Part shown: positions 1 to 64,000 of the stretch, piece after piece
How positions within the stretch are numbered: the stretch's first letter is position 1
How the letters are laid out: each line of letters opens with the position of its first letter
DNA from: Burkholderia sp. BCC0322
GTDB lineage: Bacteria; Pseudomonadota; Gammaproteobacteria; Burkholderiales; Burkholderiaceae
Assembly (NCBI RefSeq): GCF_902833045.1
Contig: NZ_CADFDU010000014.1
Coordinates: forward strand, 124,001-188,000
Reading direction: 5' to 3'
DNA: 64,000 nucleotides
Translations under genes and position numbers: made by a program
The notes under the pieces: model-generated
Databases searched by the model: none
What the model was told of the DNA's origin: nothing
The model's input: only the letters and a program-made list of their open reading frames with translations

Positions 1-33
1 GAATCAGTTAAAGCGAATTGGCGCGTTTATCGG

Positions 34-47
34 TCGAATCGATTCGA
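34..47. promoter_or_regulatory. 14-bp perfect palindrome upstream of the DoxX gene
   Basis: TCGAATCGATTCGA is a perfect 14-bp inverted repeat lying about 43 bp before the DoxX start codon. Its position fits an operator for a dimeric repressor. The regulator would have to lie outside the window, because no regulator gene is adjacent. A chance palindrome cannot be excluded. Confidence 0.4.
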
Positions 48-89
48 ATAGAGTGCGATCCATTCACACCACTCACGAAGGAATTCGCC

Positions 90-503
90 ATGAACCCCAA
101 TCGCCTCAACGAATGTGCCGCGACCCTGCTGCGCGTCACGCTCGGCGTGCTGTACCTCGCGCACGTCGCGCAGAAGGTGTTCGTCTTCACGCTGCCCGGC
201 ACCGCTCAGTTCTTTGCGTCGATCGGCTTGCCGGGCTGGCTCGCTTACCTGACGACGTTCGTCGAACTGGCTGGCGGCGTTGCGCTGCTCGCGGGCTTGC
301 GCGTGCGCGTCGCCGCGCTCGTGCTGCTGCCGTTCATGCTCGGCGCGACCGCCGCGCATCTGCCGAACGGCTGGAGCTTCGCATCACCGAACGGCGGCTG
401 GGAATATCCGGCGTTCTGGGCCGTCACGCTTGCCGTGCAAGCGCTGCTGGGCGGCGGCGCGTTCGCGCTCGGCGCACGGGAGGCCGCGGTTCGGCGTGTG
501 TAA
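90..503 (+). CDS. DoxX family inner-membrane protein
   Basis: A 137-residue protein with about four hydrophobic segments (residues near 8-28, 45-66, 70-88 and 112-130), the usual size and layout of DoxX/YphA-type membrane proteins. The family is linked to redox and thiol stress or quinone-related functions, but the substrate of this member cannot be read from sequence. The ATG at 90 was chosen because GAAGGA lies about 8 bp upstream; longer versions of the frame would add a non-hydrophobic leader. It stands alone ahead of the ParA-like gene, 136 bp away, and has a palindrome at 34-47 in its upstream region. Confidence 0.8.
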   Translation: MNPNRLNECAATLLRVTLGVLYLAHVAQKVFVFTLPGTAQFFASIGLPGWLAYLTTFVELAGGVALLAGLRVRVAALVLLPFMLGATAAHLPNGWSFASPNGGWEYPAFWAVTLAVQALLGGGAFALGAREAAVRRV

Positions 504-639
504 GGAGAAAGTAAGCAGACGCGGCGCGGTGCAACCCGTTCCGGTGACCCCCCGTTTGCCGATATCATCGCTCCCTGTATCCGCAATCGAGCGGCGCCTG
601 CCATGCGGCCGGCGCCGCGCGGTTCTTTCGGGGGAATTC

Positions 640-1308
640 ATGACGGTGATCGTGGTGGCGAATCCGAAGGGCGGCGTGGGAAAGAGCACGCTGTCCACCA
701 ATCTTGCCGGCTTTTTCGCGGCGCAGGGCGCGTGGGTCGCGCTCGCCGACCTGGACCGGCAGCAGTCCGCGCATGCGTGGCTCGACCTGCGGCCGGCCGG
801 ATTGCCGGCGATCGAGGCATGGGAGCTTGATCCGGATGCGCCGACGAAGCCGCCGCGCGGCCTCGAATATGCCGTGATCGACACGCCGGCCGGCCTGCAC
901 GGCAACCGGCTCAACGTCGCGCTGCAACTGGCGGACAAGGTGATCGTGCCGCTGCAGCCGTCGATGTTCGATATTCTGGCCACGCAGCAGTTTCTGGAGC
1001 GCCTCGCCGGCGAGAAGGCCGTGCGCAAGGGCAGCGTCGAGGTCGGGATCGTCGGGATGCGGGTCGATGCACGCACGCGCTCGTCGGACCAGCTTCACCG
1101 GTTCGTCGAGGGGCTCGGCCTGCCGGTGCTCGGCTTCGTGCGCGACACGCAGAACTACGTGCAGATCGCCGCGCACGGCCTCACGCTGTGGGACGTCGCG
1201 AAGAGCCGGGTCGAGAAGGATCTCGAACAGTGGCGGCCGATCGTCGAATGGGCCGAACGCCGGGCGCCCAAGGCAGAGAAGGCGGAGAAGGCCGCCAAGG
1301 CGTCCTGA
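640..1308 (+). CDS. Orphan ParA/MinD-type ATPase
   Basis: A 222-residue P-loop ATPase of the deviant Walker-A class, with KGGVGKST at residues 10-17, the Walker-B-like VIDTPAG near 88 and the switch region LADLD near 36. It is shorter than plasmid or chromosomal ParA proteins because it lacks an N-terminal DNA-binding extension. The C-terminus is a Lys/Ala-rich tail (about 12 residues) that could bind DNA or membrane. No parB-like gene follows, so it is more likely a positioning ATPase for some other cargo than the main chromosome partition protein. The ATG at 640 follows a GGGGGAA ribosome site. A TATCAT -10-like hexamer lies at 563-568. Confidence 0.85.
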   Translation: MTVIVVANPKGGVGKSTLSTNLAGFFAAQGAWVALADLDRQQSAHAWLDLRPAGLPAIEAWELDPDAPTKPPRGLEYAVIDTPAGLHGNRLNVALQLADKVIVPLQPSMFDILATQQFLERLAGEKAVRKGSVEVGIVGMRVDARTRSSDQLHRFVEGLGLPVLGFVRDTQNYVQIAAHGLTLWDVAKSRVEKDLEQWRPIVEWAERRAPKAEKAEKAAKAS

Positions 1309-1345
1309 TCGCGCGGCCGCCGGACCGGCGCACGATGCAATAAGA

Positions 1346-1382
1346 AAGGGCCGGGTTCCGTGGCGTACGGAATCCGGCCCTT
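1346..1382. terminator. Shared hairpin between convergent parA-like gene and panD
   Basis: A 15-bp stem (1346-1360 with 1368-1382, one G-T pair) with a 7-nt loop sits between two convergent genes. It lacks a long T-run on either strand, so it may act as a bidirectional but imperfect terminator. Confidence 0.55.
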
Positions 1383-1439
1383 CGACCACGAGCGGCGCGG
1401 CTGCTCCCGCGCACCAGGCTGCGCGGATGGCCGTTCAGG

Positions 1440-1826
1440 TCAGGTCCAGTTCTGCGTCGGCACGTGATCGCGGTGGCCCTTGATCTTGTTGCCGTCGTCG
1501 ATGAACACGAGCTTCGGCTTCCAGCCGGCCTGCAGCTCGGCATCGTCGACCATCGCGAATGCCGCGATGATCACGAGGTCGCCGAGTTGCGCGCGACGCG
1601 CGGCCGAGCCGTTCAGCGAGATCATCCCGCTGCCGCGCTCACCCTTGATCGCGTACGTCGAGAAGCGCTCGCCGTTGTTGATGTTCCAGATGTCGATCCG
1701 TTCGTTTTCGATGATGCCCGATGCTTCGAGCAGGTCTTCGTCGATCGCGCACGAGCCTTCGTAGTGCAGCTCGCAGTGCGTGACGGCCGCGCGATGGATC
1801 TTCGATTTGAGCATGTGGCGCTGCAT
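1440..1826 (-). CDS. panD: Aspartate 1-decarboxylase (PanD)
   Basis: A 128-residue pyruvoyl enzyme that converts L-aspartate to beta-alanine, the precursor of pantothenate and CoA. The self-cleavage site Gly24-Ser25 is present in HYEGSC, so the proenzyme should process to a pyruvoyl group on Ser25. Catalytic-pocket residues around Tyr58 and the N-terminal Lys9 are in the expected context, and the length is normal. It lies 45 bp downstream of panC on the same strand, so the two beta-alanine/pantothenate genes are probably cotranscribed. The 3' end faces the ParA-like gene across a shared hairpin. Confidence 0.97.
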
Positions 1827-1871
1827 GGTGTCTCCGTGATGCGTCGTGAGAGGCGCGGGCGGGGCGGCCCG

Positions 1872-2867
<996 letters not shown>

Positions 2868-2978
2868 TCACTTTTTAATCGGGCGTGCCGGTAACGGCTC
2901 GCGCGGCCGCGCCGGGCTGCGCTGAGGCGGCGCGTGTGCCGGGATGACTCGGGAGAACGGAAAGGCCGGGCGCGGGGG

Positions 2979-3851
2979 TTACGCGGGCAGGTACGCGAGA
3001 CGCACGTAGATCGGCGCGAACGGCTCGGCCTGCGTGATCTCGAGGAGCGACTCGCGCGCGAGCTCGAGCATCGCGATGAAATTCACGACGACGACCGGCA
3101 CGCCGCGCGACGTGTCGAACAGCTCGGCGAACTCCATGAAGCGCGCGTTCTGCAGCCGGCGCAGGATCAGGCTCATGTGTTCGCGCACCGACAGCTCCTC
3201 GCGGGAGATCTTGTGGTGCTGGACGAGCTTCGCGCGCTTGAGCACGTCGGCCCATGCGGCGCGCAGGTCGTCCGAATTCACGTCGGGGAAGCGCGGCGTG
3301 ACGCTCTGCTCGATGTAGACCTCGGCGCGCAGGAAGTCGCGGCCGAGCTGCGGCAACTGGTCGAGCCGCTGCGCGGCGAGCTTCATCTGCTCGTATTCGA
3401 GCAGGCGGCGCACGAGTTCGGCGCGCGGATCCTCGGCTTCCTCGCCGGTGTCGGCCTTCTTGACCGGCAGCAGCATCCGCGACTTGATCTCGATCAGCAT
3501 CGCGGCCATCAGCAGGTACTCGGCCGCGAGTTCGAGGTTCGACGTGCGGATCTGGTCGACGTAACCCAGATATTGCGCGGTGACCTGCGCCATCGGGATG
3601 TCGAGCACGTTGAAGTTCTGCTTGCGGATCAGGTAGAGCAGCAGGTCGAGCGGGCCTTCGAAGGTCTCGAGGAAGATCTCGAGCGCATCGGGCGGGATGT
3701 AGAGATCCTGCGGCAGCTTGAAGAGCGGCTCGCCGTACAGGCGAGCGAACGCCGCGACACCGTCGACCGTGTCGGGCGTCGAATCGGCGCCCGCGGGCGC
3801 GGCGATCGCGTCGTCCTGCCGGGCGGCGCTGGCCTCGTCTGCGGCGCTCAC
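2979..3851 (-). CDS. scpA: Segregation and condensation protein A (ScpA)
   Basis: A 290-residue kleisin subunit of the SMC-ScpAB condensin, which bridges SMC heads and compacts and segregates the chromosome. The N-terminal ETFEGPLDLLLYLIRKQ block near residue 64 is the classical ScpA signature that contacts the SMC neck; the C-terminal winged-helix region ends in the FAPIYVRL stretch. The first 50 residues are Ala/Asp-rich and poorly conserved. scpB is not adjacent. It lies 4 bp downstream of the DUF3460 gene on the same strand, so they are probably cotranscribed, with panC-panD beyond. Confidence 0.93.
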   Translation of the reverse strand: MSAADEASAARQDDAIAAPAGADSTPDTVDGVAAFARLYGEPLFKLPQDLYIPPDALEIFLETFEGPLDLLLYLIRKQNFNVLDIPMAQVTAQYLGYVDQIRTSNLELAAEYLLMAAMLIEIKSRMLLPVKKADTGEEAEDPRAELVRRLLEYEQMKLAAQRLDQLPQLGRDFLRAEVYIEQSVTPRFPDVNSDDLRAAWADVLKRAKLVQHHKISREELSVREHMSLILRRLQNARFMEFAELFDTSRGVPVVVVNFIAMLELARESLLEITQAEPFAPIYVRLAYLPA

Positions 3852-3855
3852 GTCG

Positions 3856-4044
3856 TCAGAAGTTCTGGTAGTAGACGTACGACGTCTGCTTCACGCGCGA
3901 TTCCTGCTGCTCGGCGCGCTCTTCGAGATCGATCGGCTGCTTGTCCCACAGCAGGGAACGGCCCTTGCGCTGCTCTTCCTCGAGCGTCGGCTTCTGCTGC
4001 TTGAGCTGGTTCAGGAACTGCGTGACATCGGACTGGTACGGCAT
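3856..4044 (-). CDS. Small DUF3460 family protein
   Basis: A 62-residue acidic/basic mixed protein with the YQSDVTQFLNQL start and the C-terminal YVYYQNF typical of DUF3460, a family I know only from Burkholderiales. Function is unknown. The start at MPYQSD was chosen over an upstream ATG at 4089 because it matches the family N-terminus. It lies 4 bp upstream of scpA, suggesting one transcript; the association is conserved in this order as far as I recall. Confidence 0.8.
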   Translation of the reverse strand: MPYQSDVTQFLNQLKQQKPTLEEEQRKGRSLLWDKQPIDLEERAEQQESRVKQTSYVYYQNF

Positions 4045-4314
4045 GGCTGGGTTTTCCGTTTCGGGCGGCGCACGATGCGCCGGATTCACGATGGCGGGAT
4101 TTTACCGCATCGCGGGAACAGCCGGCGTCAATCGCGCGTCGAATCCGCGGTCCGGCATGCCGCCGGCGCCCGAACGCGCACCGTCACGCATGATGCCGCG
4201 GCCACGCTCGCACGCTTGCAAAGCGGTTTACAAACATTAAGCTTTGGTGCCGGCACCCTGTGGTCAAATACGGGGTTTTCCACAAAACCGTGATAACCGA
4301 GGGCGAGGTCATAT

Positions 4315-6117
4315 TTGGCGGGGCAGTCGAATCAGCAAGCACATACGGCACATGACGCGGGCCCGCGCGTGGAACGCAATCGCGCCGGCGTCGCGTGGCT
4401 GGCCCTCGCGGGTTGCCTTGCCGCGTGCATCGCGCTGCCGGCCCACGCGAAGTACGACGTCGACATCGACGCGCCGCGCTCGGTTCGCAAGCTGCTCAAG
4501 TCGCATCTCGATATCGCGCGCTTCGCGAAGCGCGACGACATCAGCGACGACCAGTTCGACTTCCTCGTCACCGCCACGCCGCAGCAGGTGCGCGACCTGA
4601 CCGCGACGGCCGGCTATTTCTCGCCGGTCGTGCGCACCGACGTGCGCACGCGCGACGGCAAGCGCGACGTGCGCATCGCGGTCGATCCGGGGAAGCAGAC
4701 GATCGTGTCGAGCGTCGACCTGACCTTCAACGGGCCCATCGACACCGAGGATCCGAAGCAGGAAGCGGCGACCCGTTTCGCGTTCTCGCTGAAGCCGGGC
4801 GATCCGTTCACGCAGTCCGACTGGGACGGCGCGAAGGGGGCCGCGCTCAAGCAACTGCAGTCGCGCCGCTATCTCGGCGGGAAGATCGCGTCGTCGGAGG
4901 CGCGCATCGACCCGAGCACGCAGCGCGCGACGCTCGCGGTCACGTTCGACAGCGGCCCGACGTTCACGATCGGCAAGGTCGACGTCGACGGCGTACGGCG
5001 CTATCCGGAAAAGATCGTCACGAACGTCAATCCGCTGTCGGAAGGCGAGATCTACGACGTGCAGCGCATCACCGAACTGCAGCGGCAGTTGCAGAACACG
5101 CCGTATTACGCGAGCGTCGCGATCGACGTCGGCGACGATACGGCGAAGCCCGAGCGCACACCCGTGCACGTGAAGGTCAGCGAGTTCCCGTACAACAACA
5201 TTCGTGGCGGCGTCGGCTTTGCCACCGATACCGGGCCGCACGTGCAGGGCTCCTATACGTATCTCGACACGTTCGGCGCCGCATGGCCGCTGACCGTGTC
5301 GGGCCGGCTCGACCAGATCCAGCAATACGGGCAGGTCCAGCTGTCGATGCCGCCGGGCGAGAAGGGCTGGACCAACAGCGTGCTCGCGTCGTACACGAAC
5401 ACCAACGTGTCGGACACGCGCATCTACAGCGCGCGGATCGGCGCGCAGCGCACGCGCACCGGCCAGTTCATCGACTATTCGTATTCGCTGATGTACTACC
5501 AGGACCGGCTCGACCAGAACGGCGCCGGGCCGACCACGAGCCGCGCGCTCGTGCCGCAATGGGCGTGGACGCGCCGCAACGTCGACGATCCGCTGTTCCC
5601 GCGTTCGGGCAACCTGATCCACGCCGAGGCCGGCTTCGCGGTCAAGGGTGTGCTGACCGACCAGTCGTTCATCCGCGGCTACGCGCGCGGCCAGCAGTAC
5701 CTGCCGATCGGCAAGCGCGACCTGTTCGTGTTCCGCGCGGAACTCGGCGGCGTGTTCACGAGCGGCAGCTCGACCGGTGTGCCGGCGTCGCTGCTGTTCC
5801 GCGCGGGCGGCTCGAACTCGGTGCGCGGCTACGGCTACCAGAGCATCGGCAACAGCGTCGACGGCTCCGTGCTGCCGACCAAGTACCTGATGACGGGCAC
5901 CGCCGAATACCAGCACTGGTTCAATCGCGACTGGGGCGCCGCGACGTTCTTCGACATCGGCACCGCCACCGATGCGTGGGGCGAGCGCGTGTTCTACCCG
6001 GGCGTCGGCATCGGCGCGCGCTGGCGCAGCCCCGTCGGCCCGATCAACGTCGACGTCGCGTACGGGTTGCGCAACCATAGCGTGCGCCCGTACCTGACGC
6101 TCGGCATCGCTTTCTGA
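4315..6117 (+). CDS. tamA: TamA, Omp85-family outer-membrane assembly protein
   Basis: A 600-residue protein with an N-terminal signal sequence (hydrophobic core near residues 26-41, cleavage after AHA), POTRA-like domains to about residue 275, then a 16-strand Omp85 barrel. The RGYGYQSIGN block near 505 is the lid-lock (RGY) motif of the family, and the chain ends in a beta-signal LTLGIAF with a terminal Phe. With TamB it forms the translocation and assembly module that helps insert some outer-membrane proteins and moves phospholipid. The start is probably TTG at 4315, preceded by a GAGG site; a downstream GTG is the alternative. tamB follows 28 bp later. Confidence 0.9.
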   Translation: MAGQSNQQAHTAHDAGPRVERNRAGVAWLALAGCLAACIALPAHAKYDVDIDAPRSVRKLLKSHLDIARFAKRDDISDDQFDFLVTATPQQVRDLTATAGYFSPVVRTDVRTRDGKRDVRIAVDPGKQTIVSSVDLTFNGPIDTEDPKQEAATRFAFSLKPGDPFTQSDWDGAKGAALKQLQSRRYLGGKIASSEARIDPSTQRATLAVTFDSGPTFTIGKVDVDGVRRYPEKIVTNVNPLSEGEIYDVQRITELQRQLQNTPYYASVAIDVGDDTAKPERTPVHVKVSEFPYNNIRGGVGFATDTGPHVQGSYTYLDTFGAAWPLTVSGRLDQIQQYGQVQLSMPPGEKGWTNSVLASYTNTNVSDTRIYSARIGAQRTRTGQFIDYSYSLMYYQDRLDQNGAGPTTSRALVPQWAWTRRNVDDPLFPRSGNLIHAEAGFAVKGVLTDQSFIRGYARGQQYLPIGKRDLFVFRAELGGVFTSGSSTGVPASLLFRAGGSNSVRGYGYQSIGNSVDGSVLPTKYLMTGTAEYQHWFNRDWGAATFFDIGTATDAWGERVFYPGVGIGARWRSPVGPINVDVAYGLRNHSVRPYLTLGIAF

Positions 6118-6145
6118 CCGTACCGCTTCACCGACGACGAACCGC

Positions 6146-9100
6146 ATGACGAAGGACCCGAACGACACGCCGCCGCCTCACGATCCGGACTCGCCCGACG
6201 GCGCGCCCGACGCGCCGCCGCGCGCGCCGCGCCGCGGGCCCGTCGCGCGCATCGGACGGGTCGTCGCGTGGACGCTCGTGACGGTCGCGCTGCTCGTCGT
6301 GCTGGCGGTCGGGCTCGTGCTGGCCGCGGTGACGACCGAGCACGGCACGCGGCTCGCGTGGCAGGTGGCCGAGCGCGTGCTCGGCGCACGGCTCGCGGGT
6401 ACGCTCGACGGCGGCTCGCTCGCGACCGGCGTGCGGCTGCGCGGGTTCGCATGGACGAGCCCCGACGGTACCGGCACCGAAATCCGCATCGACCGGCTCG
6501 ACGGCCGCTGGGCGCTGACCCGTGCGCCGTGGCGGCTGACCATCGCCTATCTTCGCGTCGGCACGATCGACGTGCGAATCCCGCCGGGGCCGTCGACGCC
6601 GACTACGACGCCGCAGGACCTGAGCCTGCCGCTGCAGTTGCGCATCGACGACCTGCGCGTCGATCACCTTGCGATCCACGACGGCGGCTCGACGACGCAG
6701 CTCGACCATATCGCGCTGAACGGCCGCAGTGACGGCCGTCACCACGAACTCGTGCTCGAGGGCGTCGATACCCCGTACGGCGCGCTGACCGCACGCGCGA
6801 AGCTCGATGGCGTGAAGCCGTTCGCGCTGACGGGTGAAGCCACTTATGCGGGCAAGCTGTCCGGCGAGCCGGTCGACGCGCGCGCTCGCGTGTCGGGTTC
6901 GCTCGAGGCGCTCGTCGCCGACGTCGACGCGAGCGGGATGAAGCTGAACGGGCGCGCGCACGTCGAGGCCGCCCCGTTCGGCGCGGTGCCGCTCACGCGC
7001 GCGTCGCTCGCGTTCGATCACGTGAACCCGCAGGCCCTTGCGCCCGGCGCGCCGGCCGCCGATCTCGCGGTGCGCGCGGAACTCGCGCCCGTGACCGCGC
7101 CGGCCGGGGCCGAGCCCGCGAAGGGTTTCGCGGTGACGGGCCCGGTGTCGATCGTCAACGCGAAACCCGGCACGCTCGGCGATCACCTACTGCCGGTGAT
7201 CGACGCGCACGCGACCGTGCATCTCGACGCGCACGCGCAGCGGATCGACGCGCTCGCGCTGAAGCTGATCCGCGACGGCAGCGTGACGGGCAACGGCACG
7301 CTGACGGGCGGCAAGGGCCGCTTCGACCTGAAGGTCGCGAACCTCGACCTGAATGCCTTCGTCGCCGAGCTGCGGCCGATGCGTCTCGCCGGCCCGCTCG
7401 GCGTGACGCTCGCGGGTGACGTGACGACGGTCGACTTCAACCTGAACGACCCGAAGCTCGCCCTCGGCGCCCGCGCGAAGGTTGCGCTGACGCCGCAGCA
7501 GACCGTGCTGACCGACGCACGCGTGACGGCGGGCAAGGGCCGGATCGACCTGACGGGCGTGTTCCGCCACGATGCGCATTCGAGCTACGACGCGAAGGCG
7601 ACGTTGACGACATTCGATCCGCTGCTGCTCGCCGCGATGCGTGCGCCGAAGGCGGGTGGCGGCAAGGCGCCCGCCAAGGTCGCGAAGGCGCCGGCCCAGC
7701 GCGGCGAGACGCGCGTGTCGGGCACGCTGACGGCGTCGGGCGCGTTCGCGCCGCAGGTGTCGACGAAGGCGACCTTCAAGCTCGGCGACAGCCTGTACGA
7801 CGGCGTGCCGCTGACCGGCGCCGGCGTCGTGCAGCTCGCCGGCTCACGCATTCTGCCGAGCAACGCGAACCTGTCGATCGCGGGCAACCACGTGGATCTG
7901 CGCGGCAGCTTCGGCGCGCCGGGCGACCGGCTTCGCTTCGTCGTCGACGCGCCGCAACTCGACCGGCTCGGCTTCGGCGTGGAAGGGCTCGTGCAGGCGC
8001 AGGGCGACCTGACCGGCAGCTTCGCGCACCCGAACGTGACGGCCACCTACAAGGCCGAGCACGTGGTCGTCGGCTCGAGCCGGATCGGCGCGGCGCAGGG
8101 CCGCGCGGACATCCGCGACGGCGCGCACGGCGCGCTCGTGTTGACGGCCGACGCGTCCGACATCGCGCTCGGCTCGCTGAAGCTGAAATCGCTGCGCGCG
8201 AACCTCGACGGCACGCGCGCGAAGCACACGCTCGACGCGTCGGCGCTCGGGACGGCTGGCGGCCGCGTGATCGACGTGACGCTCGCGGCGAACGGCGGCG
8301 TGGTCGAGAACCGCGACGGGATGCGTTGGGACGGCACCGTCACGCGTCTTGCGAACCGCGGCACGCCGGCCGTCGCGCTTCAGTCGCCGCTGACCGTATC
8401 GGCCGGCGCCGGCCGCGTGACGCTCGGCGCGACGCGGCTCACGCTCGAGGGCGCGGCGATCGACCTGAAATCGTTCGTGTTCGATCACGGCCAGATGCGC
8501 TCGGCGGGCTCGGTGAGCGGCGCGTCGATCGCGCGTTTCCTCGAGGTCCGCCAGGAGCTGACGGGCCAGCGGCCACCGGTGCGGACCGACGTCGTGCTCG
8601 ACGCCGATTGGGATTTCTCGCTCGGCGCGAACTCGACGGGCTATGTGCAGGTGAAGCGTCGCGGCGGCGACGTGACGATCGAGAGCGGGCGCGGCATCGC
8701 ATCGCTGGGGCTGACCGACCTGTCCGCGCGTGCGAGCTTCACGCCCGGCAACCGGCTCAACGTGACGGCGCTCGCGAAGGCGAACCGGATCGGCACGCTC
8801 GACGCGAACGTCACCGTGCCGTTCGCGCTGCGCGACGGCATGTTCGGCGTGGTCGACGACGGCCCGCTGTCGGGCCGCATCGACGCCGACATCCCGGCGC
8901 TGAAGACGACCGGCAACCTGTTCGGGCCGAGCTATCTGCTCGGCGGGCGCGCGGCGCTGAAGCTGACGGTCGCGGGCACGCCGGCGAAGCCTAACCTGTC
9001 GGGGATGCTGACGGGCGACGACCTGTCCGCGACGCTGATCGACCAGGGCGTGCAGTTGAAGGACGGTATCGTACGCATCAAGCTTTCGGAGAACCTCGTC

Positions 9101-10228
9101 GAATTCCAGCAGGTCGAATTTCACGGCGGCGACGGTACGCTGCGCGCGCTCGGCCGCGTGCGCCTCGATGGCGAGGCGCCCGACCTGACAGCGAGCATCG
9201 TCGCGGACAAGCTCGAACTGTTCGCGGCGCCGGATCGCAAGCTGTCGCTGTCGGGCAAGGCAACGGTCGCGAACGACGGGCCGCGCGGCGCGCTGTCGAT
9301 CGACGGCAAGTTCGTCGTCGACCGCGCCTTGTTCGACCTGCCCGAGGAATCGGCGCCGCACCTGTCGGACGATGTGGTGATCGTGGGGCCGGGCGGCACG
9401 GTGCGCGGCGAGACGCCGACCGGCACCGCGGTCGCGAAGCCGAAGCCGGCCGGGGACAAGCCGGCGCCGTCGCTCGCGCCGCGCGCGAACATCGACATCG
9501 GCCTCGGCGACAACTTCCGCTTCAAGGGCCACGGCGCGGATCTCGGGCTGCGCGGCACGATCACCGTGATGAGCGCGCCGGGCGCGCCGCTGCGCGCGGT
9601 CGGCAACGTGCGCGTGACCGAGGGATCGACGTATACGTCGTTCGGCCGCAAGCTCGCGATCGAGAACGGCTTCTTCACGTTCAACGGCCCCGTGTCGAAC
9701 CCGGGCGTCAACATCCTCGCGATGCGGCGCAACCAGGAGGTCGAGGCCGGCGTGCAGGTAACGGGCACGATCCAGTCGCTGACGGTCAAGCTCGTGTCGG
9801 AGCCGAACGTCACGGACAACGAAAAGCTGTCGTGGCTGTTGTTCGGGCACGGCACCGACCAGGGCAACAACGTCGGCCAGCAGGGTGCGATGACGGCGGC
9901 GCTCGGGCTGCTCGGCAGCGTGACCGGCAAGCGCGTTGCGCAGACCTTCGGTCTCGACGAGGTCTCGGTGGGCCGCAGCGAAGTCGGCCTGACCGACCCG
10001 CAGGTCGTGCTGGTGTCGAAGGCGATCAACGAGCGGTTCGTGCTCGGCTTCGAGCAGGGCCTGCAATCGGCGAGCAACGCATTCAAGGCGACGATCAACC
10101 TGACGCGCTTCTGGTCGGTGTCCGCGTACGGCGGCACGTTCCAGGGCATCGACCTGAACTACACGCGGCGCTTCGACCGTTGGTTCGGCCGTGACGGCGC
10201 CCGCGAGCGGCGTGCCGAGCAGCCATGA
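6146..10228 (+). CDS. tamB: TamB, inner-membrane anchored translocation/assembly protein
   Basis: A 1360-residue AsmA-like bridge protein. It opens with a Pro/Asp-rich cytoplasmic tail and a single signal-anchor (residues about 42-68), followed by a very long periplasmic region of repetitive beta-strand character that should form a hydrophobic groove, and the conserved C-terminal DUF490/TamB domain (about residues 1000-1350) that contacts TamA POTRA. An Ala/Pro/Lys-rich segment near residues 505-525 interrupts the repeat region. It lies directly after tamA, so the pair is an operon ending at the strong terminator at 10233-10263. Confidence 0.93.
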   Translation: MTKDPNDTPPPHDPDSPDGAPDAPPRAPRRGPVARIGRVVAWTLVTVALLVVLAVGLVLAAVTTEHGTRLAWQVAERVLGARLAGTLDGGSLATGVRLRGFAWTSPDGTGTEIRIDRLDGRWALTRAPWRLTIAYLRVGTIDVRIPPGPSTPTTTPQDLSLPLQLRIDDLRVDHLAIHDGGSTTQLDHIALNGRSDGRHHELVLEGVDTPYGALTARAKLDGVKPFALTGEATYAGKLSGEPVDARARVSGSLEALVADVDASGMKLNGRAHVEAAPFGAVPLTRASLAFDHVNPQALAPGAPAADLAVRAELAPVTAPAGAEPAKGFAVTGPVSIVNAKPGTLGDHLLPVIDAHATVHLDAHAQRIDALALKLIRDGSVTGNGTLTGGKGRFDLKVANLDLNAFVAELRPMRLAGPLGVTLAGDVTTVDFNLNDPKLALGARAKVALTPQQTVLTDARVTAGKGRIDLTGVFRHDAHSSYDAKATLTTFDPLLLAAMRAPKAGGGKAPAKVAKAPAQRGETRVSGTLTASGAFAPQVSTKATFKLGDSLYDGVPLTGAGVVQLAGSRILPSNANLSIAGNHVDLRGSFGAPGDRLRFVVDAPQLDRLGFGVEGLVQAQGDLTGSFAHPNVTATYKAEHVVVGSSRIGAAQGRADIRDGAHGALVLTADASDIALGSLKLKSLRANLDGTRAKHTLDASALGTAGGRVIDVTLAANGGVVENRDGMRWDGTVTRLANRGTPAVALQSPLTVSAGAGRVTLGATRLTLEGAAIDLKSFVFDHGQMRSAGSVSGASIARFLEVRQELTGQRPPVRTDVVLDADWDFSLGANSTGYVQVKRRGGDVTIESGRGIASLGLTDLSARASFTPGNRLNVTALAKANRIGTLDANVTVPFALRDGMFGVVDDGPLSGRIDADIPALKTTGNLFGPSYLLGGRAALKLTVAGTPAKPNLSGMLTGDDLSATLIDQGVQLKDGIVRIKLSENLVEFQQVEFHGGDGTLRALGRVRLDGEAPDLTASIVADKLELFAAPDRKLSLSGKATVANDGPRGALSIDGKFVVDRALFDLPEESAPHLSDDVVIVGPGGTVRGETPTGTAVAKPKPAGDKPAPSLAPRANIDIGLGDNFRFKGHGADLGLRGTITVMSAPGAPLRAVGNVRVTEGSTYTSFGRKLAIENGFFTFNGPVSNPGVNILAMRRNQEVEAGVQVTGTIQSLTVKLVSEPNVTDNEKLSWLLFGHGTDQGNNVGQQGAMTAALGLLGSVTGKRVAQTFGLDEVSVGRSEVGLTDPQVVLVSKAINERFVLGFEQGLQSASNAFKATINLTRFWSVSAYGGTFQGIDLNYTRRFDRWFGRDGARERRAEQP

Positions 10229-10232
10229 AGAA

Positions 10233-10263
10233 ATGCCCCGCACGACGTGCGGGGCATTTTTTT
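10233..10263 (+). terminator. Rho-independent terminator after tamB
   Basis: An 11-12 bp GC-rich stem around a 3-nt loop (arms 10233-10243 and 10247-10257) is followed directly by seven T residues, 5 bp after the tamB stop. This is a textbook intrinsic terminator on the plus strand; the convergent metG gene ends 25 bp further on. Confidence 0.9.
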
Positions 10264-10287
10264 CGCGCGAGCAGCCGCGCGTGCGGC

Positions 10288-12450
10288 TTACTTCACGCGC
10301 ATGCCGGGCTTCGCGCCGCTGTGCGGCTCGAGGATGTAGAGACCCGGCTCGGCCTTCTCGTCGGTTGCCGACGCGGCAAGCACCATCCCTTCGGACAGGC
10401 CGAACTTCATCTTGCGCGGCGCGAGGTTCGCGACCATCACGGTCAGCTTGCCGACGAGCTGCTCGGGCTGGTAGGCGGACTTGATGCCCGAGAACACGTT
10501 GCGGGTCTTTTCCTCGCCGACGTCGAGCGTGAGCTGCAGCAGCTTGTCCGAGCCTTCGACGGCCTGGCACGCGACGATCTTCGCGATGCGCAGGTCGATC
10601 TTCGCGAAATCGTCGATCGAGATGGGGGCATCGTCCGCGCCGTTCACGACCGCCTGCTTCGCGTCCGCCTTCGCCTTCGCGTTGTTCTTCGCATCCTTCG
10701 CGGCGTTCGCGCTCGCGACAGCCGCGCCGGCGGCTTCGGCCTGCAGCGAATCGCGGTTCGCGGCGAGCAGCGCTTCGATCTGCTTCGGGTCGACGCGCGT
10801 CATCAGGTGCTGGTACGCCTTGATCGGCTGTTCCGACGACAGCGGCTTCGCGGCATCGGCCCATGCGAGCGGCGCGATCCCGAAGAACGACTCGACGGCA
10901 GCGGCGACGCGCGGCATCACCGGCTTCAGCGCGAGCGACAGCAGGCGGAACGATTCGAGGCTCACGCTGCAGGTTTCGTGCAGCGCGACCGCGTTGGCCG
11001 GATCCTTTGCGAGATCCCACGGCTTCGCGCCGTCGACGTACGCATTCACTTCGTCCGCGAGTTCCATCGTGTGGCGCAGTGCGCGGCCGTACTCGCGTGC
11101 TTCGTAGTGCGCGGCGATCTGGGGGATTGCCTCGCGCAGCTTCGCGACGAGCGGGTGGTTCATCGCGCTGTCCTGCACGCGGCCGTCGAAGCGCTTGATC
11201 AGGAAGCCTGCCGCGCGGCTCGCGATGTTCACGTACTTGCCGACGAGGTCGCTGTTCACGCGCGCCTGGAAGTCGTCGAGGTTCAGGTCGATGTCTTCCA
11301 TCGTCGCGTTCAGCTTCGCGGCGAAGTAGTAGCGCAGCCATTCGGGGTTCATGCCGGTGTCGATGTAGCTCTGCGCGGTGATGAACGTGCCGCGCGACTT
11401 CGACATCTTCGCGCCGTCAACGGTCAGGAACCCGTGCGCGAACACGTTGGTCGGCGTGCGGTGGCCCGAGAACTCGAGCATCGCGGGCCAGAACAGCGTG
11501 TGGAAGTACAGGATGTCCTTGCCGATGAAGTGATACTGCTCGGTGGTCGAGCCCGGGCGGACCCACGCATCGAAGTCGATGCCATTGCGGTCGCACAGGT
11601 TCTTGAAGCTCGCGTAATAGCCGACCGGCGCGTCGAGCCAGACGTAGAAATACTTGCCGGGCGCGCCCGGGATCTCGAAGCCGAAGTACGGCGCGTCACG
11701 CGAGATGTCCCAGTCGGCGAGCTTGGCCTCGCCGGCGTCGCCGAGCCATTCGCGCATCTTGTTGGTCGCTTCGGGCTGCGCGAGGCCGCTCACCCATTCG
11801 CGGAGGAACGTTTCGCAGCGCGGATCGGACAGGCGGAAGAAGTAGTGCTTCGACGTCTTGCGCACCGGCGTCGCGCCCGACACGACCGAATACGGGTTCA
11901 GCAGTTCGGTGGGCAGGTAGGTCGAGCCGCACACTTCGCAGCTGTCGCCGTACTGGTCCTTCGCGTGGCACTTCGGGCACTCGCCCTTGATGAAGCGATC
12001 CGGCAGGAACATTTCCTTGACGGGGTCGTATGCCTGCTCGATCTCGCGCTCGGCGATGAAGCCGGCGTCCTTCAGCGCAACGTAGATCTTCTCGCTCAGC
12101 ACGCGGTTCTCGTCCGAATCGGTCGAGTAGAAGTTGTCGAACGACACGCCGAAGCTGTCGAAATCGCGCTTGTGCTCGGCCCACACGCGATCGATCAGCT
12201 GCTTCGGGCTCAGGCCTTCCTTCTCCGCGCGCAGCATGATCGGCGTGCCGTGCGTGTCGTCGGCGCCGATGTAGTAGACCTCATGGCCATGCATTCGCAG
12301 CGTCCGCACCCAGATGTCGGTCTGGATGTACTCGACCAGGTGGCCGATGTGGATCTGCCCGTTGGCATAGGGCAGTGCGGACGTAACGAGGATCTGGCGG
12401 CGGCCTTGCGGCGCCGCAGCCTGCACGGGAGTGAGGTCGGATGCGGACAT
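10288..12450 (-). CDS. metG: Methionyl-tRNA synthetase
   Basis: A 720-residue class I synthetase that charges tRNA-Met. HIGH is at residues 34-37 and KMSKS at 348-352. A zinc knuckle is present with Cys158, Cys161, Cys171 and Cys174. The C-terminal EMAP/Trbp111-like tRNA-binding domain (about residues 610-720) is retained, and an Ala/Lys-rich linker (near 580-605) separates it. It is the full long-form dimeric enzyme. A TAGAAT hexamer at 12493-12498 on the minus strand is a possible -10 element. The gene ends facing tamB. Confidence 0.97.
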
Positions 12451-12826
12451 AGGGTCTGTAGAGGGACAGCGGTAAAACGACGGGAAACTGCGATTCTAGC
12501 AGGGGCGCGCGCCAGCGACGCGGGCAGGCGCCCTTGACCGGGCGCCGAGACGGAAGGGGCTGCGCAAGCGGTGTGCCCGTCGGTGATGTGCTGCGTTGCG
12601 GCACGATTTCTGCGGGCAAAAAAAACCGGGGCGGATACGGCCCCGGAGCAACAACGACAAGAGGAGAATGGTGACGCGCCGGCAACACCAGCCGCGTACC
12701 ATAAATACTGACCACGGCCCGCGACAGAAGTTCGAAAATTTTTTCGATTGGTTACCGGCTCCGCCGGAAGCCTTGTCCGGCGGGGCTGCGCGGGCGTCGA
12801 GCCCGCGCGTTCCCCTCGTTGTGCGC
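12451..12826. other. Intergenic region between the OmpA-type gene and metG
   Basis: About 375 bp with no supported gene. It holds the metG upstream region (TAGAAT at 12493-12498, minus), an intrinsic terminator for the upstream lipoprotein gene (12618-12646), an A/T-rich palindrome TCGAAAATTTTTTCGA at 12732-12747, and a 7-bp GC-rich hairpin at about 12789-12808. The long frames here overlap the OmpA-type gene on the other strand and look spurious. Confidence 0.5.
12618..12646 (-). terminator. Intrinsic terminator downstream of the OmpA-type lipoprotein gene
   Basis: Read on the minus strand, a 7-bp CCGGGGC/GCCCCGG stem (12640-12646 with 12626-12632) is followed by eight T residues. It lies about 180 bp beyond the stop of the OmpA-type gene, giving that mRNA a long 3' untranslated region. 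Confidence 0.8.
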
Positions 12827-13471
12827 TTAGTGCGCCTGCGCTGCGCGCAGGTAGATTTCGACGCGGCGGTTCTGTGCGCGGCCAGCTTCGGTCGCGTTGT
12901 CCGCGATCGGGTTCGATGCGCCCATGCCTTGCGCCGACAGGCGGCCGCCGTTCACGCCGCGCTGTGCCAGGGCGTTCACGACGCTTTGCGCACGGTTCTG
13001 CGACAGCGTCTGGTTCAGCTGGGCCGAGCCCGTGCTGTCCGTGTAGCCGACGATCGATGCCGTCACTTGCGGGTTCTGGTTCAGCGTCGTCGCCAGGTCG
13101 TTCAGCAGCGGCGTGAAGGCCGGCGTGATCGCGTACTGGTTCGTCGCGAACGTCACCGAGCTCGGCACGTTCAGCTTCAGCGAGCCGTCCGGCTGCTCGG
13201 TCACTTGCGTACCCGTTTGCGCTGCCGACGGCGCGAGCTTGTTCTTGATCGCTTGCCAGTTGTAACCCGTCACGCCGCCGACCAGCGCGCCGACGCCCGC
13301 GCCGATCGCCGCGCCCTTGCCGCCGCCCGCCAGCGCGCCGATGCCTGCGCCCAGCGCCGCACCCGTGCCGGTACCGACGGCCGTGTTGTTGCCTTGCTGC
13401 GTGGCGCAGCCTGCCAGCAGTGCGCCGGCCAATGCGAAGACGGACAAGCGGGTCGCGATTTTCATGTTCAT
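12827..13471 (-). CDS. OmpA-family peptidoglycan-associated lipoprotein
   Basis: A 214-residue protein. The signal peptide ends in the lipobox LAGC (Cys near residue 22), so it should be lipidated. A glycine-zipper segment (about residues 33-70, GAALGAGIGALAGGG type) follows, and the C-terminal OmpA domain (about 100-205) has the peptidoglycan-binding pattern YTDSTG...N..LS..RA and NRRVEI near the end. This matches YiaD-like proteins that tether the outer membrane to the wall. It is monocistronic by context, divergent from mrp, with a terminator 180 bp downstream. An OmpA-like lipoprotein at this position in B. cenocepacia has, as I recall, been reported as immunoreactive. Confidence 0.9.
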   Translation of the reverse strand: MNMKIATRLSVFALAGALLAGCATQQGNNTAVGTGTGAALGAGIGALAGGGKGAAIGAGVGALVGGVTGYNWQAIKNKLAPSAAQTGTQVTEQPDGSLKLNVPSSVTFATNQYAITPAFTPLLNDLATTLNQNPQVTASIVGYTDSTGSAQLNQTLSQNRAQSVVNALAQRGVNGGRLSAQGMGASNPIADNATEAGRAQNRRVEIYLRAAQAH

Positions 13472-13819
13472 CTTGGATTCCTCTCTTGGTTGAACGAGTC
13501 GACAACGATGACAACAGTTACGGCTCCCTGCGCGGGCCGCCCGAAAAAGGAGGGCAGGCCTGCGCCCGCGGCAGCCGCCGAGGTGGCCGCATGCCCTGTC
13601 CGCCAGCGTGGCTGTTGGGACAGGGCAGCGCGTCAGCCTCTACAATATAGGCGGTAAGCGGCCGATTTGGCCCCATAGCATGCCGCACGCGAAGAGTGCG
13701 CCGGGTCGCGCGTTCGCGCAATGGCGTGCAACAGATTCTTTCACTTTTTCCGATTTTCGCAGCGTAATTTGATATTTTTTGACGTTCGCGCGCGAGAAAA
13801 ACGTTTTCACGGAGTTTCG
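13472..13819. other. Divergent promoter region between OmpA-type gene and mrp
   Basis: About 350 bp without a supported gene. A TACAAT -10-like hexamer occurs at 13641-13646 on the plus strand, about 175 bp before the mrp start; overlapping bases also give a TATATT-like element on the minus strand. The stretch 13735-13800 is clearly more A/T-rich than its surroundings. No good -35 partner was found, so promoters are only approximate. Confidence 0.4.
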
Positions 13820-14911
13820 ATGAGCATTGACCGGGCACAAGTCGACGCCGCTTTGGCGGCCGTCGTCGACCCCAATACCGGCCGTCCGTATGCGGCGAAC
13901 AAGGGCGTGCGCAACGTCGCGATCGACGGCGATGTCGTGGCGCTCGACGTGGTGCTCGGTTATCCCGCGCGCAGCCAGCACGACGACGTGCGCGCACGCG
14001 TCACCGCAGCGCTCCAGGCCGTGGCCGGCGTGCGCGACGCGCGCGTCGCGGTGTCGCAGGAGATCGTCGCGCACACGGTGCAGCGCGGCGTGAAGCTGCT
14101 GCCGAACGTGAAGAACATCGTGGCGGTTGCGTCGGGCAAGGGCGGCGTCGGCAAGAGCACGACGGCCGTCAACCTCGCGCTCGCGCTCGCCGCGGAAGGC
14201 GCGTCGGTCGGCATTCTCGACGCCGACATCTACGGCCCGTCGCTGCCGACGATGCTCGGTATCCACGGCCAGCGCCCCGAGTCGCCCGACAACCAGTCGA
14301 TGAACCCGCTCGTCGGCCACGGGCTGCAGGCAAACTCGATCGGCTTTCTGATCGAGGAAGACAACCCGATGGTGTGGCGCGGCCCGATGGCGACCTCCGC
14401 GCTCGAACAGTTGCTGCGCCAGACCAACTGGCGCGAGCTCGACTACCTGATCGTCGACATGCCGCCCGGCACGGGCGACATCCAGCTCACGCTCGCGCAG
14501 CGCGTGCCTGTCACGGGCGCGGTGATCGTCACGACGCCGCAGGACATCGCGCTGCTCGACGCGAAGAAGGGCCTGAAGATGTTCGAGAAGGTCGGGATTC
14601 CGATCCTCGGCATCGTCGAGAACATGAGCATCCACATCTGTTCGAACTGCGGCCACGAGGAGCACATCTTCGGCGCCGGCGGGGCCGAGCGGATGGCGAA
14701 GGACTATGGCGTGAACGTGCTCGGCAGCCTGCCGCTCGACATCGCGATCCGCGAGCGGGCCGACAGCGGCACGCCGACGGTCGTGGCCGATTCCGAAGGC
14801 GCGCTGGCGCGTCGCTACCGCGACATCGCACGCGGGGTCGCGCTGGCGATTGCCGAGCGATCGCGCGACATGACGTCGAAGTTCCCGTCGATCGTTGTTC
14901 AAAATACGTAA
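13820..14911 (+). CDS. apbC: Mrp/ApbC iron-sulfur cluster carrier ATPase
   Basis: A 363-residue protein with an N-terminal MIP18/DUF59-like domain (about 1-90) and a ParA-type P-loop ATPase with GKGGVGKST at residues 106-114. The CSNCG motif near residue 275 is the CXXC pair that binds a bridging [4Fe-4S] cluster in a dimer for transfer to apoproteins. The start MSIDRAQ was chosen because an upstream in-frame ATG adds a Phe/Arg-rich leader with no homology. It is transcribed towards the SodC-like gene and has no obvious terminator before it. Confidence 0.95.
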   Translation: MSIDRAQVDAALAAVVDPNTGRPYAANKGVRNVAIDGDVVALDVVLGYPARSQHDDVRARVTAALQAVAGVRDARVAVSQEIVAHTVQRGVKLLPNVKNIVAVASGKGGVGKSTTAVNLALALAAEGASVGILDADIYGPSLPTMLGIHGQRPESPDNQSMNPLVGHGLQANSIGFLIEEDNPMVWRGPMATSALEQLLRQTNWRELDYLIVDMPPGTGDIQLTLAQRVPVTGAVIVTTPQDIALLDAKKGLKMFEKVGIPILGIVENMSIHICSNCGHEEHIFGAGGAERMAKDYGVNVLGSLPLDIAIRERADSGTPTVVADSEGALARRYRDIARGVALAIAERSRDMTSKFPSIVVQNT

Positions 14912-14940
14912 AACCCTTGCGGGGCGGGGCCTCACGCTGT

Positions 14941-14968
14941 TTACGGCGCCGCGAGGCGCGGTATCATG
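14941..14968 (+). promoter_or_regulatory. Candidate promoter for the SodC-like gene
   Basis: TTTACG (14941-14946) and TATCAT (14963-14968) are separated by 16 bp and lie about 77 bp before the start codon. The match to sigma-70 elements is fair, not strong. Confidence 0.4.
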
Positions 14969-15044
14969 GCGACTTTTCCCGGGTCCCTTTACCCGCCCGG
15001 CGCGGCCGTCGTGTCAAACGGCCGCCAGCCGGCATGAGGATCGA

Positions 15045-15581
15045 ATGAAACAACGACATCACGGCGTGCGCGCCGGCCGCGTGCGGTGCGCGCTGCTGGC
15101 CGCCGCCGCGCTGGGCCTGCTGGCCGGCTGCACCTCCTTTTCCTCGTCGCACGAAAAACGGGCCGACGCGCAACTGCAGCCGACGGTCGGTTCGCAGACG
15201 CGCGGCGCGGTGACGTTCGTCGAGCGTCCGGACGGCGTGCAGGTTACCTACAACCTGGCCGGGCTGCCGCCGAACAGCGATCACGCTTTACAGGTACACG
15301 AACGCGGCGACTGCAACGCGGGCGACGGCTCGAGCGCCGGCCAGGTGTTCGCGCCGGCGGCCGACCGGCTGCGCGCGGGCGCTCGCGTCGCCGGCGATCT
15401 CGGCAACATCCACGCGGATGCGAACGGCGTCGCGGCCGGCTTCATCGTCGCGCCCGATCTGGCCCTCGACGGCGTGCGCTCGGCGATGAACCGCGCGGCG
15501 CTGGTGCACCGCGACCCGAGCGATCCCGCGTTTGCGCAGCATGGCGCGGGGCCCGCGCTCGCCTGCGGCGTGATCCGTTGA
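15045..15581 (+). CDS. sodC: SodC-like (Cu/Zn superoxide dismutase family) lipoprotein with degenerate metal site
   Basis: A 178-residue protein with a signal peptide ending in the lipobox LAGC near residue 28, then a Cu/Zn-SOD fold: VHERGDC, SAGQVF, AGDLGNI, and LVH motifs appear in the right order. Compared with the family pattern HVHE...GGHFNP...H.GDLGN...VH, the first copper His is Gln, the bridging His is Gln and the zinc His before GDLGN is Val; only the second His, the Asp and the late His remain. It may therefore bind metal poorly or be a non-catalytic member, although the locus is where I would expect Burkholderia sodC. It lies between mrp and dcd. Confidence 0.75.
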   Translation: MKQRHHGVRAGRVRCALLAAAALGLLAGCTSFSSSHEKRADAQLQPTVGSQTRGAVTFVERPDGVQVTYNLAGLPPNSDHALQVHERGDCNAGDGSSAGQVFAPAADRLRAGARVAGDLGNIHADANGVAAGFIVAPDLALDGVRSAMNRAALVHRDPSDPAFAQHGAGPALACGVIR

Positions 15582-15776
15582 CGGCCGCCGCGTGCGCGGG
15601 CCGATGATCGCGTAAAATGTCGGCCTTTCCCCGGCCGCCGTCCTGAATGGCGGCCTCCGTTTTCCGTCACGCAGCGTTTCCTGGCGCCCCGATATGAATC
15701 GACCCCCACGCTCACTTTGTTCGCTGCCCCTCCAGGGGGCCGTCAGCCTCCTTGGGACGACCCGGCGGAGGCTGGC
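15582..15776 (+). other. Leader region before dcd with hairpin and possible dispersed repeat
   Basis: This 195-bp gap holds a GGCCGCC/GGCGGCC hairpin (15633-15639 with 15649-15655) followed by a short T-rich stretch, a possible weak terminator after the SodC-like gene. The segment 15703-15776, rich in C-runs and containing CCTCCAGGGGG, resembles intergenic elements I have seen repeated in Burkholderiales genomes; no second copy occurs in this window. Confidence 0.35.
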
Positions 15777-16346
15777 ATGAGCATCAAGTCCGACAAATGG
15801 ATTCGGCGCATGGCCGAAGAGCACAAGATGATCGAGCCGTTCGTGCCCGATCAGGTTCGCGCGTCCGAGGACGGCCGCCGGATCGTCAGCTACGGCACGT
15901 CGAGCTACGGCTACGACATCCGCTGCGCGGACGAATTCAAGATCTTCACGAACATCAATTCGACGATCGTCGACCCGAAGAACTTCGACGAGGGTTCGTT
16001 TGTCGATTTCAAGGGCGACGTGTGCATCATCCCGCCGAACTCGTTCGCGCTGGCCCGCACCGTCGAATATTTCCGCATCCCGCGCACCGTGCTGACGGTC
16101 TGCCTCGGCAAGTCGACCTATGCGCGCTGCGGGATCATCGTCAACGTGACGCCGTTCGAACCCGAGTGGGAAGGCTACGTCACGCTGGAATTCTCGAACA
16201 CCACGCCGTTGCCCGCGAAGATCTACGCGAACGAAGGCGTCGCGCAGGTGCTCTTCTTCGAGAGCGACGAAGTGTGCGACGTGTCGTACGCCGATCGCGG
16301 CGGCAAGTATCAGGGGCAGCGTGGTGTCACGCTGCCGAAAACCTGA
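15777..16346 (+). CDS. dcd: dCTP deaminase
   Basis: A 189-residue trimeric enzyme that deaminates dCTP to dUTP, the main source of dUMP for thymidylate. The catalytic Glu138 lies in GYVTLEFSN and the substrate-binding KSTYAR block is at residues 112-117. Length and both ends match the family. The start follows a GGAGG site at 15766-15771. A strong hairpin with a T-run follows at 16380-16415, so it is probably transcribed separately from the decarboxylase. Confidence 0.97.
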
Positions 16347-16379
16347 TCTGGTTGCATAACGTCTCACCAGTTTCCGGGT

Positions 16380-16415
16380 GACCGCTGCGCGTGACGCGCC
16401 GCGGTCGTTCTTTTT
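16380..16415 (+). terminator. Terminator between dcd and the decarboxylase gene
   Basis: A 12-bp stem with one mismatch (16380-16391 with 16395-16406, loop of 3) is followed by a T-rich run ending at 16415. The run abuts the ribosome site of the next gene, so the hairpin could also act as an attenuator controlling decarboxylase expression. Confidence 0.7.
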
Positions 16416-16427
16416 GGAGAATCGCCC

Positions 16428-18707
16428 ATGAAGTTTCGTTTCCCCGTCGTCATCATCGACGAAGATTTCCGCTCCGAGAACATCTCGGGCTCCGGCATCC
16501 GGGCGTTGGCCGAAGCGATCGAGAAGGAGGGCGTCGAAGTCCTCGGTCTCACGAGCTACGGCGATCTGACGTCGTTCGCGCAGCAGTCGAGCCGCGCGTC
16601 GTGCTTCATCCTGTCGATCGACGACGACGAACTCATGCTCGGCGAAACCGGCCCGGACGGCGAACTGCCCGAGCTCGCGACCGCGATCATCGAACTGCGC
16701 GCGTTCGTCACCGAAGTGCGCCGCCGCAACGCGGACATCCCGATCTTCCTGTACGGCGAGACGCGCACGTCGCGCCACCTGCCGAACGACATCCTGCGCG
16801 AGCTGCACGGCTTCATCCACATGTTCGAGGACACGCCGGAGTTCGTCGCGCGCCACATCATCCGCGAGGCGAAGGTCTATCTCGACTCGCTCGCGCCGCC
16901 GTTCTTCAAGGAACTCGTCAAGTACGCGGACGAAGGCTCGTACTCGTGGCACTGCCCGGGCCACTCGGGCGGCGTCGCGTTCCTGAAGAACCCGCTCGGC
17001 CAGATGTTCCACCAGTTCTTCGGCGAGAACATGCTGCGCGCGGACGTCTGCAACGCGGTGGACGAACTCGGCCAGCTGCTCGACCACACGGGCCCGGTCG
17101 CGGCGTCCGAGCGCAACGCGGCGCGCATCTTCAGCGCGGACCACCTGTTCTTCGTGACCAACGGCACGTCGACGTCGAACAAGATCGTCTGGCACGCGAC
17201 GGTTGCACCCGGCGACATCGTGCTGGTCGACCGCAACTGCCACAAGTCGATCCTGCACGCGATCACGATGACGGGCGCGATTCCGGTGTTCCTCACGCCG
17301 ACGCGCAACCATTTCGGCATCATCGGGCCGATCCCGCGCGACGAATTCAAGCCGGAGAACATCCGCAAGAAGATCGAGGCGAACCCGTTCGCGCGCGAGG
17401 CGCTGCGCGAGAACCCGGACATGAAGCCGCGGATCCTGACGATCACGCAGAGCACGTACGACGGCGTCGTCTACAACGTCGAGATGATCAAGGACCTGCT
17501 CGGCGACCTGCTCGACACGCTGCACTTCGACGAAGCGTGGCTGCCGCATGCGACGTTCCACGACTTTTACCGCGACATGCACGCGATCGGCGACGGCCGT
17601 CCGCGTACCGGCGCGCTGGTGTTCGCGACGCACTCGACGCACAAGCTGCTCGCGGGCATCTCGCAGGCATCGCAGATCGTCGTGCAGGATTCGGAGAACC
17701 GCACGTTCGACAAGCACCGCTTCAACGAGGCGTACCTGATGCACACGTCGACGAGCCCGCAGTACGCGATCATCGCGTCGTGCGACGTCGCGGCCGCGAT
17801 GATGGAGCCGCCGGGCGGCACCGCGCTCGTCGAGGAATCGATCGCCGAGGCGATCGATTTCCGCCGCGCGATGCGCAAGGTCGACGCCGAATACGGCGAC
17901 GACTGGTTCTTCAGCGTATGGGGCCCGGACAACCTGTCCGAAGAAGGCATCGGTTCGCGCGACGACTGGATGCTGAAGCCGAACGACCACTGGCATGGCT
18001 TCGGCCCGCTCGCGGAAGGCTTCAACATGCTCGACCCGATCAAGGCGACGATCATCACGCCGGGGCTCGACGTCGACGGCGAGTTCGGCGAGACCGGCAT
18101 TCCGGCCGCGATCGTCACGAAGTACCTGGCCGAGCACGGGATCATCGTCGAGAAGACCGGCCTGTACTCGTTCTTCATCATGTTCACGATCGGCATCACG
18201 AAGGGCCGCTGGAACTCGATGGTGACCGAGCTGCAGCAGTTCAAGGACGACTACGACAACAACCAGCCGCTGTGGCGCGTGCTGCCGGAATTCGTCGCGC
18301 AGCATCCGCGCTACGAGCGTGTCGGCCTGCGCGACCTGTGCACGCAGATCCACGACGTGTACCGCGCGAACGACATCGCCCGCCTGACGACGGAGATGTA
18401 CCTGTCGGACATGGAGCCGGCGATGAAGCCGTCGGACGCGTTCGCGAAGCTCGCGCACCGCAAGATCGACCGCGTGCCGCTCGACGAGCTCGAAGGCCGC
18501 GTGACGAGCATCCTGCTCACGCCGTACCCGCCGGGCATTCCGCTGCTGATCCCGGGCGAGCGCTTCAACAAGACGATCGTGAACTACCTGCGGTTCGCGC
18601 GCGACTTCAACGAACGCTTCCCGGGCTTCCACACCGACATCCACGGCCTCGTCGCGGAAGAGGTGAACGGCCGCGTCGAGTACTTCGTCGACTGCGTACG
18701 CGACTGA
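16428..18707 (+). CDS. Lysine/arginine/ornithine decarboxylase (PLP, AdiA/LdcI class)
   Basis: A 759-residue fold-type I PLP decarboxylase of the large acid-stress/polyamine class. It has an N-terminal receiver-like wing domain (about 1-140), the aspartate of FDEAW at 368 that contacts the pyridine nitrogen, and the Schiff-base Lys406 in HSTHK. The C-terminal domain with YPPGIPL near 700 is intact. The amino-acid specificity cannot be settled by eye. Proton-consuming decarboxylation would serve acid resistance or cadaverine/agmatine/putrescine synthesis. No antiporter gene is adjacent. The next gene starts on the last base of its stop codon, so the two are coupled. Confidence 0.92.
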   Translation: MKFRFPVVIIDEDFRSENISGSGIRALAEAIEKEGVEVLGLTSYGDLTSFAQQSSRASCFILSIDDDELMLGETGPDGELPELATAIIELRAFVTEVRRRNADIPIFLYGETRTSRHLPNDILRELHGFIHMFEDTPEFVARHIIREAKVYLDSLAPPFFKELVKYADEGSYSWHCPGHSGGVAFLKNPLGQMFHQFFGENMLRADVCNAVDELGQLLDHTGPVAASERNAARIFSADHLFFVTNGTSTSNKIVWHATVAPGDIVLVDRNCHKSILHAITMTGAIPVFLTPTRNHFGIIGPIPRDEFKPENIRKKIEANPFAREALRENPDMKPRILTITQSTYDGVVYNVEMIKDLLGDLLDTLHFDEAWLPHATFHDFYRDMHAIGDGRPRTGALVFATHSTHKLLAGISQASQIVVQDSENRTFDKHRFNEAYLMHTSTSPQYAIIASCDVAAAMMEPPGGTALVEESIAEAIDFRRAMRKVDAEYGDDWFFSVWGPDNLSEEGIGSRDDWMLKPNDHWHGFGPLAEGFNMLDPIKATIITPGLDVDGEFGETGIPAAIVTKYLAEHGIIVEKTGLYSFFIMFTIGITKGRWNSMVTELQQFKDDYDNNQPLWRVLPEFVAQHPRYERVGLRDLCTQIHDVYRANDIARLTTEMYLSDMEPAMKPSDAFAKLAHRKIDRVPLDELEGRVTSILLTPYPPGIPLLIPGERFNKTIVNYLRFARDFNERFPGFHTDIHGLVAEEVNGRVEYFVDCVRD

Positions 18708-19534
18708 TGGCTGCGCACGGACGAATCCAGGCGATGCGCGCGGCGCTGGCCGCGCTCGTCGTCTGGGCGGCAGGGGCGGCCGGGCTGGCGGGCGCGGGTG
18801 TCGCGCACGCGGAAGTCGCGGCGGCCGACCCGATCGACGTCGCGATGCGGCAATGCCTCGCGCGGCGCGACCGGTCGTCGCCGGCCGGCCAGGTCCAGTG
18901 CATGGGCGAGGCGCAGCAGCAGTGGCAGGCGGTGATGGACGGCGCTTACCAGCGCCTGTTGAAGGATGCGCCGGCCGACGCGAAGCGCGGCTGGCAGGAC
19001 AGCCAGCGTCACTGGGTCACGTGGCGCAAGGATGAAGTACATCTGCTGAAGGCCGTGTACGACACGACGCGCGGCACGTCGTACGCGATGTCGAGTGCCG
19101 ACCTGCAACTGCAGCCCGTGCGCGATCGCGCGTTGGCGCTGCGAAGTGCCGCCGATCGCTATGCGCCTGCGCCTGCCGCCGTGCCGGTCGCGGCCGCGAG
19201 CGGCGCGCAGGGCGGCGCGAGTGGTGCCTCGAGCGCGGCCAAGCCGAACGGCAAGCCGGCGAACGCGCCGCGCGACCCGGCCCTGCGCCGCGTGCGGCCG
19301 TGCGAACAGGACGCCGCGTGCGAGCACGCGCTGTTCGACCTGAACCGCTATTACCAGAAGCTGCGCCGCAAGATGCCCGCGCATTCGGCCGCGACGCTCG
19401 TCCGCGCGCAGCGCGCGTGGGTCGGGTTCCGCGATGCGACGGCGCCGCTCGTCGGCGAGGACGGCCGCGTCGACCTGATCGGCGCGCGCATTGCGACGAT
19501 GAAGCGGCTGTCGGAGACGGCCGGCAACAAGTAA
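18707..19534 (+). CDS. Exported protein with two tandem LprI/DUF1311 domains
   Basis: A 275-residue protein with a signal peptide ending AHA (near residue 35). Two LprI-type domains follow: residues about 42-145 with C...VQC...A...W and 200-270 with C...C...L...Y..LR, separated by an Ala/Ser/Gly-rich linker (about 155-200). Single LprI-type domains are known as lysozyme inhibitors in some bacteria, so a periplasmic wall-protection role is possible but unproven. The ATG overlaps the decarboxylase stop by one base (TGATG); an internal ATG at 18734 would give a more compact signal peptide. A strong terminator follows. Confidence 0.75.
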   Translation: MAAHGRIQAMRAALAALVVWAAGAAGLAGAGVAHAEVAAADPIDVAMRQCLARRDRSSPAGQVQCMGEAQQQWQAVMDGAYQRLLKDAPADAKRGWQDSQRHWVTWRKDEVHLLKAVYDTTRGTSYAMSSADLQLQPVRDRALALRSAADRYAPAPAAVPVAAASGAQGGASGASSAAKPNGKPANAPRDPALRRVRPCEQDAACEHALFDLNRYYQKLRRKMPAHSAATLVRAQRAWVGFRDATAPLVGEDGRVDLIGARIATMKRLSETAGNK

Positions 19535-19571
19535 GCGCAATCGCGAAGCCGGTTGTACGGCGATACGGCAA

Positions 19572-19599
19572 AACGGGCACCCAAGGTGCCCGTTTTTGC
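19572..19599. terminator. Shared terminator between the LprI-type gene and the HAD gene
   Basis: A perfect 10-bp stem (19572-19581 with 19585-19594) with a 3-nt loop and T-runs on both strands lies between convergent genes, so it should stop transcription in both directions. Confidence 0.85.
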
Positions 19600-19616
19600 A
19601 TTGGGCGGCAGGTGAT

Positions 19617-20300
19617 CTATGCCGGGCGTTGCGTGTCGTGCCCGCCGAACCACGACGGCACGAGCGCGACTGCATCGTCGAGCGAGGCGAGCACGTGGAG
19701 GCTCAGCGCGACGATTTCGGGCGTCGGCGCCTTCAGGTCGGGCACGGTGACGACCGATGCGCCCGCGCCGGCGGCCGACTGCGCGCCGAAGTCGCTGTCC
19801 TCGAATGCGACGCACGCGTGTGCCGGCACGCCGAGGCGCTCGGCCGCGAGCCGGTAGACGGCCGGGTCGGGCTTGCCGCGCGCGACTTCGTCGCCGCCCG
19901 CGATCGCGCGGAAGAACGGCAGCACGCCGACCGCGTCGAGCCGCGCGCGGATCACGTCGCAAGCGGACGACGACGCGACCGCGCACGGAATGCCGGCCTG
20001 CGCGAGCGCGTCGAGCAGCGCGAACGCGCCGGGCTTCAGCGGAAACTTCGGATGCGGTTCGGGCGCCGCGAGCTGCTCGCGCACACGGGTGCGCACGGCG
20101 TCGAACGTATCGGGGTTGCCGATCAGGCGTGCCAGGATGATCTGGCCTTCGGCGAACGAGCGGCCGACGATCTGCAGGTAATCGGTGGCCGTCAGCGTGA
20201 CGCCGTGCGCATTCGACGCGTCGATCCACGTGTTCATGATGGTCCGCTCGGAATCGACGAGCAGGCCGTCCATGTCGAAGAGCGCGGCGGAAAAAGTCAT
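19617..20300 (-). CDS. HAD-superfamily phosphatase (beta-phosphoglucomutase/phosphatase-like)
   Basis: A 227-residue subfamily IA haloacid dehalogenase enzyme. The nucleophile motif FDMDGLLVDSE is at residues 8-18, motif II is ASSSA, the motif III lysine is in GKPDP and motif IV is FEDSDFG. It likely removes phosphate from a small sugar phosphate or similar metabolite; the exact substrate is not readable. The start is MTFSAAL at 20300; ATG at 20309 is equally possible and neither has a clear ribosome site. It follows argH on the same strand, but the terminator at 20356-20379 makes cotranscription unlikely. Confidence 0.88.
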   Translation of the reverse strand: MTFSAALFDMDGLLVDSERTIMNTWIDASNAHGVTLTATDYLQIVGRSFAEGQIILARLIGNPDTFDAVRTRVREQLAAPEPHPKFPLKPGAFALLDALAQAGIPCAVASSSACDVIRARLDAVGVLPFFRAIAGGDEVARGKPDPAVYRLAAERLGVPAHACVAFEDSDFGAQSAAGAGASVVTVPDLKAPTPEIVALSLHVLASLDDAVALVPSWFGGHDTQRPA

Positions 20301-20355
20301 CGGCGGCATTCGGGAAGCAGGGAGGGCGATGGGCGGCACGACAGCCGCCCGAACG

Positions 20356-20379
20356 AAAAACGGACGCCGAAGGCGTCCG
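20356..20379 (-). terminator. Intrinsic terminator after argH
   Basis: On the minus strand an 8-bp stem (20372-20379 with 20361-20368, loop of 3) is followed by five T residues, 15 bp after the argH stop. Confidence 0.85.
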
Positions 20380-20394
20380 TCCGGAACAGCGGGC

Positions 20395-21804
20395 TTACTG
20401 GCCGAGCGCGGCGCGCGCGGCCTTGACCGCCGCACGCACCTGGTCGGGCGCGGTGCCGCCCGGGTGGTTGCGGCTGGCGACCGAGCCCTCGAGCGTCAGG
20501 TAGCCGAACACGTCTTCGCCGATCAGGTGCGCGACGTTCGGCAGTTCCTGCTTCATCTCGTCGAGCGTCAGGTCGGCCAGGTCGATGCCGCGGTCGTCGC
20601 AGATCCTCACCGCGTGCGCGACGGCTTCGTGCGCGTCGCGGAACGGCAGGCCGCGCTTCACGAGGTAGTCGGCGAGGTCGGTGGCGGTCGAGAAGCCCTG
20701 CAGCGCGGCCGCGCGCATCGCGTCCGGCTTCACGGTGATGCCGGCAACCATCTCGGCGAAGATCCGCAGCGTGTCGGCGACGGTATCGACCGTGTCGAAC
20801 AGCGGTTCCTTGTCTTCCTGGTTGTCCTTGTTGTACGCGAGCGGCTGGCCCTTCATCAGCGTCAGCAGCGCCATCAGGTGGCCGTTCACGCGGCCCGTCT
20901 TGCCGCGCGCGAGCTCGGGCACGTCCGGGTTCTTCTTCTGCGGCATGATCGAGCTGCCGGTGCAGAAGCGGTCGGCGATGTCGATGAAGCCGACGCGCGG
21001 GCTCATCCACAGCACGAGTTCTTCGGAGAAGCGCGACACGTGCGTCATCACGAGCGCGGAGGCGGCCGTGAATTCGATCGCGAAGTCGCGATCCGACACC
21101 GCGTCGAGCGAGTTCGTGCAGATACCGTCGAAGCCGAGCGTCTTCGCGACGGCGTGACGATCGATCGGGTAACTCGTACCGGCGAGTGCGGCCGCGCCGA
21201 GCGGCAGGCGGTTCACGCGGGTGCGGCAGTCGCGCATGCGCTCTGCATCGCGCGAGAACATCTCGACGTACGCGAGCAGGTGGTGGCCGAACGTGACGGG
21301 CTGGGCGACCTGCAGGTGCGTGAAGCCCGGCATGATCGTGTCGGCGTTCTGTTCCGCGAGATCGAGCAGCGCGCCGCGCAGGTCGTTCAGCAGGCCGCCG
21401 ATACGGTCGATCTCGCCGCGCAGCCACAGGCGGATGTCGGTCGCGACCTGGTCGTTACGCGAGCGCCCCGTGTGCAGGCGCTTGCCGGCGTCGCCGATCA
21501 GCGCGGTCAGGCGCGCCTCGATGTTCAGGTGGACGTCTTCCAGGTCGAGCTGCCATTCGAATTCGCCGCGCTCGATTTCCCCCTTGATCTGCGTCATCCC
21601 GCGTTCGATCGCGGCCAGGTCGTCGGCGCTGATGATCTGCTGCGCGGCGAGCATGTTCGCGTGCGCGAGCGAGCCGGCGATGTCGACGAGCGCGAGGCGC
21701 TTGTCGAAAAACACCGACGACGTGTAGCGCTTGACCAGCTCCGACATCGGTTCCGAGAAGCGGGCCGACCAGGCCTCGCCCTTTTTGTGCAGTTGGGACG
21801 TCAT
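20395..21804 (-). CDS. argH: Argininosuccinate lyase
   Basis: A 469-residue enzyme of the fumarase/aspartase superfamily that splits argininosuccinate into arginine and fumarate, the last step of arginine synthesis. The signature [11 protein letters not shown] is at residues 283-293, the HTGRSRNDQ block at 111-119 and the catalytic His in FTHLQ at 161-165. The start was set at [12 protein letters not shown], the usual N-terminus. It stands alone; other arg genes are absent from the window. A TAGAAT -10-like hexamer lies at 21859-21864 (minus). Confidence 0.97.
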
Positions 21805-21852
21805 GGCGATTCTTCGAAGGGGGATGTTTGGGCGGCGTGCGCCGCCGAGGGA

Positions 21853-21875
21853 ATCCCGCGATTCTAACATTCGCG
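21853..21875 (-). promoter_or_regulatory. Candidate argH promoter inside an inverted repeat
   Basis: The TAGAAT hexamer (minus, 21859-21864) is flanked by a 7-bp inverted repeat CCCGCGA/TCGCGGG (21853-21859 and 21869-21875). A protein bound to the repeat would cover the -10 element. No convincing -35 was seen. Confidence 0.35.
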
Positions 21876-21934
21876 GGCCTGCCCGCCGCGCCGTGCCGCC
21901 GTGCGCGGCGGCGCGCAGGTGCGTGCCGGCCCGT

Positions 21935-22744
21935 TCAGTCGCGCACCAGCACCACCAGCTTCAGGTCCTCGCGGTGCGCGGGCTTCAGCGTGATCTGCTG
22001 GTACACGAGGCGACCGTCGGCCGGATGGTCGAATTCGCGGAGGCCGCCTTCGCGTTCGAACACGTCCTGCGACGCCCAGTACTGCGCGAACGCATCGCTG
22101 CCGGCGGTCAGTGCGTCGATCAGCGCGCGAGTGGGCGCATCGGTCAGGTGACGGATCGAATCGGCGCGGAATTCGGCCGCGAGCCGCCGCGCACGGGTTT
22201 CCCAGTCGACGATCAGCATGCGCGCGGCGGGCGACATGAACGTGAAGCGCAGCAGGTTGCGGTCGTGCTCGCCGTCGAGCCAGCCGGAAAAGAGCGCGGC
22301 GGCCGGTGCGTTCCATGCGAGTGCGTTCCATTGCCGGTCGAGCACGTACGCGGGTGTCGCGATTGCCGCGACGGTCGCGGCGAGCGTCGGCGGCAGGTCG
22401 CCGCCCGCGACGTCGGGTTCGGCCGGGTCGCGCTGCGCAGCCAGCTCGAACAGGTACGCACGTTCGGCTTTCGATAGTTGCAGCGCAACGGCGATCCGCG
22501 CGAGCGCGTCGGCCGACGCGGACACGGGGCGGCCTTGCTCGATCCACGTGTACCAGGTCGGGCTGACGCCGCATAGTTGCGCGACTTCCTCGCGCCGCAG
22601 CCCCGGCGTGCGGCGGCGCGGGCCGGGCGGCAGGCCGACGGCCTGCGGCGACAGCCGCTCGCGGTGGGCGCGGATGAATTCGCCGAGTGCACGGGCGGGT
22701 GTGGCGTCGAGCGGCGGGACCGGGGCGGAGGACGGGTGGTTCAT
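21935..22744 (-). CDS. XRE-type regulator with MmyB-like ligand-binding domain
   Basis: A 269-residue regulator. The N-terminal helix-turn-helix (about residues 18-90) has the family hallmark [28 protein letters not shown]; the rest (about 105-260) matches the MmyB/PAS-like ligand-binding domain thought to bind a fatty acid or similar small molecule. Such regulators often repress a divergent oxidoreductase or methyltransferase gene. Here the divergent gene is a class I methyltransferase, and the 215-bp gap holds the perfect palindrome at 22821-22834. Confidence 0.9.
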
Positions 22745-22792
22745 GCGGAAACGGTGAAATGGAAGCGGGGACGCGGCAACGATCAGGCAGGT

Positions 22793-22834
22793 GTATCGAA
22801 TACCAGAATAACTGCTTAACTTGTACTGGTACAA
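22793..22834. promoter_or_regulatory. Operator-like palindromes in the regulator/methyltransferase gap
   Basis: TTGTACTGGTACAA at 22821-22834 is a 6-bp perfect inverted repeat with a 2-bp centre; a weaker GTAT-CGA-ATAC repeat lies at 22793-22803. Both sit midway between the divergent regulator and methyltransferase genes, the expected place for a shared operator. Confidence 0.6.
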
Positions 22835-22959
22835 ACGCAGGCCTATTGTAGCGGCTCGCGTGCTGACAGGGCAGCGCGCGTCCCACAAAACGCGTTGCAT
22901 GGGGCCGGTACAGGCGCGCAGGCGTCTGTCGTACCGGCAACTGGACAAAGGAGCGAACG

Positions 22960-23712
22960 ATGAAACACCACGACCAGGTCGCCGACGCATTCGGCACGAC
23001 GGCCGACGCCTATCTGACGAGCACGGTCCATGCGACGGGCGCCGATCTGCAGACGCTCGCCGATGCGGTGCGCACAACGCCCGACGCCGCGGTGCTCGAT
23101 CTCGGCTGCGGCGCCGGCCATGCGAGCTTCGCGGTCGCGCCGCACGTGCGCGACGTGGTCGCCTACGATCTCGCCGCGCAGATGCTCGCGACCGTCGACG
23201 CGGCCGCGCGCGAACGCGGGCTCGCGAACATCCGCACGCAGCAGGGCCCGGCCGAACAACTGCCGTTCGAGCCGGCGACGTTCGACTGGGTCGTGAGCCG
23301 GATGAGCGCGCACCACTGGCACGACATGCGCGCGGCGCTTGCCGAGGTGCGCCGTGTGCTGAAACCGGGCGGCCGCGTGCTGATGATCGATATCGCCGGC
23401 AACGACCATCCGCTTCTCGACACCTACCTGCAGGCCGCGGAGGTGCTGCGCGACGCGTCGCACGTACGCGACTACCGTGCGGACGAATGGCTCGCGATGT
23501 TCCGCGAAGCCGGCTTCGACGCGCACGTGCACAGCCGCTGGCGGCTGCCGATCGATTTCGATACGTGGGTCGCGCGCATCCGCACGCCGGCCGACAGCGT
23601 CACCGGCATTCGCGCGCTGTGGGCGCATGCGCCCGACGAGGTGCGCGGCTATTACGCGGTGCAGCCCGACGGTTCGTTCGAACACGACGCGTTGCTGATC
23701 GACGCGCACTGA
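22960..23712 (+). CDS. Class I SAM-dependent methyltransferase
   Basis: A 250-residue Rossmann-fold methyltransferase with motif I LDLGCGAGH at residues 46-54, an acidic residue YDL at the end of strand 2, a DWVVSRMSAHHW stretch and the post-II motif LKPGGRVLMIDI. It resembles the UbiE/Methyltransf_11 group that act on small molecules. Its substrate is unknown. It is divergent from the MmyB-like regulator and probably its main target. The ATG follows AAAGGAG at about 22948-22954. Confidence 0.9.
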   Translation: MKHHDQVADAFGTTADAYLTSTVHATGADLQTLADAVRTTPDAAVLDLGCGAGHASFAVAPHVRDVVAYDLAAQMLATVDAAARERGLANIRTQQGPAEQLPFEPATFDWVVSRMSAHHWHDMRAALAEVRRVLKPGGRVLMIDIAGNDHPLLDTYLQAAEVLRDASHVRDYRADEWLAMFREAGFDAHVHSRWRLPIDFDTWVARIRTPADSVTGIRALWAHAPDEVRGYYAVQPDGSFEHDALLIDAH

Positions 23713-23746
23713 GCGCGAGGTGGGCCGCTGCGGTTTGACCCGCGCA

Positions 23747-23786
23747 TGAAAAAAGCCGCGATACGCACCCTCGCGTATCGCGGCTT
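23747..23786 (-). terminator. Terminator after ppc, shared with the convergent methyltransferase gene
   Basis: A 14-bp perfect stem (23753-23766 with 23773-23786, loop of 6). On the minus strand it is followed by a run of T residues, which fits ppc; on the plus strand it would act more weakly. Confidence 0.85.
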
Positions 23787-23830
23787 CCACGATGTCGGCC
23801 GGCGCGGTATCACACCGCGCCGCAGGCGGG

Positions 23831-26800
23831 TCAACCGGTGTTGCGCAGGCCGGCCGCGATCCCGTTGATCGTCAGGTGAATCCCGCGGCGCAGCCGCGCG
23901 TTCGTGTCGCCCGCGCGGTGACGCTTGATCAGCTCGACCTGCAGGTGGTTCAGCGGATCGAGATACGGGAAGCGGTTCTTGATCGAGCGCGCGAGCAGCG
24001 GGTTGGTCGCGAGGCGGCCTTCTTGCCCGGTGATTTCCGCCAGCGCCTGCGACGTGCGCTCCCATTCCGCGACGATCCGCTCGAACACGTGCTTGCGCAG
24101 CTTGCGATCGGAAACGAGCTGCGCGTAGCGCGACGCGACCGCGAGGTCGGTCTTCGCGAGCACCATGTCCATGTTCGACAGCAGGTTCGAGAAGAACGGC
24201 CAGGTCTTGTTCATCTTCTTCAGCAGCGCGACGCGCTTCGTGCGCTCGGCGTCGTCCTGCGCGCCGTCGAGATACGCACTCACCGCGCTGCCGAAGCCAT
24301 ACCAGCCCGTCAGCAGCAGCCGGCACTGGCCCCACGAGAAGCCCCACGGAATCGCGCGCAGGTCCTCGATCTTGCGCTGCTTCGGATCCTGCAGCTTGCG
24401 CGAAGCCGGGCGGCTGCCGATGTTCAGCTCGGCGATCTCGGTGATCGGCGTCGACGAGAAGAAATAGTCGGTGAAGCCCGGGGTTTCATAGACGAGCGCA
24501 CGGTACGCGGCCATCGCCGAATCGGACAGCGTCTGCATCGCGGCCTCGAACGCCGGCAACTGCGCGGGCGCGTTGTTCTGCGGCAGGAGCGTTGCTTCGA
24601 GCGTCGCGGCGACGACCGTCTCGAGGTTGCGGCGACCGATCTCCGGGTTCGCGAACTTGCTCGCGATCACCTCGCCCTGTTCGGTCAGGCGGATCTGGCC
24701 GTTCACGGTGCCCGGCGGCTGCGACAGGATCGCCTGGTAGGTCGGGCCGCCGCCGCGGCCGACCGTGCCGCCGCGGCCGTGGAACAGGCGCAGCGTGATC
24801 TTGCGGTCGCGGAACAGGTCGACGAGCGCGAGCTCCGCGCGATACAGCTCCCAGTTCGACGTGAGGAAGCCGCCGTCCTTGTTGCTGTCCGAATAGCCGA
24901 GCATCACTTCCTGCTCGGCGCCCTGGTGCGCGATCAGCGCGTCGATGCCCGGCAGTGCGAAGTACTCGCGCATGATGCGCGCGGCGTCGCGCAGGTCGGG
25001 AATCGTCTCGAACAGCGGGATCACCATCAGGCTGTTCCTCGCATCGCCGCCCGGTACGCCGAGCGCGCCTTCGAGCAGGCCCGTCTCCTTCTGCAGCAGC
25101 AGCACCTCGACGAGGTCGCTGACGGTTTCCGTATGCGAAATGATGTAGTTGCGCACCGCGCGTGCGCCGAATTGCGCGCGGACTTCGCGCGCCTTTTCGA
25201 ACACGCCGAGCTCGCTCTGCGCGAGTGCCGAGTATTCGATGTACGGCGAGCGCAGCGGACGCGGATCGGCGAGCGCGGCGAGCAGCACGCGCTGCTTGTC
25301 TTCCTCGGCGAGTGCCGCGTAGTCGGCCTCGACGCCCGCGCGGGCGAACAGTTCGGCGACCACGGCTTCGTGGATGTCGGAGCTCTGGCGCAGGTCGATG
25401 CTCGCGAGGTGGAAGCCGAACACTTCGGCTGCACGCACGAGCGGCGCGAGGCGCGGCGCGGCGAGCGACGTGCCGTGGTGTTCGTCGAGCGACGCGGTCA
25501 GCACCTTCAGGTCGGCGACGAACGCATCGGAATCCGCATACGGGATCGCGCGCACGGGCGGCGCACCGCGGCCCGCGCTGCGCACGGGCACCGTACCTTC
25601 GCCGAGACGTACGCGCGCGCTTGCCGCGAGGCGCGTGTAGATGCCGATCAGCGCACGGCGATACGGCTCGTCGACGCGGTGCGGCGACTGGTCGGGGGAC
25701 GCTGCCGCGAGCGCCTTCACGGCGTCGTTCGCGCCGACGAGCAGGTTCGACACCGACAGCTCGGCGCCGAGCTTGTGCACCTGTTCCAGATAGTGCTCGA
25801 GGATCACGGCGGCCTGGCGGTTGATCGCTTCGTCGAGCGTCGCCGCGGTCACGTTCGGGTTGCCGTCGCGGTCGCCGCCGATCCAGCTGCCCATCTGGAA
25901 GAATGCGGGTACGCGTGCGGACAGGCCGTGCTCGGCGAGTGCGGCCTCGATGTCGCCGTACAGCGCGGGCAGTTCGTCGAGGAACGTCGCGCGGTAGTAC
26001 GACAGCGCGTTCTCGATCTCGTCGCCGACCGTCAGGCGCGCGTCGCGCAGCATGCGGGTCTGCCACAGCGCGGTCACGCGCGCGCGCAGCATCGCTTCGT
26101 TGTACTGGCGCTCGCGGCTCGTCAGTTCCTGGTCGCGTTCGGCAAGCAGGCGCGCGATGTCGTGCTGCGCGTCGAGAATGCTCTTGCGCTGCACTTCGGT
26201 CGGGTGCGCGGTCAGCACCGGCACGATCAGCGCATCGTCGAAGAAGCGCTGCAGCAGGCGCTTCGACGCGTTGCCGGTCGTCTTCAGCTGTTCGAGCGCG
26301 TACGCAACCGTGCCGGGCTGCGACGCGGAGCCGGCCAGCGCGTGGATGCGGCGGCGGCGGTTGTGGTGGCGGTCTTCCGCGATGTTCGCGAGGTGCGAGA
26401 AATAGCTGAACGCGCGCACGACGCTCACCGTCTGCTCCGGCGTCAGCTTGCGCAGCTTCTTCTCGAGCGTCTGCGCGGCTTCGCTGTCGTCCTCGCGGCG
26501 GAACTTGACCGCGGTCTGGCGGATCGTCTCGACGACGTCGAACACGGTGTCGCCTTCCTGTTCGCGCACGACGTCGCCGAGCAGGCGGCCGAGGAAGCGG
26601 ATGTCCTCGAACAGCGGGCCGTCCTTGTCCTCGCGCGTGCGCGTGCCGGACTTCGTCGCACCGGCCGTGCGGGCCGCGGTGCGGGCAGCCGGGCCGGCGG
26701 CGTTCGTCGCGCGTTTTGTCTGACGTATCGGGTCTTTCGGTTTCGTTGCCGTTTTCGCACGGCCGTTCGCGGTGGTGGCGACGGTGTCCGTCGAGGCGTC

Positions 26801-26857
26801 GGAGGAGGACAGGGCAGCATTGCGGCGCGCCGTACGCGCCGATCCGGAAGACTTCAC
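23831..26857 (-). CDS. ppc: Phosphoenolpyruvate carboxylase
   Basis: A 1008-residue enzyme that adds bicarbonate to phosphoenolpyruvate to refill oxaloacetate. The catalytic His lies in [13 protein letters not shown], the Lys in [11 protein letters not shown] and the glycine loop in [13 protein letters not shown]; the chain ends in the conserved RNTG. The start is taken as GTG at 26857 because AAGGA lies 8 bp upstream; this gives an N-terminal Ala/Thr/Arg-rich extension of about 85 residues before homology begins. An ATG at 26941 in the same frame has no ribosome site. It is divergent from hemC. Confidence 0.96.
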
Positions 26858-27064
26858 GATGGGTTTCCTTGGGAAAACTCGAGTCAAAAGGAACTGCGGA
26901 AACTGCGAAACTGCGGTCAAGCAACCAGCTACGTGCGGCACATCCGCACATCGGCGCCGCGACCCGCTCGGCGGCAGGCCGGACGCAGGCTCCGGGCCCG
27001 GGCGGGCAGGGGCGTGCGTGCTACCATTGTTCGATCTTCAATCCCGTCCTTCGATGTTCCAGCA

Positions 27065-28069
27065 ATGAATTCCGAGACCCCTGCGGCCGGGCCGCAACAG
27101 GCACAGCTGCCCGCGACGTTGACGATTGCTTCGCGCGAAAGCCGCCTGGCGATGTGGCAAGCCGAACATGTGCGTGATGCGCTGCGCAAATTATATCCAG
27201 CTTGTGACGTGAAAATCCTCGGGATGACGACACGCGGCGACCAGATTCTCGATCGCACGCTGTCGAAGGTCGGCGGCAAGGGACTGTTCGTGAAGGAACT
27301 GGAGGCCGCGCTGGCCGACGGCCGCGCCGATCTCGCCGTGCATTCGCTGAAGGACGTGCCGATGGCGCTGCCCGACGGCTTCTCGCTCGCCGCGATCATG
27401 GAACGCGAGGACCCGCGCGACGCATTCGTGTCGAACGACTACGCGTCGCTCGACGCGCTGCCGGCCGGCGCCGTGGTGGGCACGTCGAGCCTGCGCCGCG
27501 AGGCGATGCTGCGCTCGCGCTACCCGCACCTGGAAGTGCGCCCGCTGCGCGGCAACCTCGACACGCGCCTGTCGAAACTCGATCGCGGCGACTACGCGGC
27601 GATCATCCTCGCGGCCGCCGGCCTGAAACGCCTCGGCCTCGACGCGCGGATCCGCGCGCTGCTCGACGTCGAGGCGAGCCCGCCCGCCGCGGGCCAGGGC
27701 GCGCTCGGCATCGAGATCGCATCGCAGCGCAGCGACGTCGCGGCATGGCTCGCGCCGCTGCACGACCCGCAGACCGCGCTCGCGGTCGAGGCCGAGCGGA
27801 TGGTGTCGCGCGCGCTCGGCGGCAGCTGCGAGGTACCGCTCGCCGCGCACGCGGTGTGGCGCGCGGGCGAACTGTACCTGACGGGCCGCGTGTCGACGAC
27901 CGACGGCAAACGCGTGCTGACGGCCGAGGCGTGCGGGGCCGTGATGACCGTCGCCGATGCGCTCGCGCTCGGCCGCGCCGTGTCCGACGAACTCGAGGCG
28001 CAAGGCGCGCTCGACATCGTCCAGGCGCTGCTCGCGGGCGCGCCGCCCGCCGGCAAGGGCGACGCCTGA
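27065..28069 (+). CDS. hemC: Porphobilinogen deaminase (hydroxymethylbilane synthase)
   Basis: A 334-residue enzyme that joins four porphobilinogen units into hydroxymethylbilane. The dipyrromethane cofactor attaches to Cys255 in [10 protein letters not shown]. Family blocks HSLKDVP (93-99), GTSSLRR (139-145) and RGNLDTR (162-168) are present. The ATG at 27065 gives a slightly long N-terminus (about 15 extra residues). The next gene begins on the last base of its stop codon, so hemC and hemDX are translationally coupled. Confidence 0.97.
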
Positions 28070-30039
28070 TGGCGGGCGGCGCGCGCGCGTTCACCGCTGT
28101 CCTGACGCGCCCGGCCGGCCAGTCCGGCGCGCTGGCGTCGCAACTGGCCGAGGCCGGCTGCGACGTGCTCGAATTCCCGTTGATCGACATCGCGCCGCTC
28201 GACGATCCGGCGCCGCTCGACGCAGCGTTCGCGGCGCTCGCCGACTACGCGCTGGTGATTTTCGTGTCGCCGAACGCGATCGACCGCGCGCTCGCGCAGT
28301 ACGGCGCGATCTGGCCGAACGCACTGCCGGTCGGCGTGGTCGGGCCCGGCAGTGTCGCGGCGCTCGAGCGTCACGGCATCGCGGCGCCCGCGTATCGCGT
28401 GGTCGCGCCGCAGGCGCCGGCCGACGGAGGCGTACCCCATTACGATTCGGAAAGCCTGTTCGCGTGCATCGAGGCCGCATTCGGCGGCGCGCAGGCGCTG
28501 GCGGGCAAGCGCGTGCTGATCGTGCGCGGCGACGGCGGGCGCGAATGGCTCGCCGACCGGCTGCGCGAGGCCGGCGCGGATGTCACGCTCGTCGCCGCGT
28601 ATCGGCGCGTCGTGCCCGATCCGCGCGTCGGCGCGTGGGAGCGCGTGCATGCGCTGCTCGACGGCGAGCCGCATGCGTGGCTCGTCACGAGCTCGGAAGG
28701 CGTGCGCAACCTGCACGAACTCGCGCGGGCGCATCTGAACGATGCCGAGATCGACGCGCTGAAGCACGCGCCGCTCGTGACGCCGCATCCGCGGATCGAG
28801 CAGACCGCGCGCGCATTGGGTTTTGATAGGATTACGCTGACCGGCGCGGGCGATGAGCGCATCGTCCGCGCGTTTCGAACGATGGCCGACCAGGCCGTCC
28901 AACCGGCGACAGCCGCACCGGTGACTAAACGCATGACAGATACCAACGATTCCAACAGCGTCGCTTCCCAGCCGGCCGCTGCATCCGCACCGCCGTCCCG
29001 TCCCGCCTATATGGCGTCCGAACCGCCCGCGCGCCGCGGCGGCAGCGCGGTGCTGTGGTTCGTCGTCGTCGTGCTCGGCTGCGCGGCGGGCGTCGGCGGC
29101 TACGCGCTGAACCGCAAGATCGACCGGCTCGACGGCACGTTCGTCGCGCGCCAGAAGGCGCTCGATGCGCAGACGGCCGAGACGCGCCTGAAGACCGAGC
29201 AGGCGCTCGCGAGCACCCATCAGGTCGACACGCAGCTCGCGCAGCTCGACGGCAAGCTCGCCGACGCGCAGAGCGCGCAGCAGGCGCTGCAGCAGCAATA
29301 CCAGGACCTGTCGCGCAACCGCGATGCCTGGATGCTCGAGGAAGTCGACCAGATGCTGTCGAGCGCGAGCCAGCAGCTTCAACTGACCGGCAACACGCAG
29401 CTCGCGCTGATCGCGCTGCAGAACGCCGACGCGCGCCTCGCGACGTCGCAGAGCGCGCAGGCCGTCACGGTGCGCAAGGCGCTCGCGCTGGACATCGAGA
29501 AGCTGAAGGCCGCACCGGCGGCCGACCTCACCGGCCTTGCGATCAAGCTCGACGACGCGATCGCGAAGATCGACGCGCTGCCGCTGTCCGGCGAGGCGAT
29601 CGTCCCGCACGAGGCGCCGAAGGCCGCGCCGGCCGACGCCGCGTCGTCGGCCGTGGCCGGCGAGCCGCGCTGGAAGGTGTGGTGGCACGACTTCTCGGCC
29701 GGCCTCGGCCAGCAGTTGAAGGGGCTCGTGCAGGTGCGCCGGATCGACAACGCGGACGCCATGCTCGCATCGCCCGACCAGGGCTACTTCGTGCGTGAGA
29801 ACGTGAAGCTGCGCCTGCTGACCGCGCGCCTGTCGCTGCTCGCGCGCAACGACAGCGCGATGAAGGCCGACCTGCACGCCGCGCAGGCGTCGCTCGGGAA
29901 GTATTTCGACCAGGCATCGAAGGACACGCAGACCGTCGAGGATCTGCTCAAGCAGGTTGACGGCGCCTCGCTGACGGTTGCGGTGCCGAACCTGAACACC
30001 AGCCTGAACGCCGTTCAGCAGTTCAAGAGCCGGGGGTAA
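28069..30039 (+). CDS. hemDX: HemD-HemX fusion: uroporphyrinogen-III synthase joined to a HemX membrane domain
   Basis: A 656-residue protein. Residues 1-270 are a uroporphyrinogen-III synthase (HemD), with TRP near 14, the NA(I) of FVSPNAID near 70 and VTSSEGV near 206. A Ser/Ala/Pro-rich linker (280-325) leads into HemX: a transmembrane segment at about 326-346, a Gln/Ala/Leu-rich coiled coil (about 355-430) and the HemX C-terminal domain with WWHDF near 545. In many bacteria hemD and hemX are separate; here one uninterrupted frame joins them. An in-frame ATG at 28933 could also start HemX alone. The stop is 2 bp before hemY. Confidence 0.93.
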   Translation: MAGGARAFTAVLTRPAGQSGALASQLAEAGCDVLEFPLIDIAPLDDPAPLDAAFAALADYALVIFVSPNAIDRALAQYGAIWPNALPVGVVGPGSVAALERHGIAAPAYRVVAPQAPADGGVPHYDSESLFACIEAAFGGAQALAGKRVLIVRGDGGREWLADRLREAGADVTLVAAYRRVVPDPRVGAWERVHALLDGEPHAWLVTSSEGVRNLHELARAHLNDAEIDALKHAPLVTPHPRIEQTARALGFDRITLTGAGDERIVRAFRTMADQAVQPATAAPVTKRMTDTNDSNSVASQPAAASAPPSRPAYMASEPPARRGGSAVLWFVVVVLGCAAGVGGYALNRKIDRLDGTFVARQKALDAQTAETRLKTEQALASTHQVDTQLAQLDGKLADAQSAQQALQQQYQDLSRNRDAWMLEEVDQMLSSASQQLQLTGNTQLALIALQNADARLATSQSAQAVTVRKALALDIEKLKAAPAADLTGLAIKLDDAIAKIDALPLSGEAIVPHEAPKAAPADAASSAVAGEPRWKVWWHDFSAGLGQQLKGLVQVRRIDNADAMLASPDQGYFVRENVKLRLLTARLSLLARNDSAMKADLHAAQASLGKYFDQASKDTQTVEDLLKQVDGASLTVAVPNLNTSLNAVQQFKSRG

Positions 30040-30041
30040 CG

Positions 30042-31229
30042 ATGACGCTTCGAGGAATCGTCTGGCTCGCAGTCCTGTTCGCGATCGCCGCTGCGCTCGC
30101 CACCGTCGGCCGTTTCGACGCGGGGCAGGTACTGCTCGTCTACCCGCCGTACCGGATCGACGTGTCGCTGAACCTGTTCGTGATCGCGATCGTCGTGCTG
30201 TTCATCGTCGTGTATGCGCTGCTGCGCATCGTGCGCAACATCTGGCGCATGCCGCAGCGGGTCGCCGCGTATCGGGCGCGTTCGCGCAACGAGAAGGCGC
30301 AGGCATCGCTGCGCGACGCGATCGCGAACCTGTACGCGGGGCGCTTCTCGCGGGCGGAGAAGGCTGCACGCGAAGCGCTGTCGGTCGATGCGAACCAGGG
30401 CGCGGCGAGTCTCGTCGCGGCCACGGCCGCGCACCGGATGCACGAGTACACGCGCCGTGACGACTGGCTGTCGAAGGTCGACGCGCCGGAATGGCAGGAC
30501 GCACGGCTGCTCGCCGCGGCCGACATGCGAGCGGATGCACGCGATGCCGACGGCGCGCTTGCCGCGCTGGCCGACCTGCAGGCGGGCGGCAAGCGCATCC
30601 ATGCGCAGCAGGTCGCGCTGCGGGCGCAGCAGCAGCTGAAGAACTGGGCCGAGGTGCTGAAGCTTGCGAAGGCGCTCGAGAAGCGCGAGGCGCTGCATCC
30701 GGCCGCGGCCGTACGGTTGCGCCAGCAGGCTGCGGAAAACCTGCTGCGCGAACGCCGGCACGACCCGGACGCGCTGCTCGAGGTGTGGCAGTCGCTGTCG
30801 CCGGTCGAGCGCCAGTCGCCGCGTCTCGCCGATCTCGCGGCCGATCTGCTCGTCTCGCTCGAGCGCCGCAACGAAGCGCGCCGCATCGTCGAGGACGCGC
30901 TCGCGCACAACTGGGATGCCCGCCTGCTGCGCCGTTACCCGGACACGGCCGGCGCCGATGCGCTGCCGCTGATCCAGAAGGCGGAAGGGTGGAAGAAGGA
31001 TCACCCGGAAGACGCCGACCTGCTGTTCGCACTCGGCCGCCTGTGCCAGCAGCAGCAACTGTGGGGCAAGGCGCAGTCGTTCCTCGAATCGGCACTGAAG
31101 CTGGCCGACAACGAGGCGCTGAAGGTGCGTGCGCATCGGGCGCTCGCACGCCTGTTCGAGCATCTCGGCGAAACCGACAAGGCTGCGAAGCATTACCGCG
31201 AAAGCGCGCTCGCGATTACGGTGGTCTGA
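30042..31229 (+). CDS. hemY: HemY, membrane-anchored TPR protein of the heme operon
   Basis: A 395-residue protein of the proteobacterial HemY family, not the Gram-positive protoporphyrinogen oxidase of the same name. Two transmembrane segments (about residues 4-22 and 42-65) form the HemY N-terminal domain, followed by alpha-helical TPR repeats to the end (for example ALFALGRLCQQQQLWGKAQ near 330). It is thought to organise late heme enzymes at the inner membrane. It starts 2 bp after hemDX, and a strong terminator at 31281-31318 ends the operon. Confidence 0.93.
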   Translation: MTLRGIVWLAVLFAIAAALATVGRFDAGQVLLVYPPYRIDVSLNLFVIAIVVLFIVVYALLRIVRNIWRMPQRVAAYRARSRNEKAQASLRDAIANLYAGRFSRAEKAAREALSVDANQGAASLVAATAAHRMHEYTRRDDWLSKVDAPEWQDARLLAAADMRADARDADGALAALADLQAGGKRIHAQQVALRAQQQLKNWAEVLKLAKALEKREALHPAAAVRLRQQAAENLLRERRHDPDALLEVWQSLSPVERQSPRLADLAADLLVSLERRNEARRIVEDALAHNWDARLLRRYPDTAGADALPLIQKAEGWKKDHPEDADLLFALGRLCQQQQLWGKAQSFLESALKLADNEALKVRAHRALARLFEHLGETDKAAKHYRESALAITVV

Positions 31230-31280
31230 TGCGGGTCACTCGGGCTGCCTGCTGCAGGCGGCTCGCGCAACCTGCGCAAC

Positions 31281-31318
31281 AAAGCCCCGAAGGTTTTCCG
31301 GCCTTCGGGGCTTTTTTT
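31281..31318 (+). terminator. Terminator of the hemC-hemDX-hemY operon
   Basis: A 13-bp perfect stem (31281-31293 with 31302-31314, loop of 8) runs into seven T residues, 50 bp after the hemY stop. The convergent DUF4180 gene ends 27 bp later, and the A-run on the other side may let it serve both directions. Confidence 0.92.
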
Positions 31319-31344
31319 CGTCCGGAGCGGGGCTGGACGACACG

Positions 31345-31731
31345 TCACGCGCCGAGCTTGTGCAGCAGGTCATCCTCGTTCGCGACGAACCACACCGATT
31401 GCCCGCGATTGGATTCGCGAACGAGCGCGCGAAGCGCTTCGCTGCGCGCAAGCCAGCGCTCGATGTCACCGACCACGCCGAGCCTGACGCCGTAGTTGAC
31501 GAGCTTCTGCAGGACGGCGCCCGCCAGCCCGCTGTCGAGCCGGTAGAAGTCGTCGTGCAGCGCGTCCGCGGGGACCACGACCCAGTCGGCTTCGTGCTCG
31601 TGCGCGAGCGCGACGAGGTCGAGCGCATCGCTTTCGCGTTGGACCAGCCCGGCGGCAGGATCGCGGACCAGCACACGGCGGCCGGCTGCCTGGACGATTC
31701 GATGGGGCATGCGGGTTGGCTCCGTCGTCAT
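31345..31731 (-). CDS. DUF4180 domain protein
   Basis: A 128-residue soluble protein. The C-terminal two thirds carry the DUF4180 pattern: ADWVVVPADALHDDFYRLDSGLAG, then QKLVNYG, the GDI turn and RESNRGQSVWFV. No catalytic residues are known for the family. The start was set at the ATG at 31731; an upstream extension overlaps the permease gene. It lies 19 bp after the MFS permease on the same strand, so it is probably the last gene of that transcript. Confidence 0.75.
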   Translation of the reverse strand: MTTEPTRMPHRIVQAAGRRVLVRDPAAGLVQRESDALDLVALAHEHEADWVVVPADALHDDFYRLDSGLAGAVLQKLVNYGVRLGVVGDIERWLARSEALRALVRESNRGQSVWFVANEDDLLHKLGA

Positions 31732-31750
31732 GATCGTGTCGCGCTCCGCA

Positions 31751-33055
31751 TCACTTGTCGACCAGCCGCTTCGGCACCGACAGCGCCAGCAACCCGCCGA
31801 GCACGAGGAACCCGGCAAGCATGTACATGCCCGAATCGTTGGCGCCCGTTGCCTGCTTGAGCCAGCCCATCATGTACGGGCTGAGGAAGCCGGCGAGGTT
31901 GCCGATCGAGTTGATCATCGCGATGCCGGCCGCGGCCGCGGTGCCGCCGAGGAACGCGGTCGGCAGGCTCCAGAACAGCGGCAGCGTCGTCAGGATGCCA
32001 ATCGTCGCGAGCGTGAGGCCGAGCATCGCGAGCGCGGTCTGGTGCGCCCAGATCACCGACAGCACGAGCCCGAGCGCGCCGATCGCGGCCGGAATCGCGA
32101 CGTGCCAGCGGCGTTCGCGGCGCCGGTCCGCGCTGCGTGCGATCAGGATCATCGCGACCACGGCGGCCGCATACGGAATCGCCGACAGCAGGCCGATCAT
32201 GAACGTGTCGGTCACGCCGGTGGCCTTGATGATCGTCGGCAGCCAGAAGCCGACGCCGTAGAGCCCCATCACGAACGAGAAGTAGATCAGCGCCATCAGC
32301 CACACGCGCGGGCTCGACAGCACGGCGCCGAGCGGCAGGTCTTCCTTGGTGGCTTCTTCGGCATCGACGTTGCGCGCGAGCAGCGCCTTTTCTTCGTCGG
32401 TCAGCCAGTTTGCCTTCGCGATCCGCTCGTCCAGCTTGAGGAACACGACGACGCCAACCAGCACCGACGGAATACCCTCGAGCAGGAACAGCCATTGCCA
32501 GCCGTGCCACCCGCTCATGCCGTCGAATGCCTTCAGGATGAAGCCCGAGAGCGGCCCGCCGATCACGCCGGACAAGGCGACTGCCGTCATGAAGAACGTC
32601 GTCATGCGGCCGCGCCGGTGCGCGGGATACCAGTAGGTGAGGTAGAGGATCACGCCGGGGAAGAAGCCCGCTTCGGCGACGCCGAGCAGGAAACGCATCA
32701 CGTAGAACATCGTGGGCGTCGTGACGAACATCGTCAGGATCGAGATCACGCCCCACGTCGCCATGATGCGTGCGATCCACACGCGCGCGCCGACCTTGTG
32801 CAGGATGATGTTGCTCGGCACTTCGAAGAGGAAATAGCCGAAGAAGAAGATCCCGGCGCCGAGCCCGTAGACGGTATCGCTGAGGTTCAGGTCGCTCGCC
32901 ATCTGCAGCTTCGCGAATCCGACGTTCACGCGGTCGAGATACGCGACCACGTAGCACAGCAGCAGAAGCGGCGTGAGTCGCCACGACACCTTGCGGTAGG
33001 TTGCTTCCTCGAATGCGCCGGACGAGCCCGGCAGCGACTGCGTCGATGTTGCCAT
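31751..33055 (-). CDS. MFS permease, anion:cation symporter (ACS) family
   Basis: A 434-residue 12-segment transporter. The YVVAYLDRVNVGFAK block at residues 36-50 is the hallmark of ACS members that import organic anions such as tartrate, glucarate, phthalate or hydroxyphenylacetate. The cytoplasmic loop after segment 6 is charged (about 205-240). The ATG follows AGGAGAC. It sits between an SDR gene upstream and the DUF4180 gene downstream, all on one strand with an aldehyde dehydrogenase, so it probably imports the compound those enzymes oxidise. Confidence 0.9.
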   Translation of the reverse strand: MATSTQSLPGSSGAFEEATYRKVSWRLTPLLLLCYVVAYLDRVNVGFAKLQMASDLNLSDTVYGLGAGIFFFGYFLFEVPSNIILHKVGARVWIARIMATWGVISILTMFVTTPTMFYVMRFLLGVAEAGFFPGVILYLTYWYPAHRRGRMTTFFMTAVALSGVIGGPLSGFILKAFDGMSGWHGWQWLFLLEGIPSVLVGVVVFLKLDERIAKANWLTDEEKALLARNVDAEEATKEDLPLGAVLSSPRVWLMALIYFSFVMGLYGVGFWLPTIIKATGVTDTFMIGLLSAIPYAAAVVAMILIARSADRRRERRWHVAIPAAIGALGLVLSVIWAHQTALAMLGLTLATIGILTTLPLFWSLPTAFLGGTAAAAGIAMINSIGNLAGFLSPYMMGWLKQATGANDSGMYMLAGFLVLGGLLALSVPKRLVDK

Positions 33056-33167
33056 GTTGTCTCCTGTCCTTTTTGTTTGTCATGGGCCGGGGCGGGCGCA
33101 GGGTGCCGGACCCGGTTTCTTGCGATGCCTGCGTGAACGTTGTGCCGGCCGGGCAGCCCGGATACGG

Positions 33168-33926
33168 CTAGATGCAGCGCCCGCCGTCAACTTCGAGGCA
33201 GACGCCGGTGATGAACTCGGCCTCGTCGGATGCGAGGTAAAGCGCCGCGTTCGCGATGTCCTGCGGCGTCGAGAAGCGGCCGAGCGGGATCGTCGCGAGG
33301 AAACGGCTGCGGTTATCGGGGGTATCCTCGCAGCCCATGAATTCCGTCATCAACGCCGTTTCGCCGAGCACGGGGTTGATGCAGTTCACGCGGATGCGAT
33401 CCGCGCCGAGTTCGGCCGCGAGCGACTTGCTTGCGGTGATCATCGCGCCCTTCGTGCTGTTGTACCAGACGAGGCCGGGCCGCGGCCGCACGCCGGCCGT
33501 CGACGCGACGTTCACGAACACGCCGCCGCCTTGTTCGCGGAAGTAGGGGACGAAGGTCTGCACGCACCAGAACAGGCTCTTCATGTTGACTGCGTACACG
33601 CGGTCGAATTCGGCTTCCGTCACGTCGAGCACCGGCTTGTTGCGGTGCGTGGTGCCCGCGTTGTTCACGACGATCTGCACCGTGTGGAAATCGTCGAGCG
33701 TGGCCTGCAGCAGCGCGTGCCAGTCGTCCCGCTTCGACACGTCGCCGGCCACCGCGATGGCCTTGCCGCCCGCGAGCGCGATCTCGCTCGCGACGCGCTC
33801 GGCTGCCGCGCCGTTCAGGTCGTTGACGACGACGTTCGCGCCTTCGCGCGCATACGTCTTCGCGATGCCTTCGCCGAACCCCGAGCCTCCGCCCGTGACG
33901 ATTGCCGTCTTGCCGCTCAACCGCAT
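33168..33926 (-). CDS. Short-chain dehydrogenase/reductase
   Basis: A 252-residue classical SDR. The nucleotide-binding TGGGSGFG is at residues 11-18, NNAG at 88-91 and the catalytic Ser142, Tyr155 and Lys159 are all present. The start is MRLSGK at 33926. An acidic Asp36 at the end of strand 2 (VVNDL) suggests NAD rather than NADP. It lies 92 bp after the aldehyde dehydrogenase and 112 bp before the permease, in a likely catabolic operon; the substrate alcohol is unknown. Confidence 0.9.
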
Positions 33927-34018
33927 GGTGTGTCTCCTGTGCTGGATATGAGTGCCGTCGTGTTTCGGCACGCGGCCGGGCGCTGCCGGCCACGTGCCGC
34001 GTGCTGCTTGCTACGCAA

Positions 34019-35458
34019 TCAGCCGTGCCGGATCGCGATCGTCTTCAGCGCGGTGAAGCCGTACAGTGCCTCGAAGCCTTTCTCGCGGCCATGCCCCGAG
34101 TGGCCGACGCCGCCGAACGGCAGCTCGACGCCGCCACCCGCGCCATAGTTGTTGATGAACACCTGGCCCGCCCGCAGGCGCCGCGCGACACGCATCTGGC
34201 GTGCGCCGTCGCGCGTCCAGATGCCAGCGACGAGGCCGTATGGCGTGCCGTTCGCCAGCGCGACGGCTTCGTCTTCGTCGACGAAACGCATCGCGGCGAG
34301 CACGGGGCCGAACACTTCCTCCTGTGCGAGCCGGTGCGACGGCGGCACGTCGCGCAACAGCGCGGGCGCCTGGTAGAAGCCGCTTTCGGGCGCATCGGCG
34401 ACGACCTGCCCGTGCGCGGCCATCGGAATGCCGTCGTGCTGCGCGTCGGACAGGAAATCCCACACGCGCTGCTGCTGCTTCGCGTTGATCAGCGGGCCGC
34501 AATCGAGGTCGGCTCGGCTCGGGCCGACGCGCAGCCCGTTGAACGCGGTGGCGAGGCGCTCGACGAGCGGCTCGTACACCGCGCGCTCGATCAGCACGCG
34601 GCTGCCGGCCGAGCAGGTCTGCCCGCCGTTCTGCACGATCGCGGACACGAGCACGGGCAGCGCCGCTTCGAGATCGGCGTCGGCGAACACGATCTGCGGC
34701 GACTTGCCGCCCAGTTCGAGCGTGACGGGTACGTGGTTCTCGGCCGCCATCTGCGTCACCAGCTTGCCGGTGGCCGGCGAGCCCGTGAACGAGATGTGGT
34801 CGATGCCGGGATGGCGCGCGAGCGCGGCACCCGCTTCATGGCCGTAGCCGGTGACGATGTTAAGCGCACCGGCCGGCAACCCGGCCTCGGCGGCCAGCTC
34901 GGCGACGCGCAGCAACGACAGGCACGCATCCTCGGCCGGCTTGACGACGCAGGCGTTGCCGGCCGCGAGCGCGGCGCCGACACTGCGCCCGAAGATCTGC
35001 ATCGGGTAGTTCCACGGCACGATGTGGCCCGTGACGCCGTGCGGCTCGCGCACCGTCAGCACCGTGTAGCCGGCTTGATAGGGGAGGGTTTCGCCGTGCA
35101 GCTTGTCGGCGGCGCCTGCGTAGAACTCGAAGTAGCGCGCGAGCGCGGCTGCGTCGGCACGTGCCTGTTTCAGCGGCTTGCCGGTGTCGCGCGCCTCGAT
35201 CGCGGCGAGTTCCTCGATCGAGGCGGCGACACGCGCCGACAGCCGCATCAGCACGCGGCCGCGCTCGGCGGCGCTGGCGGCGCCCCACGGGCCCGCGAAT
35301 GCATCGCGGGCGGCGGCGACCGCGCGCTCGATGTCGGGCGCCGTGCCGCGGGCGATCGATGCGAATGGCTGGCCGTCGGATGGATCGACGACCGCGATGG
35401 TTTCCAGTTGCGTGGGCAACGTCCATTCGCCCGCGATGAAGTGCTTCGCCTCTTCCAT
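34019..35458 (-). CDS. NAD-dependent aldehyde dehydrogenase
   Basis: A 479-residue enzyme with Asn150 in VPWNYP, general base Glu248 in LELGGKSPQ and nucleophile Cys282 in GGQTCSAGS, so it should be active. It is the first gene of a minus-strand cluster with the SDR and permease, consistent with oxidation of an alcohol to an aldehyde and then an acid after uptake. The tandem hairpin repeat at 35469-35590 occupies its immediate upstream region, leaving only 10 bp between repeat and start codon. Confidence 0.92.
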
Positions 35459-35468
35459 GCCAGCTCCT

Positions 35469-35590
35469 GTCGACCCGAGTTAGCGCTTCAGCGCTTACTC
35501 GGGTCCCATGCTTTGCGGTCGACCCGAGTTAGCGCTTCAGCGCTTACTCGGGTCCCATGCTTAATCGAGTCCCATGCTTCGCCGTCGACC
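35469..35590. repeat. Tandem 45-bp hairpin repeat between aldehyde dehydrogenase and ppa
   Basis: Two identical 45-bp units begin at 35469 and 35518 (period 49 bp). Each holds a 30-nt near-perfect hairpin (35474-35503 and 35523-35552): a 7-bp CCCGAGT/ACTCGGG stem, one T-T mismatch, a 5-bp AGCGC/GCGCT stem and a 4-nt loop. A partial third unit (CGAGTCCCATGCTT, 35566-35579) and the first bases of another (GTCGACC, 35584-35590) follow. The structure resembles REP/BIME-type intergenic elements or a transcription-stopping barrier between divergent genes. Confidence 0.85.
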
Positions 35591-35706
35591 GGCGACCCCA
35601 CTTCAACGCCAACGCCGATTCCACATGACGCGGCCGGTGGTTCGTCGGGCGGGCATCCGGAACGATTATCGGCCGATCGTCATCCGGACGCCACCGGTCG
35701 ATTGGC

Positions 35707-35712
35707 TATAAT
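35707..35712 (+). promoter_or_regulatory. -10 element for ppa
   Basis: A perfect TATAAT lies 86 bp before the ppa start codon. No clear -35 hexamer is found 17 bp upstream. Apart from the tandem repeat, nothing else is recognised between 35591 and 35797. Confidence 0.55.
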
Positions 35713-35797
35713 GGCGCATTCCCTTGCGGGGCGCCTGCGGCGGTGCATCGGCCGCGGCGCCCTGTCCCGAATTCCCATCGACCTACAGAGAGTGCTC

Positions 35798-36325
35798 ATG
35801 AGCTTCAATCATGTTCCGGCCGGCAAGGACCTGCCGCAAGATTTCAACGTGATCATCGAGATTCCCGCGCAAAGCGATCCGGTGAAGTACGAGGCGGACA
35901 AGGAACTGGGCCTCCTCGTCGTCGACCGCTTCATCGGCACGGGCATGCGCTATCCGGTGAACTACGGCTACATCCCGCAGACGCTGTCGGGCGACGGCGA
36001 TCCGGTCGACGTGCTGGTGATCACGCCGTTCCCGCTGCTGGCAGGCTCGATCGTGCGTTCGCGCGTGCTCGGCATGCTGCAGATGACCGACGAGTCGGGC
36101 GTCGACGCGAAGCTGGTCGCCGTGCCGCACGACAAGGTCTGCCCGATGACGGCCAACCTGAAGTCGATCGACGACGTGCCCGAGTACCTGAAGGATCAGA
36201 TCAAGCACTTCTTCGAGCAATACAAGGCGCTCGAGAAGGGCAAGTGGGTGAAGGTCGAAGGCTGGGCCGGCATCGAAGCCGCGCACAAGGAAATCGCCGA
36301 CGGCGCAGCGAACTACAAGAAGTAA
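35798..36325 (+). CDS. ppa: Inorganic pyrophosphatase (family I)
   Basis: A 175-residue soluble enzyme that hydrolyses pyrophosphate and drives biosynthetic reactions forward. The signature DGDPVDVLV holds the metal-binding Asp66, Asp68 and Asp71; Glu21, Lys30, Arg44 and Tyr56 also match catalytic positions. Length and ends are normal. It is monocistronic, with a TATAAT element upstream and a terminator at 36363-36404 that overlaps the end of the convergent nuclease gene. Confidence 0.97.
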
Positions 36326-36362
36326 GCGGCGTACCGGCCGACGGCCGGTTCGTGCGAAACGC

Positions 36363-36404
36363 AAACCGCGCGTGTCTCCTCAGGAGGCCGCGCGGTTTTG
36401 TTTT
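36363..36404 (+). terminator. Terminator of ppa, overlapping the end of the convergent gene
   Basis: A 10-bp stem (36363-36372 with 36389-36398) whose 16-nt apex can itself fold (CTCCT/AGGAG) is followed by a T-rich run. The stop codon of the minus-strand nuclease gene (36380-36382) lies inside the apex. Confidence 0.8.
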
Positions 36405-37204
36405 GTGCGTTGAGGTGGTTTGCGTATGGAGGTGGGCGACGTGGCTGTGGCCGGCGCGTCCTTCGTGCGCTTCGCGCGGCGAGGTGCAACGGGTGCAACG
36501 GCGGCCGCATCGGTAGCAGCCGGCCGGCGGCGACCCGGTGCGGGCGCGTCGACTTCGCGTCCGTTCGTGACGGGTTTGCCGCTGGCTGCCTGCGCTTTTC
36601 TTTTCGACGAAGCGGTCGCGGCCGGCTTGTCCTTTTTTAACGGGGTGTCGCGCGACGAAGTCTTTCTTGCGACCGCATCGCTGTCGGGCTTCTTGCGCTT
36701 TGCGACCGGGGCAGCTTTTGTCGCCTTCGGAGACTTGGGGGCTTTCGCAGGCTTGGGGGCTTTCGCAGGCTTGTCGACCTTTTCAGCTTTCCCGGCCTTT
36801 CCCGCCTTCTTCCTGCCTTTACCCGTCTCAACCGTCTTCGCCGCGCTATCGACGTTTTCCGCCTTCGCCTTCTTCCGCCCGCTGGCACCGGCCTTCAACC
36901 CGGCCGCGTCACCACTCGTATCGACGGCCGGCGCGGCCGGCATCACCGATTCCAGCGACCGCAACCCGGCAGCCAGTTCCCGCTTCTGCACGGCCGTGAG
37001 CCGCTTCACCCAGTATTCGGCGCGCGACGCGCTCGACCGGTCGGGCAGCGGAAACGATGCGAGCACCGCACGCGGCTTGCGCGAGCGCGTGTAGCGCGCG
37101 CCCTTGCCGGAGGCGTGTTCGTCGAAGCGCGCGGCAACGTCGGTCGTGATGCCGGTGTAGACGCTGTCGTCGGCGCATTCGATCAGATACAGAAACCAGG
37201 ACAT
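36380..37204 (-). CDS. GIY-YIG nuclease domain with a long histone H1-like Lys/Ala/Pro tail
   Basis: A 274-residue protein. Residues 1-90 are a UPF0213/YhbQ-type GIY-YIG domain: Tyr6 in FLYLIEC, VYTGIT with Tyr16, Arg26 and Glu29, and YWVKRLT near 65. The remaining 185 residues are low-complexity Lys/Ala/Pro/Thr, with repeated KAPKPAKAPKSPKATKA-like units near 150-170, similar to bacterial histone H1-like (AlgP/BpH1) tails that bind DNA. Most relatives stop after the nuclease domain. The pairing suggests a nuclease held on DNA. Its 3' end overlaps the ppa terminator. Confidence 0.85.
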   Translation of the reverse strand: MSWFLYLIECADDSVYTGITTDVAARFDEHASGKGARYTRSRKPRAVLASFPLPDRSSASRAEYWVKRLTAVQKRELAAGLRSLESVMPAAPAVDTSGDAAGLKAGASGRKKAKAENVDSAAKTVETGKGRKKAGKAGKAEKVDKPAKAPKPAKAPKSPKATKAAPVAKRKKPDSDAVARKTSSRDTPLKKDKPAATASSKRKAQAASGKPVTNGREVDAPAPGRRRPAATDAAAVAPVAPRRAKRTKDAPATATSPTSIRKPPQRTKQNRAAS

Positions 37205-37253
37205 GGCAGGGCGGCGGGATGCGAAGCCGCCAGTGTCTCAGAAAAAGTGCCCG

Positions 37254-38288
37254 TCAACGCCACCGATCGCCGTGCCCGTCGCGGAAGCGGCTCGGCGCCG
37301 CGCCGAGTTCGCGCGTGAAGAAGCGCGTGAACGCGCTCGTCGAACGGAAGCCGACCCGTACGCCGATCTCGCCGATCGGCAGTTGCGTGTTCAACAGCAG
37401 GTCGCGCGCTTCGCCGAGCCGCGCCTGCGCGACGAGCGCATGAAACCCGACCGCTTCGCGATGCAGGCGCCGGCGCAGTGTCCAGCGCGACATCGCGAAG
37501 CGCGTGCAGACGTGCTCCATCAGCGTGTCGGATGGCACGTCGGCGTCGTCGGACGTGCGCAGCCAGTCACGCACGCATTGCTCGACCGACGAACCGAACG
37601 TCGAGCGGGCGCGCACGCGTTCGCGCGCGACGTCGGCTGCGTGGCGCTGGATGTCCGCGAGCGGCGCGTTGTAGCGCTCGAACGGCGTGTCGAAGCGCGC
37701 GGAGCGCAGCACGACGCGATTGTGCGCGGCATCGAACGACACGGCCGCGCCGAGGAGGTCGCGCAACGCGGCCGTCGGCGCGAACGCGCGGCCCGCGAAT
37801 GCGGCTTCGTCGACCTGCACGTGCGGATCGTACAGGCGCGCGAGCGCGGCGAGGATCGCAAAATTCGCGAACGCGCTACTGGCGGGCCGGCCGTCACCCT
37901 CGTTCACGTACTCGAGCGCGATCGCGCCGCCGGTTTCATGCGCGAACACCCAGTCGACGTTGCCGATCAGTTCGCGGTAGCGCAGGTAGCCGTGCAGCGC
38001 GTCGCGCAGCGTCGCGGCGTTGCAGGTGATGCCCGCGAGCTCGGGGAACGGCACGAGCCACGGCACGACCTGCGGCGGCGGCCGATGCCAGGACAACGGC
38101 CATTCGCTCATCAGCCGCATCGCGGCGACGTGCCGATCGCCGGGGATGCGCCGCGCGTCGTCGGCGAGGTCGGCCGCGCCGATGCCGAGCGTCGCATACA
38201 GCGGCGCGACGTCGAAGCCGTTGCGGCGCATGTCGTCGAACGCCTGTCGGTAGACCCGGACGGATACCGATTTCTGTCGTAACTCCAT
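37254..38288 (-). CDS. AraC-family transcriptional regulator
   Basis: A 344-residue regulator with an N-terminal Arabinose_bd-type domain (PF12625 group, about residues 15-205) and a C-terminal AraC DNA-binding domain (about 230-335: SRWTLRRRLHREAVGFHALV then IGEIGVRVGFRSTSAFTRFF). This architecture is typical of OruR/ArgR-like or lipid/ligand-responsive members. The ATG at 38288 has a GGAGAGAG site; an ATG at 38300 is the alternative. It is divergent from the GH3 gene with 143 bp between, so that gene is a likely target. Confidence 0.88.
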   Translation of the reverse strand: MELRQKSVSVRVYRQAFDDMRRNGFDVAPLYATLGIGAADLADDARRIPGDRHVAAMRLMSEWPLSWHRPPPQVVPWLVPFPELAGITCNAATLRDALHGYLRYRELIGNVDWVFAHETGGAIALEYVNEGDGRPASSAFANFAILAALARLYDPHVQVDEAAFAGRAFAPTAALRDLLGAAVSFDAAHNRVVLRSARFDTPFERYNAPLADIQRHAADVARERVRARSTFGSSVEQCVRDWLRTSDDADVPSDTLMEHVCTRFAMSRWTLRRRLHREAVGFHALVAQARLGEARDLLLNTQLPIGEIGVRVGFRSTSAFTRFFTRELGAAPSRFRDGHGDRWR

Positions 38289-38431
38289 GTCTCTCTCCAT
38301 GACCTTCGGGTTTGTCCCCGCTGCGAGAGGTCAAGTGCTGCTCCTGCCGGTCAAGCATGGTGACCGGTCGATTCTTAGACTCGAACGCTGGAGTGTGGCG
38401 ACAAGTACAACAGATCGATTCAGGAGGATCA

Positions 38432-40690
38432 ATGAAAACTTCGCTGTTCCGGTGTTCGACGATTGCGTCCGCGTGCGCGCTCACGGTGCTGCTCGCGTCG
38501 TGCGGCGGCGACGACATCCACGCAGGCCCGGCCGCGCCGGCCGACCCCGATGCCGCGGCCGACCAGCGCGCGGCCGCGCTCGTCGCGCAACTGACGACCG
38601 ACGAGAAGCTGCAGCTCGTGCACGGCACGGGAATGCCCGCGCTCGACCTGGGCGGGCCGTTTCCGGCCGACGCGCTGAACGGCGCGAGCTACATCCCGGG
38701 CGTGCCGCGGCTCGGCATTCCGGGCGTCAGCAGCGCCGATTCGGCAGGCGGCGTGAACGTGAGGAACGCGCGCGTGACCGCGCTGCCCGCGCCGGTCGCG
38801 CTCGCGGCGACGTGGGATCCGGCGCTCGCCGGCACCTACGGCACGCGCATCGCGCTCGAATTGCGCGCGCTCGGCTTCGCGGAAGGGCTCGGCGGCGGCG
38901 TGAACCTTGCGCGCGAGCCGCGCAACGGACGCACGTTCGAATACATGGGCGAGGATCCGGTGCTCGCGGGCACGCTTGGCGCCGCGCGCACGCAGGCGAC
39001 GCAGGCGCAGAAGGTGATCGCGACGATCAAGCATTTCGCGTTCAACGACCAGGAAACCAACCGGATGACGATCGATTCGGTCGTCGACGAGCGAACCATG
39101 CGCGAGGCCGAGCTGCTCGCGTTCGAGATTGCCGTGAAGGACGGCCAGCCGGGCAACGTGATGTGCTCGTACAACAAGCTGAACGGCGTGTATGCGTGCG
39201 AGAACCCGTATCTGCTGACGACGGTGCTGAAGAACGAATGGGGCTTCAAGGGCGTCGTGCAGTCGGACTGGGGCGCGACGCATTCGACGGTCGCGGCCGT
39301 ACAGGCGGGGCTCGACGAGGAGGAACCGGGCGCGGCGGACGACAGCAACGCGCCGCTCGGCTCGTTCTTCAACACGAAGCTGCGCGCGGCGCTGCAGGCC
39401 GGCAGCGTGTCTGCGTCGCGGCTGAACGACATGGTGCAGCGCAAGCTGCGCACGCTGATCCGCGTCGGCGTGATGGACGCACCGCCGAAGCCGGGCGGCG
39501 CGATCGACGAAGCGGCCGGCAACGCCGATGCGCTCGCGATCGCACGGCAATCCGCGGTGCTGCTGAAGAACGCGGCCGCGCCCGGCGATGCGCGGTCCGT
39601 GCTGCCGCTGGCGGCCGGCGCGCTGAAGTCGGTCGTCGTGATCGGCGGGCATGCGGACGCGGGCGTGCTGTCGGGCGGCGGCTCGGGCGCGGTGCCGGCG
39701 ATCGACGGCAACGCGGTGACGACCTGTCAGCAACCGGCCGGTATGCTGTTCGGCGGTTGCGCGACCTGGTACAAGTCCGCGCCGCTCGCGGCGATCCGCG
39801 CGAAGGCGCCGAACGCATCGGTCAGCTATCTCGACGGGACCGACGCGAATGCCGCGGCGAGCGCGGCCGCGCAGGCCGATGTCGCGATCGTGTTCGCGAC
39901 GCAGTGGCAGACGGAAGGGCTCGACCTCGCGAGCCTGTCGCTGCCCGATGCGAAGGCCGACCCGTACAACCAGCAGTACGACCAGGACGCACTGATCGCC
40001 GCGGTCGCGGCGAAGGCGAAGCGCGTGATCGTCGTGCTCGAGAACGGCAGCCCCGTGCTGATGCCGTGGCTCGCGAACGTGCATGGCGTGCTCGAAGCGT
40101 GGTATCCGGGCGCACAGGGCGGCCAGGCGATCGCCGACCTGCTGTTCGGCGATGCGAACCCGTCGGGCCGGCTGCCGCTGACGTTCCCGAAGCAGGAGGC
40201 CGACCTGCCGCAGCCGGCGATCGATCCGGCGAGGTCGCAGACCGTCTATGCGGAGGGGCTCGCGTACGGCTATCGCTGGTTCGATGCGAAGGCGATCGAG
40301 CCGCTGTTCCCGTTCGGCTACGGGCTGTCGTACACGACGTACGCGCTTTCCGGGATGACCGCGGCGGCCGATGCATCGGGCAACGTGACGGTCGGCGTGA
40401 CGGTGACGAACACCGGCGCGCGGGCCGGTGCGCAGACGGTGCAGGTCTATGCGGCGCTGCCCGCGTCGCTCGGCGAGCCGCCGAAGCGGCTCGTCGGCTG
40501 GACCAAGGTCGCGCTGCAGCCGGGCGAGGCGCGCACGGTCGGCATTGCGATTCCGTCGCAGCGTTTCGCGACCTGGGACGTGACCACGCATGCATGGCGG
40601 GTCGGTGCGGGCAGCTATACGCTCACGGCCGCCGCGTCGTCGCGCGATCCGCAGGCGCTGTCGCAGGCGGTGTCGCTCGCGGCGCGCTGA
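38432..40690 (+). CDS. Glycoside hydrolase family 3 beta-glucosidase-like lipoprotein
   Basis: A 752-residue three-domain GH3 enzyme: (alpha/beta)8-like barrel (about 45-350), alpha/beta sandwich (about 385-610) and a C-terminal fibronectin-III-like domain (about 640-740). The KHFAFND motif is at 200-206 and the nucleophile Asp279 lies in VQSDWG. A lipobox LASC with Cys24 indicates lipidation, placing it on the outside of the cell membrane system rather than in the cytoplasm. The ATG has a perfect AGGAGG. It likely cleaves beta-linked oligosaccharides. It is divergent from an AraC regulator. Confidence 0.92.
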   Translation: MKTSLFRCSTIASACALTVLLASCGGDDIHAGPAAPADPDAAADQRAAALVAQLTTDEKLQLVHGTGMPALDLGGPFPADALNGASYIPGVPRLGIPGVSSADSAGGVNVRNARVTALPAPVALAATWDPALAGTYGTRIALELRALGFAEGLGGGVNLAREPRNGRTFEYMGEDPVLAGTLGAARTQATQAQKVIATIKHFAFNDQETNRMTIDSVVDERTMREAELLAFEIAVKDGQPGNVMCSYNKLNGVYACENPYLLTTVLKNEWGFKGVVQSDWGATHSTVAAVQAGLDEEEPGAADDSNAPLGSFFNTKLRAALQAGSVSASRLNDMVQRKLRTLIRVGVMDAPPKPGGAIDEAAGNADALAIARQSAVLLKNAAAPGDARSVLPLAAGALKSVVVIGGHADAGVLSGGGSGAVPAIDGNAVTTCQQPAGMLFGGCATWYKSAPLAAIRAKAPNASVSYLDGTDANAAASAAAQADVAIVFATQWQTEGLDLASLSLPDAKADPYNQQYDQDALIAAVAAKAKRVIVVLENGSPVLMPWLANVHGVLEAWYPGAQGGQAIADLLFGDANPSGRLPLTFPKQEADLPQPAIDPARSQTVYAEGLAYGYRWFDAKAIEPLFPFGYGLSYTTYALSGMTAAADASGNVTVGVTVTNTGARAGAQTVQVYAALPASLGEPPKRLVGWTKVALQPGEARTVGIAIPSQRFATWDVTTHAWRVGAGSYTLTAAASSRDPQALSQAVSLAAR

Positions 40691-40773
40691 CCGGCCGCGT
40701 CATGCATCGGGCGGGCCCGGCCGGCCACGCGCCGGATTCCCCCGATGCGGGGCGGCGCGCGAGCCGTCTCGCG

Positions 40774-41952
40774 TTACCCGGTGCCGCGCCGGAACGGATC
40801 GTGTTCGCGCAGTTCGTCGACGTATGCGTGAATATGCTCGGTCTCGCGTTCGAGAAAGCGCGCGACCGCGTCCGAGAACGCCGGGTGCGCGAGCCAGTGC
40901 GCGGAGTGCGTGACGGTCGGCAGGAAGCCGCGCGCAAGCTTGTGCTCGCCCTGCGCGCCGCCTTCGAACGTATCGAGCCCGGCCTCGATGCAGAATTCGA
41001 GCAACTGGTAGTAGGCCGTTTCGAAATGCAGGCACGGCACATGTTCGACCGCGCCCCAGTAGCGGCCGTACAGCGTGCCGCCGCCGTTTTCGCCGCGCCG
41101 GTAGACGGCGAGCGCACTGGCGATCGGCTGGCCGCCGGCTTCTGCGATCACGAGCAGCAGGTTCTCGGGCATCGTCGCGCCGATCGTGCGGAAGAAGTCG
41201 AGGTTCAGGTACGGGCTCGAATAGTGTTCGCGATAGGTCTGCCGGTAGCAGCGCGAGAAGAACCGCCAGTCGGCGTCGGTGATCCGGTCGCCGGTGAGCC
41301 GCCTGAACGTCACGCCCGCATCGTGCACCTTGCGCCGCTCCGCGCGGATGTTCTTGCGTTTCTTCTGCTCGAGCGTGGCGAGGAAATCGTCGAAGTGGCG
41401 GTAGCCGTCGTTGATCCAGTGGAACTGCACGCCTTCGCGCAGCATCATCCCCATCGATTCGAGGAGCGCCGCTTCGTCGCCGGTCGGGAACAGCACGTGC
41501 AGCGACGACACGTCGCTCTGCTCGGCGAACGCGAGCAGCGTGGCCGCGAGCCGGCGGCGCGCGTCGTCGTCGGCCGCGAGCAGGCGCGTGCCCTGCACGG
41601 GCGTGAACGGTACCGCACACAACAGCTTCGGGTAGTAGGGCAGGTCGTTGCGCTGGTACGCGTCGGCCCAGGCCCAGTCGAACACGTATTCGCCATACGA
41701 ATGCTGTTTCGCGTAGACGGGCGCGGCGGCCGCGAGGCGGCCGGTGCGCGGGTCGGTCAGCGTGACGAAGTGGGGTGACCAGCCGGTATCGTCGACCGCG
41801 CAGCGCGCGACGTGCAGCGCGTCGAGGAATTCGTGGCGCAGGAAGGGCGTCGGCTGCGCGTCGCGGGCAAGCAGCGCGTTCCATTCCTCGGCCGGCACCT
41901 CCGCGGGGGACGACAGGATGCCCGTGCGATAATCGATGCGTTCGTGTTTCAA
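40774..41952 (-). CDS. FemAB/GNAT-like protein (peptidogalycan/DUF482 family)
   Basis: A 392-residue protein of PF04339, distantly related to FemAB and GNAT acyltransferases. Characteristic blocks include PFLRHEFLDALH near residue 35, EYVFDWAWADAY near 87, KKRKNIRAERRKV near 198 and GAQGEHKLARGF near 335. Function is not established; transfer of an amino acid or acyl group to a cell-surface component has been suggested from fold. The start appears to be TTG at 41952 with a GGA site; no ATG in frame fits better. It is divergent from nadE. Confidence 0.82.
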   Translation of the reverse strand: MKHERIDYRTGILSSPAEVPAEEWNALLARDAQPTPFLRHEFLDALHVARCAVDDTGWSPHFVTLTDPRTGRLAAAAPVYAKQHSYGEYVFDWAWADAYQRNDLPYYPKLLCAVPFTPVQGTRLLAADDDARRRLAATLLAFAEQSDVSSLHVLFPTGDEAALLESMGMMLREGVQFHWINDGYRHFDDFLATLEQKKRKNIRAERRKVHDAGVTFRRLTGDRITDADWRFFSRCYRQTYREHYSSPYLNLDFFRTIGATMPENLLLVIAEAGGQPIASALAVYRRGENGGGTLYGRYWGAVEHVPCLHFETAYYQLLEFCIEAGLDTFEGGAQGEHKLARGFLPTVTHSAHWLAHPAFSDAVARFLERETEHIHAYVDELREHDPFRRGTG

Positions 41953-42062
41953 GCGTGAATCCGTACCATTCTGTGTCGCCGGATGCGCGGGCCTGCGCGG
42001 CCCGCACCGGGACGTTTTCGTCAGCCGTTCAGGGCGCGCCGCCGGGCTGCGCCGATCCCGCC

Positions 42063-43769
42063 ATGAAGACCCGACTCGCTCTCGCCCAGATCAACGTCAC
42101 CGTCGGCGACTTCGCCGGCAACGTCGCGCGGATCGTCGCGGCCGCGCGCGCCGCGCACAACGATGGTGCGCAGCTGATGGTCGCACCCGAACTCGCGCTG
42201 TCCGGCTATCCGCCGGAAGACCTGCTGCTGCGGCCCGCGTTCTACGCGGCGGCCGCGGCTGCACTCGACGCACTCGCCGACGCCCTGAAGGCGTTCGACG
42301 GGCTCGCGGTGCTGGTCGGCCATCCGCTGCGCGGCACAGGCGAAGGCGTGCACGCGCCAGCCGTCGATGGTAATGCAAACCGACCGATCGAGCGCGGCGT
42401 GCCGCCCACCGATACCTACAACGCGGTATCGCTGATCGTCGGCGGCGAGATCGTCGGCACCTACCGCAAGCAGGATCTGCCGAACGCCGAGGTGTTCGAC
42501 GAGAAGCGCTATTTCGCGACGGACGCCGAGCCGCTCGTGTTCGAGCTGAACGGCGTGAAATTCGGCGTGATCATCTGCGAGGATGCGTGGCACGCATCGG
42601 CCGCGCAGATCGCGAAGGCGGCCGGCGCGCAGGTGCTGCTGATCCCGAACGGCTCGCCGTACCACATGAACAAGGAAGCGGTGCGCTTCGACATCCTGCG
42701 CGCGCGGATTCGCGAAACGGGGCTGCCGATGGTGTACGTGAACCTCGTCGGCGGGCAGGACGAGCTCGTGTTCGACGGCGGCTCGTTCGTGCTCGACGCG
42801 CAGGGCGCGCTGGTCGCGAAGATGCCGCAGTTCGACGAAGGGCACGCGATCGTCGAATTCGAAGGCGCGCGGCCGCTGCCGGGCGCGATCGCGCCCGAGC
42901 TGTCGACGGACGCGCAGGTGTACCGCGCGCTCGTGACGGGCGTGCGCGATTACATCGGCAAGAACGGGTTTCCGGGCGTGTTGATCGGGCTGTCGGGCGG
43001 CGTCGATTCGGCGCTGGTGCTGGCCGTTGCATGCGATGCGCTCGGGCCCGAGCGCGTGCGCGCGGTGATGATGCCGTCGCGCTTCACGGCCGACATCTCG
43101 ACCACCGACGCGGCGGAAATGGCGCGGCGCGTCGGCGTGCGCTACGACGAGATCGCGATCGCGCCGATGTTCGATGCGTTCCGCGTATCGCTCGCGGGCG
43201 AGTTCGCGGGCCGCGCGGAAGACGCGACGGAAGAAAACATCCAGGCGCGCATTCGCGGCACGCTGCTGATGGCGCTGTCGAACAAGTTCGGCTCGATCGT
43301 GCTGACGACCGGCAACAAGAGCGAGATGGCGGTTGGCTACTGCACGCTGTACGGCGACATGGCCGGCGGGTTCGCGGTGATCAAGGACATCGCGAAGACG
43401 CTCGTGTACCGGCTCTGCCGCTATCGCAACGAAACGGCCGATTACCTGCTGCGCGACGTGATCCCCGAGCGGATCCTCACGCGCGCGCCGTCGGCCGAGC
43501 TGCGCGAGAACCAGACCGACCAGGACAGCCTGCCGCCGTACGACGTGCTCGACGCGATCATGCGGATGTACATGGAAGAGGACCGGCCGCTCGCCGAGAT
43601 CGTCGCGGCGGGTTATGCCCAGGCCGACGTGGAACGCGTGACGCGGCTCATCAAGATCAACGAATACAAGCGCCGCCAGGCGCCGATCGGCATTCGTGTC
43701 ACGCATCGCGCATTCGGGCGCGACTGGCGCTACCCGATCACGTCACGTTTTACCGAACGGCTCGATTGA
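42063..43769 (+). CDS. nadE: Glutamine-dependent NAD+ synthetase
   Basis: A 568-residue two-domain enzyme making the last step of NAD synthesis. The N-terminal nitrilase-type glutaminase has the triad Glu43, Lys136 and Cys172 (ICEDAWH). The C-terminal synthetase has the pyrophosphate loop LSGGVDS at 310-316. It is the shorter, proteobacterial type of glutamine-dependent enzyme. glnB follows 83 bp downstream with its own possible -10 (TACAAT, 43801-43806), a linkage that fits PII control of NAD synthesis. Confidence 0.96.
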   Translation: MKTRLALAQINVTVGDFAGNVARIVAAARAAHNDGAQLMVAPELALSGYPPEDLLLRPAFYAAAAAALDALADALKAFDGLAVLVGHPLRGTGEGVHAPAVDGNANRPIERGVPPTDTYNAVSLIVGGEIVGTYRKQDLPNAEVFDEKRYFATDAEPLVFELNGVKFGVIICEDAWHASAAQIAKAAGAQVLLIPNGSPYHMNKEAVRFDILRARIRETGLPMVYVNLVGGQDELVFDGGSFVLDAQGALVAKMPQFDEGHAIVEFEGARPLPGAIAPELSTDAQVYRALVTGVRDYIGKNGFPGVLIGLSGGVDSALVLAVACDALGPERVRAVMMPSRFTADISTTDAAEMARRVGVRYDEIAIAPMFDAFRVSLAGEFAGRAEDATEENIQARIRGTLLMALSNKFGSIVLTTGNKSEMAVGYCTLYGDMAGGFAVIKDIAKTLVYRLCRYRNETADYLLRDVIPERILTRAPSAELRENQTDQDSLPPYDVLDAIMRMYMEEDRPLAEIVAAGYAQADVERVTRLIKINEYKRRQAPIGIRVTHRAFGRDWRYPITSRFTERLD

Positions 43770-43840
43770 GCCGTGTCGCGCCGTGCGCGGCTCGCCGGCT
43801 TACAATCGGGATCGCGATTTTTCATCCAAACGAGCATTGA

Positions 43841-44191
<351 letters not shown>

Positions 44192-44233
44192 GCGCCGCAT
44201 TCGTCGATGGGACGGCGAAACCGGCCCGCCAAT

Positions 44234-44269
44234 AAAAAACGGTGCGATACCCGGTTGGGTACCGCACCG
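44234..44269 (-). terminator. Terminator of the porin gene
   Basis: A 13-bp stem with one mismatch (44257-44269 with 44240-44252, loop of 4) is followed on the minus strand by six T residues. It lies 65 bp after the porin stop and also faces the convergent glnB. Confidence 0.85.
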
Positions 44270-44333
44270 ATACGCGCCTCTCGCAGCAGCGTGGAAAACG
44301 TCGTTGAATCGATTCTTTGAGAACGTCGCCTGA

Positions 44334-45410
44334 TCAGAACAGGTGCTGGATACCGGCGTAGACGCCGGTCTGGCTGCCGCCCGGATTCGGGTTGCCCGTC
44401 GACACGGCCGTACCGGCGCCGTTCGCGTTCAGGCCGAAGTTGGCGTTCTTGCTGTTGCGCACCGTCGCGACCTGCAGGTCGAACAGCGTGCGCTTCGAGA
44501 TGTTGTACGAGCCGCCAACCGTATAGATGTTCGCGTTGCCGCCGCCGTGGTTCGCGTTCACGTGATACACGGCTGCGATCAGCGCCGCTGCCGGCGTTGC
44601 CTGCCACGTCACGCCGCCCCAGACTTGCTGGGTGCCCGTCACGCCGGCGTTGACTGCCGGGCCGCCGCTGCCGTCGGCGCGCGAGGCCTGGTAGGCCGCT
44701 TGCACCTTGAACTGGCCGAGGAACACGTTCACGCCCGCGAAGTATTCGCGCGAGTAGTTGAACACGTCCGAGAAGCGGCCGTTGCTGTCGCGCGTTTCGT
44801 CATAGATGCCGCGCAACTGGAACAGCGAATTCGTATAGGTGACCTGTGCGCCGGCTGCACGGCCCGCTGCGCCGGCCGTCGTGTTGCCGTTGAAGCTGGT
44901 CGAGTTCGAGAACGAGAACTGGCCGTAGAAGTCGAGGCCGTAGAACTGCGGCGACTGGTACGACACGTTGTTGCTGGTCTTGTTCCAGTTGCGGCCGCGC
45001 ACCAGCGATGCCGTCGACCAGGCCGACTGGCCGAACGGGTCGAAGTCCCACACGCCGTTGGCGATCGCGAGCTCGCGACCCAACAGCAGCGTACCGTAGC
45101 GGTCGTTGGAGATACCGACCGTCGCATAACGATCCCAGATCGAGCCGCTGAAGCCGCCCGTCATCGTGTTGAACGCGCCTTCGAGGTGGAACAGGATCTT
45201 GTTGCCGCCGCCGATGTCCTCGGTGCCCTTCAAGCCCCAGAGGCTCGTGCCCCAGTCGCCGCTTTCCGCGCGCACTTGGTGGCCGTTTTGCAGGCCGTTC
45301 AGGTACTCGATGCCGGCGTCCAGGCGGCCATACAGCGTGACGCTGCTCTGCGCGTGCGCCGTCACCACCCCAGCAGCCATCAGCGCGGCCGCGACCAAAG
45401 CTTTCTTCAT
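44334..45410 (-). CDS. Gram-negative trimeric porin (OmpC/Porin_4 type)
   Basis: A 358-residue outer-membrane porin. The signal peptide is MKKALVAAALMAAGVVTAHA, followed by QSSVTLYGRLDAGIEY, the standard mature start of Burkholderiales porins, and the chain ends in the beta-signal GVYAGIQHLF with terminal Phe. Sixteen beta-strands of alternating pattern are expected, with the loop-3 constriction near residue 110-130. The ATG at 45410 follows GGAGG. The upstream region is unusually A/T-rich and holds several inverted repeats, suggesting heavy control. Substrate preference is not readable. Confidence 0.93.
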   Translation of the reverse strand: MKKALVAAALMAAGVVTAHAQSSVTLYGRLDAGIEYLNGLQNGHQVRAESGDWGTSLWGLKGTEDIGGGNKILFHLEGAFNTMTGGFSGSIWDRYATVGISNDRYGTLLLGRELAIANGVWDFDPFGQSAWSTASLVRGRNWNKTSNNVSYQSPQFYGLDFYGQFSFSNSTSFNGNTTAGAAGRAAGAQVTYTNSLFQLRGIYDETRDSNGRFSDVFNYSREYFAGVNVFLGQFKVQAAYQASRADGSGGPAVNAGVTGTQQVWGGVTWQATPAAALIAAVYHVNANHGGGNANIYTVGGSYNISKRTLFDLQVATVRNSKNANFGLNANGAGTAVSTGNPNPGGSQTGVYAGIQHLF

Positions 45411-45975
45411 CATCTCCTCCATACCCTGTCAAAAAGTCAACCCAGACTGCACGAGATGCCCGGAGCGCGAGCGCCGGGCAAAAGCGGGATAACCAGGGAG
45501 ACCTCGTGCAGGGCCGGTAAGCGCAGCACGCGGGCAAGCGGACGGAAAACCGTTGATTGGTCCCGCGCAGCCGGGTCGGCCTGCGGGGTCTCCTTGTAGT
45601 GTCGTGAAGCTAAACTACATTTCACGAACTTCGTTTTGCTACTTTGGTTACTAATTTAGCAAAAATACAATTTTGTGGCGATGGAAATCGTTGTTTGACT
45701 AACACCTGTCGTCAAATTGCCATGCAACACGGTGCGCAACCGGTGCGCCGAGGGTTTGCAATTAACGGAAAACCCTTGTCCCGCAAGGCAGACACGAATT
45801 TCGCAAACAGGGGTCAAGGATTGCCACTATTGACGTTGCGAGGGCGCGAGCGTAAGCGCCCGACATGAGAAATCGGTAAGTATTTCGTAATGAACGGGCG
45901 GCTGCCGGACGCCGCCGGCCGGTGCTTGTCGTGCCCGCTCGGTCACGCGCAACGCGATGCACCGGCGTGCATCGG
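45411..45975. other. A/T-rich regulatory region between porin and LysR gene
   Basis: About 565 bp without a supported gene; a 74-codon frame at 45644-45868 has no ribosome site and no recognisable composition. The stretch 45600-45830 is markedly lower in GC than the flanks. It holds inverted repeats CGTGAA/TTCACG (45603-45608 and 45621-45626), ACGAA/TTCGT (45624-45634) and TTTTGCTA/TAGCAAAA (45634-45641 and 45657-45664). I could not assign a clear sigma-70 promoter. Confidence 0.5.
45603..45664. promoter_or_regulatory. Cluster of inverted repeats upstream of the porin gene
   Basis: Three adjoining inverted repeats lie 190-255 bp before the porin start, the longest with 8-bp arms and a 15-bp spacer. 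Their crowding in an A/T-rich block suggests sites for a porin regulator; which protein binds is unknown. Confidence 0.45.
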
Positions 45976-46902
45976 TCAGGCAGGCTCCGGCCTTACGGCG
46001 AGCAACTGCGCGCGAATCCAGCGATGTGCATCGGTGCGCGCATGTTTCGCGTGCGAGTAGACCTTCACGGTGTAGCGCGGGATCTCGAACGGCGCGGGAA
46101 AGATGCGGATCGGCGCCGCGTGCCGCAGCGCCTGCGCGGCGCGGTTCGGCACGGTCATCAGCAGCGCGGATTCCGCGATCACGAACGGCGCGGCCAGCAC
46201 GGTCGGCAACTGCACGGCGACCTGACGCGCGAGGCCGAGCCGGTCGAGCACATGATCGACGACGCCGCGCGACTCGTTCCACGGCGTGACGACCACGTGG
46301 CGTGCCGCCAGGTACTGGTCGAGCGTCAGCCGCCGGCGGATGTCCGGATGCGTGGCGCTCGCGATCACGACGTAGTCGTCGGAGAACCAGTCGAAGTCCT
46401 CGATGCCGGGTGCGTCGGCCGCCGATTCCTCGTGGTAGCCGAGCGCGAAATCGATGCGGCCGGCCGCGAGCTCGTCGACGGAGATCTTCCGGTCGGAATG
46501 GATGACGCGGATCCGCAAGCGTGGTGCCACATGCTGGATGCGGGCGAGGAACGCCGGCAGCACGGCGAATGCCGTGTAGTCGGTCGCCGCGAACACGAAC
46601 GTGCGGTCGCTGTGCGCGGGATCGAAGCGGCGCGCGCGGGCGAGCCCCTTCGACATCGCGTCGAGCGCGTCGCCGGCCCAGGTCGCGATGTCGTCGGCGC
46701 GCACGGTAGGTTGCATCTCGTTGCCGAGGCGGACGAACAGCGCGTCGCCGATCGCGTCGCGCAGCCGTGCAAGCGCGTGGCTCAGCGCGGACGGGCTCAA
46801 CGCGAGTTCGTGTGCGGCCGCGGCGACGGAGCGGTGACGGTACAGCGCGTCGAACACGAGCAGCAGGTTCAGGTCGAGGCGGCGCAGATCGGGATGCATC
46901 AT
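45976..46902 (-). CDS. LysR-type transcriptional regulator
   Basis: A 308-residue regulator with an N-terminal winged helix (RRLDLNLLLVFDALYRHRSVAAAAHELALSPSA pattern in the first 45 residues) and a periplasmic-binding-protein-like effector domain (about 95-300). It belongs to the NodD/LeuO-like group whose effector domains often sense aromatics. The start was set at the ATG-ATG pair (46902/46899); an upstream GTG at 46929 is possible. It is divergent from the GNAT gene and 565 bp from the porin; either could be a target. Confidence 0.9.
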   Translation of the reverse strand: MMHPDLRRLDLNLLLVFDALYRHRSVAAAAHELALSPSALSHALARLRDAIGDALFVRLGNEMQPTVRADDIATWAGDALDAMSKGLARARRFDPAHSDRTFVFAATDYTAFAVLPAFLARIQHVAPRLRIRVIHSDRKISVDELAAGRIDFALGYHEESAADAPGIEDFDWFSDDYVVIASATHPDIRRRLTLDQYLAARHVVVTPWNESRGVVDHVLDRLGLARQVAVQLPTVLAAPFVIAESALLMTVPNRAAQALRHAAPIRIFPAPFEIPRYTVKVYSHAKHARTDAHRWIRAQLLAVRPEPA

Positions 46903-47035
46903 GTTCAGGTCCGGATGAAGAAACTGCACTTCCTGCAGGCGCAGCGCGAACGTAGCATGACGACCTGATTGGCGCCAGCGCGGCTGCGCGGCGCCGTGTT
47001 CCGTTTCAAGTCAGGGCCGGAGGAGGGCTCAACCC

Positions 47036-47530
47036 GTGCAAATCGACATCCGTTCCGCCACCGTCGCCGACGTGCCGCAGATCCTGCGTTTCATCACCGA
47101 GCTGGCCATCTACGAGAAGGCGGAACACGAAGTGATCGCGACGCCCGCGTCGCTCGAGCGCAGCCTGTTCGGCGAGGGATCGCCGGCGCGCGCGCTGATG
47201 TGCGAGGTCGACGGCGAGCCGGCCGGCTTCGCCGTGTATTTCTTCTCGTATTCGACATGGCTTGCCCGGCAGGGGCTGTATCTCGAGGACCTGTACGTGT
47301 CGCCGCGTTTTCGTGGTGCGGGCGCCGGGCTGCGGCTCCTGAAGGCGCTCGCGCGGATCGCGGTCGAGTCGGGCTGCGGGCGTTTCGAGTGGAGCGTGCT
47401 CGACTGGAACGAGCCGGCGATCCGCTTCTACGAGAGCGTCGGCGCGGCGCCGCAGAGCGAATGGGTGCGCTACCGGCTCGCGGGCGACGAATTGCGCACG
47501 TTCGCCGACAGCACGCCGGTGACCGCGTAA
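47036..47530 (+). CDS. GNAT acetyltransferase (diamine/thialysine type)
   Basis: A 164-residue GNAT protein. The motif LYLEDLYVSPRFRGAGAGLRLL holds the acetyl-CoA pyrophosphate loop (R..GAG), and FEWSVLDWNEPAIRFYESVGA matches the spermidine/thialysine N-acetyltransferase group. It probably acetylates a small amine. The start is GTG at 47036 with a strong AGGAGGG 8 bp upstream. A shared terminator separates it from the convergent transporter operon. Confidence 0.88.
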   Translation: MQIDIRSATVADVPQILRFITELAIYEKAEHEVIATPASLERSLFGEGSPARALMCEVDGEPAGFAVYFFSYSTWLARQGLYLEDLYVSPRFRGAGAGLRLLKALARIAVESGCGRFEWSVLDWNEPAIRFYESVGAAPQSEWVRYRLAGDELRTFADSTPVTA

Positions 47531-47536
47531 ACGCAA

Positions 47537-47573
47537 AACGGGCGCCGCGCGGCGAACCGCGGGCGCCCGCTCG
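47537..47573. terminator. Shared terminator between GNAT gene and amino-acid ABC operon
   Basis: A stem of at least 7 bp, CGGGCGC/GCGCCCG (47539-47545 with 47563-47569), extended by further GC pairs, has TTTT on the minus strand side. It lies between the convergent GNAT and hisP genes. Confidence 0.65.
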
Positions 47574-47584
47574 TGCGGCGTGCG

Positions 47585-48364
47585 TTACTTGAGGCTGCCC
47601 GACAGGAACCCGCGCAGGCGTTCGCTCTTCGGGTTGGCGAACACCTCGGACGGCACGCCTTCTTCCTCGACGCGGCCCTGGTGCAGGAACATCACGTGGT
47701 TCGACACGTTACGTGCGAAGCCCATCTCGTGCGTGACGACGATCATCGTGCGGCCTTCCTCGGCCAGCTTCTGCATCACCTTCAGCACTTCGCCCACCAG
47801 CTCCGGGTCGAGCGCCGACGTCGGCTCGTCGAACAGCATCACGTCCGGATGCATCGCCAGCGCGCGGGCAATCGCCACGCGCTGCTGCTGGCCGCCCGAC
47901 AGGTGCGACGGATACTGCTTCTCGACGCGCGGCGCGAGGCCGACTTTCTCGAGATACGCGCGAGCGCGCTCCTCGGCTTCCTTCTTCGGGATGCCGAGCA
48001 CGTTCACGGGCGCTTCCATCACGTTCTCGATCACGTTCATGTGCGACCAGAGATTGAAGTGCTGGAACACCATCGACAGCTTGGTGCGCACGCGCTGCAG
48101 CTGCTTCGGATCGGCCGCGCGCAGCGCGCCCGTCTTGTCGAGCGCGGTGCGCACTTCCTCGCCGTCGACGAAGATGCGGCCCGCGTTCGGCTGTTCGAGG
48201 AAGTTGATGCAGCGGAGCATCGTGCTCTTGCCGGAGCCGGACGAGCCGATCACGCTGATCACGTCGCCCGAGTTCGCCTTCAGCGACACGCCCTTGAGCA
48301 CCTCGTTGTCGCCGTACCGCTTGTGCAGATCGTCGACGAAAAGCTTCTGAGTCTGGGAATTCAT
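47585..48364 (-). CDS. hisP: Basic amino-acid ABC transporter ATPase (HisP type)
   Basis: A 259-residue ATPase with Walker [10 protein letters not shown] (near 42), Q-loop [11 protein letters not shown], signature LSGGQQQR, Walker [12 protein letters not shown] and the H-loop THEMGFA. The extra segment with [14 protein letters not shown] before the Q-loop and FNLWSHM are hallmarks of HisP. It powers import of histidine, arginine, lysine or ornithine with HisQ/HisM. It is the last gene of the operon, 18 bp after hisM. Confidence 0.94.
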
Positions 48365-48382
48365 CAATAGTCCTGCGAAAAC

Positions 48383-49096
48383 TTACTTGCCTTGCGGGCG
48401 CAGATACGCGAGCCAGCGGCGCTCGGCCTGGCGGAACAGCCACACGAGCGTGAACGAGATCACGAGATAGAGCAGGGCGGCGATGCCGAACGCATGGAAC
48501 GACATGTAGGTCGCCGAGTTGACGTCGCGGGCGATCTTCAGGATGTCCGGCACGGTCGCGGTGAAGGCGACGGTGGTCGCGTGCAGCATCAGGATCACTT
48601 CGTTGCTGTACAGCGGCAGCGCGCGGCGCAGCGCCGACGGCAGGATCACGCGGCGATACATCGTGAACGTCGACATCCCGTACGCACGCGCGGCTTCGAT
48701 CTCGCCGTAGGACGTCGCCTTGATCGCGCCCGCGAAGATCTCGGTGGTGTACGCGCAGGTGTTCAGCGTGAACGCGAGCAGCGTGCAGTGCATCCCGTCG
48801 CGGAAGAACGCGTCGAGCATCGGCGTGCCGCGCACGGCCTGCAGGCTATAGAGGCCCGTGTAGCAGAGCAGCAGCTGCACGTAGAGCGGCGTGCCGCGGA
48901 ACACGTACGTGTAGAGCCACACGGCGCCCGACAGCCACTTCTTCTTCGACACGCGCGCGACCGCGAGCGGCACCGACAGGCAGAAGCCGAGGCCGATCGA
49001 CACGACCAGCAACCACAGCGTGATCGCGACACCGGTGATGCGATAGCCGTCGGTGTAGAGATAGTTGCGCCAGTATTCTTGGATGAGTTCGATCAT
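48383..49096 (-). CDS. hisM: Basic amino-acid ABC transporter permease (HisM type)
   Basis: A 237-residue inner-membrane permease with five predicted segments and the EAA loop GEIEAARAYGMSTFTMYRRVILPSA near 130-155. The N-terminal LYTDGYRITGVAITLWLL is typical of HisM. Its ATG overlaps the hisQ stop by 4 bp (ATGA), so the two permease subunits are translationally coupled and probably made in equal amounts. Confidence 0.94.
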   Translation of the reverse strand: MIELIQEYWRNYLYTDGYRITGVAITLWLLVVSIGLGFCLSVPLAVARVSKKKWLSGAVWLYTYVFRGTPLYVQLLLCYTGLYSLQAVRGTPMLDAFFRDGMHCTLLAFTLNTCAYTTEIFAGAIKATSYGEIEAARAYGMSTFTMYRRVILPSALRRALPLYSNEVILMLHATTVAFTATVPDILKIARDVNSATYMSFHAFGIAALLYLVISFTLVWLFRQAERRWLAYLRPQGK

Positions 49097-49782
49097 AGGT
49101 CAGCCTTGCGGACGCCGGTCGAGTAACGCTTTTCGAGCCACATCAGCACGAAGTTCGAGATCGTCGTGATCGCGAGGTAGACGGCACCCGCGATCAGCGT
49201 GAAGAAGAAGAACCGCAGCGTGCCCTTGCCGGCATCCTGCGACGCCTTCACGACGTCGGCGAGCCCGATGATCGACACGAGCGCGGTCGACTTCACGAGC
49301 ACCTGCCAGTTGTTGCCGATGCCCGGCAGCGCGAAGCGCATCATCTGCGGGAACATGATCCGCGTGAACACCTGCCAGCTCGTCATCCCGTACGCGCTGC
49401 CGGCCTCGAGCTGGCCGCGCGGCACCGACAGGAACGCGCCGCGGAACGTCTCGGTGAAGTACGCGCCGTAGATGAAGCCGAGCACGAGCACGCCGGCGAG
49501 GAACGGGTCGATGTCGATCTGGTCCCAGCCGAGTGCGTCGGTCGCCATGTTCAGCCAGATCTGCAGGCTGTAGAACAGCAGCAGCATCAGCACGAGGTCG
49601 GGCACGCCGCGGATCAGCGTCGTGTAGACGGTGCCGACGCCGTTCGTGAACCGGTTGCGCGACAGCTTCGCGCCCGCGCCGAGCAGGCCCAGCAGGAACG
49701 ACAGCGCAAGCGAAAGCACCGCCAGCTTGACGGTTTGCCAGGTGCCAGCGAGGATCAGCGGGCCGTAACCTTGTAGAAACAT
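49093..49782 (-). CDS. hisQ: Basic amino-acid ABC transporter permease (HisQ type)
   Basis: A 229-residue permease; start at MFLQGYGPLILAGTWQTVKLA, which is the family N-terminus. The EAA loop GQLEAGSAYGMTSWQVFTRIMFPQMM lies near 125-150. Segments of high hydrophobicity are seen near 12-35, 50-75, 90-110, 170-185 and 195-215. It is 229 bp after the binding-protein gene, with a hairpin at 49966-49991 in between. Confidence 0.94.
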   Translation of the reverse strand: MFLQGYGPLILAGTWQTVKLAVLSLALSFLLGLLGAGAKLSRNRFTNGVGTVYTTLIRGVPDLVLMLLLFYSLQIWLNMATDALGWDQIDIDPFLAGVLVLGFIYGAYFTETFRGAFLSVPRGQLEAGSAYGMTSWQVFTRIMFPQMMRFALPGIGNNWQVLVKSTALVSIIGLADVVKASQDAGKGTLRFFFFTLIAGAVYLAITTISNFVLMWLEKRYSTGVRKADL

Positions 49783-49965
49783 ATGTGGTCCCTGGTGTGG
49801 TCCCTTAGGGCGCACGCGGTGCGCCGCGAAAGACGCGTCCGCCAAGCTGCGCGGAACGCCCCGTACGTATCATGACCGTCCGCCCCGGCAACGGTGCCGG
49901 GCCTGTCCGTCGCGCGAGCGGCGGGCGAGGGGGCGGGCGGCGCGTGGTTGACTGCCTGTACTGCG

Positions 49966-49991
49966 CGGATGCGGGGCCGCCCCCGCATCCG
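49966..49991 (-). other. Intercistronic hairpin after the binding-protein gene
   Basis: A perfect 11-bp stem, arms 49966-49976 and 49981-49991 with a 4-nt loop, lies 20 bp after the binding-protein stop inside the transporter operon. With no T-run on the minus strand it probably acts as a 3' stabiliser or partial attenuator, so the binding protein can be made in excess over the membrane subunits. The rest of 49783-50011 shows nothing else. Confidence 0.65.
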
Positions 49992-50011
49992 TTGCCGCTT
50001 CTTTTCGTCGC

Positions 50012-50794
50012 TCAGCGGGCCGAAGCCGAATAGACGCTGAACGCGAAATACTTGTGCGACAGCCGGTCGTACGTGCCGTCCTTGTGCATGTCGGCCAGCG
50101 CCTTGTTGATCTTGAGCTTCAGGTCCGTATCTTCCTTGCGCAGGCCGATCGCGGTGCCGTCGCCGATCGTCTTCGGATCCTTCACTTCCGGCCCGGCGAA
50201 CGCGAAGCCCTTGCCGCGCGGCGTGCGCAGGAAGCCGTAGTCGGCCTGCAACTCGTCCTGCAGCGTCGCGTCGAGACGGCCCGAGCCGAGATCGGCATAG
50301 ACCTGGTCCTGGTTCTGGTAAGGAATGATCGTCACGCCCTGCGGCTCCCAGTACGCCTTCGCGTAGGTTTCCTGCGTCGAGCCCTGCTCGACGCCCACGC
50401 GCTTGCCCTTCAGCGACGCGATCGTCGGCAGCAGCGGCGAGCCGGTCTTCGCGATCATCCGCGCCGGCGCGTCGTATACCTTGTCGGAGAAGTCGATCTG
50501 TTCGCGGCGCTTGTCCGTGACGGTCAGCGACGACACGATGACGTCGTACTTCTTCGCCTTCAGCGCCGGGATGATCCCGTCGAGATCCTGCGCCACCCAC
50601 ACGCATTTCACGTTGATGCGCTTGCAGATTTCCTTGGTGAGATCGACGTCGAAGCCGACGATCTCACCGCTCGGCGCGGTCGACTCGAACGGCGGGTAGC
50701 TGGCGTCGACGCCGATCCGCACGGTCTTCCACTCCTTCGCGAAGGCGCTGCCCGCCACGAGGGCGAGGGCGGCGCACAGGGCGGCCTTCTTCAT
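50012..50794 (-). CDS. Periplasmic lysine/arginine/ornithine/histidine-binding protein
   Basis: A 260-residue type II periplasmic binding protein of the ArgT/HisJ group. The signal peptide is MKKAALCAALALVAGSAFA. The mature start WKTVRIGVDASYPPFES, the GFDVDLTKEICKRI block and SLTVTDKRREQIDFSDKVY are diagnostic of basic amino-acid binders. It is the first gene of the operon with hisQ, hisM and hisP. The ATG at 50794 has an AAGGA site; an ATG at 50800 adds two residues. A TAGAAT -10-like hexamer lies at 50860-50865 (minus). Confidence 0.94.
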   Translation of the reverse strand: MKKAALCAALALVAGSAFAKEWKTVRIGVDASYPPFESTAPSGEIVGFDVDLTKEICKRINVKCVWVAQDLDGIIPALKAKKYDVIVSSLTVTDKRREQIDFSDKVYDAPARMIAKTGSPLLPTIASLKGKRVGVEQGSTQETYAKAYWEPQGVTIIPYQNQDQVYADLGSGRLDATLQDELQADYGFLRTPRGKGFAFAGPEVKDPKTIGDGTAIGLRKEDTDLKLKINKALADMHKDGTYDRLSHKYFAFSVYSASAR

Positions 50795-51163
50795 TTCCAT
50801 CCTTTTGTTGCTGACTTTCCGGGAGCGCTCGCGGCCGGTTGGACCGGGCGTCGCGACGTATTCTAGACGGCCAAAAATCGCCGATCGGCGCTCTGGCAAT
50901 GGCGGCCGCCGCAACGGCGAACGCCAAAAGGCCGGTATTTTACCCGAACGCGATACCCGGAAACCGGCGATCCGGGCGGACCGATCGATTCTTCGACACA
51001 TTGATCCGGCTGTTGCGATAATCGTCGCATTCGCAATGAGCATTGCATCGATTGCAACCGCGGGTGCAACGATGCGGTGCGCAAGCGGCGGATTGTGGCG
51101 CGATTGGCACACTCATACAGTGACGGCATACCCGAACCGAGCATCTCACGGAGTGTCCGTCCC
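50795..51163. other. Divergent region between transporter operon and pirin gene
   Basis: About 370 bp without a supported gene. It contains TAGAAT at 50860-50865 on the minus strand, a likely -10 for the transporter, and a TTGCA/TGCAA inverted repeat with an 8-bp spacer near 51053-51070. The segment 50935-51130 is lower in GC than average. I see no clear plus-strand promoter. Confidence 0.4.
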
Positions 51164-51859
51164 ATGTTCCAGATCCGCCGCGCCGCCGACCGCGACCAGC
51201 GCAGCCATGGCTGGCACGAATTCCTTCACAGCTTTCCTCTCTCGTCCGGCCGGAGCGGGCCGTCGGCGTTTGGCGCGTTGCGTGAACTGAACGAGGAATG
51301 CATCGCACCGACCCGCGGCTACGGGATGCGGCCGTACCGCAATGCGGAAATCGTCACCTGCGTGCTCGGCGGCGCGCTCGCGCATCGCGACAGCCTCGGC
51401 AACGGGGCGATCGTTCGCGCGGGCGGCGTGCAGCGCGTGAGCGCCGGCACCGGCGTCATGCTGAGCGAAACCAACGCATCGCGTGACGAGCCGTTGCGCC
51501 TGCTGCGGATCTGGCTTGCGCCGGCCGGGGCGGGCGGTCGTCCCGGCTACGCGCAGACGCGCTTTGTCGACGACGAGAAACGCGGGCGGCTGCGGCTGGT
51601 GGCGGCGCCGGACGGTGGCGATGGTGCGCTGTCGATCGGGGCGGACGTACGCATCTTCGCGGGGCTGATCGACGGCGATGAGGCGGCGGCGTTCGACGTG
51701 CCGGCCGGGCGCCGCGCATACGTGCACGTGGTGCGCGGCGACCTCGAGGTGAATGGCCGCGCGCTGGCCGCGGGCGACGGCGCGCGGATCGGCGACGTGG
51801 ACGCGGTGTCGTTCGCGCGCGGCCGGGCGGCCGAGGTGCTGCTGCTCGACGTGGCCTGA
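51164..51859 (+). CDS. Pirin/YhhW-family bicupin with most metal ligands replaced
   Basis: A 231-residue bicupin aligned along its length with the YhhW/pirin family (RSHGWHEFLHSF, GYGMRPYRNAEIVTCVLGGALAHRDSLGN, SAGTGVMLSETN). The family metal site uses two His in HPH, a His and a Glu in HSE. Here the first motif reads RPY and the second LSE, so three His ligands are replaced by Arg, Tyr and Leu and only the Glu is kept. YhhW-type quercetinase or redox-sensor activity is therefore doubtful. It ends at a strong shared terminator. Confidence 0.88.
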   Translation: MFQIRRAADRDQRSHGWHEFLHSFPLSSGRSGPSAFGALRELNEECIAPTRGYGMRPYRNAEIVTCVLGGALAHRDSLGNGAIVRAGGVQRVSAGTGVMLSETNASRDEPLRLLRIWLAPAGAGGRPGYAQTRFVDDEKRGRLRLVAAPDGGDGALSIGADVRIFAGLIDGDEAAAFDVPAGRRAYVHVVRGDLEVNGRALAAGDGARIGDVDAVSFARGRAAEVLLLDVA

Positions 51860-51865
51860 AACGCA

Positions 51866-51899
51866 AGAAGGGGACGCGGGCCGGTGCCCGCGTCCCCTT
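51866..51899. terminator. Shared terminator between pirin and Spy-like gene
   Basis: A perfect 15-bp stem (51866-51880 with 51885-51899, 4-nt loop) lies between convergent genes. T-runs are short on both sides, but the stem is very stable. Confidence 0.75.
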
Positions 51900-51929
51900 C
51901 GATACCGCTCCGGGGAGCGGCCCGCCGGC

Positions 51930-52481
51930 TTACTGCGCCGGCGCCGACGCGGCGTTGGCCGCGCGATGCTGCTCCCAGCGCGCCTTCATCTTCTCGTGGC
52001 GCTGTTCCATCTTCGCGAACTGCTGTTTGAGCGCCGTGCTGACCATCGTCTTCTGCGGGTCGTTCAGCCCGTTGTAGAACGTGAGCCACGCGGCGGACGT
52101 CTGCTCGCGCAGTTGCGCGTTCTGCGACTCGGCCTGCTGGCGTGCCGAGTGCATCGCGCTCAGGTCGAGGATCGGCTGGTTCTGCTGCGCCTTGAACTGG
52201 TCGCGCATCTGCTCGTGGGTCTTGCGCATCGCTTCACGATTCTGCTTCATCGTGTTGACGGCCGCCTGCCATTGCTGTTCCTGCGACGCATTGAGCTTCA
52301 GCTGGTCGTGCAGTTTCATGATGGCGCCGAACGGGCCGCCTTCGTGGCCGCCGTGCATCTGGTGGGCGCCGGGGCCGCCCGGAGGCGGCATGTCGTCGGG
52401 CTGCGCGGCGTGCGCGGTGCCGAATGCGAGAGCGAGCACGGTGGCGGCCGCGATGGCCACGCGGGAAGTCTTCTTATACAT
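51930..52481 (-). CDS. Spy/CpxP-family periplasmic chaperone
   Basis: A 183-residue exported helical protein. The signal peptide ends THAA near residue 26; a His/Gly/Pro-rich stretch (30-50) follows and could bind metal. The two LTxxQ-like motifs appear as LNASQEQQW (near 64) and LNDPQKTM (near 143), with long Gln/Glu/Lys amphipathic helices between, the cradle fold of Spy and CpxP. It likely protects periplasmic proteins and may hold the divergent sensor kinase inactive, as CpxP does for CpxA. AAGGAG lies 7 bp before the ATG. Confidence 0.85.
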   Translation of the reverse strand: MYKKTSRVAIAAATVLALAFGTAHAAQPDDMPPPGGPGAHQMHGGHEGGPFGAIMKLHDQLKLNASQEQQWQAAVNTMKQNREAMRKTHEQMRDQFKAQQNQPILDLSAMHSARQQAESQNAQLREQTSAAWLTFYNGLNDPQKTMVSTALKQQFAKMEQRHEKMKARWEQHRAANAASAPAQ

Positions 52482-52602
52482 TTCAGAAACTCCTTGTATC
52501 CAAAGGGTCCGGCGATGCGGTGCCGGGAACGCCGAGTACCGCATCCGGTAAGACGCAGGTTAGCGATGCAGGCCGCTGCCGGTGTTACGTGGGGCGGTGG
52601 CC

Positions 52603-52648
52603 GGGTTACCGCGCATTACAGTTGCCTTGCGCGGTAACCCGCAGTAAC
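52603..52648. promoter_or_regulatory. Paired CpxR-like boxes between the Spy-like gene and the two-component operon
   Basis: A perfect 12-bp inverted repeat, GGGTTACCGCGC (52603-52614) and GCGCGGTAACCC (52629-52640), is part of two outward-facing direct repeats. On the plus strand GTAAC-N5-GTAAC occurs at 52634-52648; on the minus strand GTAAT-N5-GTAAC occurs at 52605-52619. The known CpxR box is GTAAA-N5-GTAAA, so both sites differ mainly in the last base. They lie 58-103 bp before the regulator and 122-167 bp before the Spy-like gene. Confidence 0.7.
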
Positions 52649-52705
52649 CCTTTCGTCCCTTTGTTTCGTTCTTCGACTCCGCCCTCGCGCGGTAAACTTC
52701 GAGCC

Positions 52706-53431
52706 ATGACTACCCAGATCCTCATCGTCGACGACGACCAAGAACTCCGAGACCTGCTGCGCGACTACCTCGTGCGCCAGGGGATGGAAGTGTCCGTGCT
52801 GCACGACGCGGCGACGCTCGAGAAGCGCCTCGAGCGAGAGCGGCCCGACCTGATCGTGCTGGACCTGATGATGCCGGGCGTCGACGGCCTGACCGCGCTG
52901 CGCCAGTTGCGCGCGGCCGGCGACGACATCCCCGTGATCATGCTGACCGCCCGCGCGGACGACGTCGACCGCATCGTCGGGCTCGAGCTCGGCGCGGACG
53001 ACTACCTCGGCAAGCCGTTCAACCCGCGCGAACTGCTCGCGCGCGTGCAGGCCGTGCTGCGCCGCCGCCGCGCGACGCCGTCGGCGGCGGCTCCTGAACA
53101 GCGCGAGCCGTTCGCATTCGGCCGCTTCGTGCTCGACTTCCAGGCGCGCACGCTGTCGGTCGACGGCAAGCCGGCCACGCTGTCGAGCAGTGAATTCGCG
53201 CTGCTGAAGATCTTCGTGAACCATGCGCTGCGCACGCTGACGCGCGAGCGGTTGCTCGAGCTCCTGCACGGGCCCGAGTACGACGGTACCGACCGCGGCA
53301 TCGACGTCCAGGTGTGGCGCCTGCGCCGCATCCTCGAAACGGATCCGTCGACGCCGCGCTTCATCCAGACGGTCCGCGGGCGTGGCTACGTGTTCGTGCC
53401 CGACGGCGAGGCCCATGCGCAAACCCATTGA
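52706..53431 (+). CDS. OmpR/CpxR-type response regulator
   Basis: A 241-residue regulator. The receiver has the acidic cluster Asp9-Asp10-Asp11, phosphoacceptor Asp53 (VLDLMMPG), Thr81 and Lys103 (GKPF). The OmpR winged-helix domain (about 135-230) has LSSSEFALLKIFVNHA and RGRGYVFV. The kinase gene starts inside its 3' end, overlapping by 17 bp. Divergent from a Spy-like chaperone gene and preceded by CpxR-like boxes, it probably controls both itself and the chaperone in response to envelope stress. OmpR is the closest by sequence feel; the layout looks like Cpx. Confidence 0.93.
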   Translation: MTTQILIVDDDQELRDLLRDYLVRQGMEVSVLHDAATLEKRLERERPDLIVLDLMMPGVDGLTALRQLRAAGDDIPVIMLTARADDVDRIVGLELGADDYLGKPFNPRELLARVQAVLRRRRATPSAAAPEQREPFAFGRFVLDFQARTLSVDGKPATLSSSEFALLKIFVNHALRTLTRERLLELLHGPEYDGTDRGIDVQVWRLRRILETDPSTPRFIQTVRGRGYVFVPDGEAHAQTH

Positions 53432-54731
53432 TTCGCTGTTCGGGCGGCTGGCGCTACTCGTCGTCGGTGTCCTGCTCCTGTCGCACTTCGCGTGGTTTTT
53501 CGCGATGCGGCTCGAGCGCAGCCAGATGCAGACGCGTTACGCGGTCGAAGAGGCCGCGTTCCTGGTCGACGCGGTGCGCCAGCACGTCGAGCGCACGCCC
53601 GACCAGCCGCTGCCTTCGCGTGTGCGGCTCGTGGCGCCGGACAGCACCGACGTGCCGAATGGCGACCCGTCGAACCTGCCGGCGCCGCTCAAGCGGTTCC
53701 GCGACGACGTGAGTGAACGGATGCCGCCCGGCACGCGCGTCGAGATCGGCGCGCCCGGCCATCCGCCGGTGCTGTGGGTGAAGGAGCCGACCGACCGCAA
53801 CTGGATCGTGGTGCCGGTTCAGCCGCTGCGGCCGCCACGCTCGCTCGACCGGATGCTGTTGTGGCTCGGCACGATCTTCTCGGCCGGCGTGATCGCCGCG
53901 CTGTTCGCCGCCTGGCAGCTGCAGCAGCCGCTGCGTTCGCTGGCGCGTGCGGTCGCGCGCTTCGGCCGCGGCCAGCCGGTGCCGCCGCTGCGCGAGCGCG
54001 GCCCGCGCGAGCTGCGCCAGCTCACGCATGGCTTCAACCAGATGGTGGAACAGGTGTCGCAGGCCGAGAGCGACCGTGCGGTGATGCTGGCGGGCGTCGC
54101 GCACGACCTGCGCACGCCGCTTGCGCGGATGCGCCTGCGGGCGGAAATGATGGAAGACGTCCGGTTGCGCGACGGCGTCGTGCGGGACGTCGATTCGATG
54201 TCGCACATCGTGGATCAATTCCTCGTGTTTGCGCACGGCGGGTCCGATCGCAGCGAGCCGGTGCCGGTCGATCAGACGTGCGAGCGGATCGCGCGCAGCT
54301 ATCGTGCGGTCGCGCCGAATGCGCCGACGGTCCAGACCCGGCTCGACGCCGATCCGGGCTTCCGGCTGCCGACGGCGACGCTCGACCGGATCCTGTCGAA
54401 CCTGCTGGACAACGCCCATGCATACGGTGCGCCGCCCGTGCTCATCGAGACGGCGCGCACGCCGACCGGCTACGTGTTGTCGGTCAGCGACAGCGGCGGC
54501 GGGATCGCGCCGCGCGACCTCGCGGCGGCCACGCGGCCGTTCGTGCGGCTCGACCCCGCGCGCGGCGGCAACGGCCACAGCGGGCTCGGGCTCGCGATCG
54601 TCGAGCGGCTCGTCCTCAGGCTGGGCGGGGCGTGCGACATCGGCAACCGCCCCGAAGGCGGCCTGCGCGTCGCGATGACGTTCCCGTTCGAGGTCGTGCC
54701 GAAGGACGAACGCCACGCACAGGCCGCATGA
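53415..54731 (+). CDS. EnvZ/CpxA-type sensor histidine kinase
   Basis: A 438-residue kinase with two transmembrane segments (about 11-31 and 147-168) around a periplasmic domain of about 115 residues rich in Pro/Asp/Arg. HAMP follows (170-222), then the phosphorylation site His230 in VAHDLRTPLAR, the N box LSNLLDNAHAYG, and G boxes SDSGGGIAP and GHSGLGLAIV. It should phosphorylate the regulator encoded just upstream. The 17-bp overlap with that gene indicates coupling. The Spy-like protein encoded divergently is a candidate ligand for its periplasmic domain. Confidence 0.93.
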   Translation: MRKPIDSLFGRLALLVVGVLLLSHFAWFFAMRLERSQMQTRYAVEEAAFLVDAVRQHVERTPDQPLPSRVRLVAPDSTDVPNGDPSNLPAPLKRFRDDVSERMPPGTRVEIGAPGHPPVLWVKEPTDRNWIVVPVQPLRPPRSLDRMLLWLGTIFSAGVIAALFAAWQLQQPLRSLARAVARFGRGQPVPPLRERGPRELRQLTHGFNQMVEQVSQAESDRAVMLAGVAHDLRTPLARMRLRAEMMEDVRLRDGVVRDVDSMSHIVDQFLVFAHGGSDRSEPVPVDQTCERIARSYRAVAPNAPTVQTRLDADPGFRLPTATLDRILSNLLDNAHAYGAPPVLIETARTPTGYVLSVSDSGGGIAPRDLAAATRPFVRLDPARGGNGHSGLGLAIVERLVLRLGGACDIGNRPEGGLRVAMTFPFEVVPKDERHAQAA

Positions 54732-54738
54732 GCGGCTG

Positions 54739-54768
54739 CGGCGCCAGCCCGGCCGGGCCGGCGCCGCG
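54739..54768. terminator. GC-rich hairpin between kinase gene and Cas2/SinR-like gene
   Basis: GCGGCGCC and GGCGCCGC arms (about 54739-54746 and 54760-54768) form a stable stem within the 42-bp gap between convergent genes. No T-run is present, so function as a terminator is plausible only. Confidence 0.4.
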
Positions 54769-54773
54769 CGGCA

Positions 54774-55040
54774 TCATTCGCCGAACAGCGTACCGAGCGT
54801 CTCGGCCGCGTTGCTGTCGATGGTGTTGTAGGTCACGCTGGTGGCCTCGAAGATGTAGACGGTCGTATACCGGCCGAGGCGTTCCAGGATTTCCTCCTGC
54901 AGCGATTCAGGCACGATGTTCATGTTCAGGTACCACGCCGTGGACGACAATCGCGTCTGGAACGACCCGTACTCCTGCATCAATTCGTAGAACGCGTCGG
55001 CATCCTGATCGCGGCAGACGATCACCAAGTTTCCTGCCAT
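54774..55040 (-). CDS. Small protein with Cas2/SinR-like ferredoxin-fold pattern, function unknown
   Basis: An 88-residue soluble protein. The pattern NLVIVCRDQDADAFYELMQEYGSF...LSSTAWYLNM...EILERLGRYTTVYIFEAT alternates strand-helix-strand-strand-helix-strand and resembles standalone SinR/Cas2-like proteins, in which a YG(S/T)-x-LxSTW segment follows helix 1. This is a visual resemblance, not a search result. There is no CRISPR array or cas gene nearby. The ATG at 55040 has an AAGGGA site. It is convergent with the kinase gene and has 515 bp of upstream DNA before the ABC transporter start. Confidence 0.6.
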   Translation of the reverse strand: MAGNLVIVCRDQDADAFYELMQEYGSFQTRLSSTAWYLNMNIVPESLQEEILERLGRYTTVYIFEATSVTYNTIDSNAAETLGTLFGE

Positions 55041-55555
55041 TCCCTTTCCTCCCGCTCGTCGATTGATTCCCGGGGCCTGTTGACATCGGGCACGCGCATG
55101 CATTGCCTCCGTACCGTGCGTAACAGACCCCACGGGCCAGCCCTGATCATACCCGCTTAGTCGTATCCGGCTGGTGACGCCCGACATGGTTTGCGCGCGC
55201 GTGCGGATGGCGGGTTCACGGGCGGGCCGGATCACGGCATAATTCGTGCCTGCATGCCGGCCGAAAGACTGCGGCCGGGCTGCTCGACCCGCGCACCCGC
55301 CATCCGCCCACGCGCCCGCCAGGCACGATCCGTGCACCGCGTGCGCCGTTCCCGGACGGTTGTACCTGAAATACAGGTTGGTGTAGTGTCGTGCCGTCGC
55401 AGGCCGACTTGTCCGGGGCGCGGCAGCGCATGCACGCACGCACGGCGCTCTGCGCTCGCGCGATCGTCAGTCAATCGAATTACCGCACCCGTGCGCTTTG
55501 CCATGAATCAACATCGACTGCCGGCTTCGTTCGGCCTTACCGGGGAGAGCGCCTG
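55041..55555. other. Intergenic region with an inverted repeat before the ABC transporter
   Basis: About 515 bp with no supported gene; frames here are short or lack ribosome sites. ACCTG-AAATA-CAGGT at 55364-55378 is a 5-bp inverted repeat in a locally A/T-rich patch about 180 bp before the permease start, a possible operator. A reasonable GGGGAGAG ribosome site for the permease lies at 55541-55548. Confidence 0.4.
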
Positions 55556-57313
55556 ATGGACGTCGGATTCTTCAATCCGAACCGGACCGCCAACGCGTCC
55601 GCGTGGCGCGTCCTGCCGAACCGGTGGGATTTCATCGCGTTTCCGCTGATCATCTGCCTGCTCGCGATGGCGATCGTCGGTTTCCACGAAACGATGGCGC
55701 CGATCGGCACCCTGCAGACGCAGAAGATCTCGCTCGACCCGTCGAACCTGCCTGAATACGCGTTGCGCACCACGCTGCGGATGCTCGCCGCGATGGTTGC
55801 GTCGCTTGCGTTCACGCTGATCTACGGCACGCTCGCCGCGAAAAGCCGGCGTGCCGGCATGGTGCTGATCCCGATCCTCGACATCCTGCAGTCGGTGCCG
55901 GTGCTCGGTTTCATCTCGTTCACGGTCACGTTCTTCCTCGCGCTGTTCCCGAGCCGCGTGCTCGGCGCCGAGCTCGCGGCGATCTTCGCGATCTTCACGA
56001 GCCAGGCGTGGAACATGACGTTCAGCTTCTACCAGTCGCTGCGCACGGTGCCGCGCGATCTGGACGAAGTGTCGCGCGGCTTTCACCTGACGTCGTGGCA
56101 GCGCTTCTGGAAGCTCGAAGTGCCGTTCTCGATGCCGGGCCTGATCTGGAACATGATGATGTCGATGTCGGGCGGCTGGTTCTTCGTCGTCGCGTCGGAG
56201 GCCATCACCGTCGGCAACCAGACCATCACGCTGCCGGGCATCGGCGCGTATCTCGCGCAGGCGATCTCGGACAAGAACCTCGGTGCGATCGGCTGGGTGA
56301 TCCTCACGATGACCGTCGTGATCCTCGCGTACGACCAGCTCCTGTTCCGCCCGCTCATCGCGTGGGCCGACAAGTTCCGGATGGAAAACACCGCGTCGGG
56401 CGATGCACCGCAGTCCTGGCTGCTCGACCTCGTGCGCCGCACACGGCTGATTCATCAGCTGCTTGTGCCGGCCGGCTGGTTCTTCGCGAAGGCCGCGCGG
56501 ATTCCGCTGCGCCTGCCGCTGTCGGGTGCGATGCGTTTCTCGCTGCCGAAAGTCGAGAAGAAGGCGTCGCGCACGGTCGACATTGCGTGGGCGGGACTCC
56601 TACTGATCGGCACGGCGTATATCGTGTGGCGCGTCATCAGCTTCGTGTCGACCGGGGTGACGATGAGCGACGTCGGCCATGTGATCGTGCTCGGGCTCAT
56701 CACGCTGCTGCGCGTGGTCGTGCTGATCGCGATCGCGTCGGTGATCTGGGTGCCGATCGGTGTGTGGATCGGGCTGCGCCCGAAGCTCGCCGAAAAGCTG
56801 CAGCCGCTCGCGCAGTTCCTCGCGGCGTTCCCGGCGAACCTGCTGTTTCCGGTGTTCGTGATCGTGATCGCGCGCTTCCACCTGAACCCCGACATCTGGC
56901 TGTCGCCGCTGATCGTGCTCGGCACCCAGTGGTATATCCTGTTCAACGTGATTGCCGGCGCGACGTCCTACCCGAACGACTATCGCGAAGCGGCGACGAA
57001 CTTCCGCATCCGTGGCTGGCAGTGGTGGCGGCAGGCGATCCTGCCCGGCATCTTCCCGTACTACGTGACCGGCGCGATCACCGCATCGGGCGGTGCCTGG
57101 AACGCGAGCATCGTGTCGGAGGCCGTGCAGTGGGGCAATACCAAGATCGAGGCGCACGGCCTCGGCGCCTATATCGCGCAGACCACCGCGGCCGGCGATT
57201 TTCCGAAGATCATCCTGGGCATCGCCGTGATGTCCCTGTTCGTTACCCTGTTCAACCGCCTGCTGTGGCGTCCGCTGTATGCTTTCGCCGAAGCGAAGCT
57301 GCGGCTCGACTGA
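55556..57313 (+). CDS. ABC transporter permease with two fused BPD-type permease units
   Basis: A 585-residue inner-membrane protein made of two NitT/TauT-type permease units (about residues 25-290 and 345-580). Each has its own EAA loop: EVSRGFHLTSWQRFWKLEVPFSMP near 175 and EAATNFRIRGWQWWRQAILPGIFP near 475. A single chain can therefore form the whole translocation pore. A charged linker (about 290-345) joins the halves. The ATPase gene follows 22 bp later. No substrate-binding protein gene is nearby, so the substrate is unknown; the family covers nitrate, sulfonate, taurine and related anions. Confidence 0.92.
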   Translation: MDVGFFNPNRTANASAWRVLPNRWDFIAFPLIICLLAMAIVGFHETMAPIGTLQTQKISLDPSNLPEYALRTTLRMLAAMVASLAFTLIYGTLAAKSRRAGMVLIPILDILQSVPVLGFISFTVTFFLALFPSRVLGAELAAIFAIFTSQAWNMTFSFYQSLRTVPRDLDEVSRGFHLTSWQRFWKLEVPFSMPGLIWNMMMSMSGGWFFVVASEAITVGNQTITLPGIGAYLAQAISDKNLGAIGWVILTMTVVILAYDQLLFRPLIAWADKFRMENTASGDAPQSWLLDLVRRTRLIHQLLVPAGWFFAKAARIPLRLPLSGAMRFSLPKVEKKASRTVDIAWAGLLLIGTAYIVWRVISFVSTGVTMSDVGHVIVLGLITLLRVVVLIAIASVIWVPIGVWIGLRPKLAEKLQPLAQFLAAFPANLLFPVFVIVIARFHLNPDIWLSPLIVLGTQWYILFNVIAGATSYPNDYREAATNFRIRGWQWWRQAILPGIFPYYVTGAITASGGAWNASIVSEAVQWGNTKIEAHGLGAYIAQTTAAGDFPKIILGIAVMSLFVTLFNRLLWRPLYAFAEAKLRLD

Positions 57314-57335
57314 GACCGATTGAGAGCGAAACGCG

Positions 57336-58673
57336 ATGCACAATCCGAATGCTGTAAACGCCCCCGTCCAGACGAACCAACCGCCGCGCCTCGGTGAGGA
57401 AATCCTGCGCGTCGATCACGTCTGTCGCGGCTTCAACAAGACGCAGGGCGAGCTGCTCGTGCTCGACGATGCGAACCTGTCGCTGCGCGAAGGCGAGATC
57501 GTCGGGCTGCTCGGCCGTTCCGGCTCGGGCAAGTCGACGCTGCTGCGTATCATCGCCGGGCTGATCGAGCCGACCGGCGGCGAGGTGACCTACCTCGGCC
57601 AGCCGCTGCGCGGCCCGGCCGAAGGCGTCGCGATGGTGTTCCAGACCTTCGCGCTGTTCCCGTGGCTCACCGTGCTGCAGAACGTGGAAGCCGGCCTCGA
57701 AGCGCTCGGCGTCGGCGCACGCGAGCGGCGCGAGCGTGCGCTTGCCGCGATCGACCTGATCGGTCTCGACGGCTTCGAGAACGCGTACCCGCGCGAGTTG
57801 TCGGGCGGCATGCGCCAGCGCGTGGGCTTCGCGCGCGCGCTCGTCGTCGACCCGACGATCCTGCTGATGGACGAGCCGTTCTCCGCGCTCGACGTGCTGA
57901 CGGCCGAGACGCTGCGTACCGACCTGCTCGATCTGTGGACGCAGGGCCGCATGCCGATCAAGTCGGTGCTGATCGTCACGCACAACATCGAGGAAGCGGT
58001 GTTCATGTGCGACCGGATCCTCGTGCTGTCGTCGAACCCGGGCCGCGTGATCGCCGAGATCAAGGTGCCGTTCAAGCATCCGCGCAACCGTCTCGACCCG
58101 GCGTTCCGCAAGCTCGTCGACGACATCTACGCGAAGATGACGGCCCGCCAGACCGGCGAGGCGACGAAGAAGGGGCTCGAGCTCGGCAGCTGGCTGCCGC
58201 AGGTGTCGACCAACCTGATGGCCGGCCTGATCGAGACGCTCGCGATGGCGCCGTACCACGGCCGCGCAGACATGCCGGAAATCGCGCGCACGCTGCACCT
58301 CGAGGTCGACGACCTGTTCCCGATCGCCGAAGTGCTGCAGTACCTCGGTTTCGCGGACGTGCGGGAAGGGGACGTGTTCCTGACGCCGCCGGGGCGCGTG
58401 TTCGCGGAATTCGGCACGCAGGAGCGCAAGCTGATGTTCGCGGATCACCTGCTGAAGCATGTGCCGCTCGCCGCGCGGATCAAGAAGGTGCTGAACGAGC
58501 GCCCGGGCCATCGTGCGCCGCGCGTGCGCTTCGAGCAGGAGCTGGAGGATTTCCTGTCGGACGGCGCCGCCGAGGAGACGCTCGACGCGGTGATCGACTG
58601 GGGCCGTTACGGCGAGATCTTCTCGTACAACGACCAGACCGAGATTTTCAGTCTCGAGGACGTCGAGTCCTGA
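57336..58673 (+). CDS. ABC transporter ATPase with C-terminal AAA-associated domain
   Basis: A 445-residue protein. The N-terminal NitT/TauT-type ATPase (about 20-270) has Walker A GRSGSGKST, Q-loop FQTFALFPW, signature LSGGMRQR, Walker B LLMDEPFSALD and the switch His in THNIEEA. The C-terminal 150 residues match the AAA_assoc_C domain, found in a subset of nitrate/sulfonate-like transporters and probably regulatory. It is the partner of the fused permease 22 bp upstream. A perfect 28-bp palindromic terminator follows. Confidence 0.92.
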   Translation: MHNPNAVNAPVQTNQPPRLGEEILRVDHVCRGFNKTQGELLVLDDANLSLREGEIVGLLGRSGSGKSTLLRIIAGLIEPTGGEVTYLGQPLRGPAEGVAMVFQTFALFPWLTVLQNVEAGLEALGVGARERRERALAAIDLIGLDGFENAYPRELSGGMRQRVGFARALVVDPTILLMDEPFSALDVLTAETLRTDLLDLWTQGRMPIKSVLIVTHNIEEAVFMCDRILVLSSNPGRVIAEIKVPFKHPRNRLDPAFRKLVDDIYAKMTARQTGEATKKGLELGSWLPQVSTNLMAGLIETLAMAPYHGRADMPEIARTLHLEVDDLFPIAEVLQYLGFADVREGDVFLTPPGRVFAEFGTQERKLMFADHLLKHVPLAARIKKVLNERPGHRAPRVRFEQELEDFLSDGAAEETLDAVIDWGRYGEIFSYNDQTEIFSLEDVES

Positions 58674-58676
58674 TCG

Positions 58677-58704
58677 ACATGCCGGGCCGTACGGCCCGGC
58701 ATGT
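58677..58704. terminator. 28-bp perfect palindrome ending the ABC operon
   Basis: ACATGCCGGGCCGT and its exact reverse complement form a 28-bp palindrome 4 bp after the ATPase stop. In RNA it gives a very stable hairpin. It also faces the convergent lipoprotein operon, so it may stop both; there is no strong T-run. Confidence 0.7.
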
Positions 58705-58723
58705 GTGTATGCGCCGCGCACCT

Positions 58724-59218
58724 TTACTGCAGATTCCCCCACCGGTCGACCGCCGGTTCCGCCGACGCCCACTTCCAGTGCGTGCCTTGCTGGCACGCAT
58801 TCGCGAAATACCAGTCGGCCTTGTCGCCGTCCTTCACCGAGAACGCGAATTCCTTGCACATCGCGAGCGCCGACGCGTATGCGCGCGTGACGCGCACTTC
58901 GCCTTCGCCGTTTTCGAGCGGCAGCGTGTTCTTCACCTTCCACGGCTTCACATCGCCGACGGCCAGGCTGCCGGCCACCTTCGCGATCGCGTCCTGCTGG
59001 TTCTGATGGAACTGCTTCATCGTGCGGTTGACGGCTTCGTCGGTCGCCGCCTGCACGGCAATCCCGACGCCGACGCCGACCGCCGGGTTCGCGGTGACGA
59101 GGCCCGTCGCCGCGCCGGCGAGCGCGCCGCTCGCCGCGCCGACCGACCCGCAGCCCGACAGCGTGGCCGTCGCCGCGCACAGCGCGCCGATGGCCGCGAT
59201 ACGAAGCGTGACGCTCAT
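58724..59218 (-). CDS. Glycine-zipper lipoprotein, second of a paralogous pair
   Basis: A 164-residue lipoprotein with a signal peptide ending LSGC (Cys near residue 23). A Gly/Ala-rich zipper (about 25-60, GAASGALAGAATGLV type) follows, then a conserved domain: QQDAIAKVAGSLAVGDVKPW, CKEFAFSV, WYFANAC and the C-terminal WKWASAEPAVDRWGNLQ. The same core is found in the neighbouring upstream gene, so they arose by duplication. Function is unknown; glycine-zipper lipoproteins are typically outer-membrane anchored. Its ATG overlaps the stop of the upstream paralogue by 4 bp, indicating coupled translation. Confidence 0.82.
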   Translation of the reverse strand: MSVTLRIAAIGALCAATATLSGCGSVGAASGALAGAATGLVTANPAVGVGVGIAVQAATDEAVNRTMKQFHQNQQDAIAKVAGSLAVGDVKPWKVKNTLPLENGEGEVRVTRAYASALAMCKEFAFSVKDGDKADWYFANACQQGTHWKWASAEPAVDRWGNLQ

Positions 59219-59766
59219 TGCAGCGCGCCCCAGCGTTCGGTCGCCGGTTCGGCCGATGCCCACTTCCACACGGGGCCGTCGCGGCAGATCGTGGCGACGT
59301 AGAACGCCGATTGCGCGGCCTTGTCGCCCTTGGCGGGCGTGTCGACCGCGAACACGATTTCCTTGCAGTCGAGCGGGCCGACGCTGATCATCCGGCTGAC
59401 CGTCACGCGACCTTGCTCGTCGTCCTCGATCGGGAACGCGTGGTGCGTCGACCAAGGCGCGACCCCGCCCACGTCGAGCGGGCCGGCGGCCTTCGCGATC
59501 TGATCCTGTGTGTAGCGGTGAGCGACGCGCTGCGTGTACTGGACGCCTGCTCGCGCGCCGGCGACGGCGCCGAGGCCGATGCCCGTCGCGACGGCGGCGT
59601 TGCTGGTGACCTTGGAGGCGATCGCGGCGCCCGCGATACCGGCGCCGGCTGTCGCGCCCTCGCTATACAGCGAGTTGCAGCCGGACAGCAGTGCGGCCGT
59701 GGCGATCACGGCCAGCACGACGCGCGCCGGCATGGCCCGGCGCGGCGATTCGAAACGATTGTTCAT
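59215..59766 (-). CDS. Glycine-zipper lipoprotein, first of a paralogous pair
   Basis: A 183-residue lipoprotein. The signal peptide ends LLSGC (Cys near residue 30). A Gly/Ala zipper (about 38-75) leads to a domain sharing the same landmarks as its neighbour: QDQIAKAAGPLDVGGVAPW, CKEIVFAV, YVATIC and WKWASAEPATERWGALQ. The two conserved Cys in CKE and the later C could form a disulfide. A good promoter (TTGTCA-17-TATGAC) lies about 75 bp upstream, overlapped by an inverted repeat. I do not recognise a named family. Confidence 0.82.
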   Translation of the reverse strand: MNNRFESPRRAMPARVVLAVIATAALLSGCNSLYSEGATAGAGIAGAAIASKVTSNAAVATGIGLGAVAGARAGVQYTQRVAHRYTQDQIAKAAGPLDVGGVAPWSTHHAFPIEDDEQGRVTVSRMISVGPLDCKEIVFAVDTPAKGDKAAQSAFYVATICRDGPVWKWASAEPATERWGALQ

Positions 59767-59833
59767 CCCTGAGTGCAAGTCCTGTCTGGGTGAGCGGCGT
59801 CGCATGCACGCCGTCATGCCGCGTCATTGTTTC

Positions 59834-59868
59834 GCAATTGTCATAGGAAAATTGCAAAGCTTTGACAA
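59834..59868 (-). promoter_or_regulatory. Promoter and overlapping inverted repeat of the lipoprotein pair
   Basis: On the minus strand TTGTCA (59863-59868) and TATGAC (59840-59845) are separated by exactly 17 bp. A GCAATT/AATTGC inverted repeat (59834-59839 and 59850-59855) straddles the -10, so a bound protein could block it. The start codon is about 74 bp downstream. Confidence 0.6.
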
Positions 59869-60054
59869 ATCGCCGGACGGCAGGCCGCGCGCGTGCGCGC
59901 GGCGCCATTGTCGGACAGATGAATCGAGCGGGGTCGAAACGTTACAAATTGAAGGCAATTGTTACCTTGGCATGCAAGGAAGCGACCTAGACTTTTGAGT
60001 CATGGAATGTTTCTACGACGGCCTCGGGCCGCGCCGCACATGAGACACCCAGCC

Positions 60055-60252
60055 ATGCGTCGTTCGAAACGGTTTTCGCCCCGGCCGCCGGATGCAGCGG
60101 CAGACCACCCGCGTCCGCGGACCGACGCGCCAGCGGTACCGCCTGCCGGCGCGCCCGGCGAGACGCCGTCCGACGGTGATCACAACCAGGGCGGCGCTCG
60201 CCCGGAAGGGCTCGACTATCAGCGGGATCTCGGCCAGGAGCAGGACGCCTGA
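60055..60252 (+). CDS. Possible small disordered protein upstream of otsA
   Basis: A 65-codon frame encoding an Arg/Pro/Asp/Gly-rich, probably disordered peptide (MRRSKRFSPRPPD at the start, GLDYQRDLGQEQDA at the end); an in-frame ATG at 60040 is an alternative start. Its strand matches otsA and nothing overlaps it. There is no strong ribosome site or known domain, so it may be only an open frame in GC-rich DNA. The rest of the 59869-60393 gap shows only an A/T-rich patch (59935-60000) and the otsA ribosome site. Confidence 0.3.
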   Translation: MRRSKRFSPRPPDAAADHPRPRTDAPAVPPAGAPGETPSDGDHNQGGARPEGLDYQRDLGQEQDA

Positions 60253-60393
60253 TGTCATTGCCGCCGCACTCGGCCGCTGTCTTTCACACCTGCATTGCTC
60301 ACGTCTGAATCGCTGCACGGCCGCCTTCGAGGAGCCGTGTCCGCCGTGGCGCGCGTCGCGCGCCAGCCAATCGAATCGAGGAGGGGAAGCCGC

Positions 60394-61815
60394 ATGAGCA
60401 GATTGATCGTGGTATCGAACCGTGTCGCCGCCGGCGAGGACACACGCCCGAGCGCGGGTGGCCTGGCGGTCGGCGTGATGGACGCGCTGAAGGAAACGGG
60501 CGGCATCTGGTTCGGCTGGAACGGCGAGATCGTCGGCGCGCCCGACGCCGAGCCCGCGATCCAGCGGGACGGCAACGTCACCTATGCGACGGTCGGGCTG
60601 ACCCGGCGCGACTACGACCAGTACTACCGCGGCTTCTCGAACGCGACGCTGTGGCCGGTGTTCCATTACCGCGGCGATCTCGCGCGCTTCGACCGCCAGG
60701 AGTACGCGGGCTATCTTCGAGTGAACGCGATGCTCGCCAAGCAGCTTGCCGCATTGCTGCGCCCCGACGACCTGATCTGGGTGCACGACTATCACCTGTT
60801 GCCGTTTGCGCATTGCCTGCGCGAGCTCGGCGTGAAGAACCCGATCGGCTTCTTCCTGCATATTCCGTTTCCGTCGCCCGACATGCTGCGTCTCGTGCCG
60901 CCGCACGAGGAACTCGTGAAGTTCATGTGCGCGTACGATGTCGCGGGCTTCCAGACCGAGAACGACAAGCAGGCGTTTACCGACTACATCGAGCGGCGCG
61001 GGATCGGCGCGGCGAGCGACGACGGGATGCTGCACGCGCACGGTCGCGTCGTGAAGGTCGCCGCCTATCCGATCGGCGTGCATCCCGACGCGATTGCGCA
61101 GGTGGCCGTCCAGTACGGCACGCGCAAGCCGGTGAAGATGCTGCGCGAGGCGCTCGACGGCCGCAAGCTGGTGATGAGCGTCGACCGCCTCGATTACTCG
61201 AAGGGGCTGGTCGAGCGCTTCCAGTCGTTCGAGCGGATGCTCGCGAATGCGCCGGGCTGGCAGGGGCGCGTGTCGCTCCTGCAGATCGCGCCGCCGACGC
61301 GCTCCGACGTGAAGACCTATCAGGACATTCGCGAAACGCTCGAGGGCGAGGCGGGCCGGATCAACGGCCGCTTTTCGCAGCTCGACTGGACACCGATCCA
61401 GTACCTGAACCGCAAGTACGAGCGCAACCTGCTGATGGCGTTCTTCCGGATGTCGCAGGTGGGCTACGTGACGCCGTTGCGCGACGGGATGAATCTCGTC
61501 GCGAAGGAGTACGTCGCGTCGCAGGACCCGGCCGATCCGGGCGTGCTCGTGCTGTCGGAGTTCGCGGGCGCGGCAGCGGAGCTGACCGGCGCGCTTCTCG
61601 TCAATCCGTACGACCTGTCGCAGATGGCCGAGGCGCTCGAGCGCGCGCTGTCGATGCCGCTCGCGGAGCGGCAGGCGCGCCACGAGGAGAACCTCGCCCG
61701 GCTGCGCGTCAACGACCTGTCGGTCTGGCGCGATACGTTCGTTGCCGACTTGCGCAGCGTTGCGGCCGCCGCGTCGGTCACGCGCCGCGCGGGCCGGCGG
61801 GTTGCGCATGCGTGA
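60394..61815 (+). CDS. otsA: Trehalose-6-phosphate synthase
   Basis: A 473-residue GT20 glycosyltransferase that joins UDP-glucose and glucose-6-phosphate. Conserved blocks are SNRV (residues 8-11), the glycine-rich GGLAVG near 22, WVHDYHLLPFA near 129, the catalytic region VDRLDYSKG near 263 and the donor-binding LRDGMNLVAKEYVA near 365. The ATG has a GGAGGGG site. No otsB phosphatase gene is present; the next gene overlaps by 8 bp and encodes an AAA ATPase instead. Confidence 0.95.
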   Translation: MSRLIVVSNRVAAGEDTRPSAGGLAVGVMDALKETGGIWFGWNGEIVGAPDAEPAIQRDGNVTYATVGLTRRDYDQYYRGFSNATLWPVFHYRGDLARFDRQEYAGYLRVNAMLAKQLAALLRPDDLIWVHDYHLLPFAHCLRELGVKNPIGFFLHIPFPSPDMLRLVPPHEELVKFMCAYDVAGFQTENDKQAFTDYIERRGIGAASDDGMLHAHGRVVKVAAYPIGVHPDAIAQVAVQYGTRKPVKMLREALDGRKLVMSVDRLDYSKGLVERFQSFERMLANAPGWQGRVSLLQIAPPTRSDVKTYQDIRETLEGEAGRINGRFSQLDWTPIQYLNRKYERNLLMAFFRMSQVGYVTPLRDGMNLVAKEYVASQDPADPGVLVLSEFAGAAAELTGALLVNPYDLSQMAEALERALSMPLAERQARHEENLARLRVNDLSVWRDTFVADLRSVAAAASVTRRAGRRVAHA

Positions 61816-62401
61816 TTTCATGCAGGAGCCCGGCGCCGCCGACGACGCGAGCGAAGACGCCGTCCACCGCTTCTTCGTCGTGACCGGTGGCCCGGGTTCG
61901 GGCAAGAGCACGTTGCTCGATGCGCTCGAGCACGCCGGTTTCTCGCGCTCGCAGGAAGCGGGCCGCGGCGTGATCCGCGACCAGATGGCGATCGACGGTC
62001 AGGCGTTGCCATGGCGCGACCCGGCCGCGTTCGCCGAGCTGATGCTGAGCTGGGAGATGCGCTCGTACGATCTTGCGCGCCGCGTGCGCGGACCCGTGTT
62101 CTTCGATCGTGGCGTGCCGGACGTGGTCGGCTACCTGAGACTGACGGGGCTGCCGGTGCCCGCGCATGCGCAAGCCGCGGCCCGCCGTTTCCGCTATCAC
62201 CCGCGCGTGTTCATCGCGCCGCCGTGGCCGGACGTCTATGCGCAGGACACCGAGCGCCGGCAGGATTTCGCGGAAGCCGTGCGCACCTACGACGCGATGG
62301 TCGAGTGCTACACGTCATATGACTACCGGCTGATCGAATTGCCGCGCGACAGCGTGCAGGCGCGCGTGCGTTTCGTGATGGACGCGCTCGACGCGGCATG
62401 A
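61808..62401 (+). CDS. AAA-family ATPase/kinase-like protein (PF13521 type)
   Basis: A 197-residue P-loop protein with Walker A GGPGSGKST near residues 27-35, the RGVIRDQ block and a Walker-B-like VFFDRGVPDVVGY near 95. This is the pattern of AAA_28 proteins, some of which act as nucleoside or sugar kinases. Its role next to otsA is unknown. It overlaps the otsA end by 8 bp and is probably coupled; an ATG at 61820 is an alternative start. Confidence 0.8.
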   Translation: MRDFMQEPGAADDASEDAVHRFFVVTGGPGSGKSTLLDALEHAGFSRSQEAGRGVIRDQMAIDGQALPWRDPAAFAELMLSWEMRSYDLARRVRGPVFFDRGVPDVVGYLRLTGLPVPAHAQAAARRFRYHPRVFIAPPWPDVYAQDTERRQDFAEAVRTYDAMVECYTSYDYRLIELPRDSVQARVRFVMDALDAA

Positions 62402-62432
62402 TGCCCGGCTGCGCGCGTGGTGCGTGGCGGCG

Positions 62433-63800
62433 TCAGGTCGCCGTGTCCGGGCGAGGCGACGTGATGCGCAGCATGCTGACGACCGCGGCCACCGCAGCGA
62501 ATGCCGCGGCGACATAGAGCGCAGTCGTCGGCCCGCGATCGGGCGCGAGCCCGAAAATCAATGCGACGAGCGCGGCGCCAAGCGTCTGCCCGGTCAGCCG
62601 CGCGGTGCTCAGCATGCCGCCCGCGCCGCCGCTGCGCTCGCGCGGCGCCGACGACAGCATCGCGCGGTTGTTCGGCGACTGGAACAACCCGAAGCCCGCA
62701 CCGCACAGCGCCATCCGCCAGACAATATCGACGGTGCCCGGGTGCGCGCCGATCGTCGCGAGCGACAACAGCCCGGCCGCGAACAGCGCGAGCCCGATCC
62801 CGCCAAGGATGCCAGCCGAATAGCGATCCGACAGCACGCCCGCGAGCGGCGCGGCGAACACGATCACGAGCGGCCACGGCGTCATGTAGAGGCCCGTCTC
62901 GACCTGCGAGAAGCCGAGCGAATTCTGCAGCCAGAACGGCAGCGCGACGAACGCGAGCATCTGCGACGTGAACGACGCCGTCGACGTATAGACCGACAGC
63001 GCGAACATCGGGATGCGCATCAGGTCGACCGGCAGCAGCGGCGCCGGCTGCGACAGCTGGCGCTTCACGAAGAAGTAGCCGACGACGAACGCGACGGCCA
63101 GCTCGGCCGCGACGTACGCATGGCCTTCGCCGTGGCCGAGCCCGTCCACGGCCGTGATCAGCAGCCCGAACACGCACGCGTTCATCAGCGCGCTCGGGAA
63201 ATCGTACGGCGCATCGTGCAGCGGGTTCGCCGGAAGCGCGCGCAGGCTGCCGAGTACCGCGGCGATACCGATCGGCACGTTGACCGCGAACAGCCACGGC
63301 CACGATGCGAACGACAGGATCGCGGACGCGACCGTCGGCCCGATTGCCGACGACAACGCCACCACCATCGCGTTGATCGACAGCCCGCGCCCGAGCATCG
63401 ACGACGGGTAGATCATCCGCACGAGCGCCGCGTTGACGCTCATGATGCCGGCCGCGCCGAAGCCCTGGATCACGCGCATCACGGCCAGCATCGGCAGTGA
63501 GCCCGCGAGCGCGCAGCCGAGCGACGCCGCGCTGAACAGCGCAAGCCCCGCGATGTAGATGCGGCGATATCCGATGCGCTCGCCAAGCGATGCGAGCGGC
63601 AGCAGCGTGATCGTGACCGCGAGCTGGTACGCATTTACGATCCAGATCGACGCGGCGTCGGATGCGTGCAGGTCGTGTGCGATCGTCGGCAGCGCGACGT
63701 TCGCGATGGCGCCGTCGAGCACGGCGAGCGTGATGCCCAGTGCGACGCAGACGATCGCCCAGTAGCGTTGCGGAAGCGGCAGGCCGGTATCGGCGTTCAT
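62433..63800 (-). CDS. MFS drug/proton antiporter, DHA2 (14-segment) type
   Basis: A 455-residue transporter. The LDGAIANVALPTIAHDL block at about residues 28-45 is the motif of DHA2 exporters (QacA/EmrB group), and the chain has about 14 hydrophobic segments. LGERIGYRRIYIAG near 70 is motif A. It probably exports hydrophobic or cationic compounds by proton exchange. The start was set at MNADTG (63800); a longer frame to 63857 adds residues unlike the family. No regulator is adjacent inside the window. Confidence 0.88.
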   Translation of the reverse strand: MNADTGLPLPQRYWAIVCVALGITLAVLDGAIANVALPTIAHDLHASDAASIWIVNAYQLAVTITLLPLASLGERIGYRRIYIAGLALFSAASLGCALAGSLPMLAVMRVIQGFGAAGIMSVNAALVRMIYPSSMLGRGLSINAMVVALSSAIGPTVASAILSFASWPWLFAVNVPIGIAAVLGSLRALPANPLHDAPYDFPSALMNACVFGLLITAVDGLGHGEGHAYVAAELAVAFVVGYFFVKRQLSQPAPLLPVDLMRIPMFALSVYTSTASFTSQMLAFVALPFWLQNSLGFSQVETGLYMTPWPLVIVFAAPLAGVLSDRYSAGILGGIGLALFAAGLLSLATIGAHPGTVDIVWRMALCGAGFGLFQSPNNRAMLSSAPRERSGGAGGMLSTARLTGQTLGAALVALIFGLAPDRGPTTALYVAAAFAAVAAVVSMLRITSPRPDTAT

Positions 63801-63959
63801 GGCGGGGCAGATGCGTGGTTGTCCGCGCGCCCGGTTGCCGGTTGCGTGCGCAACCATGCGAAAAGGGTGGAGGTGGCGATGAGCGGCCCGGCCGGCGCAA
63901 CGGCGCTGGAGCGGGGCCGGTCGAGTGTATCACCGGGCCGCATGGCGCGACGCCGGCAC

Positions 63960-64000
63960 TCAGCCTTCGAAGTCGAGGCCGCCGAGCCGCACGAGCGGGT
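63960..64000 (-). CDS. C-terminal fragment of a gene cut by the window edge
   Basis: On the minus strand the last 12 codons read PLVRLGGLDFEG followed by TGA at 63962-63960. This looks like a protein C-terminus, but only 41 bases are in the window, so the product cannot be named. Confidence 0.35.
   Translation of the reverse strand, partial: PLVRLGGLDFEG

Follow-up and report, generated by a model that had tools for sequence, protein, structure and literature searches.

A conserved pair of facing boxes between a Spy-like gene and an OmpR/EnvZ-type gene pair in Burkholderia

A Spy/CpxP-type gene that diverges from the genes of a response regulator and a sensor kinase, with GTAA-type boxes between them, has the layout of cpxP-cpxRA in E. 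coli, and the question raised by this locus is whether it is a Cpx system under another name or a switch built from other parts. We analysed the locus within its window (the whole stretch of DNA, 64,000 nucleotides) and across homologous loci. As judged from sequence comparison, it is probably a self-regulating envelope-stress module of the OmpR/EnvZ type in which one operator would control a Spy-like gene here and an efflux gene in a sister clade. No earlier description of the locus was found in open-licence PMC papers.

Gene identities and relationship to known regulators

The layout proposed in the first-pass annotation, a Spy/CpxP-type gene divergent from an OmpR/EnvZ-type pair, was correct, as were the coordinates of all three open reading frames. 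The Spy-like gene (51930–52481, minus strand) encodes 183 amino acids of the Spy/CpxP/CnrX superfamily with a signal-like N-terminal stretch, and is preceded by a Shine-Dalgarno-like AAGGAG (52490–52495, minus strand). The regulator gene (52706–53431, plus strand) encodes an OmpR-clade response regulator of 241 amino acids, and the kinase gene (53415–54731, plus strand), whose start overlaps the end of the regulator gene by 17 bp, encodes an EnvZ-type sensor histidine kinase of 438 amino acids.

In Pfam, the Spy-like protein matched Metal_resist (E = 4.9e-12; 46.5 bits cf. a cut-off of 29.2) and LTXXQ (E = 5.1e-08; 34 bits cf. a gathering score of 24.3), which places it in the Spy/CpxP superfamily. 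Its model was helical with a mean pLDDT of 80.5 (residues 5–27 and 33–45 below 50). None of the 295 matches in a fold search with this model reached an E-value of 0.001, and the first four PDB fold matches, in order CpxP, CnrX, CnrX and CpxP, were weak (E of 0.08–0.49; TM (target) of 0.54–0.65). Three PDB sequence matches were also considered, none of them convincing (E of 0.011–0.3). Among literature candidates for CpxP in Burkholderia, one concerned CpxP of Pectobacterium, and another, a CpxP-domain gene of B. pseudomallei, was matched to neither Spy gene.

The regulator carried the Pfam domains Response_reg and Trans_reg_C and the kinase HAMP, HisKA and HATPase_c, each above its cut-off, with the H-box of the kinase at H230 (AHDLRTPL). 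The periplasmic domain of the kinase, expected to span about 115 residues, came to ~112 (residues 32–143) between two membrane helices on visual inspection of the hydrophobicity and of the kinase model. The regulator shared 52% identity with E. coli OmpR vs. 40% with CpxR, and its best NCBIfam score was to OmpR (309 bits, cut-off 331) vs. 166 bits to CpxR (cut-off 341), in agreement with the earlier suspicion that the regulator is OmpR-like and the system no duplicate of E. coli Cpx. The kinase scored best with EnvZ (225 bits, cut-off 415) vs. 108 bits with CpxA (cut-off 486). Neither protein reached the OmpR or EnvZ equivalog cut-offs, and these scores do not indicate orthology with CpxR/CpxA, nor do those for BaeR (171 bits, cut-off 380) and BaeS (64 and 95 bits, cut-offs 603 and 500) indicate orthology with BaeR/BaeS. 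In the tree, the window's regulator belonged to a Burkholderiaceae clade of 29 rows (96/92) that did not contain E. coli OmpR; E. coli OmpR and a second OmpR-type regulator, here called paralogue B, lay at an open fork, and CpxR and RstA were long branches outside the regulator's clade. The pair thus resembles E. coli OmpR/EnvZ in its best NCBIfam models, in regulator identity and in the form of the ompF site (see below), but differs in falling below both equivalog cut-offs, in its separate clade and in its Spy/MdtA neighbour. As a clue to identity, the fold search with the kinase model was set aside, as it returned only generic kinase-core matches.

The operator and its conservation

The intergenic stretch contains two tandem boxes that face each other, 29 bp from start to start. 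The RR-distal box (52605–52619) reads GTTAC-N5-ATTAC on the plus strand, which is GTAAT-N5-GTAAC on the minus strand (letters GTAATGCGCGGTAAC, minus strand), and the RR-proximal box (52634–52648) reads GTAAC-N5-GTAAC on the plus strand (letters GTAACCCGCAGTAAC). A third half-site, GTTAC (52584–52588, plus strand), starts 21 bp upstream of the RR-distal box. Both boxes had been pointed out earlier, and they were the only 2 matches to GTAAY-N5-GTAAC in the 64-kb window (mean of 0.01 in 100 shuffles, none with 2); the whole facing pair occurred once in the window even at 3 mismatches and in 0 of 100 shuffles. The inverted repeat described there is present, with 100% complementary arms of 14 nt (52602–52615 and 52628–52641), slightly longer than the 12 claimed. 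Read as NTTAC-N5-NTTAC, each box points towards one of the two divergent genes.

Box conservation upstream of orthologues had been set beforehand as a test that could refute the proposal, and the proposal withstood it. For homologues of the regulator (identity of at least 60%) we compared 140 distinct upstream regions, obtained by collapsing identical upstream sequences from 171 loci; regulators below 60% identity or with a match starting after residue 6 (hence the broken L081) were excluded, as were L091, L098–L107 and the pattern-selected loci L219–L248. A divergent Spy gene was present in 108 of these regions; both boxes were found in 106 of the 108, with a spacing of exactly 29 bp in 102, whereas shuffled controls gave the pair in 0 of 2800 regions. 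Taken singly, the RR-distal box was present in 107/108 Spy-bearing regions and in 28/32 regions without Spy, and the RR-proximal box in 107/108 Spy-bearing regions. Of the 103 regions that carry the 29-bp pair (L080 counted as Spy-bearing), 101 had GTTAC or ATTAC as the third half-site. The exact 29-bp pair was found in all Spy-bearing regions of genera g1 (39/39), g44 (9/9), g49 (4/4), g34 (4/4) and g37 (3/3), as well as in g41 (1/1), g40 (2/3) and named Burkholderia/Paraburkholderia (40/41); g39 had both boxes at other spacings (3/3) and g31 the distal box alone (1/1). Between genera the N5 letters differed and the half-sites were constant. The four regions with no box at all (L075 and L077–L079) either belonged to other paralogues by the tree or had no kinase.

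Promoter-like elements accompany the boxes on both sides. A predicted -10 element of the Spy-like gene, TAACCT (52557–52562, minus strand), lies 21 bp from the third half-site, and such an element was found 14–24 bp from that half-site in 103 of 108 Spy-bearing regions (control rate of 2%). A predicted -10 element of the regulator gene, TAAACT (52693–52698, plus strand), lies 7 nt before the ATG; TANNNT occurred 6–7 nt before the regulator ATG in 108 of 109 regions (control rate of 2.7%) and a Shine-Dalgarno-like motif before that ATG in none of the 109 (L080 included in both counts), so that the regulator promoter is predicted to be of a leaderless type, without Shine-Dalgarno sequence.

A genome-wide search located the strict pair in 31 of 61 genomes, at a single site in each (reported for both strands); all 31 belong to the 37 same-genus genomes, and the control pattern, read backwards, gave 0 in all 61. 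In five of the six same-genus genomes without it (G007, G011, G015, G031 and G034), TTTAC replaces RTTAC in one half-site; the sixth, G033, is 82% complete. Single boxes showed no enrichment across six genomes (6–10 each; 48 in total vs. 63 for the backwards control); a regulon search by single boxes, in which only genome-shared sites were considered, was dropped. Two more distant loci in which a Spy gene adjoins that of an OmpR-type regulator (L093, L118) did not have the exact box, and GTAAY-N5-GTAAY was absent in 5/5 loci of a Spy paralogue elsewhere in the genome, one of which (L090) had a loose GAAAC-type match.

Exchange of the divergent gene in a sister clade

The sister genera g27, g35 and g48 have no Spy gene at this place, yet the operator was kept in all 26 of their distinct regions. 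The possibility that the RR-proximal box was lost together with Spy was ruled out, as its last half-site reads GAAAC in 26/26. An mdtA/muxA-type efflux gene faces the operator in 23 of the 26 regions, and the divergent MdtA scored above its NCBIfam equivalog cut-off in 3/3 tested; two of the nine g35 regions (L070, L071) had neither Spy nor mdtA there. The Spy-less genera formed one clade in the tree (7 rows, 100/100), and the exchange of output therefore counts as one event. From these sequences, the operator in the sister clade presumably drives an MdtABC/MuxABC-type efflux operon. Because the boxes of this group mostly face an efflux gene, the locus seems to be an envelope-stress switch assembled from OmpR components and no duplicate of the Cpx system of E. 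coli.

In such a module, the kinase would sense an envelope condition and phosphorylate the regulator, dimers of which would bind both boxes of the facing pair as well as the third half-site. The bound regulator would then drive the divergent Spy-like periplasmic chaperone and, from the same operator, its own operon via the leaderless promoter; in the sister clade the operator would drive the efflux operon instead. The sequences themselves establish which genes these are, how the boxes are arranged and conserved, the promoter-like elements and the changed divergent neighbour; that this regulator binds, that it activates and does not repress, that the signal is a stress and that the Spy-like protein acts as a chaperone is what we infer from them. 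The first-pass annotation also suggested that the Spy-like protein gates the kinase. This is unsupported, as the kinase, with a sensor stretch of about the same size, is retained at loci that do not have the gene, although gating might still operate where Spy is present.

The E. coli BaeSR system has spy and mdtABC among its BaeR targets, which parallels the divergent genes found at our locus (Spy) and in the sister clade (MdtA/MuxA); the window system differs from BaeSR in its scores, given above, and its GTAAC-type boxes are presumably unlike the BaeR box. It is conceivable, although we would lean slightly against it, that regulator, kinase and operator stayed fixed in an OmpR-derived circuit while the output was exchanged between Spy and a pump of the MdtABC type. 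A target set like that of Bae would then have been assembled independently, in a cell that also has a second OmpR-type regulator, which seemingly uses the same half-sites. If the module is as described, one operator of known spacing predicts, for Burkholderia and its relatives, the regulator of the Spy-like gene and, for the sister genera, that of an efflux pump; it also offers a natural case of output exchanged under a fixed operator.

Competing explanations of the boxes

Upstream of the paralogue B gene itself, GTAAC-N5-GTAAC is conserved in four Burkholderia genomes and one of g44, and the DNA-recognition region of paralogue B is similar to that of the window's regulator. Paralogue B may thus bind the same half-sites, and either regulator might be the one that acts. 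It is nevertheless unlikely that the boxes are chiefly those of paralogue B, with the Spy-like gene belonging to a common OmpR regulon in which the local pair is a secondary controller, since from genus to genus, the efflux clade included, the operator remains attached to the promoter of the local pair, and the 29-bp pair occurs once per genome.

The boxes might otherwise serve only the regulator promoter, with the divergent gene as a bystander. Genus g32 has an LTXXQ protein in 0/3 genomes by genome search, but its loci L053 and L080 retain the two boxes with the 29-bp spacing, and the boxes are therefore independent of Spy; a tblastn 'Spy' match in L080 overlapped the boxes, and this locus was counted as without Spy. 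Other lineages likewise keep the boxes beside other divergent genes. Autoregulation alone is quite improbable, however, given that the divergent gene was Spy or mdtA in 131 of 140 distinct regions, that the Spy -10-like element accompanies the third half-site, and that one box is directed towards each gene.

The boxes had also been offered as a pointer to Cpx. A divergent CpxP-type gene with a tandem NTTAC-N5-NTTAC box before the regulator-kinase operon is indeed shared with E. coli, where the cpxP-cpxR intergenic region carries TTTAC-N5-TTTAC; the same form, however, is found upstream of E. coli ompF (TTTAC-N5-GTTAC, which we take to be the OmpR F1 site) and, as GTAAC-N5-GTAAC, before the gene of paralogue B. 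Because an E. coli OmpR site has this form, a GTAA-N5-GTAA box alone is no sign of Cpx. A renamed Cpx system, with CpxR/CpxA orthologues and CpxP as feedback inhibitor of the kinase, is very improbable: although CpxP was the first, weak fold match of the Spy-like protein and the CpxA core the best (generic) match of the kinase model, the scores and tree argue against orthology, the kinase is retained where Spy is missing, the box form is matched just as well by the ompF site, and the locus differs from cpxP-cpxRA in its two facing boxes with a third half-site and its leaderless-type regulator promoter.

Several described systems were compared with the locus. DzrR (PMC10052836), a response regulator for envelope-targeting agents in Dickeya, Ralstonia and Burkholderia that acts on an RND pump, overlaps in genera with the window system but, according to the passages seen, is AdeR-like, has a CTCCAT direct repeat as its box and targets RND-8/DesABC; those passages do not mention Spy, and DzrR was rejected as the window system on box and target. 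The biofilm operon of B. contaminans, as excerpted from PMC5192318, is another locus, with an orthologue of BCAL1443 as regulator and an extra gene between regulator and kinase. A link to MisR/MisS, considered from literature alone, was dropped. An OmpR-type regulator of the same genus, OmpR of B. multivorans, appears in part of a review (PMC12096841) that names a D13V change. Paralogue B reads METKNPSKILVVDDD, which fits D13, and residue 13 of the window's regulator is E; by this one residue, B. multivorans OmpR would fit paralogue B and not the window's regulator.

Identity of the divergent Spy-like gene and regulator-kinase pair

The locus comprised a Spy-like gene (51930–52481, minus strand) divergent from a regulator gene (52706–53431, plus strand; ATG at 52706) and a kinase gene (53415–54731, plus strand) whose start overlaps the regulator's end. 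These genes and two intergenic boxes, RR-distal (52605–52619) and RR-proximal (52634–52648; RR = response regulator), were located in the window sequence where the first-pass annotation had placed them. The 183-aa Spy-like protein matched the Pfam families Metal_resist and LTXXQ, both above cut-off, and no NCBIfam model. Its predicted model was helical (pLDDT 80.5), and the top four matches in a fold search of the PDB were CpxP and CnrX, with weak scores. A Pirin-family gene (51164–51856) adjoins the Spy-like gene.

The top NCBIfam model was OmpR for the regulator (309 bits, below the cut-off of 331, vs 166 for CpxR) and EnvZ for the kinase (225 bits, below the cut-off of 415, vs 108 for CpxA). 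Pairwise identity of the regulator to the E. coli proteins was 52% for OmpR, 40% for CpxR and 35% for RstA; scores and identities thus bear out the earlier view that it is OmpR-like rather than CpxR-like. In a 63-row tree, it fell inside a Burkholderiaceae clade of 29 rows (support 96/92) that excluded E. coli CpxR, RstA and OmpR, the last of which shared an open fork with paralogue B (a second OmpR-type regulator of Burkholderia) and other families. The regulatory locus is real and strongly conserved, and is best viewed as a putative envelope-stress pair of the OmpR clade with a Spy output. The sequences establish the gene identities, the operator and its conservation, the promoter-like elements and the altered divergent neighbour; judging from known family members, an envelope signal would trigger phosphotransfer from kinase to regulator, which would bind the operator as a dimer and activate transcription in both directions. 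The locus would work somewhat like Cpx and Bae but is an orthologue of neither.

A conserved operator and promoter-like elements

The boxes overlap a perfect inverted repeat that had been noted before, with arms of 14 nt (52602–52615 and 52628–52641) rather than the 12 first given. The pattern GTAAY-N5-GTAAC matched these two boxes and nothing else across the 64-kb window (shuffle mean 0.01), and a facing pair with a 14-bp gap occurred once, cf. 0 of 100 shuffles. Regulator homologues sharing 60% identity or more came from 171 loci and gave 140 distinct upstream regions, of which 108 carried a divergent Spy gene. Box conservation upstream of orthologues, proposed earlier as a check, was evident: 106 of these 108 had both boxes, one the proximal box alone (L175) and one the distal box alone (L064). 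Start-to-start distance was 29 in 102 regions, 30 in two, 28 in one and 40 in one, while 2800 shuffled regions gave a single GTAAY-type box once and a pair never. Half-sites were kept between genera and N5 sequences varied; a CTT within the 14-bp gap was also conserved (58 rows, themselves selected by the pattern). A third half-site (52584–52588), starting 21 bp before the RR-distal box, was present in 101/103 regions with the 29-bp pair, and a Spy -10-like element lay near it in 103/108 (control 2%).

A -10-like TANNNT stood 6–7 nt before the regulator ATG in 108/109 regions (control rate 2.7%) and no Shine-Dalgarno-like motif preceded that ATG in the 109; the predicted regulator promoter is therefore of the leaderless type. 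Passages of PMC4603805 describe regulator mRNAs lacking leaders in B. cenocepacia, and passages of PMC7563307 a leaderless ompR, its copy not specified there, in Cupriavidus metallidurans.

The first-pass annotation called the boxes CpxR-like. They do resemble the E. coli cpxP-cpxR sequence (TTTACGTTGTTTTAC, NTTAC-N5-NTTAC), but the sequence upstream of E. coli ompF (TTTACTTTTGGTTAC) has the same form, so box form does not separate Cpx from OmpR; the same scan found no such site upstream of ompC. Conserved GTAAC-N5-GTAAC preceded the own gene of paralogue B (METKNPSKILVVDDD; L222, L226, L231, L233 and L229, at the centre, about 1501) and an Hfq-domain gene in 4/4 Burkholderia genomes searched (L220, L225, L228 and L239, at about 1501; domain shown in L239 only), and was not seen at the latter gene in two g44 genomes of that search. 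Thus, the two OmpR-type systems may cross-regulate. By eye, paralogue B also carries TAAGAT ~7 nt ahead of its start codon, another leaderless-like arrangement.

Exchange or absence of the divergent Spy gene

In genera g27, g35 and g48, the regulator was 65–68% identical and had no Spy gene beside it. The distal box was kept in 26/26 distinct regions, followed after 13 or 14 bp by a proximal box whose last half-site was GAAAC in 26/26 and whose first was GTAAT (9), GTTAC (9) or GTAAC (8). The gene facing this operator encodes a membrane-fusion protein (above the NCBIfam MdtA/MuxA cut-off in 3/3 tested), followed by an MdtB/MuxB-like gene in 2/2 tested (partial sequence, below the whole-protein cut-off). 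The divergent mdtA match occurred in 23/26 distinct regions (23/27 loci; g48 9/9, g27 7/8, g35 7/9), including a weak match in L214, where little DNA was available; L212 and L112, its duplicate, were too short to judge, and L070 and L071 had none in that position, where L071 carries, by eye, a LuxR-type response-regulator ORF. Because all three genera group as a single clade (7 rows, support 100/100), the Spy/mdtA exchange represents at least one event. This exchange of output is what a specialist would not expect. LTXXQ proteins were encoded elsewhere in 20/26 genomes of these genera (20/29 of all searched). Burkholderia's own mdtA has a conserved GTAAC-N4-GTAAC/T, spaced N4 vs N5 in the operator boxes, ~180–370 bp upstream of the match in 9/11 loci (L269–L276, L279; not seen in L277 or L278), most with an additional GTAAC or GTTAC.

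No LTXXQ protein was found in 3 genomes of genus g32, whose loci (L053, L080) keep both boxes at 29 bp, reflecting either recent Spy loss or boxes that serve the regulator itself. The earlier suggestion that the Spy-like protein gates the kinase gained no support. The kinase sensor of Spy-less L053 shared 53% identity with that of the window, inside the 25–75% range of the Spy-bearing rows when the closest is set aside. Efflux-clade (g27, g35, g48) sensors were 21–30% identical.

Distribution

Of 37 genomes of the same genus, 36 had a Spy match at 71% identity or more (partial in G002); the sole exception is 82% complete. In G002, the locus (L081) is split, with Spy and regulator parts 133 kb from the box pair. 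Named relatives accounted for 61 loci from Burkholderia and Paraburkholderia, with many cepacia-complex species among them, so a B. cepacia complex origin is the most probable one for the window. Three further families also place a Spy-like gene beside an OmpR-type regulator, divergently in L113 and L118 and directly upstream on the same strand in L093; the exact box, scanned for in L118 and L093, was absent in both. A second Spy-like gene of the same genus (L086–L090; 25–36% identical) had no GTAAY-N5-GTAAY nearby in 5/5 loci, and L087 and L088 carry a sensor-kinase match in the same stretch.
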